DNA from: Prauserella isguenensis
GTDB taxonomy: Bacteria > Actinomycetota > Actinomycetes > Mycobacteriales > Pseudonocardiaceae
Assembly: GCF_014191605.1 (NCBI RefSeq)
Contig: NZ_JACHWU010000002.1
Location: forward strand, 496,001 to 560,000
Length of the DNA: 64,000 bases
Direction: 5' to 3'
Part shown: piece after piece, positions 1 to 64,000 of the stretch
Numbering within the stretch: position 1 is the first letter of the stretch
How the letters are laid out: each line of letters starts with the position of its first letter
Program-made: the position numbers and the translations under genes
Notes under the pieces: generated by a model
What the model saw: the letters and a program-made list of their open reading frames with translations, nothing else
The model's database searches: none
What the model was told of the DNA's origin: nothing

Positions 1-69
1 GACGATCTCGCGGTGTTCCGGCAGCGACAGCCCGTCGAGCGGAACCGTCAGCCCCCACCGGCCGGTCAT
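1..69 (-). CDS. LLM-class F420-dependent oxidoreductase, N-terminus only (partial)
   Basis: Only the first 23 codons lie in the window, and the gene runs off the left edge. It reads MTGRWGLTVPLDG..LPEHREIV. This resembles the first beta-strand and helix of luciferase-like F420-dependent oxidoreductases, which begin with a short GLTxPL-type strand. The ATG overlaps the TGA of the upstream S9 peptidase (ATGA, 66-69), so the two genes are probably translationally coupled in one operon. The family call rests on a short N-terminus and is tentative. Confidence 0.5.
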   Translation of the reverse strand, partial: MTGRWGLTVPLDGLSLPEHREIV

Positions 70-2162
70 GCGCCCACCTCCACGCCGAGTTGCTCCTTGA
101 GCCACCGCACCTGCGTGAGCATCAGGTTCTCCGCGACCTCCTCGGCCTGCGGTGTCATGTGCGTCGCCCCGGCCAGAGGCAGGAACGTGTGACCGCGGCC
201 CGCGGCGAGCAGCTCCGACGACAGGCGCAGCGCGTGGGCGACGAACACGTTGTCGTCGGCGAGCCCGTGCACGATCAACAGCGAGCGCTCCAGTTTCGGC
301 GCGTCGGTGATCAGCGAGTTGCGCTCGTACACCTCGGGCCGCTCGTCGGGGTGGCCGAGGTAGCGCTCGGTGTAGTGGGTGTCGTACAGGCTCCAGTCGG
401 TCACCGGGGCGCCCGCGACACCCGCGGTGAACACGTCCGGCCTGCGCAGGACCGCCGCGGCCGCCAGGTAGCCCCCGAAGGACCATCCGCGGATGGCGAC
501 CCGGTCGAGGTCCAGGTCGGCGAACCGCTCCGCCGCGGCCTGCAGCGCGTCGACCTGATCGGCCAGCGCGACGTCACCGAGGTCGCCCGCCATCGCCCGT
601 TCCCACGCGGGCCCACGGCCGGGAGAACCGCGGCCGTCGACGACGAGCACCGCGAATCCCTGGTCGGCCAGCCACTGCGGGGTGAGCATCGCATTCCGGC
701 TGCGCAGCACGCGCTGTGCGTGCGGCCCGCCGTAGGGGTCGAGCAGGACGGGCAGCGTCCCCTCGCCCGGTGTGTGTCCGGTCGGCAGCACCAGCGCGGC
801 GCGCAGCGCTCGCTGCCCCAGTTCGAGCCAGTACACGTTCGGCTCGACACCCGGATCGGCCGCGACGGAGGCGATGCCTGCCACGCGCTCGCCGCCGCGC
901 AGCACGGACACGCGAATGCCCGCGTAGTCCGGGCTCCACGACGCCAGTACCGCCGCCTCGGCCGTGCCGGCTCCGTTGTGGACACCCACACCCTCCGACA
1001 ACCGCCGCACCGCACCGCCTTCGGTGCGATAGACGTGGATCTGCGTCGGGTCGTCGTCGGAGGCGCTGAACAGCACCTCGTCACCCACGTCGATGACGGA
1101 GCGCACCTGCAGGTCGGTGCCGGTGACCGCGCTGCCGCCGACGAACAGCCGGTACGCCCCGTCGGCGACGCCGACGTGGACGAGCCGCCCGTCGGGGGTC
1201 CACGCGGGGACGCCGGTGACGATCTCGACCCAGTCGGGGTCCTGTTCGGTGTGCAGCACCCTCGTCGTGCCGTCGGCGACGTCGAGTGCCCGCACCTCGA
1301 GGGTCTTCTGGTCGCGCGACTGCACGGTCAGCAGCGGCGGACCGCCCGTCGACCAGTGCACCGCGACGAGGTACTCCCACTCGCCCGCCGGAACGTCCAC
1401 CCGCTCCCCGTCGAGCGTGACCACCGCGAGCGACACGGCGACGTTCGTGGTGCCCGCCGCGGGATAGGCGACCGTGTTCACCGGCGACGCCGGGTTGGCG
1501 GGATCGGCGATGTGCCAGCGCGGCACGTCCGCACGGTCGGTGCGGGCCGCGAGCAGGCTGCGCCCGTCCGGCGACCACCAGTAGCCGCGCACGCGGCGCA
1601 TCTCCTCGGCGGCGATGAACTCGGCCAGTCCCCAGCCGACGTCCTCGCCCTCGGTGGGCTCCGGCCCGGCCACGACCCGATCGTCGCCGGTGGCCAGCTC
1701 CACGACGTGCAGCCGCCGGTCCGCCACGTAGGCCACGTGCGTGCCCTGCGGGTTCGGCCGCGGATCGATCACCGCGGCGTCCACCAGCATCCGCACCGCG
1801 CCGGTCGCCAGGTCGGCGGTGTAGAGCCTGCCGGACAGCGAGAATGCGGCGACCGTGCCGGCGGCGTCGGTCGCGTAGCCGACCACTCCCCCGGACGTCT
1901 CCCGGGTGCGTTCGCGCCGGGCACGTTCCTCGGCGGGCAGGTCCTCCTCACCGGGCAACAGCTCGGCCGCGTCGACGACTACCGACTCCGCACCGGTCGC
2001 CACGTCCAGCTGCCAGAGACTGTTGCGCCGATCGTGACCGGATTCGGAGCGCAGGAACAGCACGCGCGCACCGTCGTGAGTGATCTGGAACTGCCGGGGC
2101 GTGCCGAGCGTGAACCGTTGCGTGCGCGCCTGGGCGCGGAGAAAGGAGAGATCGTCTGTCAC
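66..2162 (-). CDS. S9 family prolyl oligopeptidase / dipeptidyl peptidase IV-like peptidase
   Basis: About 698 aa, cytoplasmic by absence of a signal peptide. The N-terminal two thirds is a DPP IV-type beta-propeller, followed by an alpha/beta-hydrolase peptidase S9 domain. The nucleophile elbow GWSFGG carries Ser at about residue 561. The Asp lies in the ADDNVF stretch and the His in GATHMT. The motif VDGRGSPGRG just before the elbow is typical of the DPP IV branch. The family cleaves short peptides, often after proline. I chose the GTG at 2162 (VTDDLSFLRAQ) because residues upstream of it look non-coding. It is coupled to the F420-type oxidoreductase downstream. Confidence 0.9.
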   Translation of the reverse strand: MTDDLSFLRAQARTQRFTLGTPRQFQITHDGARVLFLRSESGHDRRNSLWQLDVATGAESVVVDAAELLPGEEDLPAEERARRERTRETSGGVVGYATDAAGTVAAFSLSGRLYTADLATGAVRMLVDAAVIDPRPNPQGTHVAYVADRRLHVVELATGDDRVVAGPEPTEGEDVGWGLAEFIAAEEMRRVRGYWWSPDGRSLLAARTDRADVPRWHIADPANPASPVNTVAYPAAGTTNVAVSLAVVTLDGERVDVPAGEWEYLVAVHWSTGGPPLLTVQSRDQKTLEVRALDVADGTTRVLHTEQDPDWVEIVTGVPAWTPDGRLVHVGVADGAYRLFVGGSAVTGTDLQVRSVIDVGDEVLFSASDDDPTQIHVYRTEGGAVRRLSEGVGVHNGAGTAEAAVLASWSPDYAGIRVSVLRGGERVAGIASVAADPGVEPNVYWLELGQRALRAALVLPTGHTPGEGTLPVLLDPYGGPHAQRVLRSRNAMLTPQWLADQGFAVLVVDGRGSPGRGPAWERAMAGDLGDVALADQVDALQAAAERFADLDLDRVAIRGWSFGGYLAAAAVLRRPDVFTAGVAGAPVTDWSLYDTHYTERYLGHPDERPEVYERNSLITDAPKLERSLLIVHGLADDNVFVAHALRLSSELLAAGRGHTFLPLAGATHMTPQAEEVAENLMLTQVRWLKEQLGVEVGA

Positions 2163-2317
2163 GGAACGACACTCTGGCAGACCTCGCCGCCGTCCGGCCA
2201 CGCCCGCGCCCGGTGCGCGTGGCGCGCACGGCGGGCCGGCCGCAGACCGTCGGGAGCGCTCCCAGCTCCGGCGTGCCCACCGTCCGGCTCGCGTCCGACG
2301 ATGCGGTTTGCAACGAA

Positions 2318-2367
2318 ACGCCGTTCATACGGCGTCATCACGCAATGATCCTCGCTTCTACGCAATG
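2318..2367. promoter_or_regulatory. Candidate operator region upstream of rocD
   Basis: A perfect inverted repeat with 7-base arms, ACGCCGT TCAT ACGGCGT, spans 2318-2335. It is followed by two direct copies of CGCAATG at 2341-2347 and 2361-2367, exactly 20 bases (about two helical turns) apart. The region lies between the divergent S9 peptidase and rocD genes. Arginine and ornithine catabolic genes are often controlled by Lrp/AsnC or ArgR-type proteins, but no regulator gene is adjacent, so the binding protein is unknown. Confidence 0.4.
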
Positions 2368-2399
2368 CATTCCGGCTGATCTCGGCACCTCATCGGCCC

Positions 2400-2405
2400 T
2401 AATCT
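2400..2405 (+). promoter_or_regulatory. -10 box of leaderless rocD promoter
   Basis: TAATCT ends 6 bases before the ATG at 2412. Transcription starting about 7 bases after the -10 would begin at the A of the start codon, giving a leaderless mRNA. This agrees with the lack of a Shine-Dalgarno sequence. Confidence 0.55.
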
Positions 2406-2411
2406 GAACGC

Positions 2412-3668
2412 ATGACGACGTTCGCCGACCGCACCGCCGCCACGTCCACACCGCCGCCCGCCGCACCGGTGGCCACGGCCGACTTCATCGCGCTAGACGA
2501 GCAGTGGAGCACGCACAACTACCACCCGCTGCCGGTCGTGATCGCAGGCGGCGAGGGCGCCACCGTCACCGACGTCGAGGGCGCGACGTACCTGGACTTC
2601 CTGTCCGGCTACTCCGCGCTGAACTTCGGTCACCGGCACCCCGAGCTGGTCGCGGCGGCGACCGAGCAGCTGGAGCGGGTCACCTTGACGTCCCGGGCGT
2701 TCCACCACGACCGGTTCGGGCCGTTCTGCCGCGAGCTGGCGGAGCTGACCGGCACCGAGATGGTGCTGCCGATGAACTCGGGCGCCGAGGCCGTCGAGTC
2801 CGCGATCAAGGTCGCACGCAAGTGGGCCCACCGCGTGAAGGGTGTGCCCGACGGGCAGGCACGCATCGTCGTCGCCTCCGACAACTTCCACGGCCGAACC
2901 ACGACGATCGTGTCGTTCTCCACCGACGAGGACGCCCGTGCCGACTTCGGGCCGTTCACCCCGGGATTCGACGTCGTGCCCTACGGCGACGCCGACGCGC
3001 TCGCCGCCGCGATCACCGACCACACCGCGGCGGTGCTGGTCGAACCCGTGCAGGGCGAGGCAGGCGTCGTCGTCCCGCCGTCCGGGTACCTGGCCGAGGT
3101 GCGCAGGCTGTGCGACGAGGCGGGCGCGCTGCTGATCGCCGACGAGATCCAGTCGGGCCTCTGCCGCACGGGCACGATCTTCGCGCTGGAGCACGAGGGA
3201 GTACGGGCGGATCTGTACACGCTCGGCAAAGCACTCGGCGGTGGCATCGTGCCGGTCTCGGCCGTCGTCGGCCGCCGTGACGTGCTCGGCGTGCTGCGGC
3301 CCGGGGAACACGGCTCGACGTTCGGCGGCAACCCGCTCGCCTGCGCCGTCGGCAGCGCCGTGGTGCGGCTGCTGTCGACCGGCGAATTCGCCGAGCGTGC
3401 CACCGCGCTGGGCGAGCACCTGCACACGCGCCTGGCCGGGCTCGTCGGTCACGGTGTGGGCGCGGTCCGCGGTCGTGGCCTGTGGGCGGGCGTCGACATC
3501 TCCCCCGGTGGGCCGACGGGACGCCGGGCGTCCGAGGCGCTGCGCGAACGCGGCGTGCTCTGCAAGGAGACCCACGGCTCGACCCTGCGGATCGCACCGC
3601 CGTTGGTGATCACCGAAGCCGAACTCGACCGCGGGATCGACGCGATCGAAGCGGTCGCCGGAGGGTAG
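2412..3668 (+). CDS. rocD: Ornithine--oxo-acid aminotransferase
   Basis: 418 aa, class III PLP-dependent aminotransferase. It moves the delta-amino group of ornithine to 2-oxoglutarate, giving glutamate-5-semialdehyde in arginine/ornithine breakdown. Visible features are the N-terminal block WSTHNYHPLPVVI typical of ornithine aminotransferases, the PLP phosphate-binding NSGAEAVESAIK, the cofactor aspartate in DEIQSGLCRTG, the Schiff-base lysine in TLGKALGGG and GSTFGGNPLAC near the C-terminal domain. The length is normal for the family. The gene stands alone on its strand behind a leaderless promoter and a candidate operator. Confidence 0.93.
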   Translation: MTTFADRTAATSTPPPAAPVATADFIALDEQWSTHNYHPLPVVIAGGEGATVTDVEGATYLDFLSGYSALNFGHRHPELVAAATEQLERVTLTSRAFHHDRFGPFCRELAELTGTEMVLPMNSGAEAVESAIKVARKWAHRVKGVPDGQARIVVASDNFHGRTTTIVSFSTDEDARADFGPFTPGFDVVPYGDADALAAAITDHTAAVLVEPVQGEAGVVVPPSGYLAEVRRLCDEAGALLIADEIQSGLCRTGTIFALEHEGVRADLYTLGKALGGGIVPVSAVVGRRDVLGVLRPGEHGSTFGGNPLACAVGSAVVRLLSTGEFAERATALGEHLHTRLAGLVGHGVGAVRGRGLWAGVDISPGGPTGRRASEALRERGVLCKETHGSTLRIAPPLVITEAELDRGIDAIEAVAGG

Positions 3669-3765
3669 GACCCTCCGCGAGCGGCCGCGGGGGTGGTGGC
3701 GCGTGCCCGTGCGGATTCCCGGGAACGCCGCACGGGCGAGACGGGCCGCCGGGCAGAATGGGCAC

Positions 3766-5133
3766 ATGATCGATTTGCGCACGCCGGTGAGCACCGAGGA
3801 CGTCGTCGCCCGCGGAAAGGCGATGCGGGACGCGACCCCACCCACGTCCCACGACCACGACGCGACGGGCCGGCAGCGCCCCGACGTGCTCGCCTACCTC
3901 GAGGCGAGCAACGCCGGACGCCTGCCGCACCTGCTGCCGTTGCGGCACGGCCGGATGGCCGCGTCCCCGTTCGCCTTCTACCGCGGGGCCGCCGGACTGA
4001 TGGCCACCGACCTCGCGGGGACACCGTCCAGCGGTGTGCACGCCCAGTTGTGCGGGGACGCCCACGCCGCGAACTTCGGGCTCTTCGGCACGCCCGAGGG
4101 CGAGATCGTGATGGACATCAACGATTTCGACGAGACCGTGCCGGGCCCGTGGGAATGGGACCTGAAGCGGCTCGCGACGAGCCTCGTGCTCGCGGGCCGC
4201 GAAGGGGACGTGTCGGAGAAGAAGTGCCGCAAGGCCGCCGAGGACGTCGTCAAGTCCTACCGCCGCACGGTGCGCGAACTCGCCGAGGTGCCGTTCCTGC
4301 GGTCGTGGAACGCGCTGCCGGACTCGTCGGTGGTGGAGAAGGCGAAGGCCGACGAACTGATCGACGATTTCGAGAAGGCCGCGGCGAAGGCGCGGAAGAA
4401 CACGAGCGCCAAGATCGCGGCGAAGCGCACCGAGGAGTACTCGCACGCCTCCGGCGACAGCGCGTGGCGGTTCACCGAGGAACCGCCCAAGCGCACCCGT
4501 GTCGACGACGCCACGGCCGACGCCGTGATCGCGGGCCTGGAGTCCTACGTGGACACACTCAGGGAGTCCCGGCGCAACCTCATCGCGCGTTACTCCGTGT
4601 CCGACGTGGCCTTCCGCGTCGTCGGAACCGGCAGCGTCGGCCGCCGCGGCTACATCGCACTGCTGCGCGGAAACGGTGACGAAGCCCTCGTGCTGCAGCT
4701 CAAGGAGGCGTGCCCGTCCGCGTTGGCCGACGTCCTCGACCCCGAACCGTGGGACCACGAAGGACACCGCATCGTCCACGGCGCGCGACTGGTGCAGGCC
4801 GAGAGCGACATCCTGCTCGGCTGGACGACGATCGAGGGCAGGCCGTTCATCGTCCGCCAGTTCCGCAACATGAAGGGCGACATCGACCCGACCGGCCTCG
4901 ACGGCGGGCACCTCGACGACTACGGCAGGCTCGCAGGCGCCCTGCTCGCCCGCGCCCACACGCGCTCACTCGACCCGCGGCTGCTGGCGGGTTACTTCTC
5001 CGAGGACAGCGACATGGACGAGGCCGTCGGACGCTACGCCGTGCGCTACGCCGACCGGACCGAGGCCGACCACGCCGAACTGGTCGCCGCGATCAAGGCG
5101 GGCACGCTCGAGGCCGAGTTCGACGACGACTGA
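3766..5133 (+). CDS. DUF2252 family protein (kinase-fold)
   Basis: 455 aa starting with MIDLRTPVSTEDVV. It belongs to DUF2252, a family of unknown biochemical role. The segment LCGDAHAANFG at roughly residues 90-100, followed by DINDFDE, matches the catalytic loop and metal-binding aspartate of aminoglycoside-phosphotransferase-like kinases, so a small-molecule or protein kinase activity is plausible. I chose the ATG at 3766 because upstream codons look non-coding and a CAGAAT -10-like box (3754-3759) ends 6 bases before it, suggesting a leaderless transcript. Neighbours give no pathway clue. Confidence 0.88.
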   Translation: MIDLRTPVSTEDVVARGKAMRDATPPTSHDHDATGRQRPDVLAYLEASNAGRLPHLLPLRHGRMAASPFAFYRGAAGLMATDLAGTPSSGVHAQLCGDAHAANFGLFGTPEGEIVMDINDFDETVPGPWEWDLKRLATSLVLAGREGDVSEKKCRKAAEDVVKSYRRTVRELAEVPFLRSWNALPDSSVVEKAKADELIDDFEKAAAKARKNTSAKIAAKRTEEYSHASGDSAWRFTEEPPKRTRVDDATADAVIAGLESYVDTLRESRRNLIARYSVSDVAFRVVGTGSVGRRGYIALLRGNGDEALVLQLKEACPSALADVLDPEPWDHEGHRIVHGARLVQAESDILLGWTTIEGRPFIVRQFRNMKGDIDPTGLDGGHLDDYGRLAGALLARAHTRSLDPRLLAGYFSEDSDMDEAVGRYAVRYADRTEADHAELVAAIKAGTLEAEFDDD

Positions 5134-5191
5134 TCCGGCCGGGTCCGGGCGCGACGACGGGTGTCGCCGCGCCCGCACCGTGTCTGGCCGC

Positions 5192-6628
5192 TCAGTGCGC
5201 GATGCTGACCGAGCGCGTGTTGAGGTAGGCCTCCATCGCCTCGGGCCCGCCCTCGGAGCCGTAGCCGGAGTCCTTCACACCGCCGAACGGCAGTTCCGCG
5301 GACGGCATGGCCGGCATGTTGACCCACAGCATGCCCACCTCCACCTTCCGTGTGAGCGTGTCGGCGGCGGCCAGCGACCGGGTGAAGGCGTAGCCGGCGA
5401 GGCCGTACGACAACCGGTTGGCCTCGGTGATCGCCTCGTCGAGGTCGGTGAACCCGCGGATGGCCGCGATCGGCCCGAACGGCTCCTCGTTGAACAGGCG
5501 CGCATCGGACGGGACCTCGTCGAGCACGGTCGGCGCCCAGAAGTTGCCCGCGTCGCCGATCCGCTCACCGCCGGCGAGCGCGGCCGCGCCCCGTCCCACG
5601 GCGTCGTCATGGAGCGAGGCCATGGCGTCGAGCCGCCGGCTGTTGGCCAGCGGGCCCATCTCGGTGCCCTCGGCCAACCCGTCGCCCACCGTCACGCCGG
5701 TGGCCGATTCCGCCAGCGCCTTGGCGAAGTCGGGGCGCACGGACTCGTGCACCAGGAAGCGTGTCGGCGAGATGCACACCTGGCCCGCGTTGCGGAACTT
5801 CGCCTTGGCCATGGTCTTGACCGCGAGCTCCACGTCGGCGTCCTCGCACACGATGACCGGCGCGTGCCCGCCCAGTTCCATCGACACGCGCTTCATCTGC
5901 CGTCCTGCGAGCTCGGCCAGCTGTTTGCCGACCGCGGTCGAGCCCGTGAAGGTGATCTTGCGGATCGCCGGGTGCGCGATCAGGTACTCGGAGATCTCCG
6001 CGGGGTCGCCGTACACGAGCGCGAGCACGCCCGCGGGCAGACCTGCGTCCTGGAACGCGCGTACCAGCGCCGCCGGGCTGGCGGGCGTCTCCTCGGGGGC
6101 CTTCACGACCATCGAACAGCCCGTGGCCAGGCAGGCGCCGAGCTTGCGCACCACCTGGTTGATCGGGAAATTCCACGGTGTGAAGGCCGCCACCGGGCCG
6201 ACCGGGTCCTTCACGACGAGCTGGCGGATCGACGGGTCCGCGCGATGCGGCACCGTGCGGCCGTAGACGCGCAGTCCCTCGTCGGCGAACCAGTCGATGA
6301 TGTCCATGCCCGCCAGGATCTCGCCCTTGGCCTCGACCAGCGGCTTTCCCTGCTCACGCGTCATCAGGCCCGCGATCTCGTCGACGCGCTCACGCACCAG
6401 CGCGGCGGCCCGGTGCATGATCGCGGCGCGCTGCGCGGGCGTGTAGTCGCGCCACACCTCGAAGCCGCGGCGCACCGAGTCGGCGGCGGCGTCGAGGTCA
6501 CGGCGCGAGGCGTGCGCGACGCCGCCGATCACCTCGCCGGTCGCGGGGTTGTGGACGTCGATCCGGCGACCGTCCTCCGCATCCCTCCAGTCGTCGTCGA
6601 TGAAGAGCCGGGTGTCCGGATAGGTCAT
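5192..6628 (-). CDS. NAD(P)-dependent aldehyde dehydrogenase (succinate-/2-oxoglutarate-semialdehyde type)
   Basis: 478 aa, ALDH superfamily. Motifs in order are [14 protein letters not shown], the cofactor-binding VVKAPEETP, the Rossmann FTGSTAVGK, the general-base Glu in ELGGHAP and the catalytic Cys in [11 protein letters not shown]. The sequence is closest in style to GabD/alpha-ketoglutarate semialdehyde dehydrogenases. The ATG at 6628 has GGAGGC upstream. It is the last gene of the sugar-acid locus, so oxidation of a semialdehyde or small aldehyde released in that pathway is the likely job. The 192-base gap before it may carry its own promoter. Confidence 0.88.
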
Positions 6629-6667
6629 CTCGGGAGCCTCCTTGATCGCGTGCGCTCGGTGTCGGGC

Positions 6668-6735
6668 GAACGGTCCGTTCTTCGAACGGCACTGCGGCAA
6701 CGGGTGTCGTTCCCGGCCGCCGGGGCGGCGGCCGG
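6668..6735. promoter_or_regulatory. Palindrome and GC hairpin between permease and dehydrogenase genes
   Basis: A 13-base palindrome GAACGG-T-CCGTTC (6668-6680) is followed by another partial copy of the half-site (TTCGAACGG). Further along is a hairpin with 9-base arms, CCGGCCGCC/GGCGGCCGG, and a 5-base loop (6713-6735). On the minus strand this lies downstream of the permease gene and upstream of the aldehyde dehydrogenase gene. It could be an attenuating terminator plus an operator for the last gene. Confidence 0.35.
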
Positions 6736-6820
6736 CGGGTCGGCGCGACGGAACGGTTCTGCCGTGGCCGCCGCGGACCGGCCACTGTCGACGGTATCGC
6801 GCGGCGGCGGAATCCGGCCC

Positions 6821-8236
6821 CTATGCACCCGAGAGATCGAGCCCCACCACCTCCATCACGGTGTAGACCGCGAGCAGCGTGATGGCGATGCTGCTGATGA
6901 CGAACGCGACGGTCAGCCACCCGTTGCGTTTGAACCGCGCGTCGACCTCCGTGCTCCGCAACCGCCAGACCGCGATGAGCACGGCCAGCAGGAAGATCCC
7001 GGTGGCGATCGCGCCGATCTGCATCAGCACCAGCGGAGAGCGGACGAACAGGTACATCACCAGCCACAGCGCGGGCAGGCACACCGTCAGGATCCTCAGC
7101 ACCCGCGCGCGGACCCGGACGTCGTGCCAGTCGATCACGCCCATCAGCCCGAGGGTGTTGGTCCAGAGCCGGGGCACCGCGGCCGCGGAGGCGATGTTGG
7201 TGGAGAACAGCACGCAGATCGCGCCCACGAGGAACAGTGCCTCGGCCCACGGGCCCAGCGTGTCGGTGTACATCCGCGAGACGGTGGTGATCACCTGATT
7301 GCCCTCGGGCACGAGGCTCTGCGCGTGGAGCACGCTCGCGCCGACGACGTAGAACGAGAGCGTGGTGACCGTGCAGATCAGCCACGAGACGAACACGTCC
7401 AGCTGCATCACCCTGATCCAGCCCTCGGCGCGCCGGGCCCGTTCCTCGGTGCCGTCATCGGCACCGGTCCAGCGGGCGTATCCCTTCTCGAGGCACCAGT
7501 AGGTGTAGTTCGTCATGTCGTCGGCGCCGACGCCGGTCGAGCCGAACATCGCGACGGCCAGCCCCACCGTCCCCGCAGGGATCGCGAGACTCAGCCCGTC
7601 GCCGAAGTCGCCCGCACTGTAGGCGAACGGGGTGAACGGCAGGGCGAGCACGAGCGCCACGGTGATGAGCGTGAACAGTGCCACCGACCACGTCGTGATC
7701 GTCTCGACCACGCTGTAGCGGTTGCTGCGCAGCAGCCCGACGGTGAGCGCGGTGACGATGACCGCCCACGTGGTGAGAGAGCTCCCGCTGAGCGGCTCGC
7801 CGACGATGGGCCACAGGATCGAGAACGCGGCCGCCGCACCACCGATCACGCCACCGCGTTGGAAGTTCTTCGCGATGTCGAGTCCGATCCACAGCCAGTT
7901 GATCCAGCCCATCCGGCCGATCTTCGGCGGAATGGTGGAGTACCCGGCCAGTGCGGTCTTGCCGTTGAGGATGGCCCAGCGGGCCAGCTCCATCTGCACC
8001 CACACCTTGACCGCGGCACCGACGATCACCAGCCACAGCAGGACGAAACCCGCGCGGGCGCCCAGCGACGTGGTGACGAGCAGTTCGCCGGAGCCCACCA
8101 CCGACGCCGTGAGAACGATGCCGGGACCGAGGTGCCGCAGCCTGCCGCGCAGCGTCGTCGGCGGCTCCCTGACGTCCTCGGCACGGAGCAGGTAGGCGTC
8201 CTCGAGGGGCGTGTCGGGCACGTCCTTTGTAGACAT
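6821..8236 (-). CDS. Nramp-related (LeuT-fold) permease without metal-binding motifs
   Basis: About 471 aa with roughly 11 hydrophobic segments. The start at 8236 follows AAGGAAG. Overall pattern and length match the Nramp superfamily, but transmembrane helix 1 reads VVGSGE where Mn/Fe Nramps carry DPGN. Helix 6 reads FGSTGVGADDMTNY where they carry an A/M-P-H motif. The residues that coordinate metal are therefore absent. It sits between aldolase and aldehyde dehydrogenase genes, where a substrate transporter would be expected, so import of a sugar acid or another organic substrate is my inference. A non-canonical metal function cannot be excluded. Confidence 0.8.
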   Translation of the reverse strand: MSTKDVPDTPLEDAYLLRAEDVREPPTTLRGRLRHLGPGIVLTASVVGSGELLVTTSLGARAGFVLLWLVIVGAAVKVWVQMELARWAILNGKTALAGYSTIPPKIGRMGWINWLWIGLDIAKNFQRGGVIGGAAAAFSILWPIVGEPLSGSSLTTWAVIVTALTVGLLRSNRYSVVETITTWSVALFTLITVALVLALPFTPFAYSAGDFGDGLSLAIPAGTVGLAVAMFGSTGVGADDMTNYTYWCLEKGYARWTGADDGTEERARRAEGWIRVMQLDVFVSWLICTVTTLSFYVVGASVLHAQSLVPEGNQVITTVSRMYTDTLGPWAEALFLVGAICVLFSTNIASAAAVPRLWTNTLGLMGVIDWHDVRVRARVLRILTVCLPALWLVMYLFVRSPLVLMQIGAIATGIFLLAVLIAVWRLRSTEVDARFKRNGWLTVAFVISSIAITLLAVYTVMEVVGLDLSGA

Positions 8237-8297
8237 GACAAGGCTTCCTTTCGGGTCGGCGTCGTTGCCGGGAGGCCTGTGGAACCGTGCGGAGCCG

Positions 8298-8915
8298 CTA
8301 CCCCACCGCGTCGACGAGCCGGCGCGCCCCCGCACGCACCGCGTCCGGGTCGCCCGGCGCACCGAGCAGCTGCACCCCGACACCCACGCCCGTGCAGCCC
8401 TCGGCCAGGCACGCGCGGGCCAGGTCGGGGCCGACGCCACCGGTGGCCAGCATCGGCACGTCCGGCAGCGGCCCCTTCAGCTGACGGACGTGGTCCGCTC
8501 CCACCGGGGAGATCGGGAACACCTTCACCACGTCGGCACCGAGTCTGATCGCGCGCACCACCTCGGTCGGGGTGAACGCCCCGGGCACGGTGCCGATCCC
8601 CAGGTCCTGCGCTTTGGCGATCACCGCCTCGTCCACGTGCGGCGAGACGACGAAACGCGCGCCCGCATCGGCGGCCCGTGACACGTCGTCGGCGGTCATC
8701 ACGGTGCCCGCGCCGAGCGCCAGCTCGTCGCCGTACTCCTCCCGCAGGGCGCGGATCGCCGCGAACGGCTCGTCGGAGTTCAACGTCACCTCGAACAGCC
8801 CGAGCCCCTCTTCGCGCAGCAACGCGGTGAGGTCGAGGCACTCGCGCGCGGACTGCCCGCGGTAGATCACCATCGCGCGGTACTGCCGGAGCTGTGCCAG
8901 GACGTCGTCGGCCAT
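8298..8915 (-). CDS. 2-dehydro-3-deoxy-(phospho)gluconate/galactonate aldolase, KDPG aldolase family
   Basis: 205 aa, the normal size of class I KDPG/KDPGal aldolases. The catalytic Glu lies in LFEVTLNS and the Schiff-base Lys in DVVKVFPIS. The phosphate- or carboxylate-binding loops GAGTV and ATGGV are present. The enzyme cleaves a 2-keto-3-deoxy acid to pyruvate and an aldehyde. The ATG at 8915 has GAGGAG upstream, 41 bases after the IlvD/Edd-type dehydratase. Substrate stereochemistry cannot be read from the sequence. It fits as the aldolase of the surrounding sugar-acid pathway. Confidence 0.88.
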   Translation of the reverse strand: MADDVLAQLRQYRAMVIYRGQSARECLDLTALLREEGLGLFEVTLNSDEPFAAIRALREEYGDELALGAGTVMTADDVSRAADAGARFVVSPHVDEAVIAKAQDLGIGTVPGAFTPTEVVRAIRLGADVVKVFPISPVGADHVRQLKGPLPDVPMLATGGVGPDLARACLAEGCTGVGVGVQLLGAPGDPDAVRAGARRLVDAVG

Positions 8916-8956
8916 GGTCTCCTCACCCTCCTCGCGGGTCCGGTGGTTCGTGTGCA

Positions 8957-10726
8957 CTACAGGTGCCTCCGGGGCACGCCGTGTCCCCGCCTGCCCACGA
9001 GGAAGTCGAAGTCGGCGCCGGTGTCGGCCTGGCGCACGTGGGTGCGGTACAGCCACTCGTACCCGGAGGCGGTCTCCGACGGTGCCGGAGACTCCGTGGA
9101 GGCCGAGGGCTTGGTGGGCGCCGGGGCGCTCCCGGAAACCCTGCGTTGCAGTTCGTCGTCGGGCACGTCCATGTCGATCCGGCGGCCCGGCACGTCGAGC
9201 GTCACGCGGTCGCCCGTGCGCAACAGCGACAGCGGCCCGCCGCGTGCGGACTCGGGCGCGACGTGCAGCACCACCGTTCCGTACGAGGTGCCGCTCATCC
9301 GGCCGTCGGTGATGCGCACCATGTCCCGTACCCCGGCGTCGAGCAGTTTCTTCGGAATCGCCAGGTTGCCGATCTCGGGCATGCCCGGGTACCCGGCGGG
9401 TCCCGCGCCGCGCACGACGAGCACGGTCGAGGCGTCCACCGGCAGATCCGGCGAGTCGGCCTGCTCGTGGTACTCCTCGATCGTGTCGAACACGAGGGCG
9501 GGGCCGGTGTGCCGCAACAGGTCCTCGGAGGCCGCCGACACCTTGATCACAGCTCCGTCGGGCGCCAGGCTGCCGCGGAGCACCGCCGTGTGGGCACCGG
9601 CCTCGTGCACCGGTTCGGCGCGTGGACGGACGACGTCGGTCCGCCAGTTCGGCGCGTCTGCGCAGTTCTCGCCGAGGCAGCGGCCGGTAACGGTGGCGGC
9701 GTCGGTGTGCAGCAACTCGCCGAGTTCGCGGATCACGGCCGGCAGTCCGCCCGCGTAGAAGAACTCCTCCATCAGGAATCGGCCGGACGGCAACAGGTCC
9801 ACCAACAACGGGACGTCGGCGGCGAGCTTGTCGAAGTCGTCCAGTGACAGATCCACCTCGGCACGCCCTGCGATCGCGAGCAGGTGGACGACGGCGTTGG
9901 TCGACCCGCCGATGGCCGCGTTGACACGGACCGCGTTCTCGAACGACCGCCGGTCCACAACGGACGACGGGACGAGGCCCTCCTCCACCATCTCGACGAT
10001 CCGCCCGCCCGCCTGTTCCGCGACGCGGTTCCGCTGCGCGTCGACGGCGGGGATCGCGGCGCTGCCCGGTAAGGAAAGCCCGAGTGCCTCGGTCAGGCAC
10101 GCCATCGTCGAGGCGGTGCCCATCGTCGTGCAGTGCCCGGCACTGCGGGACAGACAGGCTTCGGCGGCCGCGAAGTCCTCCCGGCTCATCCGACCCGCAC
10201 GCACCTCTTCGCTGAACTGCCACACGTGCGTACCGGACCCGGCGTCGCAGCCCTGGAACTTGCCGTTCAGCATCGGGCCGCCGGTGACCATGACCATCGG
10301 GAGGTCGGCGCTCAGCGCACCCATCAGCTGCGCGGGTACCGTCTTGTCGCAGCCACCGAGCAGCACGACGCCGTCGAGCGGATTGGCGCGCAGCGTCTCC
10401 TCGACGTCCATCGCCATGAGGTTGCGGAACTGCATGGCCGAGGGCCGCATCAACGTCTCGCCGAGAGAGATCGTCGGGAACTCGAACGGCACGCCGCCCG
10501 CCATGAGCACGCCGCGTTTCACGGCCTCGGCCACCTGCCGCAGGTGCGCGTTGCACGGCGCGAGGTCCGACGCACTGTTCGCGATGCCGATCACCGGACG
10601 CCCGTCGAACATCGAGGCCGAGTAGCCCTGGTTGTACAGCTTCGACCGGTGGACGAACCCGAGTTTGCCGTCGAGTCCGAACCACGCCTGACTGCGGCGA
10701 ACGGACCCGGGGTCTTCTGGCGCCAT
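8957..10726 (-). CDS. IlvD/Edd family dehydratase (sugar-acid dehydratase)
   Basis: About 589 aa. The three Fe-S ligand cysteines of the family lie in SDLAPCNAH, GGCDKTVPA and SAGHCTTMG. MDVEETLRANPLDG and DGRMSGTSYGT are also diagnostic. The N-terminus (LYNQGYS, RPVIGIANS) looks like arabinonate/xylonate-type dehydratases rather than IlvD itself. The enzyme removes water from an aldonate to give a 2-keto-3-deoxy acid. The start is GTG-ATG-ATG; the third codon (10726) has the best spacing (5 bases) from GGAG. A candidate operator cluster lies just upstream. Confidence 0.88.
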   Translation of the reverse strand: MAPEDPGSVRRSQAWFGLDGKLGFVHRSKLYNQGYSASMFDGRPVIGIANSASDLAPCNAHLRQVAEAVKRGVLMAGGVPFEFPTISLGETLMRPSAMQFRNLMAMDVEETLRANPLDGVVLLGGCDKTVPAQLMGALSADLPMVMVTGGPMLNGKFQGCDAGSGTHVWQFSEEVRAGRMSREDFAAAEACLSRSAGHCTTMGTASTMACLTEALGLSLPGSAAIPAVDAQRNRVAEQAGGRIVEMVEEGLVPSSVVDRRSFENAVRVNAAIGGSTNAVVHLLAIAGRAEVDLSLDDFDKLAADVPLLVDLLPSGRFLMEEFFYAGGLPAVIRELGELLHTDAATVTGRCLGENCADAPNWRTDVVRPRAEPVHEAGAHTAVLRGSLAPDGAVIKVSAASEDLLRHTGPALVFDTIEEYHEQADSPDLPVDASTVLVVRGAGPAGYPGMPEIGNLAIPKKLLDAGVRDMVRITDGRMSGTSYGTVVLHVAPESARGGPLSLLRTGDRVTLDVPGRRIDMDVPDDELQRRVSGSAPAPTKPSASTESPAPSETASGYEWLYRTHVRQADTGADFDFLVGRRGHGVPRRHL

Positions 10727-10749
10727 CATCACTCCACGGTGAGCGCATC

Positions 10750-10799
10750 AGTACATGCAACGGATCGTTGCAGCATACGATCTCACCAGATTACATGCA
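10750..10799. promoter_or_regulatory. GntR-type operator cluster upstream of the IlvD/Edd dehydratase
   Basis: Two copies of the TACATGCAA core occur at 10752-10760 and 10792-10800, the second as ATTACATGCA (10790-10799). A perfect inverted repeat TGCAACG GAT CGTTGCA lies between them (10756-10772). The same ATTACATGCA occurs upstream of the GntR gene at 12649. This position fits a second promoter within the locus, controlled by that regulator. Confidence 0.6.
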
Positions 10800-10838
10800 A
10801 TGTGTGAGGGCGTTCGATGTCGTCGTCACGACGTTCGC

Positions 10839-11975
10839 TCAGGCTGCGACGTCCACCTCGGACTCCGTGACCGCGGTGAGGGCTGCCTCGTCCATCCGGA
10901 CTCCGAGACCGGGCAGCGCGGGCACGCCCACCGACCCGTCCCGCGGCGTCGGCGGATCGGCCAGCAGCGGGTCGCGCAGCGGGTTGTCCCTGATGTCGTA
11001 CTCGACACCGTCCACCGGCTCGGCCATCGCGGCGAGCTGCAGCGTCGCGGCGAACGCGACCGCGCCGCCGTACAGGTGCGGCAGCACCCGCGTGCCGTAC
11101 GCGTCGGCGAGGTGGCAGATCGCGATCGTCTCCGTGAGACCGCCGGTCTTGGCGAGATCGGGCTGCAGGATCCCGACCGCCGGCGACGCGGCGAACGCGC
11201 GGAACTCCTCGACGCCGTACTGGTTCTCTCCCGTCGCAAGGAGCAGTCCGGTGCGCCGGTGGAGTTCCTCCAGTCCGTCGAGGAGGTTTCCGCGCAGCGG
11301 CTCCTCGAGCCACGCCACCCCGGCGTCCCGCAGCACCGGCGCCATGGCGACCGCCTCGGGCACGTCCCACGCCTGGTTGGCGTCGGCGTAGAGCTCCACG
11401 TCCGGTCCGACCGCCTCCCGCGCGGCGGCCAGGTTGCGTTCGTCGGTCGCCCGGCCGAAGCCGAGCTTGACCTTCACGGCGGTATGCCCGGCCGCCACAC
11501 ACGCACGGGCCGTCTCGCCGACGTCGCCGGGACCGAGACTGCTCGCGTACACGGGAGTCCGGTCGCGAACGCGACCCGCACCCAGCTCGGAGACCGCGCA
11601 CCCGGCCCGTTGCCCCGCCAGATCCCACAGCGCGAGGTCGGCGCCGCTGATGGCCTGGCGGATCGGCCCCGGCGCACCCCACTGCCTGCCCAAGGGGTCC
11701 AGGCGCGTGCACAACGTCCGGTGGAGCGCGGCGATCCGGGTGGCGTCCTCACCCCGCAGCAGCGGGAACACGCCTTCCCTCAGGGTGGCGACGCGTTCCC
11801 GCACGGCCCACGGCGGATAGTTGGTCCAGCTCTCGCCCCGCCCGGTCAGCCCGTCGTCGGTGGTCAGTTCCACCAGCACCGCGGAGCGGTGGCGCAACGG
11901 CGAGAACGACATCGCGATCCCGTCGCCGACCGGAGCGCGCAGCACCCGCAGCCGCGCGTCGACGATGCGGGTCAT
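10839..11975 (-). CDS. Enolase-superfamily sugar-acid dehydratase (mandelate racemase/muconate lactonizing type)
   Basis: 378 aa. The acid-base lysines appear in VKVKLGFG (KxK). The three metal ligands lie in DANQAW, EEPL and TGENQY, and PHLYGGA follows near the C-terminus. The N-terminal capping domain is complete. Such enzymes abstract the proton alpha to a carboxylate and typically dehydrate or epimerise sugar acids. The start codon overlaps the stop of the GntR gene by 4 bases (ATGA), so both form one transcript. The substrate is unknown; having two different dehydratases in one locus suggests two sugar acids or successive steps. Confidence 0.87.
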   Translation of the reverse strand: MTRIVDARLRVLRAPVGDGIAMSFSPLRHRSAVLVELTTDDGLTGRGESWTNYPPWAVRERVATLREGVFPLLRGEDATRIAALHRTLCTRLDPLGRQWGAPGPIRQAISGADLALWDLAGQRAGCAVSELGAGRVRDRTPVYASSLGPGDVGETARACVAAGHTAVKVKLGFGRATDERNLAAAREAVGPDVELYADANQAWDVPEAVAMAPVLRDAGVAWLEEPLRGNLLDGLEELHRRTGLLLATGENQYGVEEFRAFAASPAVGILQPDLAKTGGLTETIAICHLADAYGTRVLPHLYGGAVAFAATLQLAAMAEPVDGVEYDIRDNPLRDPLLADPPTPRDGSVGVPALPGLGVRMDEAALTAVTESEVDVAA

Positions 11976-12640
11976 GCGCCCGCCTCGGCCTGCTGCTGCA
12001 ACAGGGTGCGCAACCGGAAGATGTGTGCGCGCGCGGCCTGCTCGGCGGCCGTGGCGTCACCGGCCTCGATCGCGGTCAGGATCGCGCGGTGGTCGTCGAG
12101 CGCCTGCCGCGGCCCCGAGGTCACCGTGGTCGTGCGCATGGCGAGCCGGACCCGGGTCTGCACGTCGTCCAGCAGGCGGACCACCTCGGCGTTGCCGCAG
12201 GCCTCCCGGATGAGTCGGTGGAAGCGCATGTCGGCCTCGGTGCTCGCCGCGAGGTCCGCCGTCCGCATCGCGGCCTCGTGATCGTCGAGCGCCCCCTGCA
12301 GGGCCCGCACCAGCCTGCGGCCCGCGTTCTCGACGGCGAGCCGGGCGGCGAGTCCTTCCAGGACCTCGCGAACCTCGTAGATCGCGGCCAGTTCGGCCGC
12401 CCCCACGTGCGCGACGACCGCTCCGCGGCGCGGCTCCTCCCTGGCCAACCGTTCCTGAACGAGCCGCAGCACCGCGTCCCGCACCGGACTGCGGCTGACC
12501 TCCAGTTGCTCCGCGAGAGCGGGCACGCTCAGCCGCGCACCGGCGGGAAGCTCGCCCGTGAAGATCATCTCGCGCAGTCGTTCGCAGACCGCGTCGGCGA
12601 CCCTCGTCCGCGCCGCGGTCGTCTCGTTCACTCCGGCCAT
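11972..12640 (-). CDS. GntR family transcriptional regulator (FadR/FCD subgroup)
   Basis: 222 aa. The N-terminal winged helix contains the GntR signature LSVPALAEQLEVSRSPVRD. The C-terminal all-helical FCD ligand domain carries metal- or effector-binding histidines (FHRLIREACGN, DDHRAI, RAHIFRL). It is the first gene of the transcript with the enolase-superfamily enzyme and is the probable local regulator. The repeated ATTACATGCA sites near its own promoter and before the IlvD-type gene are its likely targets, with a sugar acid as effector. These last points are inference. Confidence 0.88.
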   Translation of the reverse strand: MAGVNETTAARTRVADAVCERLREMIFTGELPAGARLSVPALAEQLEVSRSPVRDAVLRLVQERLAREEPRRGAVVAHVGAAELAAIYEVREVLEGLAARLAVENAGRRLVRALQGALDDHEAAMRTADLAASTEADMRFHRLIREACGNAEVVRLLDDVQTRVRLAMRTTTVTSGPRQALDDHRAILTAIEAGDATAAEQAARAHIFRLRTLLQQQAEAGA

Positions 12641-12648
12641 ACCGCGAT

Positions 12649-12658
12649 ATTACATGCA
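12649..12658. promoter_or_regulatory. ATTACATGCA operator copy at the GntR promoter
   Basis: An exact match to the sequence at 10790-10799. It lies 8 bases before the GntR ATG on the minus strand, where a bound repressor would block its own transcription. Confidence 0.55.
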
Positions 12659-12772
12659 GATCCGAATACCTACATTCCCCGAAGCCATGCGAGCGGCACA
12701 GCGGGAGGTGGTGAGCCCGCTTGTCCGGCGGCGTCACCCCGCCGCGTGCGCGGTCTCCACCCGCATCGCGCC

Positions 12773-12778
12773 TACGAT
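12773..12778 (+). promoter_or_regulatory. -10 box of leaderless PAP2 promoter
   Basis: TACGAT ends 6 bases before the ATG at 12785, which predicts a leaderless transcript. Confidence 0.5.
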
Positions 12779-12784
12779 GCCGCC

Positions 12785-13384
12785 ATGCCGGTCGCCCTCG
12801 CCTGCACCCTCGTCCTGCTCGGGACGACGTTCGTCGTGACGGGCGCCGTGGTGGCGGGCGGCCACGGCCCGGTCGGCCCCGACCCGGCCGTGGCCGCGTT
12901 CGCAGGCCGGTTCGACGAGGACGCGCTCACCGTCTTCGTACTGCCGACCGAACCTCCGGTGTGGCTCACGGCGCTGGCGCTGCTCACCGCCGCATCACTG
13001 TGGCGGCGCCGGTGGGACGTCGCCGCGACCGCGGTCGGCGCCCCCACGGCCGCGATCGCGCTGGCCACCTGGGTGGCGAAACCCCTGTTCGACCGTTGGT
13101 ACGACGACCACCTCGCCTACCCGAGCGGACACACCACGGCACTGGTCTCGACCCTGACCGTGCTGGTGCTGACCTCGCCACCGGCATGGCGCCGCGGACT
13201 GACGGTGGCAGCGGCGGCCGTCTCCGTCCTCGCAGGTCTCGGCCTGGTCGGACTCGACTACCACTACGCGACCGACGTCGTGGGCGGCGCAGCCCTCGCC
13301 GTCGCCGTGACGCTCGTCGTCGCGCGGCTCGCTAGCCGCGCGAGACCGGCGCCGACGCCTCGGCGTCCCGCGCCAGAGCGGTGA
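12785..13384 (+). CDS. PAP2 superfamily phosphatase, integral membrane
   Basis: 199 aa with about five or six hydrophobic segments. The three-part PAP2 active site is recognisable as KPLFDRWYDD (first motif, with an altered tail), the YPSGHTTA motif with its catalytic His, and GLDYHYATDVVGG with the second His and Asp. Members remove phosphate from lipid pyrophosphates such as undecaprenyl or phosphatidate. The final 53 bases overlap the 3' end of the convergent zapE gene. It has a leaderless -10 box upstream. Confidence 0.87.
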   Translation: MPVALACTLVLLGTTFVVTGAVVAGGHGPVGPDPAVAAFAGRFDEDALTVFVLPTEPPVWLTALALLTAASLWRRRWDVAATAVGAPTAAIALATWVAKPLFDRWYDDHLAYPSGHTTALVSTLTVLVLTSPPAWRRGLTVAAAAVSVLAGLGLVGLDYHYATDVVGGAALAVAVTLVVARLASRARPAPTPRRPAPER

Positions 13385-14384
13385 GCCGGCTGACGGCCCG
13401 CAGGTACTTCTTGCGGTACCCGCCCGCCAGCATCTCCGAGGTGAACAACGCGTCGAGCGAACCGCCCGACACCAGGACCGGGATGGCACGGTCGTAGAGC
13501 CGGTCGGCCAGCGCCACCAGCCGCAGCGCGATGGCCTGGTCGTCGGCCGCCCGGACGCCGCGGACGTGTACCGCTGACACCCCGTCGACGAGCCGGCCGT
13601 AGGCCGAGGGATGGAGGTTCGCCAGATGGCCGCACAACGCGTCGAAGTCGTCGAGGGTGGCACCCGGGCGCTGCTCGGCGGAGGTGAGCAGCGCCTCGTC
13701 GCTCAGCGCGGCGGGCGGCTCGGGCAACCCGCGGTGCCGGTAGTCCGGGCCGTCGACCCGCACGACCTCGAACTTCGCCGACAACGCCTGAATCTCCCGC
13801 AGGAAGTCCTCGGCCGCGAACCGGCCCTCGCCGAGCTTGTCGGGCAGCGTGTTCGACGTGGCGGTGACGAACACGCCCGCGGCCGTCAGCTCCTTGAGTA
13901 GCCGGCTGACCAGCATCGTGTCGCCCGGGTCGTCGAGTTCGAACTCGTCGATCGCCAGCAACCGGTGTTCCGACAGTCGCCGCACGGCCTCGCCGAACCC
14001 GAGCGCGCCCACCACGTGGGTGAGCTCGACGAACGTGCCGTACGACTTCGGACCCGGAACCGCGTGCCAGATCGACGCCAGCAGGTGCGTCTTGCCGACG
14101 CCGAACCCGCCGTCCAGGTACAGGCCCTGCTTGCCGTCGTCGTCGGCCCGGCCGCCTTTGCGGCCGAACAGCCCGCGCAGCCCGGACCGTTTGCCGCCCG
14201 CAGCGCCGACGCGCTCGGCGAACGCGCCGCAGGCGGTGACCGCGGCGGCCTGGCTGGGCTCGTCCGGGTTGGGGATGTAGGTCGAGAGCCGCACGTCGTC
14301 GAACCGCGGCGGGGGCACGAGCGTCGTGATCAGCTCGTCCGCGCCGATCTCGGGACGACGCTCGGTCAGCTTCTCGACAGACAT
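13332..14384 (-). CDS. zapE: Cell division protein ZapE (AFG1-like ATPase)
   Basis: 350 aa P-loop ATPase. Walker A is GGFGVGKTH and Walker B is LLAIDEFEL. The family markers DDPGDTMLVSRLL and FVTATSNTLPDKLGEGRF are present. ZapE/AFG1 proteins act at the division site or in membrane protein quality control. The gene corresponds to Rv2670c, at the start of the conserved block that continues through this window. The C-terminal codons overlap the convergent PAP2 gene by 53 bases. A TAACCT -10 box lies 7 bases before the ATG. Confidence 0.88.
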   Translation of the reverse strand: MSVEKLTERRPEIGADELITTLVPPPRFDDVRLSTYIPNPDEPSQAAAVTACGAFAERVGAAGGKRSGLRGLFGRKGGRADDDGKQGLYLDGGFGVGKTHLLASIWHAVPGPKSYGTFVELTHVVGALGFGEAVRRLSEHRLLAIDEFELDDPGDTMLVSRLLKELTAAGVFVTATSNTLPDKLGEGRFAAEDFLREIQALSAKFEVVRVDGPDYRHRGLPEPPAALSDEALLTSAEQRPGATLDDFDALCGHLANLHPSAYGRLVDGVSAVHVRGVRAADDQAIALRLVALADRLYDRAIPVLVSGGSLDALFTSEMLAGGYRKKYLRAVSRLTALARDAEASAPVSRG

Positions 14385-14391
14385 GCGCCTC

Positions 14392-14397
14392 AGGTTA
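14392..14397 (-). promoter_or_regulatory. -10 box of leaderless zapE promoter
   Basis: On the minus strand TAACCT ends 7 bases before the ATG at 14384. No Shine-Dalgarno sequence intervenes. Confidence 0.5.
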
Positions 14398-14492
14398 GTC
14401 GCCGCCCCTTCCGCTCCCGGTCCCGATGTGACCTGGGCCGCCACGGGCGCAGCGGGACTGCGTGAACGGTGGGTGCATGCTGGGATGGCGGG

Positions 14493-15266
14493 GTGCATCA
14501 GCTGTGGCCCGTACCGACCGCCTCCGCGTCCGCCACCCCGGACACCGCCTCGCCGGAACTGTCCGACGACGACCTCGAGGCGATCTACGACTACCCCGCC
14601 GACCTCGACCGGCCCTGGGTCCAGGCCAACTTCGTCGCCTCCGCCGACGGCGCCGTCAGCGTCGACGAGCGGTCCGAGGGCCTGTCCAACCCCGCCGACA
14701 AGCGCGTGTTCCTGCTGGGCCGCGACCTCGCCGACGTCGTGCTCGTGGGTGCGGGCACCGCGCTGGCGGAGACCTACCGCGGCGCCCGCACCACCGAGGC
14801 CCGCATCGAGCGCCGCCGGCGGCACGGCCTGTCGGACGTCCCACCGGTCGCCGTGGTGACGCGCCGCTGTTCGATCCCGCCGGACGCGCCGGTCGTCACC
14901 GACACGTCGGTGCCGACGCTGATCATCACCGCCGCCGACGCCCCCGCCGACCGCAGGGCCGCACTCACAGAAGCGGGAGCCGAGGTGCTGGTCGCGGGCG
15001 AGGACACCGTGGATCCCGCGGCGGCGATCCGGCTGCTCGGCGAGCGCGGCCTCCGCCGCATCGACTGCGAGGGCGGGCCGCACCTGTTCGCCTCGCTCGT
15101 GGCCGCCGACCTGGTCGACCAGCTGTGTCTGACCTACGCGCCGCTGCTGGCCGGCCCGGGGCCGGGCCGCATCGCCGCGGGCCTGCCGTCGACGCCCCGC
15201 GACATGACGCTGCGGTCGCTGCTGCACGAGGACGGGTTCCTGCTCGCCCGCTACCGACGGGTCTGA
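14493..15266 (+). CDS. Pyrimidine reductase family protein (RibD C-terminal-like)
   Basis: 257 aa from the GTG at 14493. It has a dihydrofolate-reductase-like RibD C-terminal fold: substrate-contacting NFVASADGAVS, then LLGRDLADVVLVGAGTALAE for the NADPH loop, and CEGGPHLFASL near the C-terminus. The deaminase half of RibD is absent. The gene matches Rv2671, whose product is known as a RibD-like protein with dihydrofolate reductase-like activity, so a role in riboflavin or folate metabolism is possible. It is divergent from zapE. Confidence 0.85.
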   Translation: MHQLWPVPTASASATPDTASPELSDDDLEAIYDYPADLDRPWVQANFVASADGAVSVDERSEGLSNPADKRVFLLGRDLADVVLVGAGTALAETYRGARTTEARIERRRRHGLSDVPPVAVVTRRCSIPPDAPVVTDTSVPTLIITAADAPADRRAALTEAGAEVLVAGEDTVDPAAAIRLLGERGLRRIDCEGGPHLFASLVAADLVDQLCLTYAPLLAGPGPGRIAAGLPSTPRDMTLRSLLHEDGFLLARYRRV

Positions 15267-15489
15267 CACCGGCCCGCGGAACACCCGCGTCGTGCGGTCC
15301 CGCAACCCGGGCGACGCCCCGCCCCGCGCGGCCCTCACGGCGCGCTCACCGCGGCCGTGCGACAGTAACGCCGCGTACCGCCGAGGAGCCCGCCGCAGCC
15401 ACGACGGGCCCGCCCGCGTGAGGACAGCACCGGCCCACCGGTACCGCCGACCCACGAGTACCGCCGACCGACGAGTGAGGACCTGACCG

Positions 15490-17031
15490 TTGCCGCGCCG
15501 CCATCCGCCCCGTCGCCGCGCCCGGCGGGCCGTGCTGGCCGCCCTGCTGCCCGTCCTGGTCGTGGCCGGGTGCACGGTCGGCCCGTCGACGCGGCCCGCC
15601 GTGGTCCAGAACGACGCCCCGGCGCCGGCCGAGCGCGAGCAGGACGAGTCGGGACAGCCGCTGCCGCCACTCGGCGAGCCCGGCCCGTCGACGCTCGACT
15701 GGTCCGACTGCGCGAGCGAGACCCGCGACCGGCTCGGCGGCGCCGCGGGCCGCAACCCGAGCTACGAGTGCGCGGACCTCACGACCACGCTCGACCCGCC
15801 GGGCATGCCCGGGCAGGGACTCACCCGCATGTCGGTGCTCAAGGCCGGCAACGGCCCCATCCCGCTGGTCGTCGTCAACGACGTCGACGGCGAGCCCGGC
15901 ACCCTGTACGCCGCGCGACTGGCGGCGACCCTGCCCGACGCGCTGCTGGAACGGTTCTCGCTCATCGGCGTGGACCGCCGCGGCACGGGCAATTCCGACG
16001 CCGTGCGCTGCATCCCGTCGAGCGAGCGCGCGACGCTGCTCGACAGCGACCCGTCGGCGGGCATCGACCGGCCGCTGGACGCCGCGCGCACCGCCGGGCA
16101 GCAGTGCGCCATCGCGCTCGAGGACGAGCAGGGCGCCATCGACAGCAGGCGCACCACGAGCGACCTCGACACGCTCCGCAAGAGCCTCGGCATGGACCGC
16201 CTCCACGCTCTCGGCCACGGTGAGGGCTCCCGAGTCCTGGCGATGTACAGCGCCCGCTTCCCCGGCAAGACGGGACGGATGGTTCTGGACGGCATGCCGG
16301 ACCCGTCCGACGACCACGCCCGCGTGTTGGGCGGCGTCGCCGGTGGCGCCGAGGCGACTCTCGACGCGGCGGGCAGGGAACTCGGCCGCGACCTGCGGGC
16401 CCACGTCACCGCGTTGACCGAACGGCTCGGCCGTGGAGCCCCGCTGACCTCCGACGGCTACCGGCTCACCCCGCAGCTCGCGCTCCGCGCCGTGCTGTCG
16501 GGTCTCGCCGAGCGTGAGCGCTGGTCCGAACTCGCCGACGCCGTCGCCACGGCACGGTCCGGCGACCCCGACCCGCTGTTCCGGTTCGTTCGCCCGCACG
16601 TCGTCGAGGACCAGGTCTCGGCGGCCCGGCTCGACGGCACGATCGCGACCCGCTGCAACGACACCGCGACGCGGCTGCCCGCCGACCGCCTCGCCTCCAC
16701 CACCCGTGACCTCGCGCGCGAACACCCCCTCTTCGGCGCCACGGTGGCCCAGGAGCTCGTGTGGTGCAGCCCGTGGCCCACCCGCTCCGGCGAACGCGGT
16801 GCGATCGGCTCCGACCAGGCCCCGCCCATGGTGGTCGTCAGCACCGAGACCGACCCGGTCACACCCGGTAAGGGCACGATCCGGGCCGCCGATCAGATGC
16901 CGTCGGCCGTGCACGTGGCGTGGAAGGGCGCCGGGCACGGCGCGCTGAGTTCGTCGTGCGTCACCGACGCGGCACAGGGCTTCCTCGTCGACGGGGACGT
17001 GCCGCGGGACGGCACCCTGTGCCCGGCGTGA
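15490..17031 (+). CDS. Secreted lipoprotein, TAP-like alpha/beta hydrolase lacking the nucleophile serine
   Basis: 513 aa from a TTG preceded by GAGGACC. The Arg-rich N-terminus, hydrophobic core and lipobox VVAGC indicate an exported lipoprotein. The alpha/beta-hydrolase fold with a TAP-like C-terminal domain resembles tripeptidyl aminopeptidases and the proposed secreted protease Rv2672. The nucleophile elbow reads GHGEG (residues 242-246), with Gly244 where Ser is expected. The oxyanion region is VNDVDGEPG instead of a GGPG-type loop. The acid (TETDPVTP) and His (GAGHGAL) remain. It is probably a binding protein or an enzyme with altered chemistry. Confidence 0.83.
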   Translation: MPRRHPPRRRARRAVLAALLPVLVVAGCTVGPSTRPAVVQNDAPAPAEREQDESGQPLPPLGEPGPSTLDWSDCASETRDRLGGAAGRNPSYECADLTTTLDPPGMPGQGLTRMSVLKAGNGPIPLVVVNDVDGEPGTLYAARLAATLPDALLERFSLIGVDRRGTGNSDAVRCIPSSERATLLDSDPSAGIDRPLDAARTAGQQCAIALEDEQGAIDSRRTTSDLDTLRKSLGMDRLHALGHGEGSRVLAMYSARFPGKTGRMVLDGMPDPSDDHARVLGGVAGGAEATLDAAGRELGRDLRAHVTALTERLGRGAPLTSDGYRLTPQLALRAVLSGLAERERWSELADAVATARSGDPDPLFRFVRPHVVEDQVSAARLDGTIATRCNDTATRLPADRLASTTRDLAREHPLFGATVAQELVWCSPWPTRSGERGAIGSDQAPPMVVVSTETDPVTPGKGTIRAADQMPSAVHVAWKGAGHGALSSSCVTDAAQGFLVDGDVPRDGTLCPA

Positions 17032-17057
17032 CCCGTTCCGTCGTGACGGGCCTGCGA

Positions 17058-17100
17058 CACCGGCGCTGCGCCGGCCCGCTCGCCCGGCGCCGGGCCGGTG
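17058..17100 (+). terminator. GC-rich hairpin cluster after the lipoprotein gene
   Basis: CCGGCGC/GCGCCGG (17060-17074) and CCCGGCGCCGGG (17083-17094) lie within an outer pair CACCGG/CCGGTG (17058-17063 and 17095-17100). They follow the stop codon by about 27 bases. There is no T-tract, as usual in high-GC actinobacteria. Confidence 0.45.
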
Positions 17101-17180
17101 CAGGGCCGGTGTCGATCATGCCGCACGCCCGGCCACCCGTCACTTGACGGAGGGCATGGGGAATGTTTCGCTGACGCGCG

Positions 17181-18437
17181 GTGAATCTTCTGTCGTTGCT
17201 CTCCGGTCTGACCAAGCACGACCCACACGCCATCATCGCGATCGACGCCGATCCCGTGCAGCCCGCTCACGTGAGCCGCTCCGAACTGTGGCGGCGCACG
17301 TTGCAACTGCGCGCGGACCTGGCGACGGCGGGCGTGGGGCGTGGTGACGTCGTCGCCGTGTGTCTGCCGAACTGGTCCGACCTGCTCGGCTGGCAGCTCG
17401 CGACGGCGTCCCTCGGCGCGTGCGCTCTCGGACTGGACCCGGCGGCCCCGGTCGGCGACCTCGCGGACGCCGTGACCGAAGCGCGCCCGCGCGTGCTCGC
17501 GCTGGACCGGAACGTGCCCGCGGCACTCACCGACCGGCTCCGCGCCGGCGGCGCCGCGTCGCCGGGCGACCCGCCCCCCGCCGTCTCGGTCGTATCGGGC
17601 CCGTGGTCGGAACCGCCCGTCGACCCGTCGCCGTGGGACCTGGGTGGCGGCGCGTGGCAGCCGAGCGCAGCCACGGCAGGCATGCCCATGCCCGCGACCA
17701 GCGGCGACGAACCCGCCGTGGCGTTCGCCCCCGGGCTCGCCCGCTACCGCGAGTCGGTCGTCGTGCGCCACGCGACCTCGACGGCCGCCGCACTCGGACT
17801 CGGCGACGGCGACCTGGTCGTCTGCACCCGGCCCGCGACCCGGCCGATCGCGTGGTCGTTCGTGCTCGCCGCGCTCGCGGGCGGGGCGACGTACCTGTTC
17901 GATCCGCACCTCGACGAGGCCACCCTTCCCGGCGAGCTCGCCCGGTTCGGCGCAACCCACCTCGCCGCCGATGAGGGGACGGCACTGCGGCTCGCCAAGT
18001 CCTGTCATGCCCAGGGCCGCGACGCCGCCGCCTCGCTGCCCGCGCTGCGGTGGGTGGGCATCGCGAACGCGACGACCGCCGACGCCGCGCAGAGCCTCGA
18101 CGAACTCGGTGTGCCCGCCCGGGGCTTCTACGCACCGGCGGGCGTGCTCGCCCCCTTCGCGGTGTGGGAGACCGACCGGTCCACCGCGGACCGCTGGCTC
18201 GGCGGCGGACACCCGGTGTGCGCCGACGTCGACATTCGCGTGACCGACCCCGGCACGGGCGAGATCGTCACGACGGGCGAGACCGGCCTGATCGAGCTGC
18301 GGGGCGCCTGCGTACCCGAGGCCCGTTCCGACGCGGGCGACACCTCGCATTCCGAGTGGTACGCCACCGGCGACCGGGGTGCCCTCACCTCCGACGGCGA
18401 CGTGCGCTTCGACGGCCCCGACCACCACGAGACGTGA
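17181..18437 (+). CDS. Degenerate adenylate-forming (AMP-binding) protein, truncated
   Basis: 418 aa from GTG. The N-terminal part (RGDVVAVCLPNWSDLLGWQ, ASLGACALGLDP) matches acyl-CoA synthetase/AMP-ligase proteins. The ATP-binding loop normally rich in Ser/Thr/Gly followed by a Lys is replaced by FAPGLARYRESVVVRHA. The later YATGDRGALTSDGDV keeps the aspartate motif, but the protein ends there, without the C-terminal subdomain and its catalytic lysine. ATP-dependent adenylation is therefore unlikely. The gene lies between a pseudo-hydrolase and a TVP38 protein on the same strand. The function is unknown. Confidence 0.75.
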   Translation: MNLLSLLSGLTKHDPHAIIAIDADPVQPAHVSRSELWRRTLQLRADLATAGVGRGDVVAVCLPNWSDLLGWQLATASLGACALGLDPAAPVGDLADAVTEARPRVLALDRNVPAALTDRLRAGGAASPGDPPPAVSVVSGPWSEPPVDPSPWDLGGGAWQPSAATAGMPMPATSGDEPAVAFAPGLARYRESVVVRHATSTAAALGLGDGDLVVCTRPATRPIAWSFVLAALAGGATYLFDPHLDEATLPGELARFGATHLAADEGTALRLAKSCHAQGRDAAASLPALRWVGIANATTADAAQSLDELGVPARGFYAPAGVLAPFAVWETDRSTADRWLGGGHPVCADVDIRVTDPGTGEIVTTGETGLIELRGACVPEARSDAGDTSHSEWYATGDRGALTSDGDVRFDGPDHHET

Positions 18438-18454
18438 GCTCGGCACGGGTCCTC

Positions 18455-18460
18455 TACGGT
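18455..18460 (+). promoter_or_regulatory. -10 box of leaderless TVP38 gene promoter
   Basis: TACGGT ends 6 bases before the GTG at 18467. Confidence 0.45.
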
Positions 18461-18466
18461 TGACCC

Positions 18467-19150
18467 GTGCCGCGCCGGACCAAGCTCGTTGTCGGGATCC
18501 TGCTTCTCGCGGCGTTCGTCCCGGTGGCCCTGTGGCTGCCGATCCCGTCCCCGGCGGAGATGCGCGCCTGGGCCGACGAGGCCGGCGCCGCGGGCGCCGC
18601 GGTGTTCCTGGTCGCCTACGCCGTGTGCACGGTCGCGCCCATCCCCCGCACCGTCTTCAACCTCGCCGCAGGCCTGCTGCTCGGACACGTCGCGGGCGTA
18701 CTCGTCGCCATCACCGCCACGCTCCTCTCCGGCCTCTGCGGCTTCCTCCTCGCCCGCCTGCTGGGCAGGGAGTTCGTCACCCGCAATCTGCACCGCATCC
18801 CGGTGCACGCGGTCAACGCCCGTCTGACCGGCGGCGGTATGCTTGCCGTCGCCTCGCTGCGGCTGATCCCGGTCGTACCGTTCGCACCGCTGAGCTATTG
18901 CTGCGGTGTGTCGTCGATCGCACTTCGGCCGTACCTCGTCGGCACCGCGCTCGGCAGTGTTCCGGGCACGGTGGCCGTCGTCGTGCTCGGTGACGCCCTG
19001 ACCGGCAGTACGCCGCCTGCGCTGCTGGTCTGTTACGCCCTGTTCGCCGCGCTCGGCGCGGCGGGCCTGGTGCGGGTCGTCCGAACGGCGGCGCCGGCCG
19101 ACGGCCGGGTGGCCGATGCGGAGTCCCGTCCGGACGGCGCAGCCGACTAG
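18467..19150 (+). CDS. TVP38/TMEM64 family membrane protein
   Basis: 227 aa with five to six hydrophobic helices. The VTT/SNARE-associated domain (DedA superfamily) shows the conserved FNLAAGLLLG segment, LLSGLCGFLLARLLGRE and a later RLIPVVPFAPLSYCCG with its Arg and prolines. DedA-superfamily members move lipids or maintain membrane potential. The start is GTG 29 bases after the adenylate-forming gene, with a possible leaderless promoter of its own. No specific substrate can be assigned. Confidence 0.85.
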   Translation: MPRRTKLVVGILLLAAFVPVALWLPIPSPAEMRAWADEAGAAGAAVFLVAYAVCTVAPIPRTVFNLAAGLLLGHVAGVLVAITATLLSGLCGFLLARLLGREFVTRNLHRIPVHAVNARLTGGGMLAVASLRLIPVVPFAPLSYCCGVSSIALRPYLVGTALGSVPGTVAVVVLGDALTGSTPPALLVCYALFAALGAAGLVRVVRTAAPADGRVADAESRPDGAAD

Positions 19151-19321
19151 CCGACGGACGGTTCGGTCAGGCGGGCCGGGCCGGGCAGCTACACTCGACA
19201 CGGGCGCTAGCGGGGTGGCGCACCGGTCCTTCCGAGAACTCGAGCCGTCCCACTCGTAGGCGACGAGCTCGAGCAACAGCCGAGCAGTACCCGAGGAGAA
19301 GGCGTCATCGACACCGGTCAG

Positions 19322-20833
19322 TTGGTCGCAGGCCACTATCGCCTCGTAGAGCACGTCGGCAGCGGCGCCATGGGTATCGTGTGGCGCGCCGTCGATGAAC
19401 GCCTCGAACGGTCGGTCGCCGTCAAGCAGATCCTGACGCAGCCCGGCCTGTCCGAGACCGAGCGCACGACCGTGCGCCAGCGCGCCATGCGCGAGGCGAA
19501 GAACGCCGCCCGGTTCCAGCACCCCAACGCCATCGTCGTGTTCGACATCGCCGAGCACGACGGCGACCCGGTGCTCGTCATGGAGTACCTGCCGTCGCAG
19601 AGCCTGTCGGCGATCCTGGGCGAACGAGGCCCACTGCCGGTTCCCGAGGTGGCGCGCATCGGTGAACAGGTCGCGGCCGCGCTGGTCACCGCCCACCGTG
19701 CGGGCATCGTGCACCGCGACATCAAGCCGGGCAACCTGCTGATCGACTCCGCGGGCGTCTGCAAGATCACCGACTTCGGCATCTCGCGGGCCAGCGGCGA
19801 CCTCACCCTCACCCAGACCGGGCTCATCGGCGGAACGCCGGCGTACCTCGCCCCCGAGCTCGCCCGCGGGGCCGACCCGACGCCCGCATCCGACGTGTTC
19901 GCCCTCGGCGCGACGCTGTACCACGCGATCGAGGGCCTCCCGCCGTACGGCGACAACACCAACCAGCTCGCGCTGCTCTACTCCGCCGCGAACGGCCAGA
20001 TCAACCCGCCGCAGCACGCCGGACAGGCGACCGCGTTGTTGATGAGCCTGCTGCGCACCGAACCCACCGAACGCCCGACGATGAGCGAGGCCCAGGAGCA
20101 GCTGGGCAGGCTGGCCGGCGGCAGCCCGACGACCGCCGCTCCGCTCGCGGCGACCGCGGTCTCCCCCGCAGTGTCGGATCACGGGGGCCGCAAGCCCGCC
20201 GCCGCGCCGTGGCAGCGCGACAGCTCGCCGTCCGCCCCGCACGCGACCGCCGCCGGCGCCCCGGTGGCGACCGCGTCCGCCGGAGCCTCACCCTCGAACG
20301 GTCGCGGCGGCCGTCGTAAGCCACTGCTGCTCGCCACGATCGGCGTCGCCGTGCTGGCCCTCGCCGCCGTCCTGGTGTTCGCGCTCAACGGTGACGACGA
20401 ACCCGCCGCGGGCGGGAGCCCGTCGCAGACACCCCAGCCGACGTCGTCGTCGGCGCCCCCGTCGTCGACCACGCGGTCCGACGCGGGCAAGCCCGTATCC
20501 TGGGGCGAGGCGGGCACGCTGGTCGGCGAGTTCTACAACGATCCCGACTGGGACCAGCTCACCCCGACGGCCCAGGCCGCGTACGGGTCGGAGGACAAGT
20601 TCGACGACTACTGGGACCAGCACAGCCTGTCGGGCTGGTCCGACGCGTCGGCCCCCAACGGCCAGAACGCCGACGGCTCGGTCGACATCCAGGTCCAGCT
20701 CGACTTCGGCAACGGCAAGCAGCCGCACACGGTACGGGTCGTCAACTCCGGCGGCGAGCTCAAGCTCGACGGCGAGACCCGGCCGTCGAACCTCGACAGC
20801 CGGAATCAGCCGTCCGCGGGCTCGTCAGGGTGA
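19322..20833 (+). CDS. Transmembrane serine/threonine protein kinase (start codon uncertain)
   Basis: About 503 aa from the only canonical start, a TTG at 19322. The Hanks-type kinase domain has GSGAMG loop, AVKQI lysine, HRDIKPGN catalytic loop, DFGIS and GTPAYLAPE. A low-complexity Ala/Pro/Ser linker and a single membrane helix (about residues 330-352) precede an external domain of roughly 130 aa (SWGEAGTLVGEFYND onward). GAGGAG at 19293-19298 is 23 bases from the TTG but 8 bases from an in-frame ATC (19307). An ATC start would add IDTGQ, the usual N-terminus in related kinases. A non-AUG start is therefore likely. Confidence 0.88.
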   Translation: MVAGHYRLVEHVGSGAMGIVWRAVDERLERSVAVKQILTQPGLSETERTTVRQRAMREAKNAARFQHPNAIVVFDIAEHDGDPVLVMEYLPSQSLSAILGERGPLPVPEVARIGEQVAAALVTAHRAGIVHRDIKPGNLLIDSAGVCKITDFGISRASGDLTLTQTGLIGGTPAYLAPELARGADPTPASDVFALGATLYHAIEGLPPYGDNTNQLALLYSAANGQINPPQHAGQATALLMSLLRTEPTERPTMSEAQEQLGRLAGGSPTTAAPLAATAVSPAVSDHGGRKPAAAPWQRDSSPSAPHATAAGAPVATASAGASPSNGRGGRRKPLLLATIGVAVLALAAVLVFALNGDDEPAAGGSPSQTPQPTSSSAPPSSTTRSDAGKPVSWGEAGTLVGEFYNDPDWDQLTPTAQAAYGSEDKFDDYWDQHSLSGWSDASAPNGQNADGSVDIQVQLDFGNGKQPHTVRVVNSGGELKLDGETRPSNLDSRNQPSAGSSG

Positions 20834-20879
20834 CGACCGGATGACCGTCGACGCGTTGGGCAGGCCACTCAGCATGTCC

Positions 20880-20885
20880 TACCGT
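20880..20885 (+). promoter_or_regulatory. -10 box of leaderless small membrane protein gene
   Basis: TACCGT ends 7 bases before the ATG at 20893. Confidence 0.45.
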
Positions 20886-20892
20886 GGGCACC

Positions 20893-21192
20893 ATGCCGGA
20901 TGACGACACGGCCCGCCGTCGGCGGCTGTTCGACGACGAGCTCGTCGGGCTCGACCCGGACGATCCGGAAGCCCAGGAGTTCGCCGACCACCTGAACCGG
21001 ATGCAGCGCGCCGAGCCGGCGTTCACCGTCGAAGGGTCGCTGCGCGGCGTCGGCGACTTCGCCGAAGGCAGTACGCGCGCGAGCGGCTTGCGCTGGTGGA
21101 CCGCAGTGGTGATCGTTCTGCTGCTGCTCCTGGGCGTCGTCGTCGGGGCCTGGGACCAGCTGAGCGCGTTCATCGCGCACCTGGCCGGGTAA
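20893..21192 (+). CDS. Small single-pass membrane protein of unknown function
   Basis: 99 aa. A charged N-terminal region ([17 protein letters not shown], then [16 protein letters not shown]) of about 65 residues is followed by one hydrophobic helix ([20 protein letters not shown]) and a short tail. I do not recognise a named family. It sits between the Ser/Thr kinase and msrB on the same strand and may be regulated or phosphorylated by the kinase, though nothing in the sequence shows this. The start ATG has a leaderless -10 box. The codon pattern looks coding. Confidence 0.7.
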
Positions 21193-21195
21193 TCT
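21190..21195 (+). promoter_or_regulatory. -10 box of leaderless msrB promoter
   Basis: TAATCT, the same hexamer as at rocD, ends 7 bases before the ATG at 21203. It overlaps the stop codon of the preceding small membrane protein gene. Confidence 0.55.
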
Positions 21196-21202
21196 GGACG
21201 AT

Positions 21203-21640
21203 ATGGATCCCGCCGCGAACACCACCCCTGCCGAGAACGCTCCCCGCGTCACGAAGTCCGACGACGAGTGGCGCGCCGAACTGGGACCCGAGGCGTACGC
21301 GGTACTGCGCAAGTCCGGGACCGAGCGTCCGTTCACCGGCGAGTACACCGACGCCACCGCCGAGGGCGTCTACGAATGCCGGGGCTGCGGCGCCGAGTTG
21401 TTCCGGTCGACGACGAAGTTCGAGAGCCACTGCGGCTGGCCCTCGTTCTACGACCCGGCCGACTCGGACGCGGTCATCCTGCGCAGGGACACGTCGCTCG
21501 GCATGGTGCGCGTCGAGGTGCTGTGCGCCTCGTGTCACGGCCACCTCGGGCACGTCTTCGAAGGCGAGGGCTACGCAACGCCCACCGACCAGCGCTACTG
21601 CATCAACTCGGTCGCCCTGCGCCTCGTTCCCGCGGAGTGA
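21203..21640 (+). CDS. msrB: Peptide-methionine (R)-S-oxide reductase MsrB
   Basis: 145 aa, full length. The two zinc CxxC pairs are in CRGCG and [12 protein letters not shown]. The catalytic Cys is in RYCINSVAL, with the substrate-binding [11 protein letters not shown] upstream. It reduces methionine-R-sulfoxide in proteins using thioredoxin. It corresponds to Rv2674. It is convergent with hemQ, separated by a hairpin. Confidence 0.95.
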
Positions 21641-21719
21641 GCGCCGCCGGGTGAGGACGCGCGGGCACTCCGGCATGCCGCCGTGTGGTCCCGCCGTAGA
21701 AGCGCACGCGGTCCCGCAG

Positions 21720-21756
21720 GTCCGCCACAGCGCGGCTTCGCAGCGCTATGGCGGAC
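21720..21756. terminator. Bidirectional terminator between msrB and hemQ
   Basis: A hairpin with 14-base arms (21720-21733 and 21743-21756, one mismatch) and a 9-base loop. It lies between two convergent genes. Confidence 0.65.
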
Positions 21757-21778
21757 GTACTCGGGCCGTCTCGCCGGC

Positions 21779-22474
21779 TCAGGGCAGCGCGCGGACCAGT
21801 TCGGCGGGCTCGACGCGCGGGCCCGTGTAGAACGGGATCTCCTCGCGCACGTGACGGCGCGCCTCGGTGCCGCGCAGGTGCCGCATGAGGTCGACGATCC
21901 GGTGCAGTTCGTCGGCCTCGAACGCGAGGATCCACTCGTAGTCGCCGAGCGCGAAGGCCGGCACGGTGTTGGCGCGCACGTCCGGATAGTCGCGAGCCTC
22001 CTTGCCGTGGTCGGCGAGCATCTTCCGGCGCTCGTCGTCGGGCAGCAGGTACCACTCGTAGGACCGCACGAACGGGTACACACAGACGTACTTCTTCGGG
22101 TCCTCACCCGCGAGGAACGCCGGGACGTGGCTCTTGTTGAACTCCGCGGGCCGGTGCAGCGCGACCTGGCTCCACACCGGCGTCGACACTCGGCCGAGCG
22201 GCGTCGTGCGCCGGAATCCGGTGTAGGCCGCCTGCAGCTGCTCGAGCTCCTCGGCGTGCCACCAGATCATGAAGTCGGCGTCCGCGCGCACGCCCGCGAC
22301 GTCGTACACGCCCCGGACCACGACACCCTTGCCGTCGAGGGCGTCCAGATACTCGGCGGTCGCCTGCGCCGCGGCGTCACGATCGTCACCGAGCTTGCCG
22401 GGCTCGACCCGGAAGACCGACCACATCGTGTAGCGGATCGTGCTGTTCAGTTCGTCGTAGTTCAACCGAGCCAT
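21779..22474 (-). CDS. hemQ: Coproheme decarboxylase HemQ (ChdC)
   Basis: 231 aa from [14 protein letters not shown]. It is a chlorite-dismutase-fold protein of the actinobacterial HemQ type, with [10 protein letters not shown] at the start, FMIWWHA, and [23 protein letters not shown] around the heme-binding region. It oxidatively decarboxylates coproheme to protoheme, the final step of the coproporphyrin-dependent pathway. Its ATG lies 4 bases after the hemY stop, and the order hemE-hemY-hemQ forms one minus-strand operon, as in Rv2678c-Rv2676c. Confidence 0.93.
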
Positions 22475-22478
22475 GGCC

Positions 22479-23903
22479 CTATGATCCCACCGCCACGCGG
22501 GCGGCCACGCGCCGGGCCGCGGCATCGCCCGTGCCGATGCAGGCGGGAATACCCACGCCGTGGAGCGCCGCGCCGGCCACCGCGAGGCCGGGCAGGGCCG
22601 ACACCGCCTCCTCGATCCGTGCGACCCGGTCGCCGTGCCCGACGCCGTACTGCGGCAGACCGCCGCCCCACCGCTGCACGCGGGCCTCGACCGGTTCGGC
22701 GGTGATGCCGGTCAGCTCCGCGAGATCCTCACGGACCCGGCGGACGAGTTCGTCGTCGGTGGCACGCAGCGCGGAGAGATCACCGAACCGGCCCACCGAG
22801 CCGCGCAGCAGCACGGGACCGTCCTGATCGGACTGGTGCGGCCACTTGCGGGCGGAGAACGTGAAGGCCTTGGCGGTGAACCGGCCACCGTCACGGGTCC
22901 GCTCCCCCGCCCCGATCAGTACCCCGGACGAGTCGGGAAGCGCCGTCCCGGCGGGCAACGCCAGGGCGACCACGGCCATCGACGCGAGCTCGACCTCGCC
23001 GTAGGCGGCCGCGGCGGCGGGCGCGACGTCGGCCAGCAGGCGAGCCGCGGCCGGTGCCGGCACGGCGAGCACGACGGCGTCGACGTCGAGGTCCGGTGCG
23101 GCGGGAGCGTGCGCGGCCGGGACCGCACCGAAGGTGAGCCGCCAGCCACCGTCCCGGGGGGTCAGCGCGCGGACCGGAACCCCGAGCCGCACGTCCGCCT
23201 CCGCACGGGCGGCGAGTTCGGTGGTCAGTGTGGCGAGTCCACCGGACAGCGTGCCGAACACCGGCGCGGGGTTCGGCGGGGCCGCGGGATCCGGCAACTG
23301 GGCGGAGATCGCCGAGGTGATCGATGTCGCTCCGCCTTCCAGCGCGTTCGCGAGGACGGGTAGCACGGCACGCAAGCCGAGACCGTCCGCGCCGCCCGCG
23401 TACACCCCGCCGAGCAGCGGATCGACGAGCCGGTCCACCACCTCGTCCCCGAGCCGGCTGCGCAGCAACCCCCCGAGCGACACGTCGGTACCGACCGGTT
23501 CGACCCGCGGGAGGTACGGCTCCGCGGCGACCGCGCGGACACCCGCCTCGGACAGCACGTCCGCGACCGCGTCGCCGTCGGCGGGTACGCCCATGACGGT
23601 GCGCTTCGGCAGGCCCACGGTCGCGCCGCCCGCACGCAGCGTCGACGAGGCACCGGAGGGGTGCCGCAGCCGGCCGGTGAGCCCCAGTTCGTGGACCAGG
23701 TCGAGCGCCTCCGGCCTGCGCGCCAGGAACGCCTCCGCCCCGACGTCGCACGCCGCGCCGCCCACCTCCACGGTGCGCAGCTTCCCTCCGAGCTCGCCGG
23801 ACGCCTCGCACACGGTGATCACGGCGTCCGGACCGAGCAGCGTGCGCAGGCGATAGGCGGCGGTCAGTCCGGAGACGCCTCCCCCGACGACCGCGACCTT
23901 CAC
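22479..23903 (-). CDS. hemY: Coproporphyrinogen/protoporphyrinogen oxidase HemY (CgoX)
   Basis: 474 aa FAD-dependent amine-oxidase-fold protein. It opens with the dinucleotide-binding [17 protein letters not shown], followed by ELGGKLRT and [12 protein letters not shown]. The FAD-binding C-terminal segment [19 protein letters not shown] is intact. In actinobacteria with HemQ this enzyme oxidises coproporphyrinogen III to coproporphyrin III. The GTG start has GAGGAG 6 bases upstream and lies 10 bases after hemE. Confidence 0.93.
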
Positions 23904-23913
23904 AGCGCGCTCC

Positions 23914-25029
23914 TCACAGACTGTGCACCAGCTCGACCACGCGGGTCAGCACCTCCGGATCGGTCTCCGGCAGCACCCCGTGGCCCAGGTTGAAGACGTG
24001 CCCGGCGGCCTCGCGGCCCTCGGCGGCGATGCGCCGCACCTCGGCCTCGATCACCGGCCACGACGCCATCAACAGCGCCGGGTCGAGGTTGCCCTGGACC
24101 ACCGGCTCGGACTCACCCGAGGCCCGCAACCTACGGGCGGCCTCGTCCAGCGGCACCCGCCAGTCGACGCCGACGACGTCCGCGCCGGCCTCGCGCATCG
24201 CCGGCAACAGCTCGCCCGTGCCGACACCGAAGTGGATCCGCGGCACGTCGTACTCGGCGACGGCCGACAGCACCCTCGTCGAATGCGGCAGCACGAACTC
24301 GCGGTAGTCGCGCTCGGAGAGCGCACCGGCCCACGAGTCGAACAGCTGCACCGCGTCGACGCCCGCCTCGAGCTGGGCCGTCAGGAACGTGGCCGTCACG
24401 TCTGCCAGGCGGGACGCCAGCCGGTGCCACAACTCGGGCTCGGCGTGCATCAGCGCCTTGGTGTGTTCGTGGTTGCGGCTCGGCCCGCCTTCGATGAGGT
24501 ACGAGGCGAGCGTGAACGGTGCTCCCGCGAACCCGATCAGCGGCGTCTGGCCCAGTTCGCGCAGCAACAGCCCGATGCCGTCGGTGATGGGACGGACCTG
24601 CTCGGCCTCGAGCTCCGGCACCGCGTCCACGTCGGCCGCGCTCCGTACCGGATGCGCGACGACGGGTCCCGTGCCGGGCACGATGTCAATGGCCAGCCCC
24701 GCCGCGTACAGCGGGACGACGATGTCGCTGAACAGAATCGCGGCGTCGACGCCGTGGCGCCGTACCGGCTGCATCGTGATCTCTGCAAGCAGCGCCGGGT
24801 CGAAGCAGGACTGCAGCATCGGCACGCCCTCGCGCACCGAGCGGTACTCGGGCAGCGACCGGCCGGCCTGGCGCATGAACCACACGGGCGTCCGGGAGGG
24901 CGTCCCGCCGCGAGCGGCGACCAGCAGCGGGGCGTCGGGCAGCGCGCGGCGCGCGGCGACCGGGGATCCGGCCTGCGGAACGGAGGCCGGCGACGCGGGA
25001 ACCGACGACGCGGAGAACGAGGCTGTCAT
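23914..25029 (-). CDS. hemE: Uroporphyrinogen decarboxylase
   Basis: 371 aa. The core motifs are [16 protein letters not shown] (with the substrate-binding Arg), [27 protein letters not shown], the [17 protein letters not shown] stretch and [14 protein letters not shown]. It converts uroporphyrinogen III to coproporphyrinogen III. An N-terminal extension of about 35 Ala/Ser/Pro-rich residues is common in actinobacterial homologues. A GTG lies directly before the chosen ATG. It heads the hemE-hemY-hemQ operon and diverges from the DUF3000 gene. Confidence 0.95.
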
Positions 25030-25106
25030 CACTGTTCATGGTGCCACGCCCCGATAACCGGGCCGTCGTCGGCGCGTCGGACAGCGACCCGCGCCACGCG
25101 ACGGCT

Positions 25107-25112
25107 TACAGT
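25107..25112 (+). promoter_or_regulatory. -10 box of leaderless DUF3000 gene promoter
   Basis: TACAGT ends 6 bases before the GTG at 25119, so the mRNA would begin at the start codon. Confidence 0.55.
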
Positions 25113-25118
25113 CTCGGG

Positions 25119-25682
25119 GTGACCGTGTTGACCCAGGCGCCGGAGGAATTCCGCCAGGCCGTCGCGGCGCTGCAGGCACTGCAGCCGCGACCCGAGGTGA
25201 GTCTCGAACCGATCAAGGCTCCGCAACGACTCGCGCCCTGGGCCTACGCACTCAGCTGCGAGACGACAGGGCCCGCCGAGGTCGAGGCGTCCGGCAGGCT
25301 GGTACTGCTGCACGATCCGGACGGCCACGAGACGTGGGACGGCGTGTTCCGCCTCGTGGCCTACGTGCGGGCCGGCATCGACAAGGAACTGGCGACCGAC
25401 CCGTTCCTGCCGTCGGTCGGCTGGTCCTGGCTCACCGACGCGCTCGAGGCCACCGAGGCCGAGTTCACCGCGCTCGGCGGCACCGTCACCGAGACGTCAT
25501 CGGCACGGTTCGGCGAGATCTCGGGCCCGTCGCGCACCGACGACCTCGAGCTACGCGCTTCGTGGACCCCGCTGACGCCCGAGCTCGGCCCCCACGGGGA
25601 CGCCTTCTGCCAGTTGATGGCGAGTTACGCGGGCCTGCCACCCGTCGGCGTCACGATGTTCGGCCAGCGCCGCACGTCCTGA
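25119..25682 (+). CDS. DUF3000 family protein
   Basis: 187 aa from GTG (VTVLTQAPEEFRQAVAAL). It is an actinobacteria-restricted family of unknown function, equivalent to Rv2680. The sequence is soluble, with conserved RLAPWAYALSCE, LLHDPDGHETWDG and a tryptophan-rich centre (VGWSWLTDALE). No catalytic motif is recognisable. The conserved position between hemE and the RNase D gene is the only context clue. Upstream in-frame codons precede the -10 box and are unlikely to be translated. Confidence 0.88.
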   Translation: MTVLTQAPEEFRQAVAALQALQPRPEVSLEPIKAPQRLAPWAYALSCETTGPAEVEASGRLVLLHDPDGHETWDGVFRLVAYVRAGIDKELATDPFLPSVGWSWLTDALEATEAEFTALGGTVTETSSARFGEISGPSRTDDLELRASWTPLTPELGPHGDAFCQLMASYAGLPPVGVTMFGQRRTS

Positions 25683-26162
25683 CCGCTCCGCACCCGGCAC
25701 CACCCTTCCCGTCCGGCACCACCCTTCCCGTCCGGTGGCACCCTGCGTCCGGCGGCGCCCTCCGAACGTCGGGCCTTCCGCGCCGGGCGCGGACGCGCCA
25801 CGGAACCGCTCACCGACCGGCCCCGGCCGCCCGAACGCGCCCCCGTAATCGCTCCGGCATACTGGTCACGGGCAGCTGCACACGGCACATGCACGCCCAG
25901 TGTGTGCAGCACAACCCCGTGTTATCGCACACGAATCGGGCCCCGTTACACCTTTCGCAGGGATTAATCCCATCGCGCTACAACGGAGACCCCCAAGTGC
26001 AATCCGATCGGGATAGATACCCGTTTGATGCCCCCACTACCCCACTCAGGCGGCTACAGTACCTGTCGACGACACCACTTTCGGTCTAAAGCTGGCGCGG
26101 CTGAACGGCCGAAAGTCCCGGTGCCGGTCGGGGGGCACGACCGACTCCAGGGAGGTAGTGAC
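25683..26162. other. 480-base intergenic region with palindromes
   Basis: No convincing gene is present between DUF3000 and the LuxR-type regulator. Besides the tandem duplication it holds an inverted repeat with 9-base arms GCTGCACAC/GTGTGCAGC (25875-25883 and 25902-25910) and a perfect 12-base palindrome GGGATTAATCCC (25960-25971). It also has a lower-GC stretch (about 25980-26100) that is the probable promoter and leader of the response regulator gene. Long untranslated leaders of this kind can hold regulatory RNA, but I cannot identify a known class. Confidence 0.6.
25694..25731. repeat. Tandem duplication of a 19-base unit
   Basis: Two exact adjacent copies of a 19-base unit (CCGGCACCACCCTTCCCGT) at 25694-25712 and 25713-25731, followed by a degenerate partial third copy. 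It lies just after the DUF3000 stop codon. Confidence 0.85.
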
Positions 26163-26879
26163 GTGGCTGCCGTCGGCTTTTCTCAGGCCGTTCGATCCAC
26201 GCCAGCCGGCGCCTTGCCGGCGAGCATGGTTCCGCATCCGCGGGAAGAGTTGTTTTCCGTGATGGTGGTCGATGACCACCCGTTGTTGAGGGAGGCGATC
26301 GCCGGACGACTTGCCCAGATGGGCGCAGGCACGGTGCACGAGGCCGCCACGGTGGCCGAGGCCAGGGCGCGCGCGACGGCCACGGGGCCGTGCGATCTCG
26401 CCATCCTGGATCTCGGTCTGCCGGACGGCAGCGGCATCGAGCTGGTCACCGAGCTGCGCAGCAACGCCTGGCCACGTGTCGTGGTCCTGGCATCGTCGGA
26501 CGACCCGTACGCGGTCCGTTCGGCGTTCCAGGCCGGGGCGCAGGCCTACCTGCTCAAGTCCGCGTCGCCGGTGGTCGTCACCGACGGCGTGCGCCGGGTG
26601 CTCGACGGCGGCGTGTACGCCGACCCGAGCGTGGCACCGGTGCTGGCCACCGGCACCCGGGTTCCCGGCACGGACAACACCCCGCGCGAGCTCTCGGCAC
26701 GCGAGGTGGAGGTTCTGCAGCTCGTGGCGGACGGCCAGTCCAACAAGGAGATCGGTGAAGAGCTCAGCCTCTCCGCGCTCACGGTGAAGTCCCACCTGTC
26801 GCGGATCGGCCGCAAGCTCGGCACCGGTGACCGGGCCCAGATGGTGGCGCTGGCCATGCGTGCCGGCGTCATCCGCTAG
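26163..26879 (+). CDS. LuxR/NarL-family orphan response regulator
   Basis: 238 aa from a GTG with GGAGG 7 bases upstream. An extra N-terminal stretch of about 30 residues precedes the receiver domain, which has the acidic pair in VVDDHP, the phosphoacceptor Asp in AILDLGLPDGSG and the Lys in YLLKSA. The C-terminal LuxR helix-turn-helix (LSAREVEVLQLVADGQSNKE, then TVKSHLSRIGRKLG) binds DNA. No histidine kinase is adjacent, so it is an orphan. The long structured upstream region suggests extensive control of its own expression. Confidence 0.9.
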   Translation: MAAVGFSQAVRSTPAGALPASMVPHPREELFSVMVVDDHPLLREAIAGRLAQMGAGTVHEAATVAEARARATATGPCDLAILDLGLPDGSGIELVTELRSNAWPRVVVLASSDDPYAVRSAFQAGAQAYLLKSASPVVVTDGVRRVLDGGVYADPSVAPVLATGTRVPGTDNTPRELSAREVEVLQLVADGQSNKEIGEELSLSALTVKSHLSRIGRKLGTGDRAQMVALAMRAGVIR

Positions 26880-26932
26880 CGCCGACCTCATCCCTACGGG
26901 GCGGGCTCGCCGGGGGCAGGCGACCCGTCCCG

Positions 26933-26938
26933 TAGGGT
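26933..26938 (+). promoter_or_regulatory. -10 box of the RNase D gene (near-leaderless)
   Basis: TAGGGT ends 8 bases before the GTG at 26947, leaving at most one or two untranslated bases. Confidence 0.4.
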
Positions 26939-26946
26939 TAACACCC

Positions 26947-28215
26947 GTGCACAACGCAGAACACGCTTCCCCCGCGACGGCCGCGACCGATGCGGCGGAC
27001 GACGGGGAGGCTGCTGCGCCGGAGCTGCTGACCCGGCCCGTCGACGGCACCCCTCCGGTCATCGAGGACGCCGAGGCGCTCCGCGAGGCGTGCGACCGGC
27101 TCGCGGCCGGCAGCGGCCCCATCGCCATCGACACCGAGCGCGCATCGGGCTACCGCTACTGGCCCAAGGCCTATCTCGTGCAGATCCGCCGTCAGGGCGC
27201 AGGCACCGTGCTCGTCGACCCGATCCCGCTCGCCGACGAGCTGGCGCCGCTGGCGGCCGCGCTCGGCGACGCCGAGTGGGTGCTGCACGCCGCGTCACAA
27301 GACCTTCCGTGCCTGGCGGAGCTGGGCCTGCACCCGGCCGCGCTGTTCGACACCGAACTCGCGGGCAGGCTCGCCGGCCACGAACGCGTCGCGCTCGGCA
27401 CCCTCGTCGAGAAGCTGCTCGGCTTCACCCTGGAGAAGGGCCACAGCGCGGCCGACTGGTCGCGGCGCCCGCTGCCCGACGATTGGCTCGACTACGCCGC
27501 ACTCGACGTCGAACTCCTCGTGCCGCTCCGCGACACCCTCGAGGCCGAACTGGCCGCCCAGGGCAAGCTCGAGTGGGCCGGGCAGGAGTTCGAGGCCGTG
27601 CGCACGGCCCCCGCGGCGCCGCCGCGCGCCGAGCCGTGGCGGCGCACCTCGGGCGTGCACAAGGTCCGGACCCCACGCGGACTCGCCGCGGTCCGGGCGC
27701 TCTGGGAGGCGCGTGACGAGATGGCGCGCAAACGCGACCGCGCACCGTCTCGGGTACTGCCCGACAGCGCGATCATCAACGCCGTGCTCGCGGATCCGTC
27801 CACGCCGCAGCAGCTGCAGGCGCTGCCGGTCTTCGGTGGCCGTGTGCAGCGCCGCTACAGCGCCCACTGGCTTCGCCAGCTGGAGGCGGCCAGGGAGCTG
27901 CCGGCCGAGGAACTTCCCAGCACGTCGACGGGTGGCGACGGACCGCCGCCCGCCAACCGCTGGGGCGACAAGGACCCGGACGCCGCCGCCCGGCTGACCG
28001 CCGCCCGCACAGCGCTGACGAAGATCGCCGAGTCGCACACGCTGCCGGTGGAGAACGTTCTCCTGCCCGACCTACTGCGCCGCACCTGCTGGAGCCCGCC
28101 CGAGGACCGTTCCCCCGCGGGGGTCGCCGCGGCGCTCGCCGACGGCGGAGCGCGGCCATGGCAGGTCGAACTCGTTGCCGACGCGCTGAGCACCGCGCTG
28201 CACGCCACGGCCTGA
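26947..28215 (+). CDS. rnd: Ribonuclease D-like 3'-5' exonuclease with HRDC domain
   Basis: 422 aa. DEDD exonuclease acidic residues occur in AIDTER, HAASQDLPCL and DYAALDVELLV. A TEL-type segment (FDTELAGRLAG) lies between them. The C-terminal half contains helicase-and-RNase-D C-terminal (HRDC)-type helices. RNase D trims structured RNA such as tRNA 3' ends. It matches Rv2681 in position. The start is GTG. Confidence 0.9.
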   Translation: MHNAEHASPATAATDAADDGEAAAPELLTRPVDGTPPVIEDAEALREACDRLAAGSGPIAIDTERASGYRYWPKAYLVQIRRQGAGTVLVDPIPLADELAPLAAALGDAEWVLHAASQDLPCLAELGLHPAALFDTELAGRLAGHERVALGTLVEKLLGFTLEKGHSAADWSRRPLPDDWLDYAALDVELLVPLRDTLEAELAAQGKLEWAGQEFEAVRTAPAAPPRAEPWRRTSGVHKVRTPRGLAAVRALWEARDEMARKRDRAPSRVLPDSAIINAVLADPSTPQQLQALPVFGGRVQRRYSAHWLRQLEAARELPAEELPSTSTGGDGPPPANRWGDKDPDAAARLTAARTALTKIAESHTLPVENVLLPDLLRRTCWSPPEDRSPAGVAAALADGGARPWQVELVADALSTALHATA

Positions 28216-28391
28216 GCACGGGCCGACCGTGTCGGCGTGTCCACCGACCGGCGGCCACCGGCCCCTCCGCCGCGGAGCCGCACCGGTCCCGAGCCGTACC
28301 CGACGTGGCGGCGTTCTCCCGCGCCCCGTGGAGTGACACACGGTGGGCGAGGCCACCCTGCGAAGCCACCGGAACCGCGACTACCATCGCG

Positions 28392-28407
28392 GTTACCGGC
28401 TGGTAAC
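28392..28407. promoter_or_regulatory. TetR-type operator upstream of fadA-fadB
   Basis: A perfect inverted repeat GTTACC GGCT GGTAAC, 64 bases before the fadA start and in the only promoter region of the operon. Symmetric TTACC/GGTAA sites are typical of TetR-family fatty-acid regulators in actinobacteria. No such regulator is encoded nearby. Confidence 0.6.
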
Positions 28408-28470
28408 AACGCTGTACGGGCCGGCTTCCGAGTTTCCGACACCGCGAACATCACCTCCGAAGGAGCACCC

Positions 28471-29673
28471 GTGTCCGCACCCGCGCGCACCGTGGCCTTC
28501 GTCGACGGGGTACGCACCCCGTTCGGCAAGGCAGGCGACAAGGGCATCTACGCCAACACACGGGCCGACGATCTCGTCGTCAAGGTCATCCGCGAACTGC
28601 TTCGCCGTCATCCGGAGCTGCCGCCCGAGCGGATCGACGACGTCGCCGTCGCCGCTACGACCCAAACCGGTGACCAGGGCCTGACCATCGGCCGGACCGC
28701 CGCGCTGCTGGCAGGCCTGCCGAAGTCCGTTCCCGGTTTCGCCATCGACCGCATGTGCGCGGGCGCCATGACGGCCGTGACCTCGGTCGCGGGCGGCATC
28801 GCGTTCGGCGCCTACGACGTGGCCTTCGCGGGCGGCGTCGAGCACATGGGCAGGCACCCGATGGGCGAAGGCGTGGACCCGAACCCGCGATTCCTGTCCG
28901 ACAAGCTGGTCGACCCGTCCGCTTTGGTCATGGGCCAGACGGCGGAGAACGTCCACGACCGCTACCCGGCGATCACCAAGCAGCGCTGCGACGCCTTCGC
29001 CGTCCGCAGCCAGGAGCGCTTCGCCGACGCCGTGAAGGCGGGCAAGATCGGCCCGGAGCTGGTACCGGTCGCCACCCGGCACCCGGAGCTGGGCTGGGAC
29101 CTCGTCACCGAGGACGAACCGCCCCGTCCCGGAACCACGATGGAGAACCTCGCGGGCCTGAAGACGCCGTTCCGCCCGCACGGCCGGGTCACCGCGGGCA
29201 ACGCGGCGGGCCTCAACGACGGCGCGACCGGCGCACTGCTCGCCGGTGAGGACACCGCGCACGAGCTGGGCCTGCCGGTGGGCATGCGCCTGGTCGGCTA
29301 CTCGTTCGCCGGTGTCGAGCCGGAGGTCATGGGTGTCGGCCCCGTGCCTGCGACCGAGAAGGCACTCGCCCGCGCCGGACTGTCGATCTCCGACATCGAC
29401 CTGTTCGAGATCAACGAGGCGTTCGCCGTCCAGGTTCTGGCGTTCCTCGACCACTTCGGCATCGCCGAGGACGACACCCGCGTCAACGCCTGGGGCGGTG
29501 CGATCGCCTGCGGCCACCCGCTCGCCTCGTCCGGCGTGCGGCTGATGACCCAGCTCTCGCGCCGGTTCGCCGAGCGTCCCGACGTGCGCTACGGCATGAC
29601 GACGATGTGCATCGGTATCGGCATGGGCGGCACCGTCATCTGGGAGAACCCCCACTGGGAGGGCAACAAGTGA
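28471..29673 (+). CDS. fadA: Acetyl-CoA acyltransferase (thiolase), beta subunit of the fatty acid oxidation complex
   Basis: 400 aa. The nucleophilic Cys is in DRMCAGAMT, the active-site His in NEAFAVQ and GHPLASSG, and the second Cys in TMCIGIGMGG. It cleaves 3-ketoacyl-CoA to acetyl-CoA and a shortened acyl-CoA. The GTG has AGGAG upstream. Its stop overlaps the next start by 4 bases (GTGA at 29670), so it is coupled to fadB. The pair resembles mycobacterial fadA/fadB but here lies between RNase D and dxs. Confidence 0.92.
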   Translation: MSAPARTVAFVDGVRTPFGKAGDKGIYANTRADDLVVKVIRELLRRHPELPPERIDDVAVAATTQTGDQGLTIGRTAALLAGLPKSVPGFAIDRMCAGAMTAVTSVAGGIAFGAYDVAFAGGVEHMGRHPMGEGVDPNPRFLSDKLVDPSALVMGQTAENVHDRYPAITKQRCDAFAVRSQERFADAVKAGKIGPELVPVATRHPELGWDLVTEDEPPRPGTTMENLAGLKTPFRPHGRVTAGNAAGLNDGATGALLAGEDTAHELGLPVGMRLVGYSFAGVEPEVMGVGPVPATEKALARAGLSISDIDLFEINEAFAVQVLAFLDHFGIAEDDTRVNAWGGAIACGHPLASSGVRLMTQLSRRFAERPDVRYGMTTMCIGIGMGGTVIWENPHWEGNK

Positions 29674-31778
29674 TCACCGCAGAACAGGCGCAGAGCGCAT
29701 TCCCCGACGAGGTCGTCACCCGTGCGGTGACCCGAGTCGTGAACGTACCCGGCCTCGACAAGCCGGTCGCCCTCATCACGATCGACAACGGCCACGACCA
29801 CACCCGTCCGTCGACGTTCGGCCCGCAGAGCCTGGTGAGCCTGAACGCGGCGTTCGACGAGGCCGTCGCCGCCGACCCGGCCGCCATCGCCGTCACGGGC
29901 AAGCCGTTCGTGTTCGCCGTCGGCGCCGACCTGTCCGGCGTGGAGCAGATCTCGGACCCGGAGTTGGCGCGGCAGATCGCGCAGACCGGGCACGACGTGT
30001 TCCGCAGGTTCACCGAGTCGGAGATCCCGACGTTCGCGTTCGTCAACGGCGCCGTGATGGGCGGCGGGCTCGAACTCGCGCTGTCGTGCCACTACCGCAC
30101 GCTGGCGGACAACGTCGCCGCGATCGCGCTGCCCGAGGTGTTCCTCGGGCTGTTCCCTGGCTGGGGCGGCACGCAGTTGCTGCCGAACCTGATCGGCCCG
30201 GACGCCGCGGTGACGGTGATCGTCGAGAACGCGCTGAACCAGAACAAGATGCTCAAGCCGAAGCAGGCCGCGGAGCTGGGCATCACCGACGAGCTGCTTC
30301 CGTCGGCGGACTACCTGGAGCAGTCGCTGCTGTGGCTGGCGAAGGTGGTCCGCGGTGAGGTCACACCCGCCCGCAGGGAGATCGACCGCGGCGGCGAGTG
30401 GGACGCCGCCATGGGCCGGGCGAAGGCCGTGGTGGCCGGCAAGACCAAGGGCGCCTCGCCGGGTGCGGAGAAGGTGCTCGAGCTTCTGGAACTGGCCCGC
30501 ACCGCCGACCGGGACGCCGGCTACGCCGCCGAGACCGAGGCGCTGGCCGAGCTGCTGATGTCCGATTCGCTGCGGTCCGGGCTGTACTCGTTCGACCTGG
30601 TCAACAAGCGGGCCAAGAAGCCTGCGGGTGCGCCGGACAAGTCGCTCGCCCGGCAGGTCGGCAAGGTCGGCATCGTCGGCGCGGGCCTGATGGCCAGCCA
30701 GCTGGCGCTGCTGTTCGTGCGCAGGCTCAAGGTGCCGGTCGTGCTCACCGACGTCGACCAGGAGCGGGTCGACAAGGGTGTGTCCTACGTGCACGGCGAG
30801 ATCGACAAGCTGCTCGAGAAGAAACGCATCGGTCCCGACGAGGCGAACCGGCTGCGTGCGCTCGTGTCCGGTTCGCTGGACAAGGCGGCGTTCGCCGACG
30901 CGGGCTTCGTCATCGAGGCGGTGTTCGAGGACCTGGGCGTCAAGCGGAAGGTCTTCGCCGAGGTCGAGGAGCACGTCGGCCCGGAGTGCGTGCTGGCGAC
31001 CAACACCTCGTCGCTGTCGATCACCGCGATGGCCGCCGAGCTGCGACACCCGGAGCGGGTCGTGGGATTCCACTTCTTCAACCCGGTCGCCGTGCTGCCG
31101 CTGCTGGAGATCGTCCGTGGCGAGCGGACCGACGACGAGACGCTGGCGACGGCGTTCTCGGTGGGCAAGCAGTTGAAGAAATCGAGCGTGCTCGTCAAGG
31201 ACGCCCCGGCGTTCGTGGTGAACCGGGTGCTGACACGATTCCTCGGCGAGGTGCTGGCCACGGTGGACGAGGGCACGCCGTTCGACGTCGCCGATTCGGC
31301 GCTCGACCCACTGGGTCTGCCGATGTCGCCGATGACGCTGCTGCAGCTGGTCGGCCCGCCGGTGGCGCTGCACGTGGCCGAGACGATGCACGAGGCGTTC
31401 CCCGAGCGCTACGGCGTGAGCGAGAACCTGAAGCGGTTCGTCGAGGCCGGCAAGTCGGCGGTCTGGCAGTGGGACTCGGCCGGCAACCAGACGGTCGATT
31501 CCGAGGTCGCGGAGCTGTGGCAGCAGGGTGATGCGCCGTCGACGGCCGAGCAGGTGCGCGAGCGGGCGCTGGCTGCCCTGGCCGAGGAGATCCGCATCAT
31601 GCTCGACGAGGGCGTCGTGGCCGAGGCGCAGGACATCGACCTGTGCATGATCCTCGGCGCGGGCTGGCCGTTCTGGCTGGGCGGCATCACGCCGTACCTC
31701 GACCGTGCGGGCGTGTCGGAGAAGGTCGCGGGCAAGCCCTTCCTGGCTCCGGGCGTGGCGTCGGTTCCCCCGGCGTGA
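29670..31778 (+). CDS. fadB: Fatty acid oxidation alpha subunit: enoyl-CoA hydratase / 3-hydroxyacyl-CoA dehydrogenase
   Basis: 702 aa fusion. The N-terminal crotonase domain (about 1-200) has oxyanion-hole loops FAVGADLSG and NGAVMGGGLE. The NAD-binding domain starts at KVGIVGAGLMASQLA (about residue 330), followed by the catalytic His in GFHFFNPV and the C-terminal helical domains. It performs two consecutive beta-oxidation steps, and the partner thiolase fadA completes the cycle. The GTG start overlaps the fadA stop. It ends 12 bases before a strong hairpin. Confidence 0.92.
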   Translation: MITAEQAQSAFPDEVVTRAVTRVVNVPGLDKPVALITIDNGHDHTRPSTFGPQSLVSLNAAFDEAVAADPAAIAVTGKPFVFAVGADLSGVEQISDPELARQIAQTGHDVFRRFTESEIPTFAFVNGAVMGGGLELALSCHYRTLADNVAAIALPEVFLGLFPGWGGTQLLPNLIGPDAAVTVIVENALNQNKMLKPKQAAELGITDELLPSADYLEQSLLWLAKVVRGEVTPARREIDRGGEWDAAMGRAKAVVAGKTKGASPGAEKVLELLELARTADRDAGYAAETEALAELLMSDSLRSGLYSFDLVNKRAKKPAGAPDKSLARQVGKVGIVGAGLMASQLALLFVRRLKVPVVLTDVDQERVDKGVSYVHGEIDKLLEKKRIGPDEANRLRALVSGSLDKAAFADAGFVIEAVFEDLGVKRKVFAEVEEHVGPECVLATNTSSLSITAMAAELRHPERVVGFHFFNPVAVLPLLEIVRGERTDDETLATAFSVGKQLKKSSVLVKDAPAFVVNRVLTRFLGEVLATVDEGTPFDVADSALDPLGLPMSPMTLLQLVGPPVALHVAETMHEAFPERYGVSENLKRFVEAGKSAVWQWDSAGNQTVDSEVAELWQQGDAPSTAEQVRERALAALAEEIRIMLDEGVVAEAQDIDLCMILGAGWPFWLGGITPYLDRAGVSEKVAGKPFLAPGVASVPPA

Positions 31779-31790
31779 GGTGACGGCCGT

Positions 31791-31827
31791 GGTGGGGCCC
31801 GGGAGCGGCACGCTCCCGGGCCCCACC
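31791..31827. terminator. Strong bidirectional terminator between fadB and the peptidase gene
   Basis: Perfect 17-base arms (31791-31807 and 31811-31827) with a 3-base loop between convergent genes. It is the most stable hairpin seen in the window. Confidence 0.85.
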
Positions 31828-31848
31828 GTATAGGTCGTTATACGTCGA

Positions 31849-33729
31849 TCATCCGCCTGAGTTCTGCAGCTGCGCCCATGCACGCTCGGCCTGCTTGCGC
31901 CAGCCGTTCCCGTCGCCGGGCGCCGCCTGCTCCATCGCGCGGAAGAACCGTTCCTTCGACAGCTGCGGCACGGGGAGCCCCAGCTTCCCGTGCCGGCCGG
32001 CGTACGCACCGTGTTCACGGGGGAAGTCGTCGAGCCCCTCGCGGTAGCAGAAGGCGATGCCGTCGGCGTCGCCTTCGAGGCCGCCGCCGCGGTTCATGCT
32101 CTGACTCTCCGGCCGCGCGGTCTCCCCCGGCAGATCGCGCCCCGCGGGCATGCGGATGCCGAACCGCTCACGCGTCTCGTTCTCGACGGCGCCGACCAGC
32201 CGGTCGCCCAGTTCCAGACTCGCACCGAGCCGGTCCCCGACGTACCGGGTCAGGTACTGCGCGGCCTCGTCCTCGCGGCCCGCGTCGTAGTGCCGGGCCG
32301 CCTTCGCCACGACACCGTCCTGTTCGGACAGCAGACCACGTTCGAATTTCTCGATCTCCGCGGTCACCGGCTTGTAGAACGCCTCGGGGTGTTCACACGT
32401 GTGGTACATCAACCGCTTGAACGTCCTGGTGGCGTACTCGGTCGCCTCGAGCGGCGCGTAATCGGCCGCGACGTGCGTCGACGCCGTCCCGCTGGTCAGG
32501 TACCGGTGCTGCTTGAACTCCGGCGGCACGTCCTCGGCTCCGATGTAGACGGGCACGTAGGGCGTCGTGACCGCGCCGGTGACGGCGGTCCACAGCGCGT
32601 TGAGGTTCTTGTTGTCCACGTCGGACAACTGCGCCACCTGCCCGTAGCCGGAACGATCGTGGGACCACCGCGGATCGCGTACGTAGGCGAGCATGTCCTC
32701 CAGCGACACCGGCGCGAGTTCGTCGGCCAGTTCACCTTCCAACTCCCCCTGCACGTTGGCACCCCATGGATGGGTCGGGCTCACTTCGCGCTCGTCGGGC
32801 TGCCAACCGCCGTAGACCGCCTGCGGGTCGAAGGTGTCGTGCTCGGCCGGATCGAACCAGCCCTGCTCCACCGCGTAGTCGATGAAGTGGTCGGAGGCGA
32901 GGAACTCGTCGGGCCGGTCCTGATAGTCCAGGGGCAGCGGATCGAGGTAGCCGGGGAAGGACACGCGGGTCTCGTCCGGACCGAGCCGCTCGGCGGCCCA
33001 CAGTCCCTGGCTGCCGCCGTAGTTGACGAGCACCCAACCCTCGTTCTCGTCGGCGAACAGGTGCGAGTTGCCGCCGTAGGTCGAGTAGCCGTACCGGTCG
33101 ATGAGAGCGCCGACGATCTCCACGGCCTCGCGTGCGCTCGTGGCCCGTTCCATGGCGATACGGGACAGGTCGCTGTAGTTCGGGCCGGTCTGCACCGCGT
33201 CGGTCTTCTCCAGCAACCGGTCGCTCGTCGGCGACCAGACATCGCGGGCCGCGACGCCGTGCTCGTTGAGACCGCCGTTGGTCAGCGGGGCCGGGAACCC
33301 TTCGAACTCGGAGTAGTTCGACGAGATGTACTTGGCCGTCCGGCGCGCCTGTGGGATCTCGGTCAGCTGCCCCGGGTACCCGGCGCGGTCGGTCACGCCG
33401 ACCGTCGTGGTCGCACCGTCGGGGAACTCCCGGCTCGGCACGATCTCGAGCCAGTGGCTGGACGGCTCGTGACCGAACCCGCCGAGCAGGGTCGTACCGT
33501 CCTCGGTGAGGTTCTTGCCGACGTAGAACGCGATACTCTTCGTCGGCGCGTTCGGGCGCAGCACGCTGTCGCCACTCCCGGCCGCGGCGGCGTCGCCGGC
33601 CCGCGCGGGGTCACCGGGGTCGGCGGCGGCGCCGGGGACGACGAGCAGACCTGCGGCGACGAGCAGGCTCAGCGCCGCACCGGAGCCGCGCCGCCACGCC
33701 CGGCGATGCCTCGTTCTGGGGATACGCAC
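31849..33729 (-). CDS. Secreted C69-like (dipeptidase A-type) peptidase with Ser at the expected nucleophile
   Basis: 626 aa from a GTG with a strong AGGAAGG upstream. The N-terminus has HRRAWRRG followed by a hydrophobic stretch ending around AAA-DPG, a Sec or Tat signal peptide. The mature domain starts near KSIAFYVGKNLTEDG, which aligns with the N-terminal nucleophile motif of the C69 family. The first residue of that motif is Ser65 rather than the usual Cys. Later NNxG-type motifs (NGGLNEHGVAARD, GGNSHLFADENEGW) fit the fold. It probably acts on peptides outside the cell. It lies downstream of a two-component system on the same strand. Confidence 0.8.
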   Translation of the reverse strand: MRIPRTRHRRAWRRGSGAALSLLVAAGLLVVPGAAADPGDPARAGDAAAAGSGDSVLRPNAPTKSIAFYVGKNLTEDGTTLLGGFGHEPSSHWLEIVPSREFPDGATTTVGVTDRAGYPGQLTEIPQARRTAKYISSNYSEFEGFPAPLTNGGLNEHGVAARDVWSPTSDRLLEKTDAVQTGPNYSDLSRIAMERATSAREAVEIVGALIDRYGYSTYGGNSHLFADENEGWVLVNYGGSQGLWAAERLGPDETRVSFPGYLDPLPLDYQDRPDEFLASDHFIDYAVEQGWFDPAEHDTFDPQAVYGGWQPDEREVSPTHPWGANVQGELEGELADELAPVSLEDMLAYVRDPRWSHDRSGYGQVAQLSDVDNKNLNALWTAVTGAVTTPYVPVYIGAEDVPPEFKQHRYLTSGTASTHVAADYAPLEATEYATRTFKRLMYHTCEHPEAFYKPVTAEIEKFERGLLSEQDGVVAKAARHYDAGREDEAAQYLTRYVGDRLGASLELGDRLVGAVENETRERFGIRMPAGRDLPGETARPESQSMNRGGGLEGDADGIAFCYREGLDDFPREHGAYAGRHGKLGLPVPQLSKERFFRAMEQAAPGDGNGWRKQAERAWAQLQNSGG

Positions 33730-33848
33730 GGCGTTCCTTCCTCTCGGGATCAACAGAGAGGAAGGTTAGCGACGATAAGGATTAAGACGGAAGTAATGGT
33801 ACGGACGTGTGATTCTTCGCTGACCGGACACGGAAAGCGGACCGGTCG

Positions 33849-34985
33849 TCACGTCGCCGCGGGCAGGCGGACGGTGACCGACAGGCCGCCGCCCACGACT
33901 GGTTCGGCCGAGACCACGCCCTCGTGCGCCTCCGCGGCCGCACGCACGATCGACAGGCCGAGGCCCGCACCGTGCCGCGCCGTCCTGGCCACGCCCGCGC
34001 GGCGGAACGGTTCGAACAGTCCCGCCACCGTCTCCGGATCCAGCAGCTGCCCGGACGAGCGCACCGTCAACGTCGTCCACCGGTCGCCAGCCATCGTGGT
34101 GACCTCGATCCACCCGGCGTCGACGTTGTGGCGCACCGCGTTCTCCAACAGGTTTCCCGCCACGCGTTCCAGCAGCGCCGCGTCCCCGATCGTCAGCGCC
34201 GGAGCCAGCCGCAGGTCGACGTTCAGCTCACGTCGCCGCGCGTCGGGTTCGACGACGTGCCATGCCCGCCCCGCGACCTCGGCGACGTTGACCCGCTCGG
34301 TCAGCGCGATCCCGGCGCCGTCGGTGCGGGCGAGCAGCAGCAGCGACGTCACGAGCCGTTCGGCACGTTCGGTGGCGTCGCGCACGACACCCGCCATGCG
34401 GCGCAGTTCGGCCTCGTCGGCGTGCTCGTCGGACAGCGTGACGTCGAGTTCCGTCCGGATGACGGCCAGCGGCGTGCGCAGCTCGTGGCTCGCGTTGGCC
34501 ACGAACTGCCGCTGCGTGTCGAACGCCGACTGAAGCCGGTCCAGCATCGCGTCGATGGTGCGCGCCAACTCGGCGAGTTCGTCCCGCGTGGACACCTCGC
34601 CGATGCGCTCCCCCATCGACTCGCCGGAGAGCCGCTGCGCCGTCCCCGTGATGTCGCGCAGCGGCTGCAGCACGCGCGAGGTGAACGTCCACGCGAGAAT
34701 GCCCGCCGCGGCGACCACGAAGCAGAACGCGATACCCCCGGCGACGACGACCCGTTCACGCGCCTCGTCACGCAGGTGCTCGGCCAGGTCCTCGGCTTTG
34801 ACGTGCACGCCGTCGACCTCGACGACCGTTCCCGGGGGCAGCTGCGGCACCCCGCCCACCGCGTCGCCGACGAGCGTCCAGGCCAACCACAGCAGCAGCG
34901 CGCTGACGGCCGCGACGAGCGCCGTCGCGAGGACGGTGATGCGGGCGCGCAGACTGCGCGCCGGAATACCCGTGCGCCGGATCAC
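33849..34985 (-). CDS. Two-component sensor histidine kinase
   Basis: 378 aa. Transmembrane helices at about 17-40 and 81-103 flank a short external loop of about 40 residues. A HAMP linker precedes the phosphoacceptor His in FVANASHELRTPLAVI. The ATP-binding domain shows NLLENAVRHN and GAGLGLSIV. Its GTG starts directly after the TAA of the response regulator, so the two are co-translated. The signal is unknown. The peptidase gene downstream on the same strand is a candidate target. Confidence 0.92.
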   Translation of the reverse strand: MIRRTGIPARSLRARITVLATALVAAVSALLLWLAWTLVGDAVGGVPQLPPGTVVEVDGVHVKAEDLAEHLRDEARERVVVAGGIAFCFVVAAAGILAWTFTSRVLQPLRDITGTAQRLSGESMGERIGEVSTRDELAELARTIDAMLDRLQSAFDTQRQFVANASHELRTPLAVIRTELDVTLSDEHADEAELRRMAGVVRDATERAERLVTSLLLLARTDGAGIALTERVNVAEVAGRAWHVVEPDARRRELNVDLRLAPALTIGDAALLERVAGNLLENAVRHNVDAGWIEVTTMAGDRWTTLTVRSSGQLLDPETVAGLFEPFRRAGVARTARHGAGLGLSIVRAAAEAHEGVVSAEPVVGGGLSVTVRLPAAT

Positions 34986-35726
34986 TTACGTCAGGGAACC
35001 GGACTCCGAGGATCCGCGCGCACCCGGGGTACCGCCGGCCTCCCCCGCGGCGTCCTCCGTGGACCCCGCGCCGGGCACGCGGTAGCCCGAGCCGACGACG
35101 GTCTCGATCACGCCGGGTTCGCCGAGCTTCTTCCGCAGCGTCATCACGGTGACGCGCACCGTCGTGGTGAACGGGTCGGCGTTCTCGTCCCACACGCGTT
35201 CGAGCAGGTCCTCGCTGCTGACGACGGCGCCTCCCGCGGACAGCAGCACTTCGAGGACGCCGAACTCCTTGCGGGTCAGGTCCACGGGCTCGCCGCCGCG
35301 GTGCACCGTCCGCCGAGACGGGTCCAGCTCGATGTCGCCCGCGGTCAGGACCGGCGGTGCGGCGGGCGTCGCACGCCTGCCCAGCGCCCGGACGCGCGCC
35401 ACCAGCTCGGGGAACGCGAACGGCTTCGCCACGTAGTCGTCGGCGCCGAGTGAGAGCCCTTCGACCCGCTCGGAGACCGCGGTGCTGGCCGTCAGCATCA
35501 GCACCCTGGTCAGCTCGCCGGAACGCACGATCTCGCGACACAGCTCGTCACCCGGCATCCCGGGCAGATCGCGGTCGAGCACCACGACGTCGTACCGCGT
35601 CACCGACGCCTTCTCGTGTCCGTCGTCGCCGTCCAGCGCGACGTCCACGGCCATACCTTCGCGACGCAGGCCCCGTGCGATCGCCTCCGCGAGCGGGGCC
35701 TCGTCCTCAACTACCAACACGCGCAC
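34986..35726 (-). CDS. OmpR/PhoB-family response regulator
   Basis: 246 aa from the GTG at 35726 (MRVLVVEDEAPLAEAI). The receiver domain has acidic EDE, phosphoacceptor Asp in VVLDRDLPGMPG and Lys in YVAKPFAFPE. The winged-helix output domain carries LTRKEFGVLEVLL and TVRVTVMTLRKKLG. A Ser/Gly-rich tail of about 30 residues follows GYRVPG. It is the partner of the adjacent histidine kinase. Upstream residues in frame use GTT/GTA and are not starts. Confidence 0.92.
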   Translation of the reverse strand: MRVLVVEDEAPLAEAIARGLRREGMAVDVALDGDDGHEKASVTRYDVVVLDRDLPGMPGDELCREIVRSGELTRVLMLTASTAVSERVEGLSLGADDYVAKPFAFPELVARVRALGRRATPAAPPVLTAGDIELDPSRRTVHRGGEPVDLTRKEFGVLEVLLSAGGAVVSSEDLLERVWDENADPFTTTVRVTVMTLRKKLGEPGVIETVVGSGYRVPGAGSTEDAAGEAGGTPGARGSSESGSLT

Positions 35727-35840
35727 GTCAACTACCGTGCCACAGTTTTCTGAGAGATTCCTGATGCGCTCCTGAGCCCCGGCCGTGCCCACCGGCCGCA
35801 CCCGCCCGGTCCACTTGGGACCGGACGAGCACTCGCCCGG

Positions 35841-37757
35841 TCAGGCACGGGGTGTCGGGTCCGCCTCGGCGTCGTCGCGGGAATCGCCGATGCGACCGGC
35901 GGCCCATTCGGTGACGGTGCGGGCCACGTCCTGCGCTGTCAGCCCGACGTCGGCGAGCACCTCGTCGCGCGATCCGTGCGCGTGGAAGGCCTGCGGCACG
36001 GCCAGATCGCGCAGCGGCACGTCGCAGTCGGCGTCCCGCAGCGCGGCCGCGAGCGCCGAGCCGACACCGCCGTGCCGCCCGCTGTCCTCGACGGTGACGA
36101 CCAACCGGTGCCTGCGCGCCAGCGCGGCGAGCTCGCCGGGCACCGGCACGACCCACCGCGGGTCCACGACGGTGACACCGATGCCCTGGTCGGCCAGGCG
36201 GTTCGCAGCCTCGAGCCCCAGGCCCGCGAACGCGCCCACCGACACTAGGAGCACATCCTCGCGTTCGCTGTGGCGCAGCACGTCGACGGTGCCGAACCGC
36301 TCGGCCGCGGGCACCGACTCGACCACACCGCCCTTGGAGAACCGCAGCGCCGTCGGCCCGTCGGACACGGCGACCGCCTCACGCAGCTCCTCACGCAGCG
36401 TTTCCGCGTCGCGCGGCGCGGCGACCCGCATGCCCGGCACCATGCCCAGCAGTGACAGGTCCCACATGCCGTGGTGGCTGGGCCCGTCCGGGCCGGTCAC
36501 GCCGGCACGATCGAGCACCAGCGTCACGGGCAGCCGGTGCAGCGCGACGTCCATCAAGGTCTGGTCGAACGCCCGGTTCAGGAACGTCGAGTACACCGCC
36601 ACGACCGGATGCCGTCCGTCCATCGCCAGCCCGGCCGCCGAGGTGACCGCGTGCTGCTCGGCGATACCGACGTCGAACCACCGGTCCGGGTAGGCCTCCG
36701 CGAACGTGTGCAGCCCCGTCGAGCGCAGCATCGCCGCCGTGACCGCCACGACGTCCTCACGCTCGCCGCCGAGCCGGGTCAGTTCCTCCCCGAACACCGA
36801 CGTCCAGCTCGGCCCTTTCGCAGGCGGCAACCCGGTCTCCGGGTCGATCGGGTCGGTCTGGTGCATCTGGTCGGCCTCGTGGTTGACGGCCGGTTCGTAG
36901 CCGTGGCCCTTCTCCGTGGCGACGTGCACGATCACGGGGCCGCCGAACGTCTTCGCGCTCTGCAGGGCCTTCTCCAGTGCGACGACGTCGTGGCCGTCCA
37001 CCGGGCCGAGATACTTGAGCCCGAGGTCGGAGAACATGACCTGCGGGGTGAAGGCGTCCTTGATGCCGGCCTTCGCGGCGTGCAGCGCGGTGTAGATCGG
37101 CTTGCCGACCACCGGGGTGTGCTGCAGCAGTTCGCGACCCCCGTCGAGTATCCGCTCGTACGCGGGGCGCAGCCGCAGGGCTGAGAGGTGTTCGGCGATC
37201 CCGCCGATGGTGGGCGAGTACGACCGGCCGTTGTCGTTGACGACGATCACCACCGGCAGGTCCGGCTGCGCGGCGATGTTGTTGAGCGCCTCCCAGCACA
37301 TGCCTCCGGTGAGCGCACCGTCGCCGACGACCGCGACCGCGTGCCGGTCGGTGTCACCGGCCAGCCGGAAGGACTTGGCCAGCCCGTCGGCGTACGACAG
37401 CGCCGTGGAGGCGTGGCTGTTCTCGATGTGGTCGTGCTCGCTCTCGTCCCGCGCCGGGTAGCCCGAGATGCCGCCACGCCGCCGCAGGCCCTCGAACTCG
37501 CCCGCGCGCCCGGTGACGATCTTGTGCACGTACGACTGGTGACCGACGTCGAACAGCAGCGGGTCGCGCGGCGAGTCGAACACGCGGTGCAACGCGAGCG
37601 TCAGCTCGACGACGCCGAGGTTGGGACCCAGGTGCCCGCCGGTGCGGCGAACGTTGTCGACGAGGAACGTCCTGATCTCCTCCGCCAGGGCTCCGACCTG
37701 CTCGGGGTCCATCGCCTTGAGATCCGCCGGCCCGTGCACGGACTCCAGCAACGTCAC
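35841..37757 (-). CDS. dxs: 1-deoxy-D-xylulose-5-phosphate synthase
   Basis: 638 aa thiamine-diphosphate enzyme, first step of the MEP isoprenoid pathway (pyruvate + glyceraldehyde-3-phosphate). It has [13 protein letters not shown] with the catalytic His, the ThDP/Mg motif [17 protein letters not shown], and [16 protein letters not shown] with the glutamate that activates the cofactor. The C-terminal transketolase domain is complete. I chose the GTG at 37757, which has GAGG 6 bases upstream; an ATG lies four codons earlier. It corresponds to Rv2682c. Confidence 0.94.
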
Positions 37758-37797
37758 TCTCCACCTCATTCGCCGTCGGTTCCCGGTGCCTGACCGC

Positions 37798-38520
37798 TCA
37801 GTCTAGAGAGGGATCGTCGACCCCGAGCGGTGCCATGGCGTCACGCACCTCGCCGAGCAGGTCGCGCATCGCCTCCTCGGCCTTGCGGTACTGCCCGGAG
37901 GAGACCGCCGCAGCGACGTTCTCGTGAGCGTCCAGCGCCTCGGGCACCGGCTGCTGCGGCATCAACCCGAGGCGGGTCCTGCCCCGCAGCACGACGGCGA
38001 CGACATCGGCCAGCGCGGCGAACATCTCGTTACCGCTGGCCTCGAGCAGCAGCGTGTGGAAGGCGATGTCGGCGTCCAGGAAGTCCGCCAGCAGACCGCG
38101 TTCGCCGAGCCCGCGCAGCCGCGCGCCGAGCTCGACGATGCGCGTGCGCTGTTCGGCCGAGGCGTAGTAGGCCGCCGCCCCCGCGGCGAGGGGTTCGACG
38201 GCGATGCGGAGTTCGGTGAGCGAGCGCAGTTGGGCGTCGCGTCCGCTGCCGGCGAGCCTCCACCAGATCACCCTGGGATCGAAGACGTTCCACGACGCGG
38301 CGTCCTGGACGGTGATGCCGACCCTGCGGCGCGAGGTGACGAGCCCCATGGATTCGAGGATGCGCATCGTCTCCCTGGCAACGGTCCGCGAGACGCCGAA
38401 CCGCCCCTGCATCCCCTCGAGGGTCAGCGTGTCCCCCGGCGCGAGCTCGCCCTCGGTGATCTCGCGCCCGATGGCCTCCAGTACCGCGCCGTGCCTGCTC
38501 TCGAACCCCGCCCTGCTCAC
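37798..38520 (-). CDS. GntR family regulator (FadR/FCD), probable gluconate repressor
   Basis: 240 aa, GTG start. The N-terminal winged helix has [20 protein letters not shown]. The FCD domain begins at [17 protein letters not shown] and carries the [13 protein letters not shown] and AHENVAAAV metal-site region. It is divergent from gntK-gntP, with a 210-base shared promoter region, the usual arrangement for a gluconate-responsive regulator. The operator could not be pinned down; two similar TAyCTTTC elements at 38641 and 38663 are candidates. Confidence 0.88.
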
Positions 38521-38730
38521 GACCGTCCAGGCTAGCCGCGGCCGGCGGGCCGTGGGGGCGACCCGCCGCGACGGCGGTCACCGTCACACCCGCGGCGGCC
38601 CGGTTCGGAGGGGGCCACGACACCGGTCCCGCAATGGTGTTACCTTTCGACCCCAAACGTAGTATCTTTCAGCGCGACACGGCGCCTCGTCCGCGGGGCC
38701 CACGCCGCGCACGTTCACCGAGGAGCGCCC

Positions 38731-39282
38731 ATGCCAGCCACTTGTCTCGTGGTGATGGGAGTGTCCGGCGCGGGCAAGAGCACGATCGCCGCTCGCCTCG
38801 CCGACGAGCTCGGCTGGCCCATGGCCGAAGCCGACGAGTTCCATCCCGAGGCCAACATCGCCAAGATGTCGGCCGGTACTCCCCTTACCGACGCGGACCG
38901 CATGCCGTGGCTCGAGGCACTGCGAGCGTGGATCGACCGCCGTGACGAGGCGGGCGAGAGCGTCGTCGTGACGTGCTCGGCGCTCAAACGGACCTACCGC
39001 GACGTCCTCCGCGGTTCCGTTGCCCGGGTGCGATTCGTCCACCTGCGCGGCTCGGTCGACACGGTGGGCGGGCGGCTCTCCGGCCGCTCCGGCCACTTCA
39101 TGCCGCCCGCACTGCTGGAATCCCAGTTCGCCGATCTGGAACCCCTCGACGAGGACGAGGACGGCGTGGCGCTCGACGTGTCCGCCGATCCGGACGCGAT
39201 CACGAGCGCCGCGCTCGACCGTCTCGGGCTCCGGCCCGACGGTTCCGCCGCCCCGGAGCCGGACCCGCACACGCCACGCTGA
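38731..39282 (+). CDS. gntK: Gluconokinase
   Basis: 183 aa. Walker A is MGVSGAGKST. It has the gluconate-contacting EADEFHPEANIAKM and LTDADRMPWLEAL, and the SALKRTYRDVLR motif. It phosphorylates D-gluconate to 6-phosphogluconate, feeding the pentose phosphate or Entner-Doudoroff route. The ATG has GAGGAG upstream. It is followed after 34 bases by the permease gene. Confidence 0.95.
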   Translation: MPATCLVVMGVSGAGKSTIAARLADELGWPMAEADEFHPEANIAKMSAGTPLTDADRMPWLEALRAWIDRRDEAGESVVVTCSALKRTYRDVLRGSVARVRFVHLRGSVDTVGGRLSGRSGHFMPPALLESQFADLEPLDEDEDGVALDVSADPDAITSAALDRLGLRPDGSAAPEPDPHTPR

Positions 39283-39316
39283 ACAACGACGACAACGAAG
39301 TCGGAACGGAGCCGGT

Positions 39317-40705
39317 ATGAACACCGACGAGTGGACCCAGACCCTGGGAGCAGGGCCGCTACTGGGCATCGCCGGGGCCGCGGTCGCGGTCCTGCTTGTA
39401 CTGATCATCGGACTGCGCGTGCACGCCTTCCTCGCGCTGGTCGCGGTCAGCATCGCCACGGCTTTCGCGGCGGGCATCCCCGCGGGGTCGGTCATGGACA
39501 CGCTGACCGACGGGTTCGGCTCCACGCTCGCGAGCGTGGCGCTGCTGGTCGGTCTCGGCGCGATGCTCGGCAGGCTGCTCGAGATCAGCGGCGGTGCCCA
39601 GTCGCTGACCGACGCGATGATCCGGCGGTTCGGCGAGAAACGCGCCCCCTTGGCTCTCGGCGTCGCCTCCCTGATCTTCGGGTTCCCGATCTTCTTCGAC
39701 GCGGGGCTCGTCGTCATGCTGCCGATCGTGTTCTCCGTGGCACGGCGGCTCGGCGGTGGCGTGCTGCGCTACGGCCTGCCCGTGGCCGGTGCGTTCTCGG
39801 TCATGCACATCTACGTGCCGCCGCACCCCGGACCGGTCGCCGCGAGCGGACTGCTCGGCGCCGACGTCGGACTCGTGCTCCTGTTCGGCCTGATCATCGC
39901 CGTGCCGACCTGGTACATCACCAGCTACCTGTACGGCGTCATGGTCGGCAAGCGGATCGCCCTGCCCGTGCCGGAGATCCTGCGCGGCGGAGCCGACACC
40001 GCAGAGCAGGACGAGAACCCGCCCGCGGCCTCCACGGTCATCGGGCTGCTGCTCATCCCACTGGTGATGATCTTCGCCAACACCGGACTCGACACCGCGG
40101 GCGAAGCGGGCTGGGTCGACGGCGACGCGAGCTGGGTGCAGGTGGCGTCGGTGCTCGGCTCGACGCCGGTGGCGCTGCTGGTGACCGTGTTCGTCGCGAG
40201 CTATGTGCTCGGCACCCGCCGTGGCCGGAGCCGCAGCGTCATCGAACGGCTGCTGGACTCCTCGCTCGGCCCGGTGTGCGCCATCATCCTCATCACCGGC
40301 GCGGGCGGCATGTTCGGCGCGGTGCTGCAGGCCAGCGGCATCGGCGACGCACTCGCCGACGCACTGTCGGGCATCGGCATGCCGGTGTTCGTGGCCGCCT
40401 ACGTCATCGCCGCGGTGCTGCGCATCGCGCAGGGTTCGGCCACGGTCGCCCTCACGACGGCGGCGGGCCTGGTGCAGCCGCTGGTGATGACGGGCTCGTT
40501 CTCGAGTGTCGAGGTCGTGGCGATCGTGCTGGCGCTCGCCGCCGGTTCGGTGACGGCGAGCCACGTCAACGACTCGGGCTTCTGGCTGGTCGGCCGGTTC
40601 TTCGAGATGGACACCAAGACGACGCTGAAGACGTGGACGGTCATGGAGACCACGATCGGCCTCGTCGGTTTCGGTCTCGCGGGCGTCCTCTTCCTCCTCG
40701 GCTAG
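39317..40705 (+). CDS. gntP: GntP family gluconate:H+ symporter
   Basis: 462 aa with about 12 membrane helices. GntP-family segments include LLVGLGAMLGRLLEISGGAQ, IFGFPIFFDAGLVVMLPI, HIYVPPHPGPVAASGLLGAD and GSVTASHVNDSGFWLV. It is the transport partner of gntK in a two-gene operon. The ATG at 39317 is preceded by GGAACGGAG. Confidence 0.94.
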   Translation: MNTDEWTQTLGAGPLLGIAGAAVAVLLVLIIGLRVHAFLALVAVSIATAFAAGIPAGSVMDTLTDGFGSTLASVALLVGLGAMLGRLLEISGGAQSLTDAMIRRFGEKRAPLALGVASLIFGFPIFFDAGLVVMLPIVFSVARRLGGGVLRYGLPVAGAFSVMHIYVPPHPGPVAASGLLGADVGLVLLFGLIIAVPTWYITSYLYGVMVGKRIALPVPEILRGGADTAEQDENPPAASTVIGLLLIPLVMIFANTGLDTAGEAGWVDGDASWVQVASVLGSTPVALLVTVFVASYVLGTRRGRSRSVIERLLDSSLGPVCAIILITGAGGMFGAVLQASGIGDALADALSGIGMPVFVAAYVIAAVLRIAQGSATVALTTAAGLVQPLVMTGSFSSVEVVAIVLALAAGSVTASHVNDSGFWLVGRFFEMDTKTTLKTWTVMETTIGLVGFGLAGVLFLLG

Positions 40706-40740
40706 CGGCGTCGAAGGCTCTGGAAGGGGCTGCTCAAGTT

Positions 40741-40773
40741 CCCCGGCACAGCGATTCCCGCGCTGTGCCGGGG
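40741..40773. terminator. Bidirectional terminator between gntP and the LldR-type gene
   Basis: Perfect 13-base arms CCCCGGCACAGCG (40741-40753) and CGCTGTGCCGGGG (40761-40773) with a 7-base loop, between convergent genes. Confidence 0.8.
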
Positions 40774-40875
40774 ATGTCCCGTCGGGGCCGGTTGGCTACG
40801 CCGGCACAAGCGCGTCGCGCTCGCCGAGCACCTCGACGGCCCGGTGGATCGACGTCGACGGTCACAGCTCCTGCG

Positions 40876-41661
40876 TCACCCCGTGATGTCGGTGACACGG
40901 GGCATCTTCGCGTGGAAGCCTCGGATGTGCATCTCGACCCGTTCGGCGGCCAGGGAGCAGTCCCGGGCACGCAGGGCTTCGTGGATGCCGTGATGGTCGC
41001 TGCGCAGGCCGCGGGCGATGCCGTGCCAGTCGGACCCGAGTTCCTGGAAGGCCGCCAGCAGCGGCCGTTTCATCGAGTCGCGAATGGCCGTGGTCATGTC
41101 GGCGATCAGCCGATTGCCGCCCGCCTCGGCGATGCCGACGTGGAACTCGGTGTCGAGCTCGTTGAACCGTTCCCGGCTCAGCTGCGGGTCGTCCATCTCG
41201 TCGAGCAGGCGCTTGAGCTCGTCCAACTCGTCCGGCCCGGCATGGGTCGCCGCGTTCCAGGCGCTTTCGCGCTCGAGCATGATGCGGGCCTCGACGACGT
41301 GCCCGACGGGGAAGTTCGCCAGCGCCACGTGCAGCTTCAGCAGCCGGGTCAGCGCCTCGCTGGGCATGGCCGCGACCGTGGTCCCCGAATCCGGTCCGGT
41401 CCCCACGGACATCCGTAGCACGCCCTGCGCCTCCAACGCACGGAATGCCTCCCGGACCGCCGCGCGGCTCACGCTGAGCATGTTCGCCAGATCGCGCTCG
41501 GCAGGAAGGCGGTCTCCCACCCGGAGCTGACCCGCCAAGATCTGTTCCTCGACACGCTCGATCACGAGCTCATAGGTGCGGGAGCGGGCGACCGGCCGCC
41601 ACCCGACGGGGCCGTCCGACTTCTCCTCCACCCCGGGCGTCTCGGACTGGGCCATGTGCAT
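40876..41661 (-). CDS. lldR: GntR/FadR-family regulator of lactate utilisation (LldR-like)
   Basis: 261 aa; a second in-frame ATG two codons later is possible. The GntR winged helix has GDRLPAERDLANMLSVSRAAVREAFRAL-type sequence. The FCD domain is marked by EARIMLERESAWNAA, EFHVGIAEAGGN and DHHGIHEALRARD. It is divergent from lctP-lldD, and the intergenic region holds a perfect TGGTCAGACCA site of the LldR/PdhR type. The L-lactate-responsive role is inferred from family plus context. Confidence 0.87.
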   Translation of the reverse strand: MHMAQSETPGVEEKSDGPVGWRPVARSRTYELVIERVEEQILAGQLRVGDRLPAERDLANMLSVSRAAVREAFRALEAQGVLRMSVGTGPDSGTTVAAMPSEALTRLLKLHVALANFPVGHVVEARIMLERESAWNAATHAGPDELDELKRLLDEMDDPQLSRERFNELDTEFHVGIAEAGGNRLIADMTTAIRDSMKRPLLAAFQELGSDWHGIARGLRSDHHGIHEALRARDCSLAAERVEMHIRGFHAKMPRVTDITG

Positions 41662-41726
41662 CCCCCAACGGTACTGACAGCGGTCTTTACAGCGGTGTGC
41701 GTCACATCTAGGGTACTACAAATCTT

Positions 41727-41737
41727 TGGTCAGACCA
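41727..41737. promoter_or_regulatory. LldR-type operator
   Basis: A perfect palindrome TGGTC-A-GACCA, lying between the divergent regulator and lctP genes, 34 bases before the lctP start codon. It fits the TnGTnnnACnA core recognised by LldR/PdhR/FadR-type GntR proteins. Confidence 0.75.
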
Positions 41738-41770
41738 TACAAAGGTCATCCGGAAAGGAGGTGGTCGCGG

Positions 41771-43459
41771 GTGTACCAACCCGACACGGCCCCGGTAGGA
41801 GGAAGTCTCGCGCTGTCCGCCCTCGTGGCAGCATTACCACTGGTCACCGTGTTCGTACTGCTGGGCGTCTTCCGCGTGAAAGCACACTGGGCCGGGCTCA
41901 GCGCACTGGGGACGGCGCTGGTCGTAGCCGTCGTGGCCTACGGGATGCCCGTGGACCTGGCGGCGCTGGCGGCGACGGAGGGGGCGGCATTCGGCCTGTT
42001 CCCGATCCTGTGGATCGTGCTGGCGGCGATCTGGCTCTACCAGTTGACGGTGGTCAGCGGCCGGTTCGAGGATCTGCGGGCCGCTTTCGGGAGGCTGTCC
42101 CCCGACCCCAGGGTGCAGGCCATCATCATCGCGTTCTGCTTCGGCGGGCTCCTGGAGGCACTGGCCGGATTCGGGGCACCGGTGGCGATCACGGGAATGA
42201 TGCTCGTGACGCTCGGGTTCCCGCCACTGCGGGCCGCGATCACCGTCCTGCTGGCCAACACCGCACCGGTCGCCTTCGGCGCAATGGCCATCCCGATCGT
42301 CACCGCGGGCGAGCTGACCGGGATCCCGTACGAACAGATCGGGGCCGTCGTGGGGCGGCAGACACCGATACTCGCCCTGGTCGTTCCGCTCCTGCTGGTC
42401 GCCGTAGTCGACGGTCGCCGGGGCATTCGCCAGACGTGGCCCGCCGCGGTCGTGACCGGCGCGGTGTTCGCCTTCGCGCAGTTCGTGTGCTCCAACTACG
42501 TCTCGGTGGAGCTCACCGACATCGTCTCCTCGCTGGCAGGGGCGGCCGCGCTGGTCGTGCTGCTGCGGTTCTGGCAGCCGAAGGGCAGTGACGACGTACG
42601 CGACGCGCTGCAGAACGGAACGCTGCCGAACCCCGGCAGCGGGGACGGTGTCGAGCCGACCGGGAACGCGGACACGGCCACCCGGACCCTCGCAGCACCA
42701 CGAGACCAGCTCACCCGGTCCAGGACGCTCTGGGCGCTGTTCCCCTACCTGCTCGTGATCGGCGTGTTCTCCGTGGTCAAGCTCTGGAAGCCGCTCGGCG
42801 AACTGCTGGCGAGTACGACCGTGGAGATCCCGTGGCCGGGGTTGCACGGAGCGATCCTGACGGCGTCGGGCGAGCCGACGTCGACCACGATCTACAGCCT
42901 CGAATGGCTGTCCTCTCCCGGCACTCTGTTGGCGGTGTGCGGAATCGTCGTGGCGGCGGCGTATCGGCTGCCGATGTCGACCGCAACCCGCGAGTTCGTC
43001 AGCGCCGCGACGTCGTTGCGGTGGCCCGCTCTCACCGTGGCCGGCGTGCTGGCTCTGGCGTACGTGATGAACCAGTCCGGCCAGACACTGACCATCGCCA
43101 TGTGGATCGGCGGTGCCGGAGCCGCGTTCTCCTTCCTGTCGCCGGTGCTCGGCTGGCTGGGAGTCGCGGTGACCGGTTCGGACACCAGCGCCAACGCCCT
43201 GTTCGCGACCCTGCAGCAGGGGGTGGCGTCGAAGGTAGGCATCGACCCCACGCTGTTGGTCGCGGCGAACTCCTCCGGTGGCGTCATGGGGAAGATGATC
43301 AGCCCGCAGAACCTGACGATCGCCACGAGCGCCGTCGGGCTCGTCGGTCGCGAGTCGGACCTCTTCCGCTGCGTGGTCAAGTGGAGCCTCGGGCTGCTGC
43401 TCGTGCTGTGCGCACTGACCGCCCTGCAAGCCAGCGTGTTGAGCTGGATGTTGCCGTGA
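41771..43459 (+). CDS. lctP: L-lactate permease (LctP family)
   Basis: 562 aa, about 13 membrane helices. The conserved LctP blocks include FCFGGLLEALAGFGAPVAIT, LANTAPVAFGAMAIPI, GSDTSANALFATLQQ and NSSGGVMGKMISPQNLTIA. It imports lactate with protons. I chose the GTG at 41771 because a near-perfect AAAGGAGGTGG ribosome-binding site lies 9 bases upstream. It is followed after 87 bases by lldD. Confidence 0.94.
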   Translation: MYQPDTAPVGGSLALSALVAALPLVTVFVLLGVFRVKAHWAGLSALGTALVVAVVAYGMPVDLAALAATEGAAFGLFPILWIVLAAIWLYQLTVVSGRFEDLRAAFGRLSPDPRVQAIIIAFCFGGLLEALAGFGAPVAITGMMLVTLGFPPLRAAITVLLANTAPVAFGAMAIPIVTAGELTGIPYEQIGAVVGRQTPILALVVPLLLVAVVDGRRGIRQTWPAAVVTGAVFAFAQFVCSNYVSVELTDIVSSLAGAAALVVLLRFWQPKGSDDVRDALQNGTLPNPGSGDGVEPTGNADTATRTLAAPRDQLTRSRTLWALFPYLLVIGVFSVVKLWKPLGELLASTTVEIPWPGLHGAILTASGEPTSTTIYSLEWLSSPGTLLAVCGIVVAAAYRLPMSTATREFVSAATSLRWPALTVAGVLALAYVMNQSGQTLTIAMWIGGAGAAFSFLSPVLGWLGVAVTGSDTSANALFATLQQGVASKVGIDPTLLVAANSSGGVMGKMISPQNLTIATSAVGLVGRESDLFRCVVKWSLGLLLVLCALTALQASVLSWMLP

Positions 43460-43546
43460 CGGCTCGTCGCCGCATTCGTCCACAGTGGTCAACCCGCTCA
43501 CGCTGATCACCCACGCAAACCGTTCCGAGAACCAGAAAGGTCAACC

Positions 43547-44761
43547 ATGACGCGCCGACAACTCCCCCGATGGTCCGAGCTTCGGCCGCTGTTGCGAGTG
43601 AAGTCGCCCACGCTTGACCCGGTCGAGCGGCGACTGTCGCAGGCCCACACCATCGGCGATCTGCGCACCATCGCGCGACGCAGAACACCGCGTGCCGTTT
43701 TCGACTACACCGACGGCGCCGCCGAGCAGGAGACCAGCCTGCGAAGGGCGTACCAGAGCTTCAGCAAGGTCGAGTTCCACCCGAACGTCCTGCGTGACGT
43801 GTCCGCAGTGGACACATCGCGAAACATGCTGGGCAGCCGCCGCGCGCTGCCGTTCGCCTTCGCGCCGACCGGCTTCACCCGCATGATGCAGCACGAAGGC
43901 GAACGCGCCGTCGCCCGCGTTGCGGAACGCTCCGGCATCCCGTTCGGACTCTCCACCATGGGTACGACCTCGATCGAGGACGTCGCCTCGGCCGCACCGA
44001 ACGCCCGCAAGTGGTTCCAGCTCTATGTCTGGAAGGACCGCGCAGCCGGCAAAGAGCTGGTCCGCCGCGCCCAGGACAGCGGCTACGAGGCACTCGTGCT
44101 CACGGTCGACACACCGGTCGCCGGTGCGCGCATGCGCGACGTCCGCAACGGCCTGAGCATCCCGCCGTCGCTGACGCTGCGCACGATCCTCGACGGTGCG
44201 ACCCATCCCGCGTGGTGGTTCAACCTCCTCACCACCGAGCCCCTCCAGTTCGCCTCGCTGAGTAGCTGGGAAGGCACGGTCGCCGACCTGATCAACAAGA
44301 TGTTCGACCCGACCGTCACGGTCGAGGACCTGGAATGGCTGCGCGGGCTCTGGAAGGGCCCGTTGATCGTCAAAGGGATTCAGAACGCGGCCGACGCGCG
44401 CATGGTCGTGGACCACGGCGCGGACGCGGTGATCCTGTCCAACCACGGTGGTCGGCAGCTCGACCGCGCACCGACCATGCTGGAACTGCTCCCCTCCGTG
44501 CTGGACCGAGTGGGCGACGACGCCGAGGTCTACCTCGACACCGGAATTCTCAGCGGCGCCGACATCGTGGCCGCACTGGCTCGCGGCGCACGCGGGTGCC
44601 TGGTGGGCCGCGCCTTCCTGTACGGCCTCATGGCCGGTGGGGAACGCGGGGTGCAGCGCACCGTCGAGATCCTCGGCTCCGAGATCACGCGCACGCTTCA
44701 GCTGCTCGGTGTGACCGCTGTCGACGATCTGACCGAGGAGCACGCCACGTTGCGGCAGTGA
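43547..44761 (+). CDS. lldD: L-lactate dehydrogenase (quinone/FMN-dependent, LldD type)
   Basis: 404 aa FMN-dependent alpha-hydroxy-acid oxidase family. FDYTDGAAEQETS lies at the N-terminal domain, the FMN contacts in PTGFTRMMQHEGE and FQLYVWKD, the Lys in LIVKGIQ and the catalytic His (about residue 300) in SNHGGRQLDRAP. It oxidises L-lactate to pyruvate. It lies in an operon with lctP; the ATG has GAAAGG upstream. A strong hairpin follows the stop. Confidence 0.93.
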   Translation: MTRRQLPRWSELRPLLRVKSPTLDPVERRLSQAHTIGDLRTIARRRTPRAVFDYTDGAAEQETSLRRAYQSFSKVEFHPNVLRDVSAVDTSRNMLGSRRALPFAFAPTGFTRMMQHEGERAVARVAERSGIPFGLSTMGTTSIEDVASAAPNARKWFQLYVWKDRAAGKELVRRAQDSGYEALVLTVDTPVAGARMRDVRNGLSIPPSLTLRTILDGATHPAWWFNLLTTEPLQFASLSSWEGTVADLINKMFDPTVTVEDLEWLRGLWKGPLIVKGIQNAADARMVVDHGADAVILSNHGGRQLDRAPTMLELLPSVLDRVGDDAEVYLDTGILSGADIVAALARGARGCLVGRAFLYGLMAGGERGVQRTVEILGSEITRTLQLLGVTAVDDLTEEHATLRQ

Positions 44762-44770
44762 CCGATCGGC

Positions 44771-44816
44771 AGGTGCCGGCGGCCTGCGGCTCGCTCGCCG
44801 CGGGCCGCCGGCACCT
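44771..44816. terminator. Bidirectional terminator between lldD and the protease gene
   Basis: Arms of 20 bases with one mismatch (44771-44790 and 44797-44816) and a 6-base loop, beginning 10 bases after the lldD stop. Confidence 0.8.
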
Positions 44817-44944
44817 CGCAGTGCAGATACCGGATCGGATGCACCGGTAAGCACCGTGGACCCGAACTCCCCCGAACTGGCACAACTCCGCCGACACCTC
44901 GTCGCCCGACGGCAACAGACACCAGCCTCGCTCCGTTCAGGGCT

Positions 44945-45964
44945 TCATTCACATCGGTTGTCGGTGCGCGTGTCGCCCTCGCCACCGACGCAGATGACGG
45001 AGCCGGAGTCGCCGGCGTGCCCGAAACCCGGTACGGCGAAGCAGTCGACGAACTCCGCCGTGAGACCCCCGAACCCCACCATCACGACCACCTCGTCGTC
45101 CTCGATGACCGACGAGGTGTACTCGGTGGTCCGGCCCACCTTCTCCACGACCATGTCCTCCTCCGGCTCGGCCACGGCGGCGTCGCCGGCCACGAGTGCG
45201 ACGTCGAGCTCCTCGAGGACCGTGAGCATGCGGCAACCGATGATCCGGCCCGAACAGTCGCCCGCGAAGAGCAGGCCGACCGCCGGGTGCTCCGCCGACA
45301 CCGGGGGCATCTGCTCGTCCATCACCTCTTCGGACACGAGGGCGTCGTCGGTCGGAGCCGCGATCGCGCAATCGACACGGTTGCCGTCCTCGACGACCTC
45401 CACCCAGCGCGTGAGCGTCGCAACCCGGTCAGCGGGGTCGGCCCCTCCGTCCGCCGGACCCGGCTGCACCACGGCGTCACCCACCTGAGCGTCGTTCATG
45501 TTCGCGAGCACATGGTTGTTCGACAGCACCTGCTGCGCACCGTCGGCGTTGTCACGCACCAGGCAGCCCACGGTGCCGGCGGAGATGTCGACATGACCGA
45601 TGCTCGCTCCGGTGCGCACCGGACGAACCCGTTCGGTGTGCTCGAGGACGTCGGGCCCCGACTCGTCGGCCCCGACGCCCGGGAAACCCAGCGCGTAGAA
45701 GGGGCCCGCCTCGACGACGTCGACGGGCACCTCGATGCCGTCGACCGTGACGCTCGCCGGGAGTAACCGTTCCCTGGCCACGAGCTCGGGCGGTTCTTTG
45801 CGGGAGACGTACACGACGACGACCGCCTCGTCGATGCGCTGTCCACCCCGTCGACGATGTCCCAGCGCGAACCCGTTGACGTTGGAGTCGGCACCGTGGG
45901 ATTGCTTGAGGAGATCGCGTGCGGACCGTCGCCGTTCGCGTTCGGCCGAGTTGTCAGGCGACAT
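44945..45964 (-). CDS. Trypsin-fold serine peptidase without signal peptide (Nal1-like)
   Basis: 339 aa. A probable catalytic triad can be read: His151 in SNNHVLANM, Asp198 in RVDCAIA and Ser320 in GHAGDSGSVI, in the order of chymotrypsin-like enzymes. No signal peptide or membrane helix is seen, so it is probably cytoplasmic. The N-terminal 110 residues (NVNGFALGHRRRGGQRIDEA, VVVYVSRKEPP) form a separate domain typical of the poorly studied bacterial relatives of plant NARROW LEAF 1. The ATG has AGGGGA upstream. It stands alone, convergent with lldD; partner and substrate are unknown. Confidence 0.75.
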   Translation of the reverse strand: MSPDNSAERERRRSARDLLKQSHGADSNVNGFALGHRRRGGQRIDEAVVVVYVSRKEPPELVARERLLPASVTVDGIEVPVDVVEAGPFYALGFPGVGADESGPDVLEHTERVRPVRTGASIGHVDISAGTVGCLVRDNADGAQQVLSNNHVLANMNDAQVGDAVVQPGPADGGADPADRVATLTRWVEVVEDGNRVDCAIAAPTDDALVSEEVMDEQMPPVSAEHPAVGLLFAGDCSGRIIGCRMLTVLEELDVALVAGDAAVAEPEEDMVVEKVGRTTEYTSSVIEDDEVVVMVGFGGLTAEFVDCFAVPGFGHAGDSGSVICVGGEGDTRTDNRCE

Positions 45965-46050
45965 GGCGGTCCCCTAAGCACATCGTGTCACGTAGCATCA
46001 CGGAGTGTAACTCCGGCCGCTCGACCCGTCCAGAGCCTGCGATGGCCGCC

Positions 46051-47280
46051 TCACCCGGCTCGGGCCGGCCCGCCCCTCTCGCCGACGCCCGCCTCCCGGC
46101 GCAGCAGTGCGACGCATTCGACGTGGTGGGTCATGGGGAACGCGTCGAAGGCGCGCAATGCCGTCATCCGGTAGCCGTGACCCGCGAAGGTGGCGACGTC
46201 GCGCGCCAGTGCCGCCGGGTCGCACGCGACGTACACCACCCGGTCCGGCGAGGCACCCGCGATCGCGGCGACGACCCCGCCGCCCGCACCTTTGCGCGGC
46301 GGGTCGAGAACCACGACGTCGGCCTGTTGTTCCACTGTGGACGCGATCCGTTCGACCGTGCCGCAGTGCCACTCCACCTGGGGTAGATCGGCCAGATTGG
46401 ACTGTCCGTCACGGACGGCCCGCCTGCCCGACTCGATGGCAAGCACCGTCCCGTCCCGCCCGACCTGGTCGGCCAGCACCGAGGCGAACAGGCCCGCACC
46501 CGCGTACAGGTCCCACACCCGGCCCGCCTCGGGCGCCGCGGCCCACTCCCCCACGACCCCGGCCAGTGTCGATGCCGCGTGCGGATGGACCTGCCAGAAG
46601 CCGTGGGCCGCCACGCGCCACGTGCGCCCGGCCGCGTGCTCGACGGCGATCCCACCCGACAGCTGCTTCGGCCTGCCGCCTCGGCGGATCTCCGCCAGGT
46701 GCACGGTGCCGCGCACGTCCTCGGCGACCTCGAACTCGGTGCCCGGCCGGGCCCGGCGGGCCAGGCCCTCACCGGCGGCGCCCTCGAGCGTGATCGGGCA
46801 GTCGTCCAGCGCCACGACGTCATGGCTCCGGTGGGCGCGTAGCCCCGGCCTGCCGTCCCGGCCGGTGACGAACCGCACGCGACTGCGCCAGCGCAGCGGT
46901 CCGTCGGCCAGCTCCTCCACCTCGACGGGCCACGTGAGGCCCGCGAGCCGTTCCAGCTGCTCGGCGACCACCCTCGCCTTCAGCGCACGCTGCGGTCCGG
47001 GCGCCGCGTGTTGCCAGTCGCAGCCGCCGCACAGGCCGGGCCCCGCGACCGGGCACGGCGGTTCGACGCGGTCCGGCGAGGCCTCGAGCACGGCGATCGC
47101 ATCGGCCCTGCAGAACGACTTGCCACGGTCCTCCGTCACCCGCACCCGCACGCGCTCGCCCGGGAGCGCGTGGCGGACGAACACCACCCGGCCCTCGGCG
47201 CGGGCCACGCAGTGACCGCCGTGGGCCACGTCCCCGACGTCGACGTCGAACTCCCGGCCGGTCCAGTCTGTATCGCTCAT
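46051..47280 (-). CDS. Class I SAM-dependent RNA (uracil-C5) methyltransferase, TrmA/RlmD type
   Basis: 409 aa. An N-terminal TRAM-like RNA-binding domain is followed by Fe-S cluster cysteines (PPCPVAGPGLCGGCDWQH). The SAM-binding loop is WDLYAGAGLFA, then DVVVLDPPRKGAGGG and the nucleophilic Cys in VVYVACDPAALARD. It methylates uracil in tRNA or rRNA; which one cannot be told from sequence. The ATG overlaps the stop of the KimA-like gene (ATGA at 47277-47280). It matches Rv2689c. Confidence 0.9.
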   Translation of the reverse strand: MSDTDWTGREFDVDVGDVAHGGHCVARAEGRVVFVRHALPGERVRVRVTEDRGKSFCRADAIAVLEASPDRVEPPCPVAGPGLCGGCDWQHAAPGPQRALKARVVAEQLERLAGLTWPVEVEELADGPLRWRSRVRFVTGRDGRPGLRAHRSHDVVALDDCPITLEGAAGEGLARRARPGTEFEVAEDVRGTVHLAEIRRGGRPKQLSGGIAVEHAAGRTWRVAAHGFWQVHPHAASTLAGVVGEWAAAPEAGRVWDLYAGAGLFASVLADQVGRDGTVLAIESGRRAVRDGQSNLADLPQVEWHCGTVERIASTVEQQADVVVLDPPRKGAGGGVVAAIAGASPDRVVYVACDPAALARDVATFAGHGYRMTALRAFDAFPMTHHVECVALLRREAGVGERGGPARAG

Positions 47281-49337
47281 CGGGTGTCCTTCCCGTCCGC
47301 CGAGGACCCGGTCCGGCCGCTGTCGCCACCGCCGGTCTTGCCGTTGGTGAGTCCGCGCCGCACGTCCCCGGCGACCGGGCGGGGTCCGTCGGAATCGGAG
47401 CCGTGCGCCCGTTTCGACGACTCCAGCTGCCAGGGCACGCTGGTCACCATCACGCGCGACTGGAACAACAACCGCGTCTTGAGCCGCAGTGCACTCTGGT
47501 TGTGCAGCACCTGCTCCCACCAGCGGCCGACCACGTACTCGGGGATGAAGATCGTCACGACGTTGCGCGGGTTGTCGCCGCGGACCCGTTTGACGTAGTC
47601 GAGCACCGGCCGGGTGATCTCCCGATACGGCGACTCGACGACCTTCAGCGGGACCGTGAACTTCCGGCGGTTCCAGTCGTCGGTGAGCCTGCGCGTGTCG
47701 CCGTCGTCGACGTTGACCGTCACCGCTTCCAGCACGTCCGGTTTGGTGGCCTTCGCGTACGCCAGGGCACGCAGGGTGGGCCGGTGGATCTGGGAGACCA
47801 ACACGATGGCGTGGTTGCGCGCCGGCAACGTCACCTCTTCACCCTCGACCTCCTTGATCTCCTCGGCCACGTGGTCGTAGTGCCTGCGGATGCCGCGCAT
47901 GAGGACGTAGATCAGCGCCATCGCGACGATCGAGATCCACGCGCCCTCCAGGAACTTCGTCACGAGGACGATCACCAGCACGGCCGCGGTCATCGCCAGG
48001 CCGAAGGAGTTGATGAGCTGGGCGCGCCGCATCTGCTGCCGCGCACGCTCGTCGGTCTCGACGGCGAGCCTGCGGTTCCAGTGCCGGATCATCGCGCTCT
48101 GGCTGAGCACGAACGAGACGAACACTCCCACGATGTAGAGCTGGATCAGATCGGTCACCTGGGCGTCGAACACGGCGACCAGCACGATCGCCAGCAGCGC
48201 CAGGAACAGGATGCCGTTGCTGAAGGCGAGCCGGTCGCCGCGCGTGTGGAGCTGGCGGGGCAGGAACCGGTCCTGCGCCAGGATCGAGGCGAGTACCGGA
48301 AAACCGTTGAACGCCGTGTTGGCCGCCAGCACGAGGATCAGACCGGTGAAGAAGATGATGTACCAGACGGCGGGCGAGAAACCCCCGAACACGGCTCCGG
48401 CCAGCTGCGCGACGAGGGTCTTCTGCTCGTAGCCCTCCGGTGCGCCGATGAGCTGGTTCGCCGGGTCCTCGGCCATGATCACGCCGGTGACGTTCGCCAG
48501 GAACAGCAGCCCGAGGAACATCGTCACCGCGAGCACGCCCATCAGCAGCAGCGTCGTGGCCGCGTTCTTGCCCTTGGGTTTGCGGAACGCGGGCACCCCG
48601 TTGGCGATCGACTCGACGCCCGTCAGCGCGGCACTGCCGGTCGAGAACGCCCGCAGCACGACGAACACGAAGGCGAGTCCCGCGAGGTGGTGCCCCTCGG
48701 TGGACAGCTCGAATCCGGCGCTCTCGGCGCGCACGTCCTCGTCCATGACGACCGTGCGGGCGAAGCCCCACCCGATCATGGCGAGGATGCCCACCACGAA
48801 GGCGTACGTCGGGATCGCGAACGCCGTGCCGGACTCGCGCACGCCGCGGAGGTTCCCCGCCGCCAGCACCACGATGGCCCCCACCGCGAACAGCACCTGG
48901 TGGTCGGCCACGAACGGGACCACCGAACCGATGTTCGCCGCCGCCGCGGAGATCGACACCGCGACGGTGAGCACGTAGTCGACGAGCAGCGCGCACGCCA
49001 CCCCGAGGCCCCAGTTCGGCCCGTGGTTGACGGTCGCCACCTCGTAGTCGCCCCCACCCGAGGTGTAGGCGCGGACGTTCTGCCGGTAGGAGGCGACGAC
49101 CGCCGCCATCACGAGCGCGATGACGAGGCCGACCCACGGGCTGTAGACGTACGCCGAGGCGCCGGCTATCGAGAGGACGAGGAGGATCTCCTCGGGCGCG
49201 TAGGCCACACTCGATATCGGGTCGGAGGCGAAGACCGGCAACGCGATGCGTTTCGGGAGCCGGGTGTGCGCCAGGCGGTCGCTCCGGAAGGGGCGGCCCA
49301 GCAGCAACCGTTTCGTCGCGGTGGCGAACTTGGACAC
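47277..49337 (-). CDS. KimA-like potassium transporter (APC/KUP superfamily)
   Basis: 686 aa. Twelve membrane helices are followed by a cytoplasmic C-terminal domain of about 180 residues with a Gly/Ser/Asp-rich end. Helix 1 reads LPVFASDPISSVAYAPEEIL. The motifs SGGGDYEVATVNHG and LLVDYVLTVAVSISAAAANI closely match the style of Bacillus KimA, a high-affinity K+ importer. This makes potassium a better substrate guess than amino acids. It is divergent from two TrkA/RCK proteins. The GTG at 49337 has a TACCCT -10 box 6 bases upstream. It corresponds to Rv2690c. Confidence 0.85.
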   Translation of the reverse strand: MSKFATATKRLLLGRPFRSDRLAHTRLPKRIALPVFASDPISSVAYAPEEILLVLSIAGASAYVYSPWVGLVIALVMAAVVASYRQNVRAYTSGGGDYEVATVNHGPNWGLGVACALLVDYVLTVAVSISAAAANIGSVVPFVADHQVLFAVGAIVVLAAGNLRGVRESGTAFAIPTYAFVVGILAMIGWGFARTVVMDEDVRAESAGFELSTEGHHLAGLAFVFVVLRAFSTGSAALTGVESIANGVPAFRKPKGKNAATTLLLMGVLAVTMFLGLLFLANVTGVIMAEDPANQLIGAPEGYEQKTLVAQLAGAVFGGFSPAVWYIIFFTGLILVLAANTAFNGFPVLASILAQDRFLPRQLHTRGDRLAFSNGILFLALLAIVLVAVFDAQVTDLIQLYIVGVFVSFVLSQSAMIRHWNRRLAVETDERARQQMRRAQLINSFGLAMTAAVLVIVLVTKFLEGAWISIVAMALIYVLMRGIRRHYDHVAEEIKEVEGEEVTLPARNHAIVLVSQIHRPTLRALAYAKATKPDVLEAVTVNVDDGDTRRLTDDWNRRKFTVPLKVVESPYREITRPVLDYVKRVRGDNPRNVVTIFIPEYVVGRWWEQVLHNQSALRLKTRLLFQSRVMVTSVPWQLESSKRAHGSDSDGPRPVAGDVRRGLTNGKTGGGDSGRTGSSADGKDTR

Positions 49338-49343
49338 CCGTGC

Positions 49344-49349
49344 AGGGTA
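49344..49349 (-). promoter_or_regulatory. -10 box of leaderless KimA-like gene promoter
   Basis: On the minus strand TACCCT ends 6 bases before the GTG at 49337. Confidence 0.5.
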
Positions 49350-49433
49350 ATCACCGCCCGGGGACCGCCCGTCGCCGCGGCGCGGTAGGTTGCTTCGCAG
49401 TCGCCGGTAACGCACAAGGAGGCATCAGGCACC

Positions 49434-50099
49434 GTGCACGTGGTGATCATGGGATGCGGCCGGGTGGGCGCTTCCCTGGCCGCCGCCCTCGAACGACTCG
49501 ATCACGAGGTCGCCGTCATCGACCGCGATCAGGAGGCGTTCCGCAGGCTCGGCAGCGACTTCCACGGCCAGCAGGTCGTGGGGATGGGCTTCGACCGCGA
49601 CGTGCTGCTCGAGGCCGGGATCGAACGTGCGGGCGCGTTCGCGGCGGTCTCCAGCGGCGACAACTCCAACATCATCTCCGCGCGCGTGGCGCGCGAGCTC
49701 TTCGGCGTCGAGCACGTCGTGGCGCGCATCTACGACCACAAGCGCGCCGCCGTCTACGAGCGCCTGGGCATCCCGACGATCGCCACCGTGCCGTGGACGA
49801 CCGACCGGTTCCTGCGCACGCTGCTGCCCGACGGCGTGGCCACGTCGTGGCGCGATCCGACGGGGTCGGTGGCGCTGCTGCAACTGCCGCTGCACGAGGG
49901 CTGGATCGGCCGCAACGTGCGCGACATCGAGCGCGCCGCGGGGGTCCGGGTGGCGTTCGTGATGCGTTTCGGCACCGGCGTGCTGCCGACGACCACGACC
50001 GTGATCCAGGCCGACGACGAGGTCTACGTCGCCGCACAGTCCGGCACCGTCGGCGACGTCACCGCAGTGGCCGCCCGCGCTCCCGAGGAGGACGACTAG
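49434..50099 (+). CDS. ceoB: TrkA/RCK potassium uptake regulatory protein
   Basis: 221 aa. RCK N-domain with the nucleotide-binding VVIMGCGRVGASLA, the acidic VIDRD and the SSGDNSNIISARVA region, followed by a TrkA-C (RCK_C) domain ending around residue 210. It binds nucleotides and gates K+ transporters. The GTG has AAGGAGG upstream. It is immediately followed by a second TrkA protein without a gap. The pair matches ceoB-ceoC of mycobacteria. Confidence 0.92.
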   Translation: MHVVIMGCGRVGASLAAALERLDHEVAVIDRDQEAFRRLGSDFHGQQVVGMGFDRDVLLEAGIERAGAFAAVSSGDNSNIISARVARELFGVEHVVARIYDHKRAAVYERLGIPTIATVPWTTDRFLRTLLPDGVATSWRDPTGSVALLQLPLHEGWIGRNVRDIERAAGVRVAFVMRFGTGVLPTTTTVIQADDEVYVAAQSGTVGDVTAVAARAPEEDD

Positions 50100-50756
50100 A
50101 TGCGTGTCGCGATCGCCGGTGCCGGCGCGGTGGGCCGGTCCATCGCCTCCGAGCTCATCGAGGCCGGGCACACCGTGCTGCTCATCGAACGGCTCTCACG
50201 CCAGTTCACCCCCGAGGTCGTCGAAGCGGCGGAGTGGGTGCTCGGCGACGCCTGCGAGATGTCGACCCTCGAGGCGTCGGGTATCGAACGCTGCGACGTC
50301 GTCATCGCCGCCACGGGCGACGACAAGGTGAACCTCGTGCTGGCGCTGCTGGCCAAGACCGAGTTCGCCGTCCGGCGCGTGGTGGCGCGCGTGAACAACC
50401 CGGCCAACGAGTGGCTGTTCAACGAGAGCTGGGGTGTCGACGTCGCGGTGTCCACGCCGCGGATGCTCGCCGCGATGGTCGAAGAGGCGGTCAGCGTCGG
50501 CGACCTGGTGCGGCTCATGACCTTCCGCAAGAGCCAGGCCAACCTCGTCGAACTGACCCTGCCCGAGGAGACACCGCTGGCGGGCACGCCCGTGGAACGG
50601 CTCAACCTGCCCCGGGACGCCGCACTGGTGGCGATCCTGCGCGGGGAGCGCGTGATCGTGCCGCAGCCGGACGACCCGGTCGAAGGCGGTGACGAGGTGC
50701 TGTTCGTGGCGCCGGAGGCGGTCGAACCGGACCTTCGCGCCGCACTCGGCCGCTGA
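50100..50756 (+). CDS. ceoC: TrkA/RCK potassium uptake regulatory protein
   Basis: 218 aa. The RCK N-domain has VAIAGAGAVGRSIA, LLIERLSR and ATGDDKVNLVLALLAKTE, followed by a TrkA-C domain (about 135-215) with LPRDAALVAILRGERVIVP. The ATG begins directly after the TAG of the first TrkA gene. The two proteins probably form a hetero-ring that acts on the divergent KimA-like transporter, because no TrkH/TrkG gene is present nearby. That coupling is inference. Confidence 0.92.
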   Translation: MRVAIAGAGAVGRSIASELIEAGHTVLLIERLSRQFTPEVVEAAEWVLGDACEMSTLEASGIERCDVVIAATGDDKVNLVLALLAKTEFAVRRVVARVNNPANEWLFNESWGVDVAVSTPRMLAAMVEEAVSVGDLVRLMTFRKSQANLVELTLPEETPLAGTPVERLNLPRDAALVAILRGERVIVPQPDDPVEGGDEVLFVAPEAVEPDLRAALGR

Positions 50757-50772
50757 GAAACCTCAGCGGCCG
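50747..50772. terminator. Bidirectional terminator overlapping the ceoC stop codon
   Basis: Perfect 11-base arms CGGCCGCTGAG (50747-50757) and CTCAGCGGCCG (50762-50772) with a 4-base loop. The left arm includes the last codons and the stop of ceoC. Confidence 0.75.
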
Positions 50773-50837
50773 GATCCCCGGGCCGGTGAGACCTCGCAGG
50801 ACCCGCATCGGCCGGAGGCCTGCCGCGGGGCGACGCG

Positions 50838-51728
50838 TCAGCGAGTCGAGGCGTCGCCGGGGTCGTCGTCCGTCGGTGCGCCACTCGCCGTCGTGCCGGT
50901 GCCGGTCGGCACGGTTCCGGACCGTACGGCGGTTGACGGGACCGTGCCGGCGTCCTGCGGCGGACGATCGTACTTCGCGCGCAGCTCGGCCTCGATCTCG
51001 GCGTCGGTGCGCTGCGCACCCTCACGCAGGTGCTTGAGCCTGCGGTCGGAACGGCGCACCGCCCACACGACGACCAGCAGCGCCAGGCCGTACAGCGGGT
51101 AACCCATCGCGATCTTCGCGAACGCCAGCCAGCCCGTGTGATCCTCGTCGTAGAGCCACTGCTGGACGACGAACCGCGCGGCGAACACGGCGGCCAGCGC
51201 GAGCGTGGCGACGTCGTAACCGCGCCGCGACGGCTTGTCCTGGCGCCAGTCCATGCCGGTGCCGTTGAGCGCGTTCCACACGACCCCGGCGAGCGGCCAG
51301 CGGACGAGCACCGACAGCGCCAGCACACCGAAGTACACCGCCGACGTCCAGATGCCGAACAGGAAGAAGCCCTTGGCCTCACCCGTGCGGTAGGCGATGA
51401 ACGCCGCGATCGCGACGCCCAGGAAGCCGGAGATCGCGGGCTGCACCGGCTCCTTGCGCACGATGCGGAGCACCGTGATGGCCACGGCGCCGCCCAGCGC
51501 GATCCAGATGGCTGGCATCAGCCCGAACACCGCGTTCGCCAGCACGAACACCACGACGGGAATGCCCGAGTAGATCAGGCCGGAGACGCCGCCCATCTGT
51601 TCGAGCATCGTCGGCGCCCGTTCGGCGCCGGTGTCCTGCTCGCCCGGGCCGCCGCGGCGCCCCGGCCCGGAGCCGTGTGTCTCGTCCGGCGCGGCGGTGC
51701 GGTCGGGCTCACGGTCGGGTGCAGTCAC
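50838..51728 (-). CDS. DUF3159 family membrane protein
   Basis: 296 aa, GTG start. A Gly/Arg/Asp-rich N-terminus of about 45 residues is followed by five to six membrane helices (IPVVVFVLANAVFGLMPAI, AISGFLGVAIAAFIAYRTG, then three more) and a charged C-terminal tail. It is an actinobacterial family of unknown function, equivalent to Rv2693c. It sits 41 bases after the OB-fold protein gene and is probably cotranscribed with it. It is convergent with ceoC. Confidence 0.87.
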   Translation of the reverse strand: MTAPDREPDRTAAPDETHGSGPGRRGGPGEQDTGAERAPTMLEQMGGVSGLIYSGIPVVVFVLANAVFGLMPAIWIALGGAVAITVLRIVRKEPVQPAISGFLGVAIAAFIAYRTGEAKGFFLFGIWTSAVYFGVLALSVLVRWPLAGVVWNALNGTGMDWRQDKPSRRGYDVATLALAAVFAARFVVQQWLYDEDHTGWLAFAKIAMGYPLYGLALLVVVWAVRRSDRRLKHLREGAQRTDAEIEAELRAKYDRPPQDAGTVPSTAVRSGTVPTGTGTTASGAPTDDDPGDASTR

Positions 51729-51769
51729 GCGGGAATACTCCGGATCCTCTCGTCGAGCCGGCTGCGGCG

Positions 51770-52147
51770 TCAGGTGGGCTGCAACAGCTCGTAGTACGGG
51801 TTGTACAGCACTTTACGGCCTTCACGGTCCGCCATGCGGCCACGGGCCTTGATGGACCGGCCCGGCTCGATCCCGGGAATCCGCCTACGGCCGAGCCACA
51901 CGAGCGTGACCTCGTCGGTGCCGTCGAACAGCTCGGCCTCCAACGTGGCCGCCTCGCTCGCGGGACACAACTCGACACTCCGCAACCGTCCGAGAACGGT
52001 CACTTCGTCGCCGCAGCGGCAGTCGCACGCGCGCTGCGCGCCGCCCGCTTCGGATTTCTCGGAGAGATCGTCGGCGTCGAGGGTCTCGACGTCACTGGTG
52101 AGTTTCTTGACCAACCGGCTGAAGTAGCCGCCGTCCTTGGCGGGCAT
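51770..52147 (-). CDS. OB-fold nucleic-acid-binding domain protein
   Basis: 125 aa from the ATG with AGGAG 7 bases upstream. After an N-terminal helix (GGYFSRLVKKLTS) the CDCRCGDEVTVLGRLRSVELCP stretch starts a small beta-barrel that continues through LEAELFDGTDEVTLVWLGRR and ends with VLYNPYYELL. This resembles the OB-fold of RecG/DNA-polymerase-type tRNA-anticodon domains. It corresponds to Rv2694c, function unknown. It is divergent from the hydrolase gene with 190 bases between. Confidence 0.85.
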   Translation of the reverse strand: MPAKDGGYFSRLVKKLTSDVETLDADDLSEKSEAGGAQRACDCRCGDEVTVLGRLRSVELCPASEAATLEAELFDGTDEVTLVWLGRRRIPGIEPGRSIKARGRMADREGRKVLYNPYYELLQPT

Positions 52148-52337
52148 GTGCCTGCTCCTGTACTTCGAGGGCCCCCGACTCGGCATTCCACGGCCCGTAC
52201 CTGTTCAGCGTAGCTTCCGTACCGGCACAGGGAAGCCGACGGAGGCCGACTCTCGCAAGACACCACGACGTGAGCTGCGTTATGCCCGTTCGTGGGTCGT
52301 CACCGGCCCGGGGAGACGGGTCCAGCACGATGTGGGG

Positions 52338-53072
52338 GTGCCCGCCACACCGCCACCCCGTTCGGCCCAGCCCGCGCACTCCGCCGTCCTGCCCGGGACG
52401 GGTTCGGACGAGGTGTTCGCCGGTGCCGTGTTCGCCCCGGCGCTGACCGGGGCCGGCATCGCCGTGACCGCGCCGCGGCCCCGCGCGGGCGCCACGCTCG
52501 TCCAGGATTCCCTCGCGGCACTCGATGCCGCCGCCGAGGCCGCCGACGAGCCGATCCTCGTCGGCGGCGTGTCTCTGGGGGCCCAGCTGGCCGTCGAATG
52601 GGCGCTGCGCAACGGGACGCGCTGCGCGGGCGTGCTCGCGGTACTGCCGGCATGGACCGGCGCGCCCGGCGAGGCCCCCGGCGCCGTCGCCGCCCAGGCC
52701 TCCGCGGAACTGCTCGACCGCGAAGGCCTGGAGCGCGCCCTCGCCCTCTCGACCCGCGGCGCGCCACCGTGGCTGGCCGCCGAGCTGACCCGTTCCTGGC
52801 GCCGTCACGGCGACGGCCTCGCCGCGGGACTGCGCGCCGCGGCCGCCCACCCCGCGCCGAGTCTCGCCGCACTCGGCCGGTGCCCCGTGCCGGTCGGGAT
52901 CAGCGCCTGCACCGACGACCCGGTGCATCCGATCGCCCTCGCGCGCGCGTGGGCGGAGACACTGCCCCGGGCGGGGCTGCGGCAGATGCCGCTCGACGCG
53001 TTCGGCGCGGACCCCGCCTCGGCGGGCCACGCCGCGTTGACCGCCTGGCGAGAGGCCGCCGGACACTGCTGA
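52338..53072 (+). CDS. Alpha/beta hydrolase family protein
   Basis: 244 aa from GTG; another GTG two codons earlier is possible. The nucleophile elbow GGVSLGAQLA is intact. The acid is probably in CTDDPVHP and the His in GHAAL. It has a short N-terminal region and no signal peptide. It corresponds in position to Rv2695. A CACGAT box (52326-52331) ends 6 bases before the start, so the transcript may be leaderless. The substrate is unknown. Confidence 0.8.
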   Translation: MPATPPPRSAQPAHSAVLPGTGSDEVFAGAVFAPALTGAGIAVTAPRPRAGATLVQDSLAALDAAAEAADEPILVGGVSLGAQLAVEWALRNGTRCAGVLAVLPAWTGAPGEAPGAVAAQASAELLDREGLERALALSTRGAPPWLAAELTRSWRRHGDGLAAGLRAAAAHPAPSLAALGRCPVPVGISACTDDPVHPIALARAWAETLPRAGLRQMPLDAFGADPASAGHAALTAWREAAGHC

Positions 53073-53123
53073 GCCACCCGAACCCACCTCACGGGAAGCG
53101 AGCCCCGCGCCGTCGGGGCCGGG

Positions 53124-53819
53124 TCAGCCTTCGCCGGACTGCTGGGCCGCGATGTGCTGGGCCACCTGGTCGGGCAGCCGCACCGGCAGCGGTGTGCGCA
53201 CCGGCATCGGGGCGTCCCCGCGCACCACGACCGTGCCGCGCACGATGTCACGGAGCACCTCGGGCGCCTCCGCGGCCTGCGTCTGCGGCCCGGCGATCAC
53301 CCCGCGCAGCATCCAACGCGGGCCGTCGACGCCGATGAACCGCAGCGCCATCTCACCGATGACGGCCGACAACTCCATCCCCCACTCACCGCGGCCGAGC
53401 GACACCTTCGCGCCGTCACCGCGCAGCTGCTCGGCGAGCTCGTCGCTCACCGACCGCCACTGCCCGCCCGAGCGGGGCGCGGCGTAGGCGCTCACCGTCA
53501 CCTGGCCCTGCGGAACGACGATGTGCACGGCCCGCACGTTGCCGCCCTGCTGGTCCATCTCGACCTGCACCTGCGAGCCGTCCGGCACGGGCACGCGCAC
53601 CGAGCCGAGGTCCATCCGCGGCAAGCCGTCGTCGGGCGCGTCGTCCTCGTCGTACGGGCCCGACGCGCCGTCGACCCGGTCCGCGGGCGATGCGCCCGCA
53701 CCGTCGTCGGCGTCACCGGCGCCGTCCGCGGTGGCGGCCCGCTCGTCGCCGGAGCCGGCCTCCGCGCCGGCTTCCTCCGAGTCCTGCGCCTGTCGTCGTT
53801 TCCGTCCGAAAATCCCCAC
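53124..53819 (-). CDS. DUF3710 family protein
   Basis: 231 aa, GTG start. A charged, low-complexity acidic N-terminus of about 65 residues (GRKRRQAQDSEE, then GAGDADDGAG) precedes the conserved domain with VPVPDGSQVQVEMD, GGQWRSVSDELAEQLR and WMLRGVIAGPQ. It is the equivalent of Rv2696c. The first base of the start codon is shared with the last base region of dut (TAGTG), so it is tightly coupled to dut. The function is unknown. Confidence 0.88.
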   Translation of the reverse strand: MGIFGRKRRQAQDSEEAGAEAGSGDERAATADGAGDADDGAGASPADRVDGASGPYDEDDAPDDGLPRMDLGSVRVPVPDGSQVQVEMDQQGGNVRAVHIVVPQGQVTVSAYAAPRSGGQWRSVSDELAEQLRGDGAKVSLGRGEWGMELSAVIGEMALRFIGVDGPRWMLRGVIAGPQTQAAEAPEVLRDIVRGTVVVRGDAPMPVRTPLPVRLPDQVAQHIAAQQSGEG

Positions 53820-54283
53820 TAGTTCTCCGTTCCGAGGGTCGCGTGCCCACCCGTCGAACCGTAGCCGCCCGTCCCCCGCTCGGTCGGCTCGAGTTCGCCG
53901 GTCTCGACGAACTCCGCGCGGCTGACGCGCTGCACGATCAGCTGCGCGATCCGGTCACCTCGCGTGAGCTCGACGGTCTCGGCCGGGTCGAGGTTCACGA
54001 GGCAGACCTTGATCTCACCGCGATAACCGGCGTCGATGGTGCCCGGCGTGTTCACGATCGAGAGCCCGACGCGCGCGGCCAGTCCCGATCTCGGGTGCAC
54101 GAAACCCGCATAGCCGGACGGAAGGGCGATCGCCACCCCGGTTCCCACCACGGCGCGCTCCCCCGGGGCGAGCACGAGGTCGCGGGTGGTCACGAGGTCG
54201 GCTCCGGCATCGTCGGGCCGGGCGTACGACGGGACGGGGACGTCGGGATCGACGCGGGAGAACAGGACCTGCACGCTGGACAC
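53819..54283 (-). CDS. dut: Deoxyuridine 5'-triphosphate nucleotidohydrolase (dUTPase)
   Basis: 154 aa trimeric dUTPase. Motifs 1-5 are visible: [49 protein letters not shown] and the glycine-rich C-terminal arm [13 protein letters not shown]. It hydrolyses dUTP to dUMP, limiting uracil in DNA. The GTG start has TAGTCT 8 bases upstream. It is divergent from DUF3093, with only 24 bases between the start codons. It matches Rv2697c. Confidence 0.95.
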
Positions 54284-54291
54284 GGCTGGCG

Positions 54292-54301
54292 AGACTACCC
54301 T
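54292..54301. promoter_or_regulatory. Overlapping divergent -10 boxes of dut and DUF3093
   Basis: On the minus strand TAGTCT (54292-54297) serves dut. On the plus strand TACCCT (54296-54301) serves DUF3093. The boxes overlap by 2 bases and end 8 and 6 bases before the two GTG starts, so both mRNAs should be leaderless and their promoters mutually exclusive. Confidence 0.55.
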
Positions 54302-54307
54302 GAACCC

Positions 54308-54922
54308 GTGAGCACGAGTGCACGCGCGCGGCCCGACGGCGACGATCCGGCGCCCGACCCCGACAACGCCCAGGGCAACCACGGGAGCGACCGGGACACG
54401 AACCCCGCGGCCGACGCCGAGGTCCGATTCAGCGAACGGCTGTACATGGCGTGGTGGTGCTGGCCGCTACCGCTCGTCGGCGCCGCACTGCTCGCCGCCG
54501 AGGTCCACATGGGCTATCCCGGCGTGCGTGCCTGGCTGCCGTACGTCGTCCTCCTGCCGCTGGCCGCCCTGCTGCTGCTCGGCTTCGGTCGGCTGAAGAT
54601 CCTCGTCACCGGCGGCTCCCGGCCCGAGCTGTGGGTCGGCGACGCCCACCTGCCCCTCCGGCACATCGGCGCGGTCGACGTCGTCGGCAAGGACGCGCGG
54701 CGCCGGACGCTCGGGCCCGAGCTCGACCCCGCGGCGTTCGTCGTCAACCGCGGGTGGATCGCCACGCTCGTGCGCGTCGAGGTGACCGACCCGGAGGATC
54801 CGACCCCGTACTGGCTGTTCAGCACCCGCCACCCCGAGCGCCTCGCCGCGCTGCTGCGGGAGGCCCGACCACCGCTGCAGGCCGACCCGACGGCACCGGA
54901 CGTCCCGACCGCTGACGACTGA
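54308..54922 (+). CDS. DUF3093 family membrane protein
   Basis: 204 aa. A disordered Asp/Pro/Asn-rich N-terminus (about 38 residues) is followed by two membrane helices ([17 protein letters not shown] and [14 protein letters not shown]) and a cytoplasmic beta-rich domain ([48 protein letters not shown]). It is an actinobacterial family, equivalent to Rv2698, function unknown. The GTG at 54308 has a leaderless -10 box. Confidence 0.87.
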
Positions 54923-55017
54923 CGGAACGTCCCCATCTCCTCCCGCCGGCGGCGGCACCCTCGATACGGCGGGTCCTGATACGAGGCCCGCAATACACGA
55001 GGGCCCGCAATACGACA

Positions 55018-55056
55018 AGAGCGGCCGGGTGATGTTGCCCATCACCCGGCCGCTCT
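55018..55056. terminator. Bidirectional terminator between DUF3093 and DUF4193
   Basis: Perfect 16-base arms (55018-55033 and 55041-55056) with a 7-base loop, between convergent genes. Confidence 0.8.
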
Positions 55057-55109
55057 CGCGTCGCCGTGTCGCCCCCTCCGCCGCCGGCCCCGCCGTGGGC
55101 GGGCCCGGA

Positions 55110-55418
55110 TCACGCGCAGTCGCGGCAGATCAGCTCGGAACCCGATTCGTCCGCGAGCCTGCTGCGGTGGTGCACCAGGAAGCACACCGAGCAAGTGAAC
55201 TCGTCGGCCTGCTTCGGCACGACCTTCACGGTCAGATCCTCACCGGACAGCCCCGACAGGTCGGCGCCCGGAAGCTCGAAATTCTCGGCGCTCACGTCCT
55301 CGTCGACGTCGACGACGCCGGACTGGTTCTCGTTGCGCCGCGCCTTCAGTTCCTCCAGCGAGTCTTCGGCGAGCTCGTCCGCTTCACTGCGGCGCGGAGC
55401 GTCGTAGTCGGTCGCCAT
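55110..55418 (-). CDS. DUF4193 family zinc-ribbon-like protein
   Basis: 102 aa. An acidic N-terminal half is followed by two Cys pairs near the C-terminus, FTCSVCFLVHHRS and LICRDCA, that probably bind zinc. It is a small, highly conserved actinobacterial protein, equivalent to Rv2699c, with no known function. The ATG has AAGGA 4 bases upstream. It is divergent from cei across 487 bases. Confidence 0.92.
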   Translation of the reverse strand: MATDYDAPRRSEADELAEDSLEELKARRNENQSGVVDVDEDVSAENFELPGADLSGLSGEDLTVKVVPKQADEFTCSVCFLVHHRSRLADESGSELICRDCA

Positions 55419-55905
55419 TGTCCTTCACCCCTGCGATCAGCAATTCTCTCGATACGCGACCGTCGGAGGCGATCTCCGGCGGTCCTGTCGCTTCCGCTGG
55501 TCAACGTTCCAGCGCCTGTGTTTGTGCCCCGGGATAAGGTGAGTGTCGTCTCATCGGTGTTGCCACCTGCGTCACACACCGCCACAGCCCGGGAGCCCGG
55601 AGAGGGTAGCCCACCGCGTACCCGACTCCACAGCAGGTCACCCCGACCTTGCGGCATGTCACTCGAGCGGGTCATTTGATTTCGCCAACGGCGGGCTACC
55701 CGGGATGTGGTGCCGCGACCCACGAACCCCGGAACACGCCCTCGCCACCGGCCCGACAGCCCCGTCGACACTCCTTCGACGAAGCCGTGACCGGGTCCGA
55801 CGGGGTGCCCCCGGCGGGTCCCGGCCTACGCCGCCGCTGTAACGCCTAAGCTGATCAGCGGCGACATGGACGGTAGTTGGGCGGGTATCGGCGAAGGGAC
55901 GCGCA
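55419..55905. other. 487-base intergenic region, no gene seen
   Basis: This separates DUF4193 from cei. It holds their promoters, probably including a TAAGCT box near 55847-55852. A 9-base inverted pair GGGTAGCCC/GGGCTACCC (about 55604 and 55692) is about 80 bases apart. I see no supported coding frame, tRNA or known riboswitch here. Confidence 0.55.
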
Positions 55906-56595
55906 GTGGTGTCGGGGACCGGGGGCTTCCGGAGAAGCCGTGTCAAGCCGTACCGGAAGCGCAAGCCGCTGCCCGCACTGATCGTGGTGGCGGTATTGGG
56001 CCTGGCGGCGTCGGCGATCTGGATCAACGTGGTCACCTCCACGGAGGATCTGGACGAGGCGATCCGCTGCAGCCCCGCGGCACGTCCGCCCGAAGGAGTG
56101 ACCTTCAACCCCCAGCCGTACGACGCGCTCTCCAGCACCCAGCCCGCGCCGCCGCACCGGGTGAACGTGCAGGTGCTCAACGCCAGCGGGTTGCGCGGTG
56201 AAGCCGCGATGACCACCACGGCCCTCGAACAGCTCGGGTTCACCCAGCTCGGCGAGCCCGCCAACGACGACGCCTTCCCGAAGGGGGAGGCCTCGTGCCA
56301 CGGCCAGCTCCGCTACGGCCCCAACGGCGAGGCGGCCGCCCGCACCCTCCGTCTCATCGACCCGTGCCTGCAGCTCGTCGAGGACGGCAGGAAGGACGCC
56401 ACCGTCGACCTCGCCATCGGCTCGGGGTTCAACGACGTGCGACCCACGAGCGAGGCCCTCGACGTCCTGGATCAGCTGAAGAGCTCGAGCAAGGGCAAGA
56501 CGTCGGGGAGCGAGCAGTCCGCGGGCGGCGCGTCCGGCACGAGCTCACTCATCGACCGCGAACAGCTCGACAAGACCGAACCCGAGCACTGCTGA
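55906..56595 (+). CDS. cei: LytR C-terminal domain envelope integrity protein (Cei)
   Basis: 229 aa from one of two adjacent GTG codons (55906 or 55909). A basic N-terminus (SRVKPYRKRKPLP) precedes one membrane helix (ALIVVAVLGLAASAIWI), then an external LytR_C domain beginning at RVNVQVLNASGLRGEAA. It matches Rv2700/Cei, known in mycobacteria to be needed for cell envelope integrity. The C-terminal tail is Ser/Lys/Gly-rich. Confidence 0.9.
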   Translation: MVSGTGGFRRSRVKPYRKRKPLPALIVVAVLGLAASAIWINVVTSTEDLDEAIRCSPAARPPEGVTFNPQPYDALSSTQPAPPHRVNVQVLNASGLRGEAAMTTTALEQLGFTQLGEPANDDAFPKGEASCHGQLRYGPNGEAAARTLRLIDPCLQLVEDGRKDATVDLAIGSGFNDVRPTSEALDVLDQLKSSSKGKTSGSEQSAGGASGTSSLIDREQLDKTEPEHC

Positions 56596-56661
56596 AGCCG
56601 GTCGCTGCCGACGGCCGCCGCCTGCGGGTGCGGGGCGCCTGAGCGGGGCGACCCCGTGCGC

Positions 56662-56686
56662 CCGTCCGCCGGGTGTGAGCGGACGG
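56662..56686. terminator. Terminator between cei and suhB
   Basis: Arms CCGTCCGC (56662-56669) and GCGGACGG (56679-56686) with a 9-base loop, ending just before the suhB stop codon. Confidence 0.55.
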
Positions 56687-56687
56687 C

Positions 56688-57575
56688 TCAGATGCCACCC
56701 ATGCCGCAGTCGATCAGCGCCTCGCGCAGCGGCCCGGCGATCGCGGGCGAGGCCGCCAGCGTGCCGTCGGTTCCGAGGTCGGCGTCCTGACCCGGCAGCG
56801 ACACGACGGCGCCTGCCTCCTCCGCCAGCAGCGCCGCCGCCGCCCAGTCCCAGCGCGAGAGGCCGTGCTCGGCGTAGCCGTCCAGCCAGCCCGCCGCGAC
56901 GTGACACAGGTCCAGCGCGGCCGAACCGCCCCTGCGGATGTCCCGCACCCGGCCGAGCAGTTCGGCGATCATGACGGCCTGCCTCTTCCGGCGCTCGGTC
57001 ACGTAGTTGAAGCCCGTGCCGACCAGCGCCATGTCCAACCCCTCCGGCCGGGACACCGCCAGCCTGCGCCCGTCCAGCCACGCGCCGCCACCGCGCGAGG
57101 CCGTCCATCGGCGGCCGCTCACCGGTTCCACGACCGCGCCCGCGACGGACACGCCGTCGACCTGAGCCCCGACGGACACGGCGAACTCGGGCAGGCCGTA
57201 GAGAAAGTTCACGGTGCCGTCGATCGGGTCTGCCACCCACGTGACGCCGCCGTCGGCCGCGTCACCGCCGGCCTCCTCCCCGACGACGGGCTCACCCGGC
57301 CGCAGCTCGGCGAGCCGGGCGCGGATCAGTTTCTCCGAGGCCACGTCCACGGCCGTGACCACGTCGGTGCGGCTGCTCTTCGTCTGCACGTCCACACCCG
57401 CCCCGTCGAGCATCAACTCGCGTTCGGCCACGACGAACGCGGCCGCCTCGACGGCGACCTGCTCGGCGACCGCGAGCAGGTCGGCATACGGCACGGCATC
57501 GGCACCTGCGGAGTCGCCCGCGGAGGCGGAGCGGTGCTGTTCGGGAGTTCCGGATTCGGGTTCGATCGCGTTCAC
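56688..57575 (-). CDS. suhB: Inositol monophosphatase family protein SuhB
   Basis: 295 aa from GTG. The metal-binding motifs are GEEAGG, WVADPIDGTVNFLYG and WDWAAAALLAEEAG, which define the Mg-dependent inositol phosphatase fold. An N-terminal extension of about 30 residues is not conserved. In actinobacteria the enzyme can supply myo-inositol for phosphatidylinositol and mycothiol. It corresponds to Rv2701c and is divergent from ppgK. Confidence 0.92.
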   Translation of the reverse strand: MNAIEPESGTPEQHRSASAGDSAGADAVPYADLLAVAEQVAVEAAAFVVAERELMLDGAGVDVQTKSSRTDVVTAVDVASEKLIRARLAELRPGEPVVGEEAGGDAADGGVTWVADPIDGTVNFLYGLPEFAVSVGAQVDGVSVAGAVVEPVSGRRWTASRGGGAWLDGRRLAVSRPEGLDMALVGTGFNYVTERRKRQAVMIAELLGRVRDIRRGGSAALDLCHVAAGWLDGYAEHGLSRWDWAAAALLAEEAGAVVSLPGQDADLGTDGTLAASPAIAGPLREALIDCGMGGI

Positions 57576-57659
57576 GGGACCTATAGGACCACACCCGGGC
57601 CCCGGTCCCGCTACAGTCTCCCACCAGGAATCTGAATCGAGCAGGAAGGGGCGACGCCG

Positions 57660-58421
57660 ATGGCGGCGACGCGGGGGTTCGGCATCGACGTCGGCGGGAG
57701 CGGGATCAAGGGTGCCCTCGTCGACCTCGACACTGGCGAGTTCATCGGCGACCGATTGCGCATCGAGACGCCGCATCCGGCCACGCCCGACGCCGTGGCG
57801 GACGTCGTGGGCGAGATCGTCCGGCACTTCGACTGGGACGGCCCGGTCGGCGTGACGCTGCCCGCTGTGGTCAAGCAGGGGGTGGCCCACACCGCGGCCA
57901 ACATCGACCCCAGCTGGATCGGCACGGACGCCGACACCCTGTTCGCCGAACGGCTCGGCCGCGTGCGCGAGGACGTCGCCATGCTCAACGACGCCGACGC
58001 GGCGGGCCTGGCCGAGATGCGCTTCGGCGACCCGGCGGTGCGCAGCGGTGTCGTGGCCCTGCTGACGTTCGGCACCGGCATCGGCAGCGCCCTGTTCGAC
58101 GACGGCAAGCTCATGCCCAACACCGAGTTCGGCCACATCGAGGTCGACGGCCACGACGGCGAGACCCGGGCGGCCGCGTCGGTGAAGGACCGCGAGGGTC
58201 TCTCGTACCCGGAATGGGCGGCGCGCGTGGATCGTTACCTGACCGTGCTCGAAAACCTGATCTGGCCGGATCGGTTCGTCGTCGGCGGCGGGGTGAGCAA
58301 GAAGTCCGACAAATGGGTACCCCTGCTCACGAACCGCACGCCCGTCGTGGCGGCATCGCTGCAGAACAACGCAGGGATCGTCGGCGCGGCGGCGGCGGCC
58401 GCGGAGGGCATCGAACCCTGA
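57660..58421 (+). CDS. ppgK: Polyphosphate glucokinase
   Basis: 253 aa ROK-family kinase. The first phosphate loop is [16 protein letters not shown]. The glucose/phosphate residues are in [23 protein letters not shown] and EFGHIEVDG. The region [15 protein letters not shown] is characteristic of PpgK. It phosphorylates glucose from polyphosphate or ATP. The ATG has AGGAAGGGG upstream, and a TACAGT -10 box lies about 45 bases before it. It matches Rv2702 next to sigA. Confidence 0.95.
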
Positions 58422-58526
58422 TCACCGGCCAGGCGGCACCACCGTCGGACACCCGGCGGCCGTACGGCACAGGGTTTGCGACGGCGAAAAACATGATCGC
58501 GCCCCGACTCCGTGGGGCGACGTCGT

Positions 58527-58653
58527 TACAATGGAACACGGCCCTCGACTGCGGGATGCGAAACCGCAGGCCGGGGGCATGTCCCCCGAATCCAAGGCAG
58601 CCGGGACGCATGCGTACCGGTTCGTCATGATCGACCGCTGCGAAAGGGCGTAC
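58527..58653 (+). promoter_or_regulatory. sigA promoter -10 and structured leader
   Basis: TACAAT at 58527-58532, near-consensus, is the likely -10; no good -35 is seen. The leader of about 115 bases contains two hairpins: CTGCGG/CCGCAG (58549-58554 and 58564-58569) and CGGGGG/CCCCCG (58572-58577 and 58583-58588). AAAGGG precedes the GTG at 58654. Confidence 0.5.
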
Positions 58654-60036
58654 GTGGCAGCCGCAAAGACCGCAACCCGAAGCGGGCCGAAGACAACGAG
58701 CGCCGCCGAGCAAGCGACAGCCGAGGAGACGGCGGCCGCCGACGGTGCCGAGGCGCCGGAAGCGACAGCGACCAAGCCTGCGCGCAAGACGGCCGCGAAG
58801 AAGTCTTCCGCCAAGTCCACCAAGACGGCCAAGTCGGCGGGTTCCGCCAAGACGAAGCCCAAGGCCGACGGCGAGGAACCCGACCTCGACGGCGCCGATG
58901 TCGAGGACGTCGACCTGTCCGACCTCGACGTCGACGCGGTCGAGGTGGATGTCGTCGACGCCACGGTGACCGAGGAGGACGCCGAGGAGGCCGAATCCGA
59001 GGAGGCGGAGGCTCCGAGCGGCAAGAAGAAGCAGCAGACCGCCGACGGCGACTTCGTCTGGGACGAGGAGGAGTCGGAGGCCCTGCGGCAGGCCCGCAAG
59101 GACGCCGAACTCACCGCGTCGGCCGACTCGGTCCGCGCCTACCTGAAGCAGATCGGCAAGGTCGCCCTCCTCAACGCGGAGGAAGAGGTCGAGCTCGCCA
59201 AGCGCATCGAGGCCGGCCTGTACGCCTCCGAGCGCATGCGCGTCATCGAGGAAAAGGGCGAGAAGCTCACCACTCAGATGCGCCGCGACCTGAAGTGGAT
59301 CATCCGCGACGGCGAGCGCGCCAAGAGCCACCTGCTCGAGGCGAACTTGCGACTCGTCGTGTCGCTGGCCAAGCGCTACACCGGCCGTGGCATGGCGTTC
59401 CTGGACCTGATCCAGGAGGGCAACCTGGGCCTGATCCGTGCGGTCGAGAAGTTCGACTACACCAAGGGCTTCAAGTTCTCCACCTACGCCACGTGGTGGA
59501 TCCGCCAGGCGATCACCCGCGCGATGGCCGACCAGGCGCGCACCATCCGTATTCCGGTGCACATGGTCGAGGTCATCAACAAGCTCGGCCGCATCCAGCG
59601 TGAGCTGCTGCAGGACCTCGGCCGCGAGCCCACCCCCGAGGAGCTCGCCAAGGAGATGGACATCTCCCCGGAGAAGGTCCTGGAGATCCAGCAGTACGCC
59701 CGCGAGCCGATCTCGCTCGACCAGACCATCGGCGACGAGGGCGACTCGCAGCTCGGCGACTTCATCGAGGACTCCGAGGCGGTCGTCGCCGTCGACGCGG
59801 TGTCGTTCACGCTGCTGCAGGACCAGCTCCAGTCGGTGCTGCAGACGCTGTCCGAGCGCGAGGCCGGCGTCGTCCGGTTGCGCTTCGGCCTCACCGACGG
59901 CCAGCCGAGGACTTTAGACGAGATCGGTCAGGTCTACGGAGTCACGCGCGAGCGGATCCGGCAGATCGAGTCGAAGACGATGTCGAAACTGCGCCACCCG
60001 TCGCGCTCGCAGGTCCTGCGGGATTACCTCGACTGA
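58654..60036 (+). CDS. sigA: Principal RNA polymerase sigma factor SigA (HrdB/RpoD)
   Basis: 460 aa from GTG ([11 protein letters not shown]). The N-terminal 150 residues are Lys/Ala-rich then strongly acidic, typical of actinobacterial principal sigma factors. Region 1.2 is [20 protein letters not shown], and region 2 has [20 protein letters not shown] and [16 protein letters not shown] for -10 recognition. Region 4 has [20 protein letters not shown], the -35 helix-turn-helix. An ATG at 58627 (MIDRCERAY) is an alternative start. The gene ends 23 bases before a strong terminator. Confidence 0.95.
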
Positions 60037-60059
60037 CGGCTGAACCGGCGTCACGGCCC

Positions 60060-60104
60060 GACCATGGCCGCCGATCCGCACAGCGCGGGTCGGCGGCCAT
60101 GGTC
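60060..60104. terminator. Strong terminator after sigA
   Basis: 15-base arms (60060-60074 and 60090-60104, perfect) enclose a further CCGC/GCGG stem (60076-60079 and 60085-60088). It lies between sigA and the convergent EamA gene. Confidence 0.85.
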
Positions 60105-60265
60105 ATGTCGGCCCCCCGTGTCATGTGTCCGACATGGACGGCTGAACGCTCCCGTGTGGACGGCCCGATACGGCGACGGCGCGGTTTCTTCCCCACTCCG
60201 GGGAGAACCGCGCCGTCCACTGTGTCCTGAATCGTGACCCGGGGCCGGCCGGGCCTCGTCGGTGC

Positions 60266-60337
60266 CCGATTCGGCAACCGCGCCGGACGCGGCAACCGCG
60301 TCCGATTCAGCAGCCGCGTCCGATTCGGCGCCACCCG
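60266..60337. repeat. Four imperfect tandem copies of an 18-base unit
   Basis: Units at 60266-60283, 60284-60301, 60302-60319 and 60320-60337 follow the pattern CCGATTCGGCAACCGCGT with 2-6 differences. Because 18 is a multiple of three, the plus strand could encode repeats like PDSATA, PDAATA, SDSAAA, but no ribosome-binding site or conserved gene is seen. The array ends just before the EamA stop codon. Confidence 0.75.
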
Positions 60338-60339
60338 GA

Positions 60340-61212
60340 TCAGGGAGGCTCGCGCACCGACTCGTCGGAGCCGCGCGACCGCAGCAGCACGCCGCAGACG
60401 ACGGCGAGAATGCCGACCGCCTCGGTGATCGCGGGCACCTGCCCCAGCACGACCAGGCCGACGACCGTTGCGGTCACGGGCAGCAGCGCCAGCAGCACGG
60501 CGAAGCGCGCCTGTCCTACCCGTCGCAGCACCACCTGATCCAGCCCGTACGGCACGACGGTCGACAGCAGGCCGACGCCGATGCCGAGCAGGAGCAGGTC
60601 CGGCTCGCCCCACACACCGCCGGTACCGAGCGCGAGCGGGCTCAGCACCACCGTGGCCACCGTGAAGCCGACCGCGAGACTGTCGATGCCGTTGCCGCCG
60701 AGGGCCACCTTCTTGCCGAGCACGATGTAGCCGGCCCAGGCCGCTGCGGCGGCCAGCGCGAACGCCACGCCCGCCGGGCTGCCGCTCCACTGCACGTCGG
60801 CGATCGCCAGCACGCCCGCCACGACGAGGGTCAGCGCGGCGAAGTCCCGCTTCGTGCGCGAGCCGAGCGCGGCCACCAGGACGGGGCCGACGAACTCGAT
60901 GGCGGTGGCCGTGCCGAGGGGCAATCGGGCGATCGCCTCGTAGTAAACGACGTTCATCAACGCCGTGACCACGCCGAACGTCCCCGCCAGCAGCAGCGGC
61001 CTGCCTCGCCACGCCTCCCGTCCAGGCCTGCGCCATGCGAGAAGGATCACAGCGGCACCGAGACAGCGCAGCCACGCCACCCCTGCCGGGCTCGACGCCT
61101 CGAAAAGCCATACGGCGACGGCCGCGCCCACATAGATCGAAATTCCGCTGAGAACGAACAGGGCCGGTGCGGGAACCGTGTCGATTCGCCGTTTCGCAGC
61201 CGAGATATCCAC
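60340..61212 (-). CDS. EamA/DMT family transporter (RhtA-like)
   Basis: 290 aa from the GTG at 61212 (VDISAAKRRIDTVPAP). Ten membrane helices occur in two EamA repeats: first about 15-140 with ASSPAGVAWLRCLGAAVILL and ARLPLGTATAIEFVGPVLVA, second about 150-280 with GIGVGLLSTVVPYGLDQVVL. These match RhtA-type exporters of threonine, homoserine and other small metabolites; the true substrate is unknown. Upstream in-frame sequence looks non-coding. It is convergent with sigA and divergent from the DUF7455 gene. Confidence 0.87.
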   Translation of the reverse strand: MDISAAKRRIDTVPAPALFVLSGISIYVGAAVAVWLFEASSPAGVAWLRCLGAAVILLAWRRPGREAWRGRPLLLAGTFGVVTALMNVVYYEAIARLPLGTATAIEFVGPVLVAALGSRTKRDFAALTLVVAGVLAIADVQWSGSPAGVAFALAAAAAWAGYIVLGKKVALGGNGIDSLAVGFTVATVVLSPLALGTGGVWGEPDLLLLGIGVGLLSTVVPYGLDQVVLRRVGQARFAVLLALLPVTATVVGLVVLGQVPAITEAVGILAVVCGVLLRSRGSDESVREPP

Positions 61213-61475
61213 CCCACGATGGTGCCCGACCACCGAAAATGCCCTGTTGAGGGGCCTACGTGTGCCGTGTCGGTGACCACGCACGAAACGGCCGTCGACA
61301 CAAGGCCTGCCGCGACGTGACACACCTCCCACCGACACGGGAACACTTGCGAGCGCCAAAACGTCTGTAAGAGTGGACGGCAGCGAACAACGAAAGCGGC
61401 AACCAGAGCCGACTTCGTTCTCGCGGCTGAATTGATGGCATCGGCGCGCCGATGCCGGGACGGAGGGAGACTCCC

Positions 61476-61655
61476 ATGACTTCACCGACGCTCACCCGCC
61501 CCGAACTGACCCGCGCGGACCGTTGCGACCGGTGCGGAGCCGCAGCCCAGTTGCGAGCGGTACTCCCCAGCGGCGGCGAACTGCTCTTCTGCGGACACCA
61601 CGGCCGTGAGTACGAGGCCAAGCTGAAGGAACAGGACGCCGACATTCAGCGCTGA
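61476..61655 (+). CDS. DUF7455 small zinc-finger protein
   Basis: 59 aa. Two metal-binding pairs are visible: ADRCDRCGAAA and LFCGHHGREYEAKL. They probably form a small zinc ribbon. The family is usually found near the principal sigma factor gene in actinobacteria. GGAGGGAGACTCCC precedes the ATG. The function is unknown; a role with RNA polymerase or ribosome is a guess from location only. Confidence 0.88.
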   Translation: MTSPTLTRPELTRADRCDRCGAAAQLRAVLPSGGELLFCGHHGREYEAKLKEQDADIQR

Positions 61656-61772
61656 GAAGCCATCACCAGCCGTCGACGCGGCTCGTCCGGCGGCCGGGTC
61701 GGGGCGCAACGGAGCGGGACTGAGAGCGCCGTTGTGAGACTCGCACCGACATGACACCAGCAGCCGACACGC

Positions 61773-61809
61773 AGAAGGGGCGGAACCCGACTCGGGTTCC
61801 GCCCCTTCT
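61773..61809. terminator. Bidirectional terminator between DUF7455 and the helicase gene
   Basis: 16-base perfect arms around a 5-base loop (gactc), with an AGAAGGGG/CCCCTTCT outer stem. On the plus strand the right arm ends in CCCCTTCTC. Confidence 0.85.
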
Positions 61810-61851
61810 CGGTTCCACACCCTGTCACCGTTCCACGCCCTTGTTCGGCGG

Positions 61852-63633
61852 TCACCAGGAGCGCAGGGTCGCGATCCGCTCCTCGAGCTGCTCCACGGTC
61901 GCCATCGCCGTCGGCGGGCCGCCGCAGATCCGGCGCAGCTCGTTGTGGATCGCGCCGTGCGGCTTCTTCGTCCGGTGGTGGTAGACGCCCACCAGCGTGT
62001 TCAGCTCCTTGCGCAGCGCATGGATCCGCTCCCCGACCGCCTGCGGGCGCGCCGCGGGCTCGGGTGCGGGCTCGGGCTGTTTCGGTTTCCGCCGCTGTTC
62101 GTCGGCGAGCTGCTCCTCCTGCCGTTTACGCAGCAGTGCCCGCACCTGGTCGGGTTCGAGCAGGCCCGGCAGCCCCAGATACTCCTGCTCCTCCTCGCTG
62201 CCCGAGAACACGGCGGTGCCGAACGAGTCGCCGTCGTAGATCACCTGGTCGAGCTCGGCAGAGGCGCCCAGCGAGGTGAACGCCTTCTCCTCCTCACCGG
62301 GCTCGTCCTCGGTCCGGTTGGCCGCGAGCAGCAGCTCGTCGTCCCAGCCGTCGGACTCCCGGTGCGGTGTGCCCAGCACGTGATCGCGTTCGGCCTCCAG
62401 CTGGCTCGCCAGCTCGAGCAGCACCGGCACGCTCGGCAGGAAGATGCTCGCCGTCTCCCCCGGCTTGCGCGCACGTACGAAACGGCCGATGGCCTGCGCG
62501 AAGAACAGCGGCGTGGACGCGCTCGTGGCGTACACGCCGACCGCCAACCGCGGCACGTCGACGCCTTCGGAGACCATCCGCACCGCCACCAGCCACCGCT
62601 CCGTCGAGTCGGCGAACTCACCGATGCGCTGCGTGGCCTTCGGGTCGTCGGAGAGCACGACGACGGGCTGCTCGCCCGCGATGCGCTGGAGGATCTTCGC
62701 GTAGGCGCGCGCGGAGTCCTGGTCGCTCGCGATCACCAGACCACCCGCGTCCGGTATGCCGTTCGCCCGCAGTTGGGACAGCCGCGTGTCGGCGGCCTGC
62801 AGCACCGACGGCACCCACTCCCCACCCGGGTCGAGCGCGGTGCGCCAGGCCCGTGCGGTCTGTTCGGCCGTCAGCGGTTCGCCCAGGCGGGCGGTGAACT
62901 CGTCCCCCGCGCTGGTGCGCCAGGACGCCTCCCCGGAGTAGGCCAGGAACACCACGGGCCGTACGACACCGTCGGCGAGCGCGTCCGAGTAGTTGTAACT
63001 GCTGTCGGCCTTGCTGCGGAGGGCCCCGTCGGCGTCCGGCTCGTAGGTGACGAACGGGATCGGCGAGTCGTCGCTGCGGAACGGCGTACCGGTCAGGGCC
63101 AGCCTGCGGACCGCAGGGGTGCACGCCTCCTCGATGGCCTCGCCCCACGACTTGGCGTCGCCGGCGTGGTGGATCTCGTCGAGGATGACCAGCGTCTTGC
63201 GGTTCTCGGTGCGCACCCGGTGCAGGTTCGGATGCGCGGCGATCTGCGCGTAGGTGACGGCGACGCCCTGGTAGTCCGACGAGGTGACACCGATGGTGTT
63301 GCGGAAGTTCGAGTCGATCGCGATGCCCGCAGCCGCGGCGGAGGACGCCCACTGGTGTTTGAGGTGCTCGGTCGGCGTGACGATCGTGATCGCGTCGATC
63401 GTGCGGTCCGACAACAGCTCGGCGGCCACCCGCAGGCCGAACACCGTCTTACCGGCACCCGGCGTCGCGACCGCGAGGAAGTCCTTCGGCCGCTGCGTGA
63501 GGTACTTGGTCAACGCCCGTCGCTGCCACGCACGCAGCGGCCGGGCCGTCGCGTCGCTGTCGGGCTCCGGTGCGGCCACGGCGCGCTCCTCGCGGCGCGT
63601 CCGAGCCGCCTCCTGGTCCGACGTCGCCGACAC
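61852..63633 (-). CDS. DEAD/DEAH-box (superfamily 2) helicase, XPB/restriction-helicase type
   Basis: 593 aa from a GTG at 63633; an upstream GTG at 63657 is possible. Motif I is ATPGAGKT, motif II DEIHHAG, motif III LTGTPFR, then the helicase C domain with MVSEGVDVPRLAVGVYATSA and QAIGRFVRARKPGE (motifs V and VI). A C-terminal region of about 130 residues is Gln/Glu/Pro-rich then helical. It resembles ComF/UvsW-type SF2 helicases common downstream of sigA in actinobacteria. A role in DNA repair or RNA handling is possible but unproven. Confidence 0.88.
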   Translation of the reverse strand: MSATSDQEAARTRREERAVAAPEPDSDATARPLRAWQRRALTKYLTQRPKDFLAVATPGAGKTVFGLRVAAELLSDRTIDAITIVTPTEHLKHQWASSAAAAGIAIDSNFRNTIGVTSSDYQGVAVTYAQIAAHPNLHRVRTENRKTLVILDEIHHAGDAKSWGEAIEEACTPAVRRLALTGTPFRSDDSPIPFVTYEPDADGALRSKADSSYNYSDALADGVVRPVVFLAYSGEASWRTSAGDEFTARLGEPLTAEQTARAWRTALDPGGEWVPSVLQAADTRLSQLRANGIPDAGGLVIASDQDSARAYAKILQRIAGEQPVVVLSDDPKATQRIGEFADSTERWLVAVRMVSEGVDVPRLAVGVYATSASTPLFFAQAIGRFVRARKPGETASIFLPSVPVLLELASQLEAERDHVLGTPHRESDGWDDELLLAANRTEDEPGEEEKAFTSLGASAELDQVIYDGDSFGTAVFSGSEEEQEYLGLPGLLEPDQVRALLRKRQEEQLADEQRRKPKQPEPAPEPAARPQAVGERIHALRKELNTLVGVYHHRTKKPHGAIHNELRRICGGPPTAMATVEQLEERIATLRSW

Positions 63634-63931
63634 AGCCGATGCACTCCCCTTTCCCACCAGAACCGACAACGGCCACCGGACGCCCCGGTGACCCGCTCGC
63701 GGGCGCCCGCCACACGGCGCGCTCGCACAGCAAAACCCTCCCGCGCCGGCCGGCTCCGGTGGCGGCCGCGTGGTGAGGGCGCGTCGGAAAGAGTACCCGG
63801 ACCGTCCGACGGGATCGGGCCACGGCGGGCCCCCGAGATCGCCCGGCACGGCCTTTTCGTGCGACACGCCGGGGCCGATCTTCCGGGCGGACGCGCCAAC
63901 GCCGCGCCGATAGAGCATGCTGGGACCCGTC

Positions 63932-64000
63932 ATGAACGACCAGAACACCGGCCGGCCCACCGGCGAGGACCCGCCCGCTCGGCCGGGCGGGGGCGACACC
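63932..64000 (+). CDS. Start of an unidentified gene (partial, runs off the right edge)
   Basis: ATG at 63932 followed by 22 codons reading MNDQNTGRPTGEDPPARPGG, a disordered Gly/Pro/Asp-rich N-terminus typical of actinobacterial membrane or envelope proteins. It is divergent from the helicase with about 300 bases between, which otherwise hold nothing recognisable. The product cannot be named from this fragment. Confidence 0.4.
   Translation, partial: MNDQNTGRPTGEDPPARPGGGDT

Follow-up and report, generated by a model that had tools for sequence, protein, structure and literature searches.

The locus described here raises the question of whether a protein of a textbook metal-transporter family, encoded among genes for the breakdown of sugar acids, carries a metal or an organic acid. 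The gene lies on the minus strand at positions 6821-8236 of the window, by which is meant the whole 64-kb stretch of DNA that was analysed (contig C2:496001-560000 of a 4.95 Mb genome). The question was approached through the helix motifs of the protein, the operon around it, the gene neighbourhoods of its relatives and the literature on related carriers.

The permease gene and its operon

The open reading frame of the permease is intact, running from an ATG at 8236 to a stop codon at 6821, and encodes 471 residues. A copy with 95% identity was present in another genome; a pseudogene was ruled out by the intact frame and by conservation in relatives. The protein had been predicted to be of the Nramp type, and this was borne out by NCBIfam model NF037982 ('Nramp family divalent metal transporter'), which matched at 1.3e-32 (113.6 bits against a cut-off of 50), and by a match to MntH in the PDB (1.3e-5). 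Pfam PF01566 (Nramp) gave no match at E ≤ 0.1. Positions 1-402 of the 404 in the NF037982 profile were covered, so that homology to Nramp extends over nearly the full length of the protein, and a LeuT fold may be presumed from this homology.

The helices that bind metal in canonical members were compared using a profile of twelve relatives aligned with human NRAMP2/DMT1. In helix 1 this alignment was ungapped, and the DPGN of canonical SLC11/Nramp proteins was absent from the permease, which has GSGE at residues 48-51 (D to G48, P to S49, G to G50 and N to E51). Helix 6 of the permease is GSTGVGADDMTNY, where canonical Nramp has A-x-x-M-P-H; the A/CxxM-P-H pattern was absent, its place being taken by TGVGADDMTN. 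Met241 can be aligned with the canonical Met column in one alignment, given a six-residue insertion. This column held M in 33, I in 11 and L in 8 of 52 clade rows, so that Met241 does not qualify as a conserved ligand; the Pro-His pair was absent. Replacement of DPGN in helix 1 and of M-P-H in helix 6, both claimed in the original prediction, was thus found in the alignments. The proton-path Asp and Glu of helix 3 (D131 and E134 in DraNramp) were also lacking, with no Asp or Glu in the permease in either of two alignments one residue apart, which place Q126 or R127 and G129 or V130 at these positions. In a 52-row alignment of the clade defined below, G48, G50 and E51 were each present in 52/52 rows and S49 in 51/52. 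K123, Q126, G128 and G129, which belong to the helix-3 motif K123-xx-QRGG, were likewise each present in all 52 rows, and D239 in 51. A Lys at the position of K123 was absent from the other Nramp groups compared.

The permease gene forms part of a block of six genes on the minus strand, from 12640 down to 5192. At its head is a gene for a GntR/FCD transcription regulator (11972-12640; Pfam), which overlaps by 4 bases the gene for an enolase-superfamily (MR_MLE) enzyme (10839-11975) with KVK and PH motifs that we take to be of the mandelate-racemase type. The third gene encodes an IlvD/Edd-family sugar-acid dehydratase with Cys-bearing motifs (8957-10732), which starts at GTG 10732 or at either of the two ATGs that come next. 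The dehydratase is close to enzymes of the L-arabinonate-dehydratase type: it scored 850 bits against the PRK06131 subfamily (cut-off 539) and 793.6 bits against the L-arabinonate dehydratase model, below that model's cut-off of 882, and its top PDB matches were dihydroxyacid dehydratase 8ej0 and L-arabinonate dehydratase 9evv. A KDPG/KHG-type aldolase (8298-8915; PF01081, 2.6e-31) follows, for which ATG 8915 was preferred to GTG 8960 as the predicted start and whose KVFP motif presumably holds the class I lysine. Beyond the permease gene lies an aldehyde dehydrogenase gene (5192-6628), whose best model, succinate-semialdehyde dehydrogenase, was matched below its cut-off. The original prediction had set the permease between aldolase and aldehyde dehydrogenase genes with a dedicated GntR regulator; the aldolase was indeed found upstream, the dehydrogenase downstream and the regulator at the head of the block, and the dehydratase and enolase-superfamily genes had been omitted.

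A simple hydropathy count marked the permease as the only polytopic protein among the called genes, and no further transporter was observed in the block; Pfam places the products of the aldolase and GntR genes, both missed by the gene caller, in soluble families. All six genes were kept at loci L022-L025 and L042-L044 (L023 and L042 being one locus), the last three of which carry the full set in Prauserella salsuginis, P. flavalba and P. endophytica, respectively. In P. cavernicola (L045) the aldehyde dehydrogenase was not found in the stretch examined. The block was rearranged or reduced in Tamaricihabitans (L046, the same locus as L026), Murinocardiopsis, Streptosporangium and Streptomyces lycii (L047-L049).

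Operator-like boxes were located on the minus strand in front of two of these genes. One, TGCATGTAAT, lies just upstream of gntR at 12649-12658. Upstream of the dehydratase gene are box 1, again TGCATGTAAT (10790-10799), a weaker middle box, TATGCTGC (10770-10777), and box 3, TGCATGTACT (10750-10759). The motif TGCATGTA(A/C)T was picked by eye before counting, so that its counts are not unbiased: three in the 64-kb window, each upstream of gntR or the dehydratase gene, with 0/100 shuffled windows reaching three, six in the whole genome and one in 720 kb of arbitrary loci. When the region upstream of the dehydratase gene was aligned between the window and 13 relatives (11 distinct loci), T(G/A)CAT of box 1, ATG of the middle box and T(G/A)CATG of box 3 were present in 14/14 rows, while the flanks varied. 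The TGCATGTA boxes are a putative operator of the GntR/FCD regulator.

Distribution and gene neighbourhoods of the GSGE clade

Relatives were collected with a 12-row alignment as query in a scan of 84,980 species genomes, and the best 80 of at least 555 confirmed stretches were kept. A quick tree was built from 105 rows of Nramp-family proteins, DPGN-lacking sequences included; it is unrooted, with long branches and no bootstrap, and the names of its groups are motif-based and our own. The window protein and 42 rows formed one clade, here called GSGE (SH-aLRT 100), set apart from the clade of canonical DPGN proteins, which includes E. coli MntH (SH-aLRT 100). SH-aLRT values were 99 for the NRMT-like group and 100 for the DIGD/TPY, PxpT-like and GAGD/GGT groups. 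PxpT is not the closest relative of the permease: the PxpT-like group, which was set by motif and by a carboxyltransferase-domain neighbour (2/3 loci) and not by comparison with PxpT itself, lay across a 95% branch from the GSGE clade in a long-branched placement. The DIGD/TPY group, whose helix 1 reads DIGD or DIGE and whose helix 6 mostly reads TPY, was well supported (n=14; L152, L155, L157, L158, L161-L163, L165-L170 and L172). Three identities for the permease were ruled out: that of a canonical Mn/Fe Nramp by the motifs and the tree, that of an NRMT by the motif (no DxxG-TxxA/T) and the tree, and that of a PxpT orthologue by the lack of a 5-oxoprolinase neighbour and by its position in another clade.

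Gene neighbourhoods were scored for eight core classes of acid-sugar enzyme (IlvD/Edd, MR_MLE, KDPG aldolase, HpaI aldolase, PdxA2, DUF1537 kinase, galactarate dehydratase and DHDPS-type), a gene being counted at tblastn E ≤ 1e-10 over at least 40% of the reference within 5 kb. The clade sample consisted of the best 80 of at least 555 scan stretches and 7 further loci, 91 entries being reduced to 87 by dropping four duplicates; 11 clade members were moved from the motif-based rest group after the tree and before the count. Scored with reference enzymes partly drawn from clade neighbourhoods, 57 of these 87 sampled loci had a core enzyme within 5 kb, and 41 had two or more. The corresponding counts were 0/17 for canonical DPGN loci (one of them the E. 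coli mntH locus, only 8 kb long), 0/9 for NRMT-like, 0/14 for DIGD/TPY, 0/3 for PxpT-like and 1/14 for GAGD/GGT loci, and 4/12 for G-type proteins that fall elsewhere than in the clade (two of these four positives are a single locus). Among 60 arbitrary positions, which were hand-chosen, mostly as round numbers, and 48 of which lie in genomes with a clade member, three had a core enzyme and one had two or more. With taxa that are not independent (29 of the 87 clade loci are from Streptomyces), Fisher tests gave p values of 3e-14 for the clade against canonical, NRMT-like and DIGD/TPY loci combined (n=40), 3e-10 against canonical and NRMT-like loci alone, and 1e-14 against the arbitrary loci. 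Positive loci occurred under 22 of 32 genus labels. For seven clade loci one flank was shorter than 2 kb, and some of the control loci were short as well; when the count was limited to loci with 4.5 kb or more on each side, it gave 54/77 for the clade versus 0/13 (canonical), 0/7 (NRMT-like) and 0/12 (DIGD/TPY).

At 54 of the 57 core loci an enzyme lay within roughly 1 kb of the permease, irrespective of strand, and another polytopic protein was encoded within 5 kb at 30 of them. The 30 clade loci lacking a core enzyme included four at contig ends and 11 near molybdenum hydroxylases; negative loci from alphaproteobacteria lay beside a urocanase/formylglutamase, TctA, SLC13 permease, NRPS or topoisomerase gene. 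The reference carboxyltransferase-domain gene, the link to 5-oxoprolinase, was found within 5 kb of 0/87 clade loci as against 2/3 PxpT-like loci.

Ten of the 44 independently annotated records with a match were examined. Replicons of Streptomyces albus and Streptomyces sp. NBC_00564 carried genes annotated as DeoR, PdxA, four-carbon acid sugar kinase, aldo/keto reductase, aldolase, phosphoglycerate dehydrogenase and Nramp, and the Rubrobacter indicoceani record MR_MLE, UxaA and GntR genes with a second Nramp-related gene. Among more distant relatives, that of the archaeon Halocatena (30% identity) has genes for mannonate dehydratase, a DHDPS-family protein, aldehyde dehydrogenase and IclR in its neighbourhood, that of Microscilla (40% identity) has SusD and GH43, and that of Halorussus (24% identity) has oxoprolinase-family genes. 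Sugar-acid context was absent in four of the ten records, namely those of Skermanella (SLC13 permease and GH1 nearby), Roseomonas (NRPS nearby), Ketogulonicigenium and Deinococcus. As to annotation, NF037982 matches canonical and non-canonical members alike, and the product name in all ten of these records, which are plasmid records (L249-L258), was 'Nramp family divalent metal transporter'; five of these proteins are clade members with at least 53% identity.

Two residues varied with the neighbourhood. R127 was present at 59 of the 87 loci, and core enzymes were found at 50 of these 59 versus 7 of the 28 without it. Residue 243, in helix 6, was N at 11 loci, all with IlvD (the twelfth IlvD locus has F), T at 47 loci (43 with 2-hydroxyacid dehydrogenase, 34 with HpaI), F at 23 loci (11 with molybdenum hydroxylase) and another letter at 6. 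The differences follow subclades, so that both patterns represent few independent events; they name residues 127 and 243 as testable candidates for specificity.

Proposed function and alternative readings

Since the metal-binding residues are missing and the gene lies in a sugar-acid operon, as it does in most close relatives examined, the permease most likely carries an organic acid. We consider it quite probable that it is a sugar-acid importer, that is, an Nramp-related secondary carrier of the LeuT fold, and the substrate in this operon is probably a C5 or C6 aldonate. For the GSGE clade as a whole, genome context and the loss of the metal ligands lend strong support to the predicted movement of an organic acid in place of a metal. 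The original prediction had suggested the same of the clade, and it is upheld in part.

In the proposed scheme the permease would import a sugar acid, which the IlvD/Edd enzyme would dehydrate to a 2-keto-3-deoxy acid, while a second acid or a lactone may enter the pathway through the MR_MLE enzyme. The KDPG-type aldolase would split the 2-keto-3-deoxy acid into pyruvate and an aldehyde, the latter to be oxidised by the aldehyde dehydrogenase, and control of the block would fall to the GntR/FCD protein, acting at the TGCATGTA boxes. Within the permease, the GSGE and TGVGAD(D/E)xT segments may form the substrate site, with K123 of helix 3, and often also R127, holding the carboxylate and with E51 and D239 coupling protons. 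The retention of these last two carboxylates, which could in principle hold a cation, is a point against the importer reading.

Enzymes of the enolase superfamily, [2Fe-2S] dehydratases and class II aldolases depend on metals, and the permease could be a divalent-metal importer feeding Mg, Mn or Fe to the metal-dependent enzymes of the operon. The name of NF037982 and the conserved E51 and D239 agree with metal import. Precedents can also be cited: YcsG, an Nramp-related protein of a catabolic operon, is reported to raise cellular Mn (PMC10448178), and NRMT, which lacks the canonical motif, is described as moving Mg and Mn (PMC8806188). Metal import is, however, difficult to reconcile with the loss of the helix-1 Asp and Asn and the helix-6 Pro-His, with an invariant Lys in helix 3 and with a link to such operons that is not shared by canonical or NRMT-like loci; moreover, the block showed no alternative candidate that could carry the organic substrate. 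We regard it as unlikely, and what standing it keeps is due mainly to the dispute over YcsG and to the conserved carboxylates.

The permease might also carry a chelate of metal and sugar acid, or couple entry of the sugar acid to a divalent cation. The conserved Lys and carboxylates would lie together in the putative site, and the FCD repressor DgoR is described as needing a divalent metal to bind D-galactonate (PMC7674646), but the canonical metal ligands are gone, and we consider such a mechanism more unlikely still. Direction is not readable from sequence, and the protein might export a toxic intermediate or by-product, such as an aldehyde or keto acid, instead of importing the acid. This would leave the block with no other transporter that was seen, and PxpT, which is required when its substrate is to serve as carbon source for growth, points to import in that system (PMC13274462); export is judged very improbable.

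Relation to other Nramp-related proteins and known systems

Four Nramp-family genes were found in the genome, the window gene and those at C1:806570-807823 (L033), C10:84803-85984 (L034) and C5:127209-128267 (L035). DPGN was absent in all four, and a query with E. coli MntH gave only two weak matches; Mn import in this genome would have to depend on some other system. The gene at L034 has GAGD/GSM motifs, and in its vicinity (L034:6143-13895) are genes of the DHDPS type, for an aldehyde dehydrogenase-like protein, a TPP enzyme, MR_MLE and an epimerase. At L035 (7914-10188) a PxpT-like gene with GPGF adjoins a carboxyltransferase-domain gene, and the two PxpA-family genes of the genome are on other contigs. 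At another locus (L029:4996-10009, the same as L069) a single cluster encodes two dissimilar Nramp-related proteins, one with GTGD and one with GSGE, together with MR_MLE, a 2-hydroxyacid dehydrogenase and a BNR-repeat protein.

A wider reading may be put forward tentatively, as a serious possibility that falls somewhat short of being probable. Nramp-related proteins with glycine motifs (GSGE, GTGD/GAGD-GS, GPGF and kin) would be ancient, widespread organic-acid permeases of bacteria and archaea, canonical Nramp metal transport would have evolved from or beside them, and many proteins named 'Nramp family divalent metal transporter' would be misnamed. Matching enzymes at 4/12 other G-type loci (two being one locus) and at 2/3 PxpT-like loci speak for this reading; their presence at only 1/14 GAGD/GGT loci and at no ASGE-type locus speaks against it.

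Nramp-related proteins without DPGN and MPH are described as a mostly uncharacterised outgroup (PMC12873925, PMC4072509, PMC9606685, PMC10606218). A 2026 preprint treats such groups as paraphyletic, and the legend to its Figure 1 calls them entirely uncharacterised apart from the NRMT-like group and 'G-motif 3'; the characterised members it names are NRMT and the group holding YcsG/MntG (PMC12873925). In Alteromonas, clusters for alginate degradation contain, by the legend to one figure, an 'Nramp, metal-ion transporter' (PMC6431674). Among the top-ranked matches in open-licence literature, no sugar-acid role for the GSGE clade was found.

The original prediction also held that use of an organic acid was not established for Nramps, and in this it was mistaken. 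PxpT of C. glutamicum is reported to be required for growth on 5-oxoproline, with its closest relatives in TC 2.A.55 and a GntR-type repressor in its operon that binds 5-oxoproline, and genetic evidence for 5-oxoproline uptake is given for YcsG, an Nramp-family protein of B. subtilis (PMC13274462). In the case of YcsG a polar effect was not excluded, and the protein has been claimed for Mn import as well as for 5-oxoproline use (PMC10448178). Given the evidence on PxpT and YcsG, there is nothing new in an organic-acid role for a member of the Nramp family; by analogy, PxpT may serve as an Nramp-related precedent for the role proposed here.

If that role is correct, a large carbon-source branch would exist within a textbook metal-transporter family, sugar-acid pathways would gain a missing permease, and the automatic database label would need changing. 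A LeuT-fold switch between organic acids and metals could then be tested on homologues with different helix-1 and helix-6 motifs.

Among known systems, PxpT and YcsG resemble the permease in being Nramp-related and encoded in an organic-acid catabolic operon, which in C. glutamicum is under GntR control; they differ in clade, in motif (GPGF/GGY in the PxpT-like group) and in pathway. Canonical Nramp/MntH (SLC11) proteins are homologous to the permease over nearly their full length, whereas the permease has neither DPGN nor MPH and falls in a separate clade, and none of the 17 canonical loci lies near a core enzyme. The NRMT magnesium transporters are likewise Nramp-related proteins without the canonical motif, but their motif is given as DxxG-TxxA/T (PMC8806188) where the permease has GSGE and TGVGADD, and they too form a separate clade. 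The GSGE clade would correspond to one of the paraphyletic, uncharacterised groups of PMC12873925; the available part of that text proposes no organic substrate for these groups, whereas sugar acids are the substrate class proposed here.
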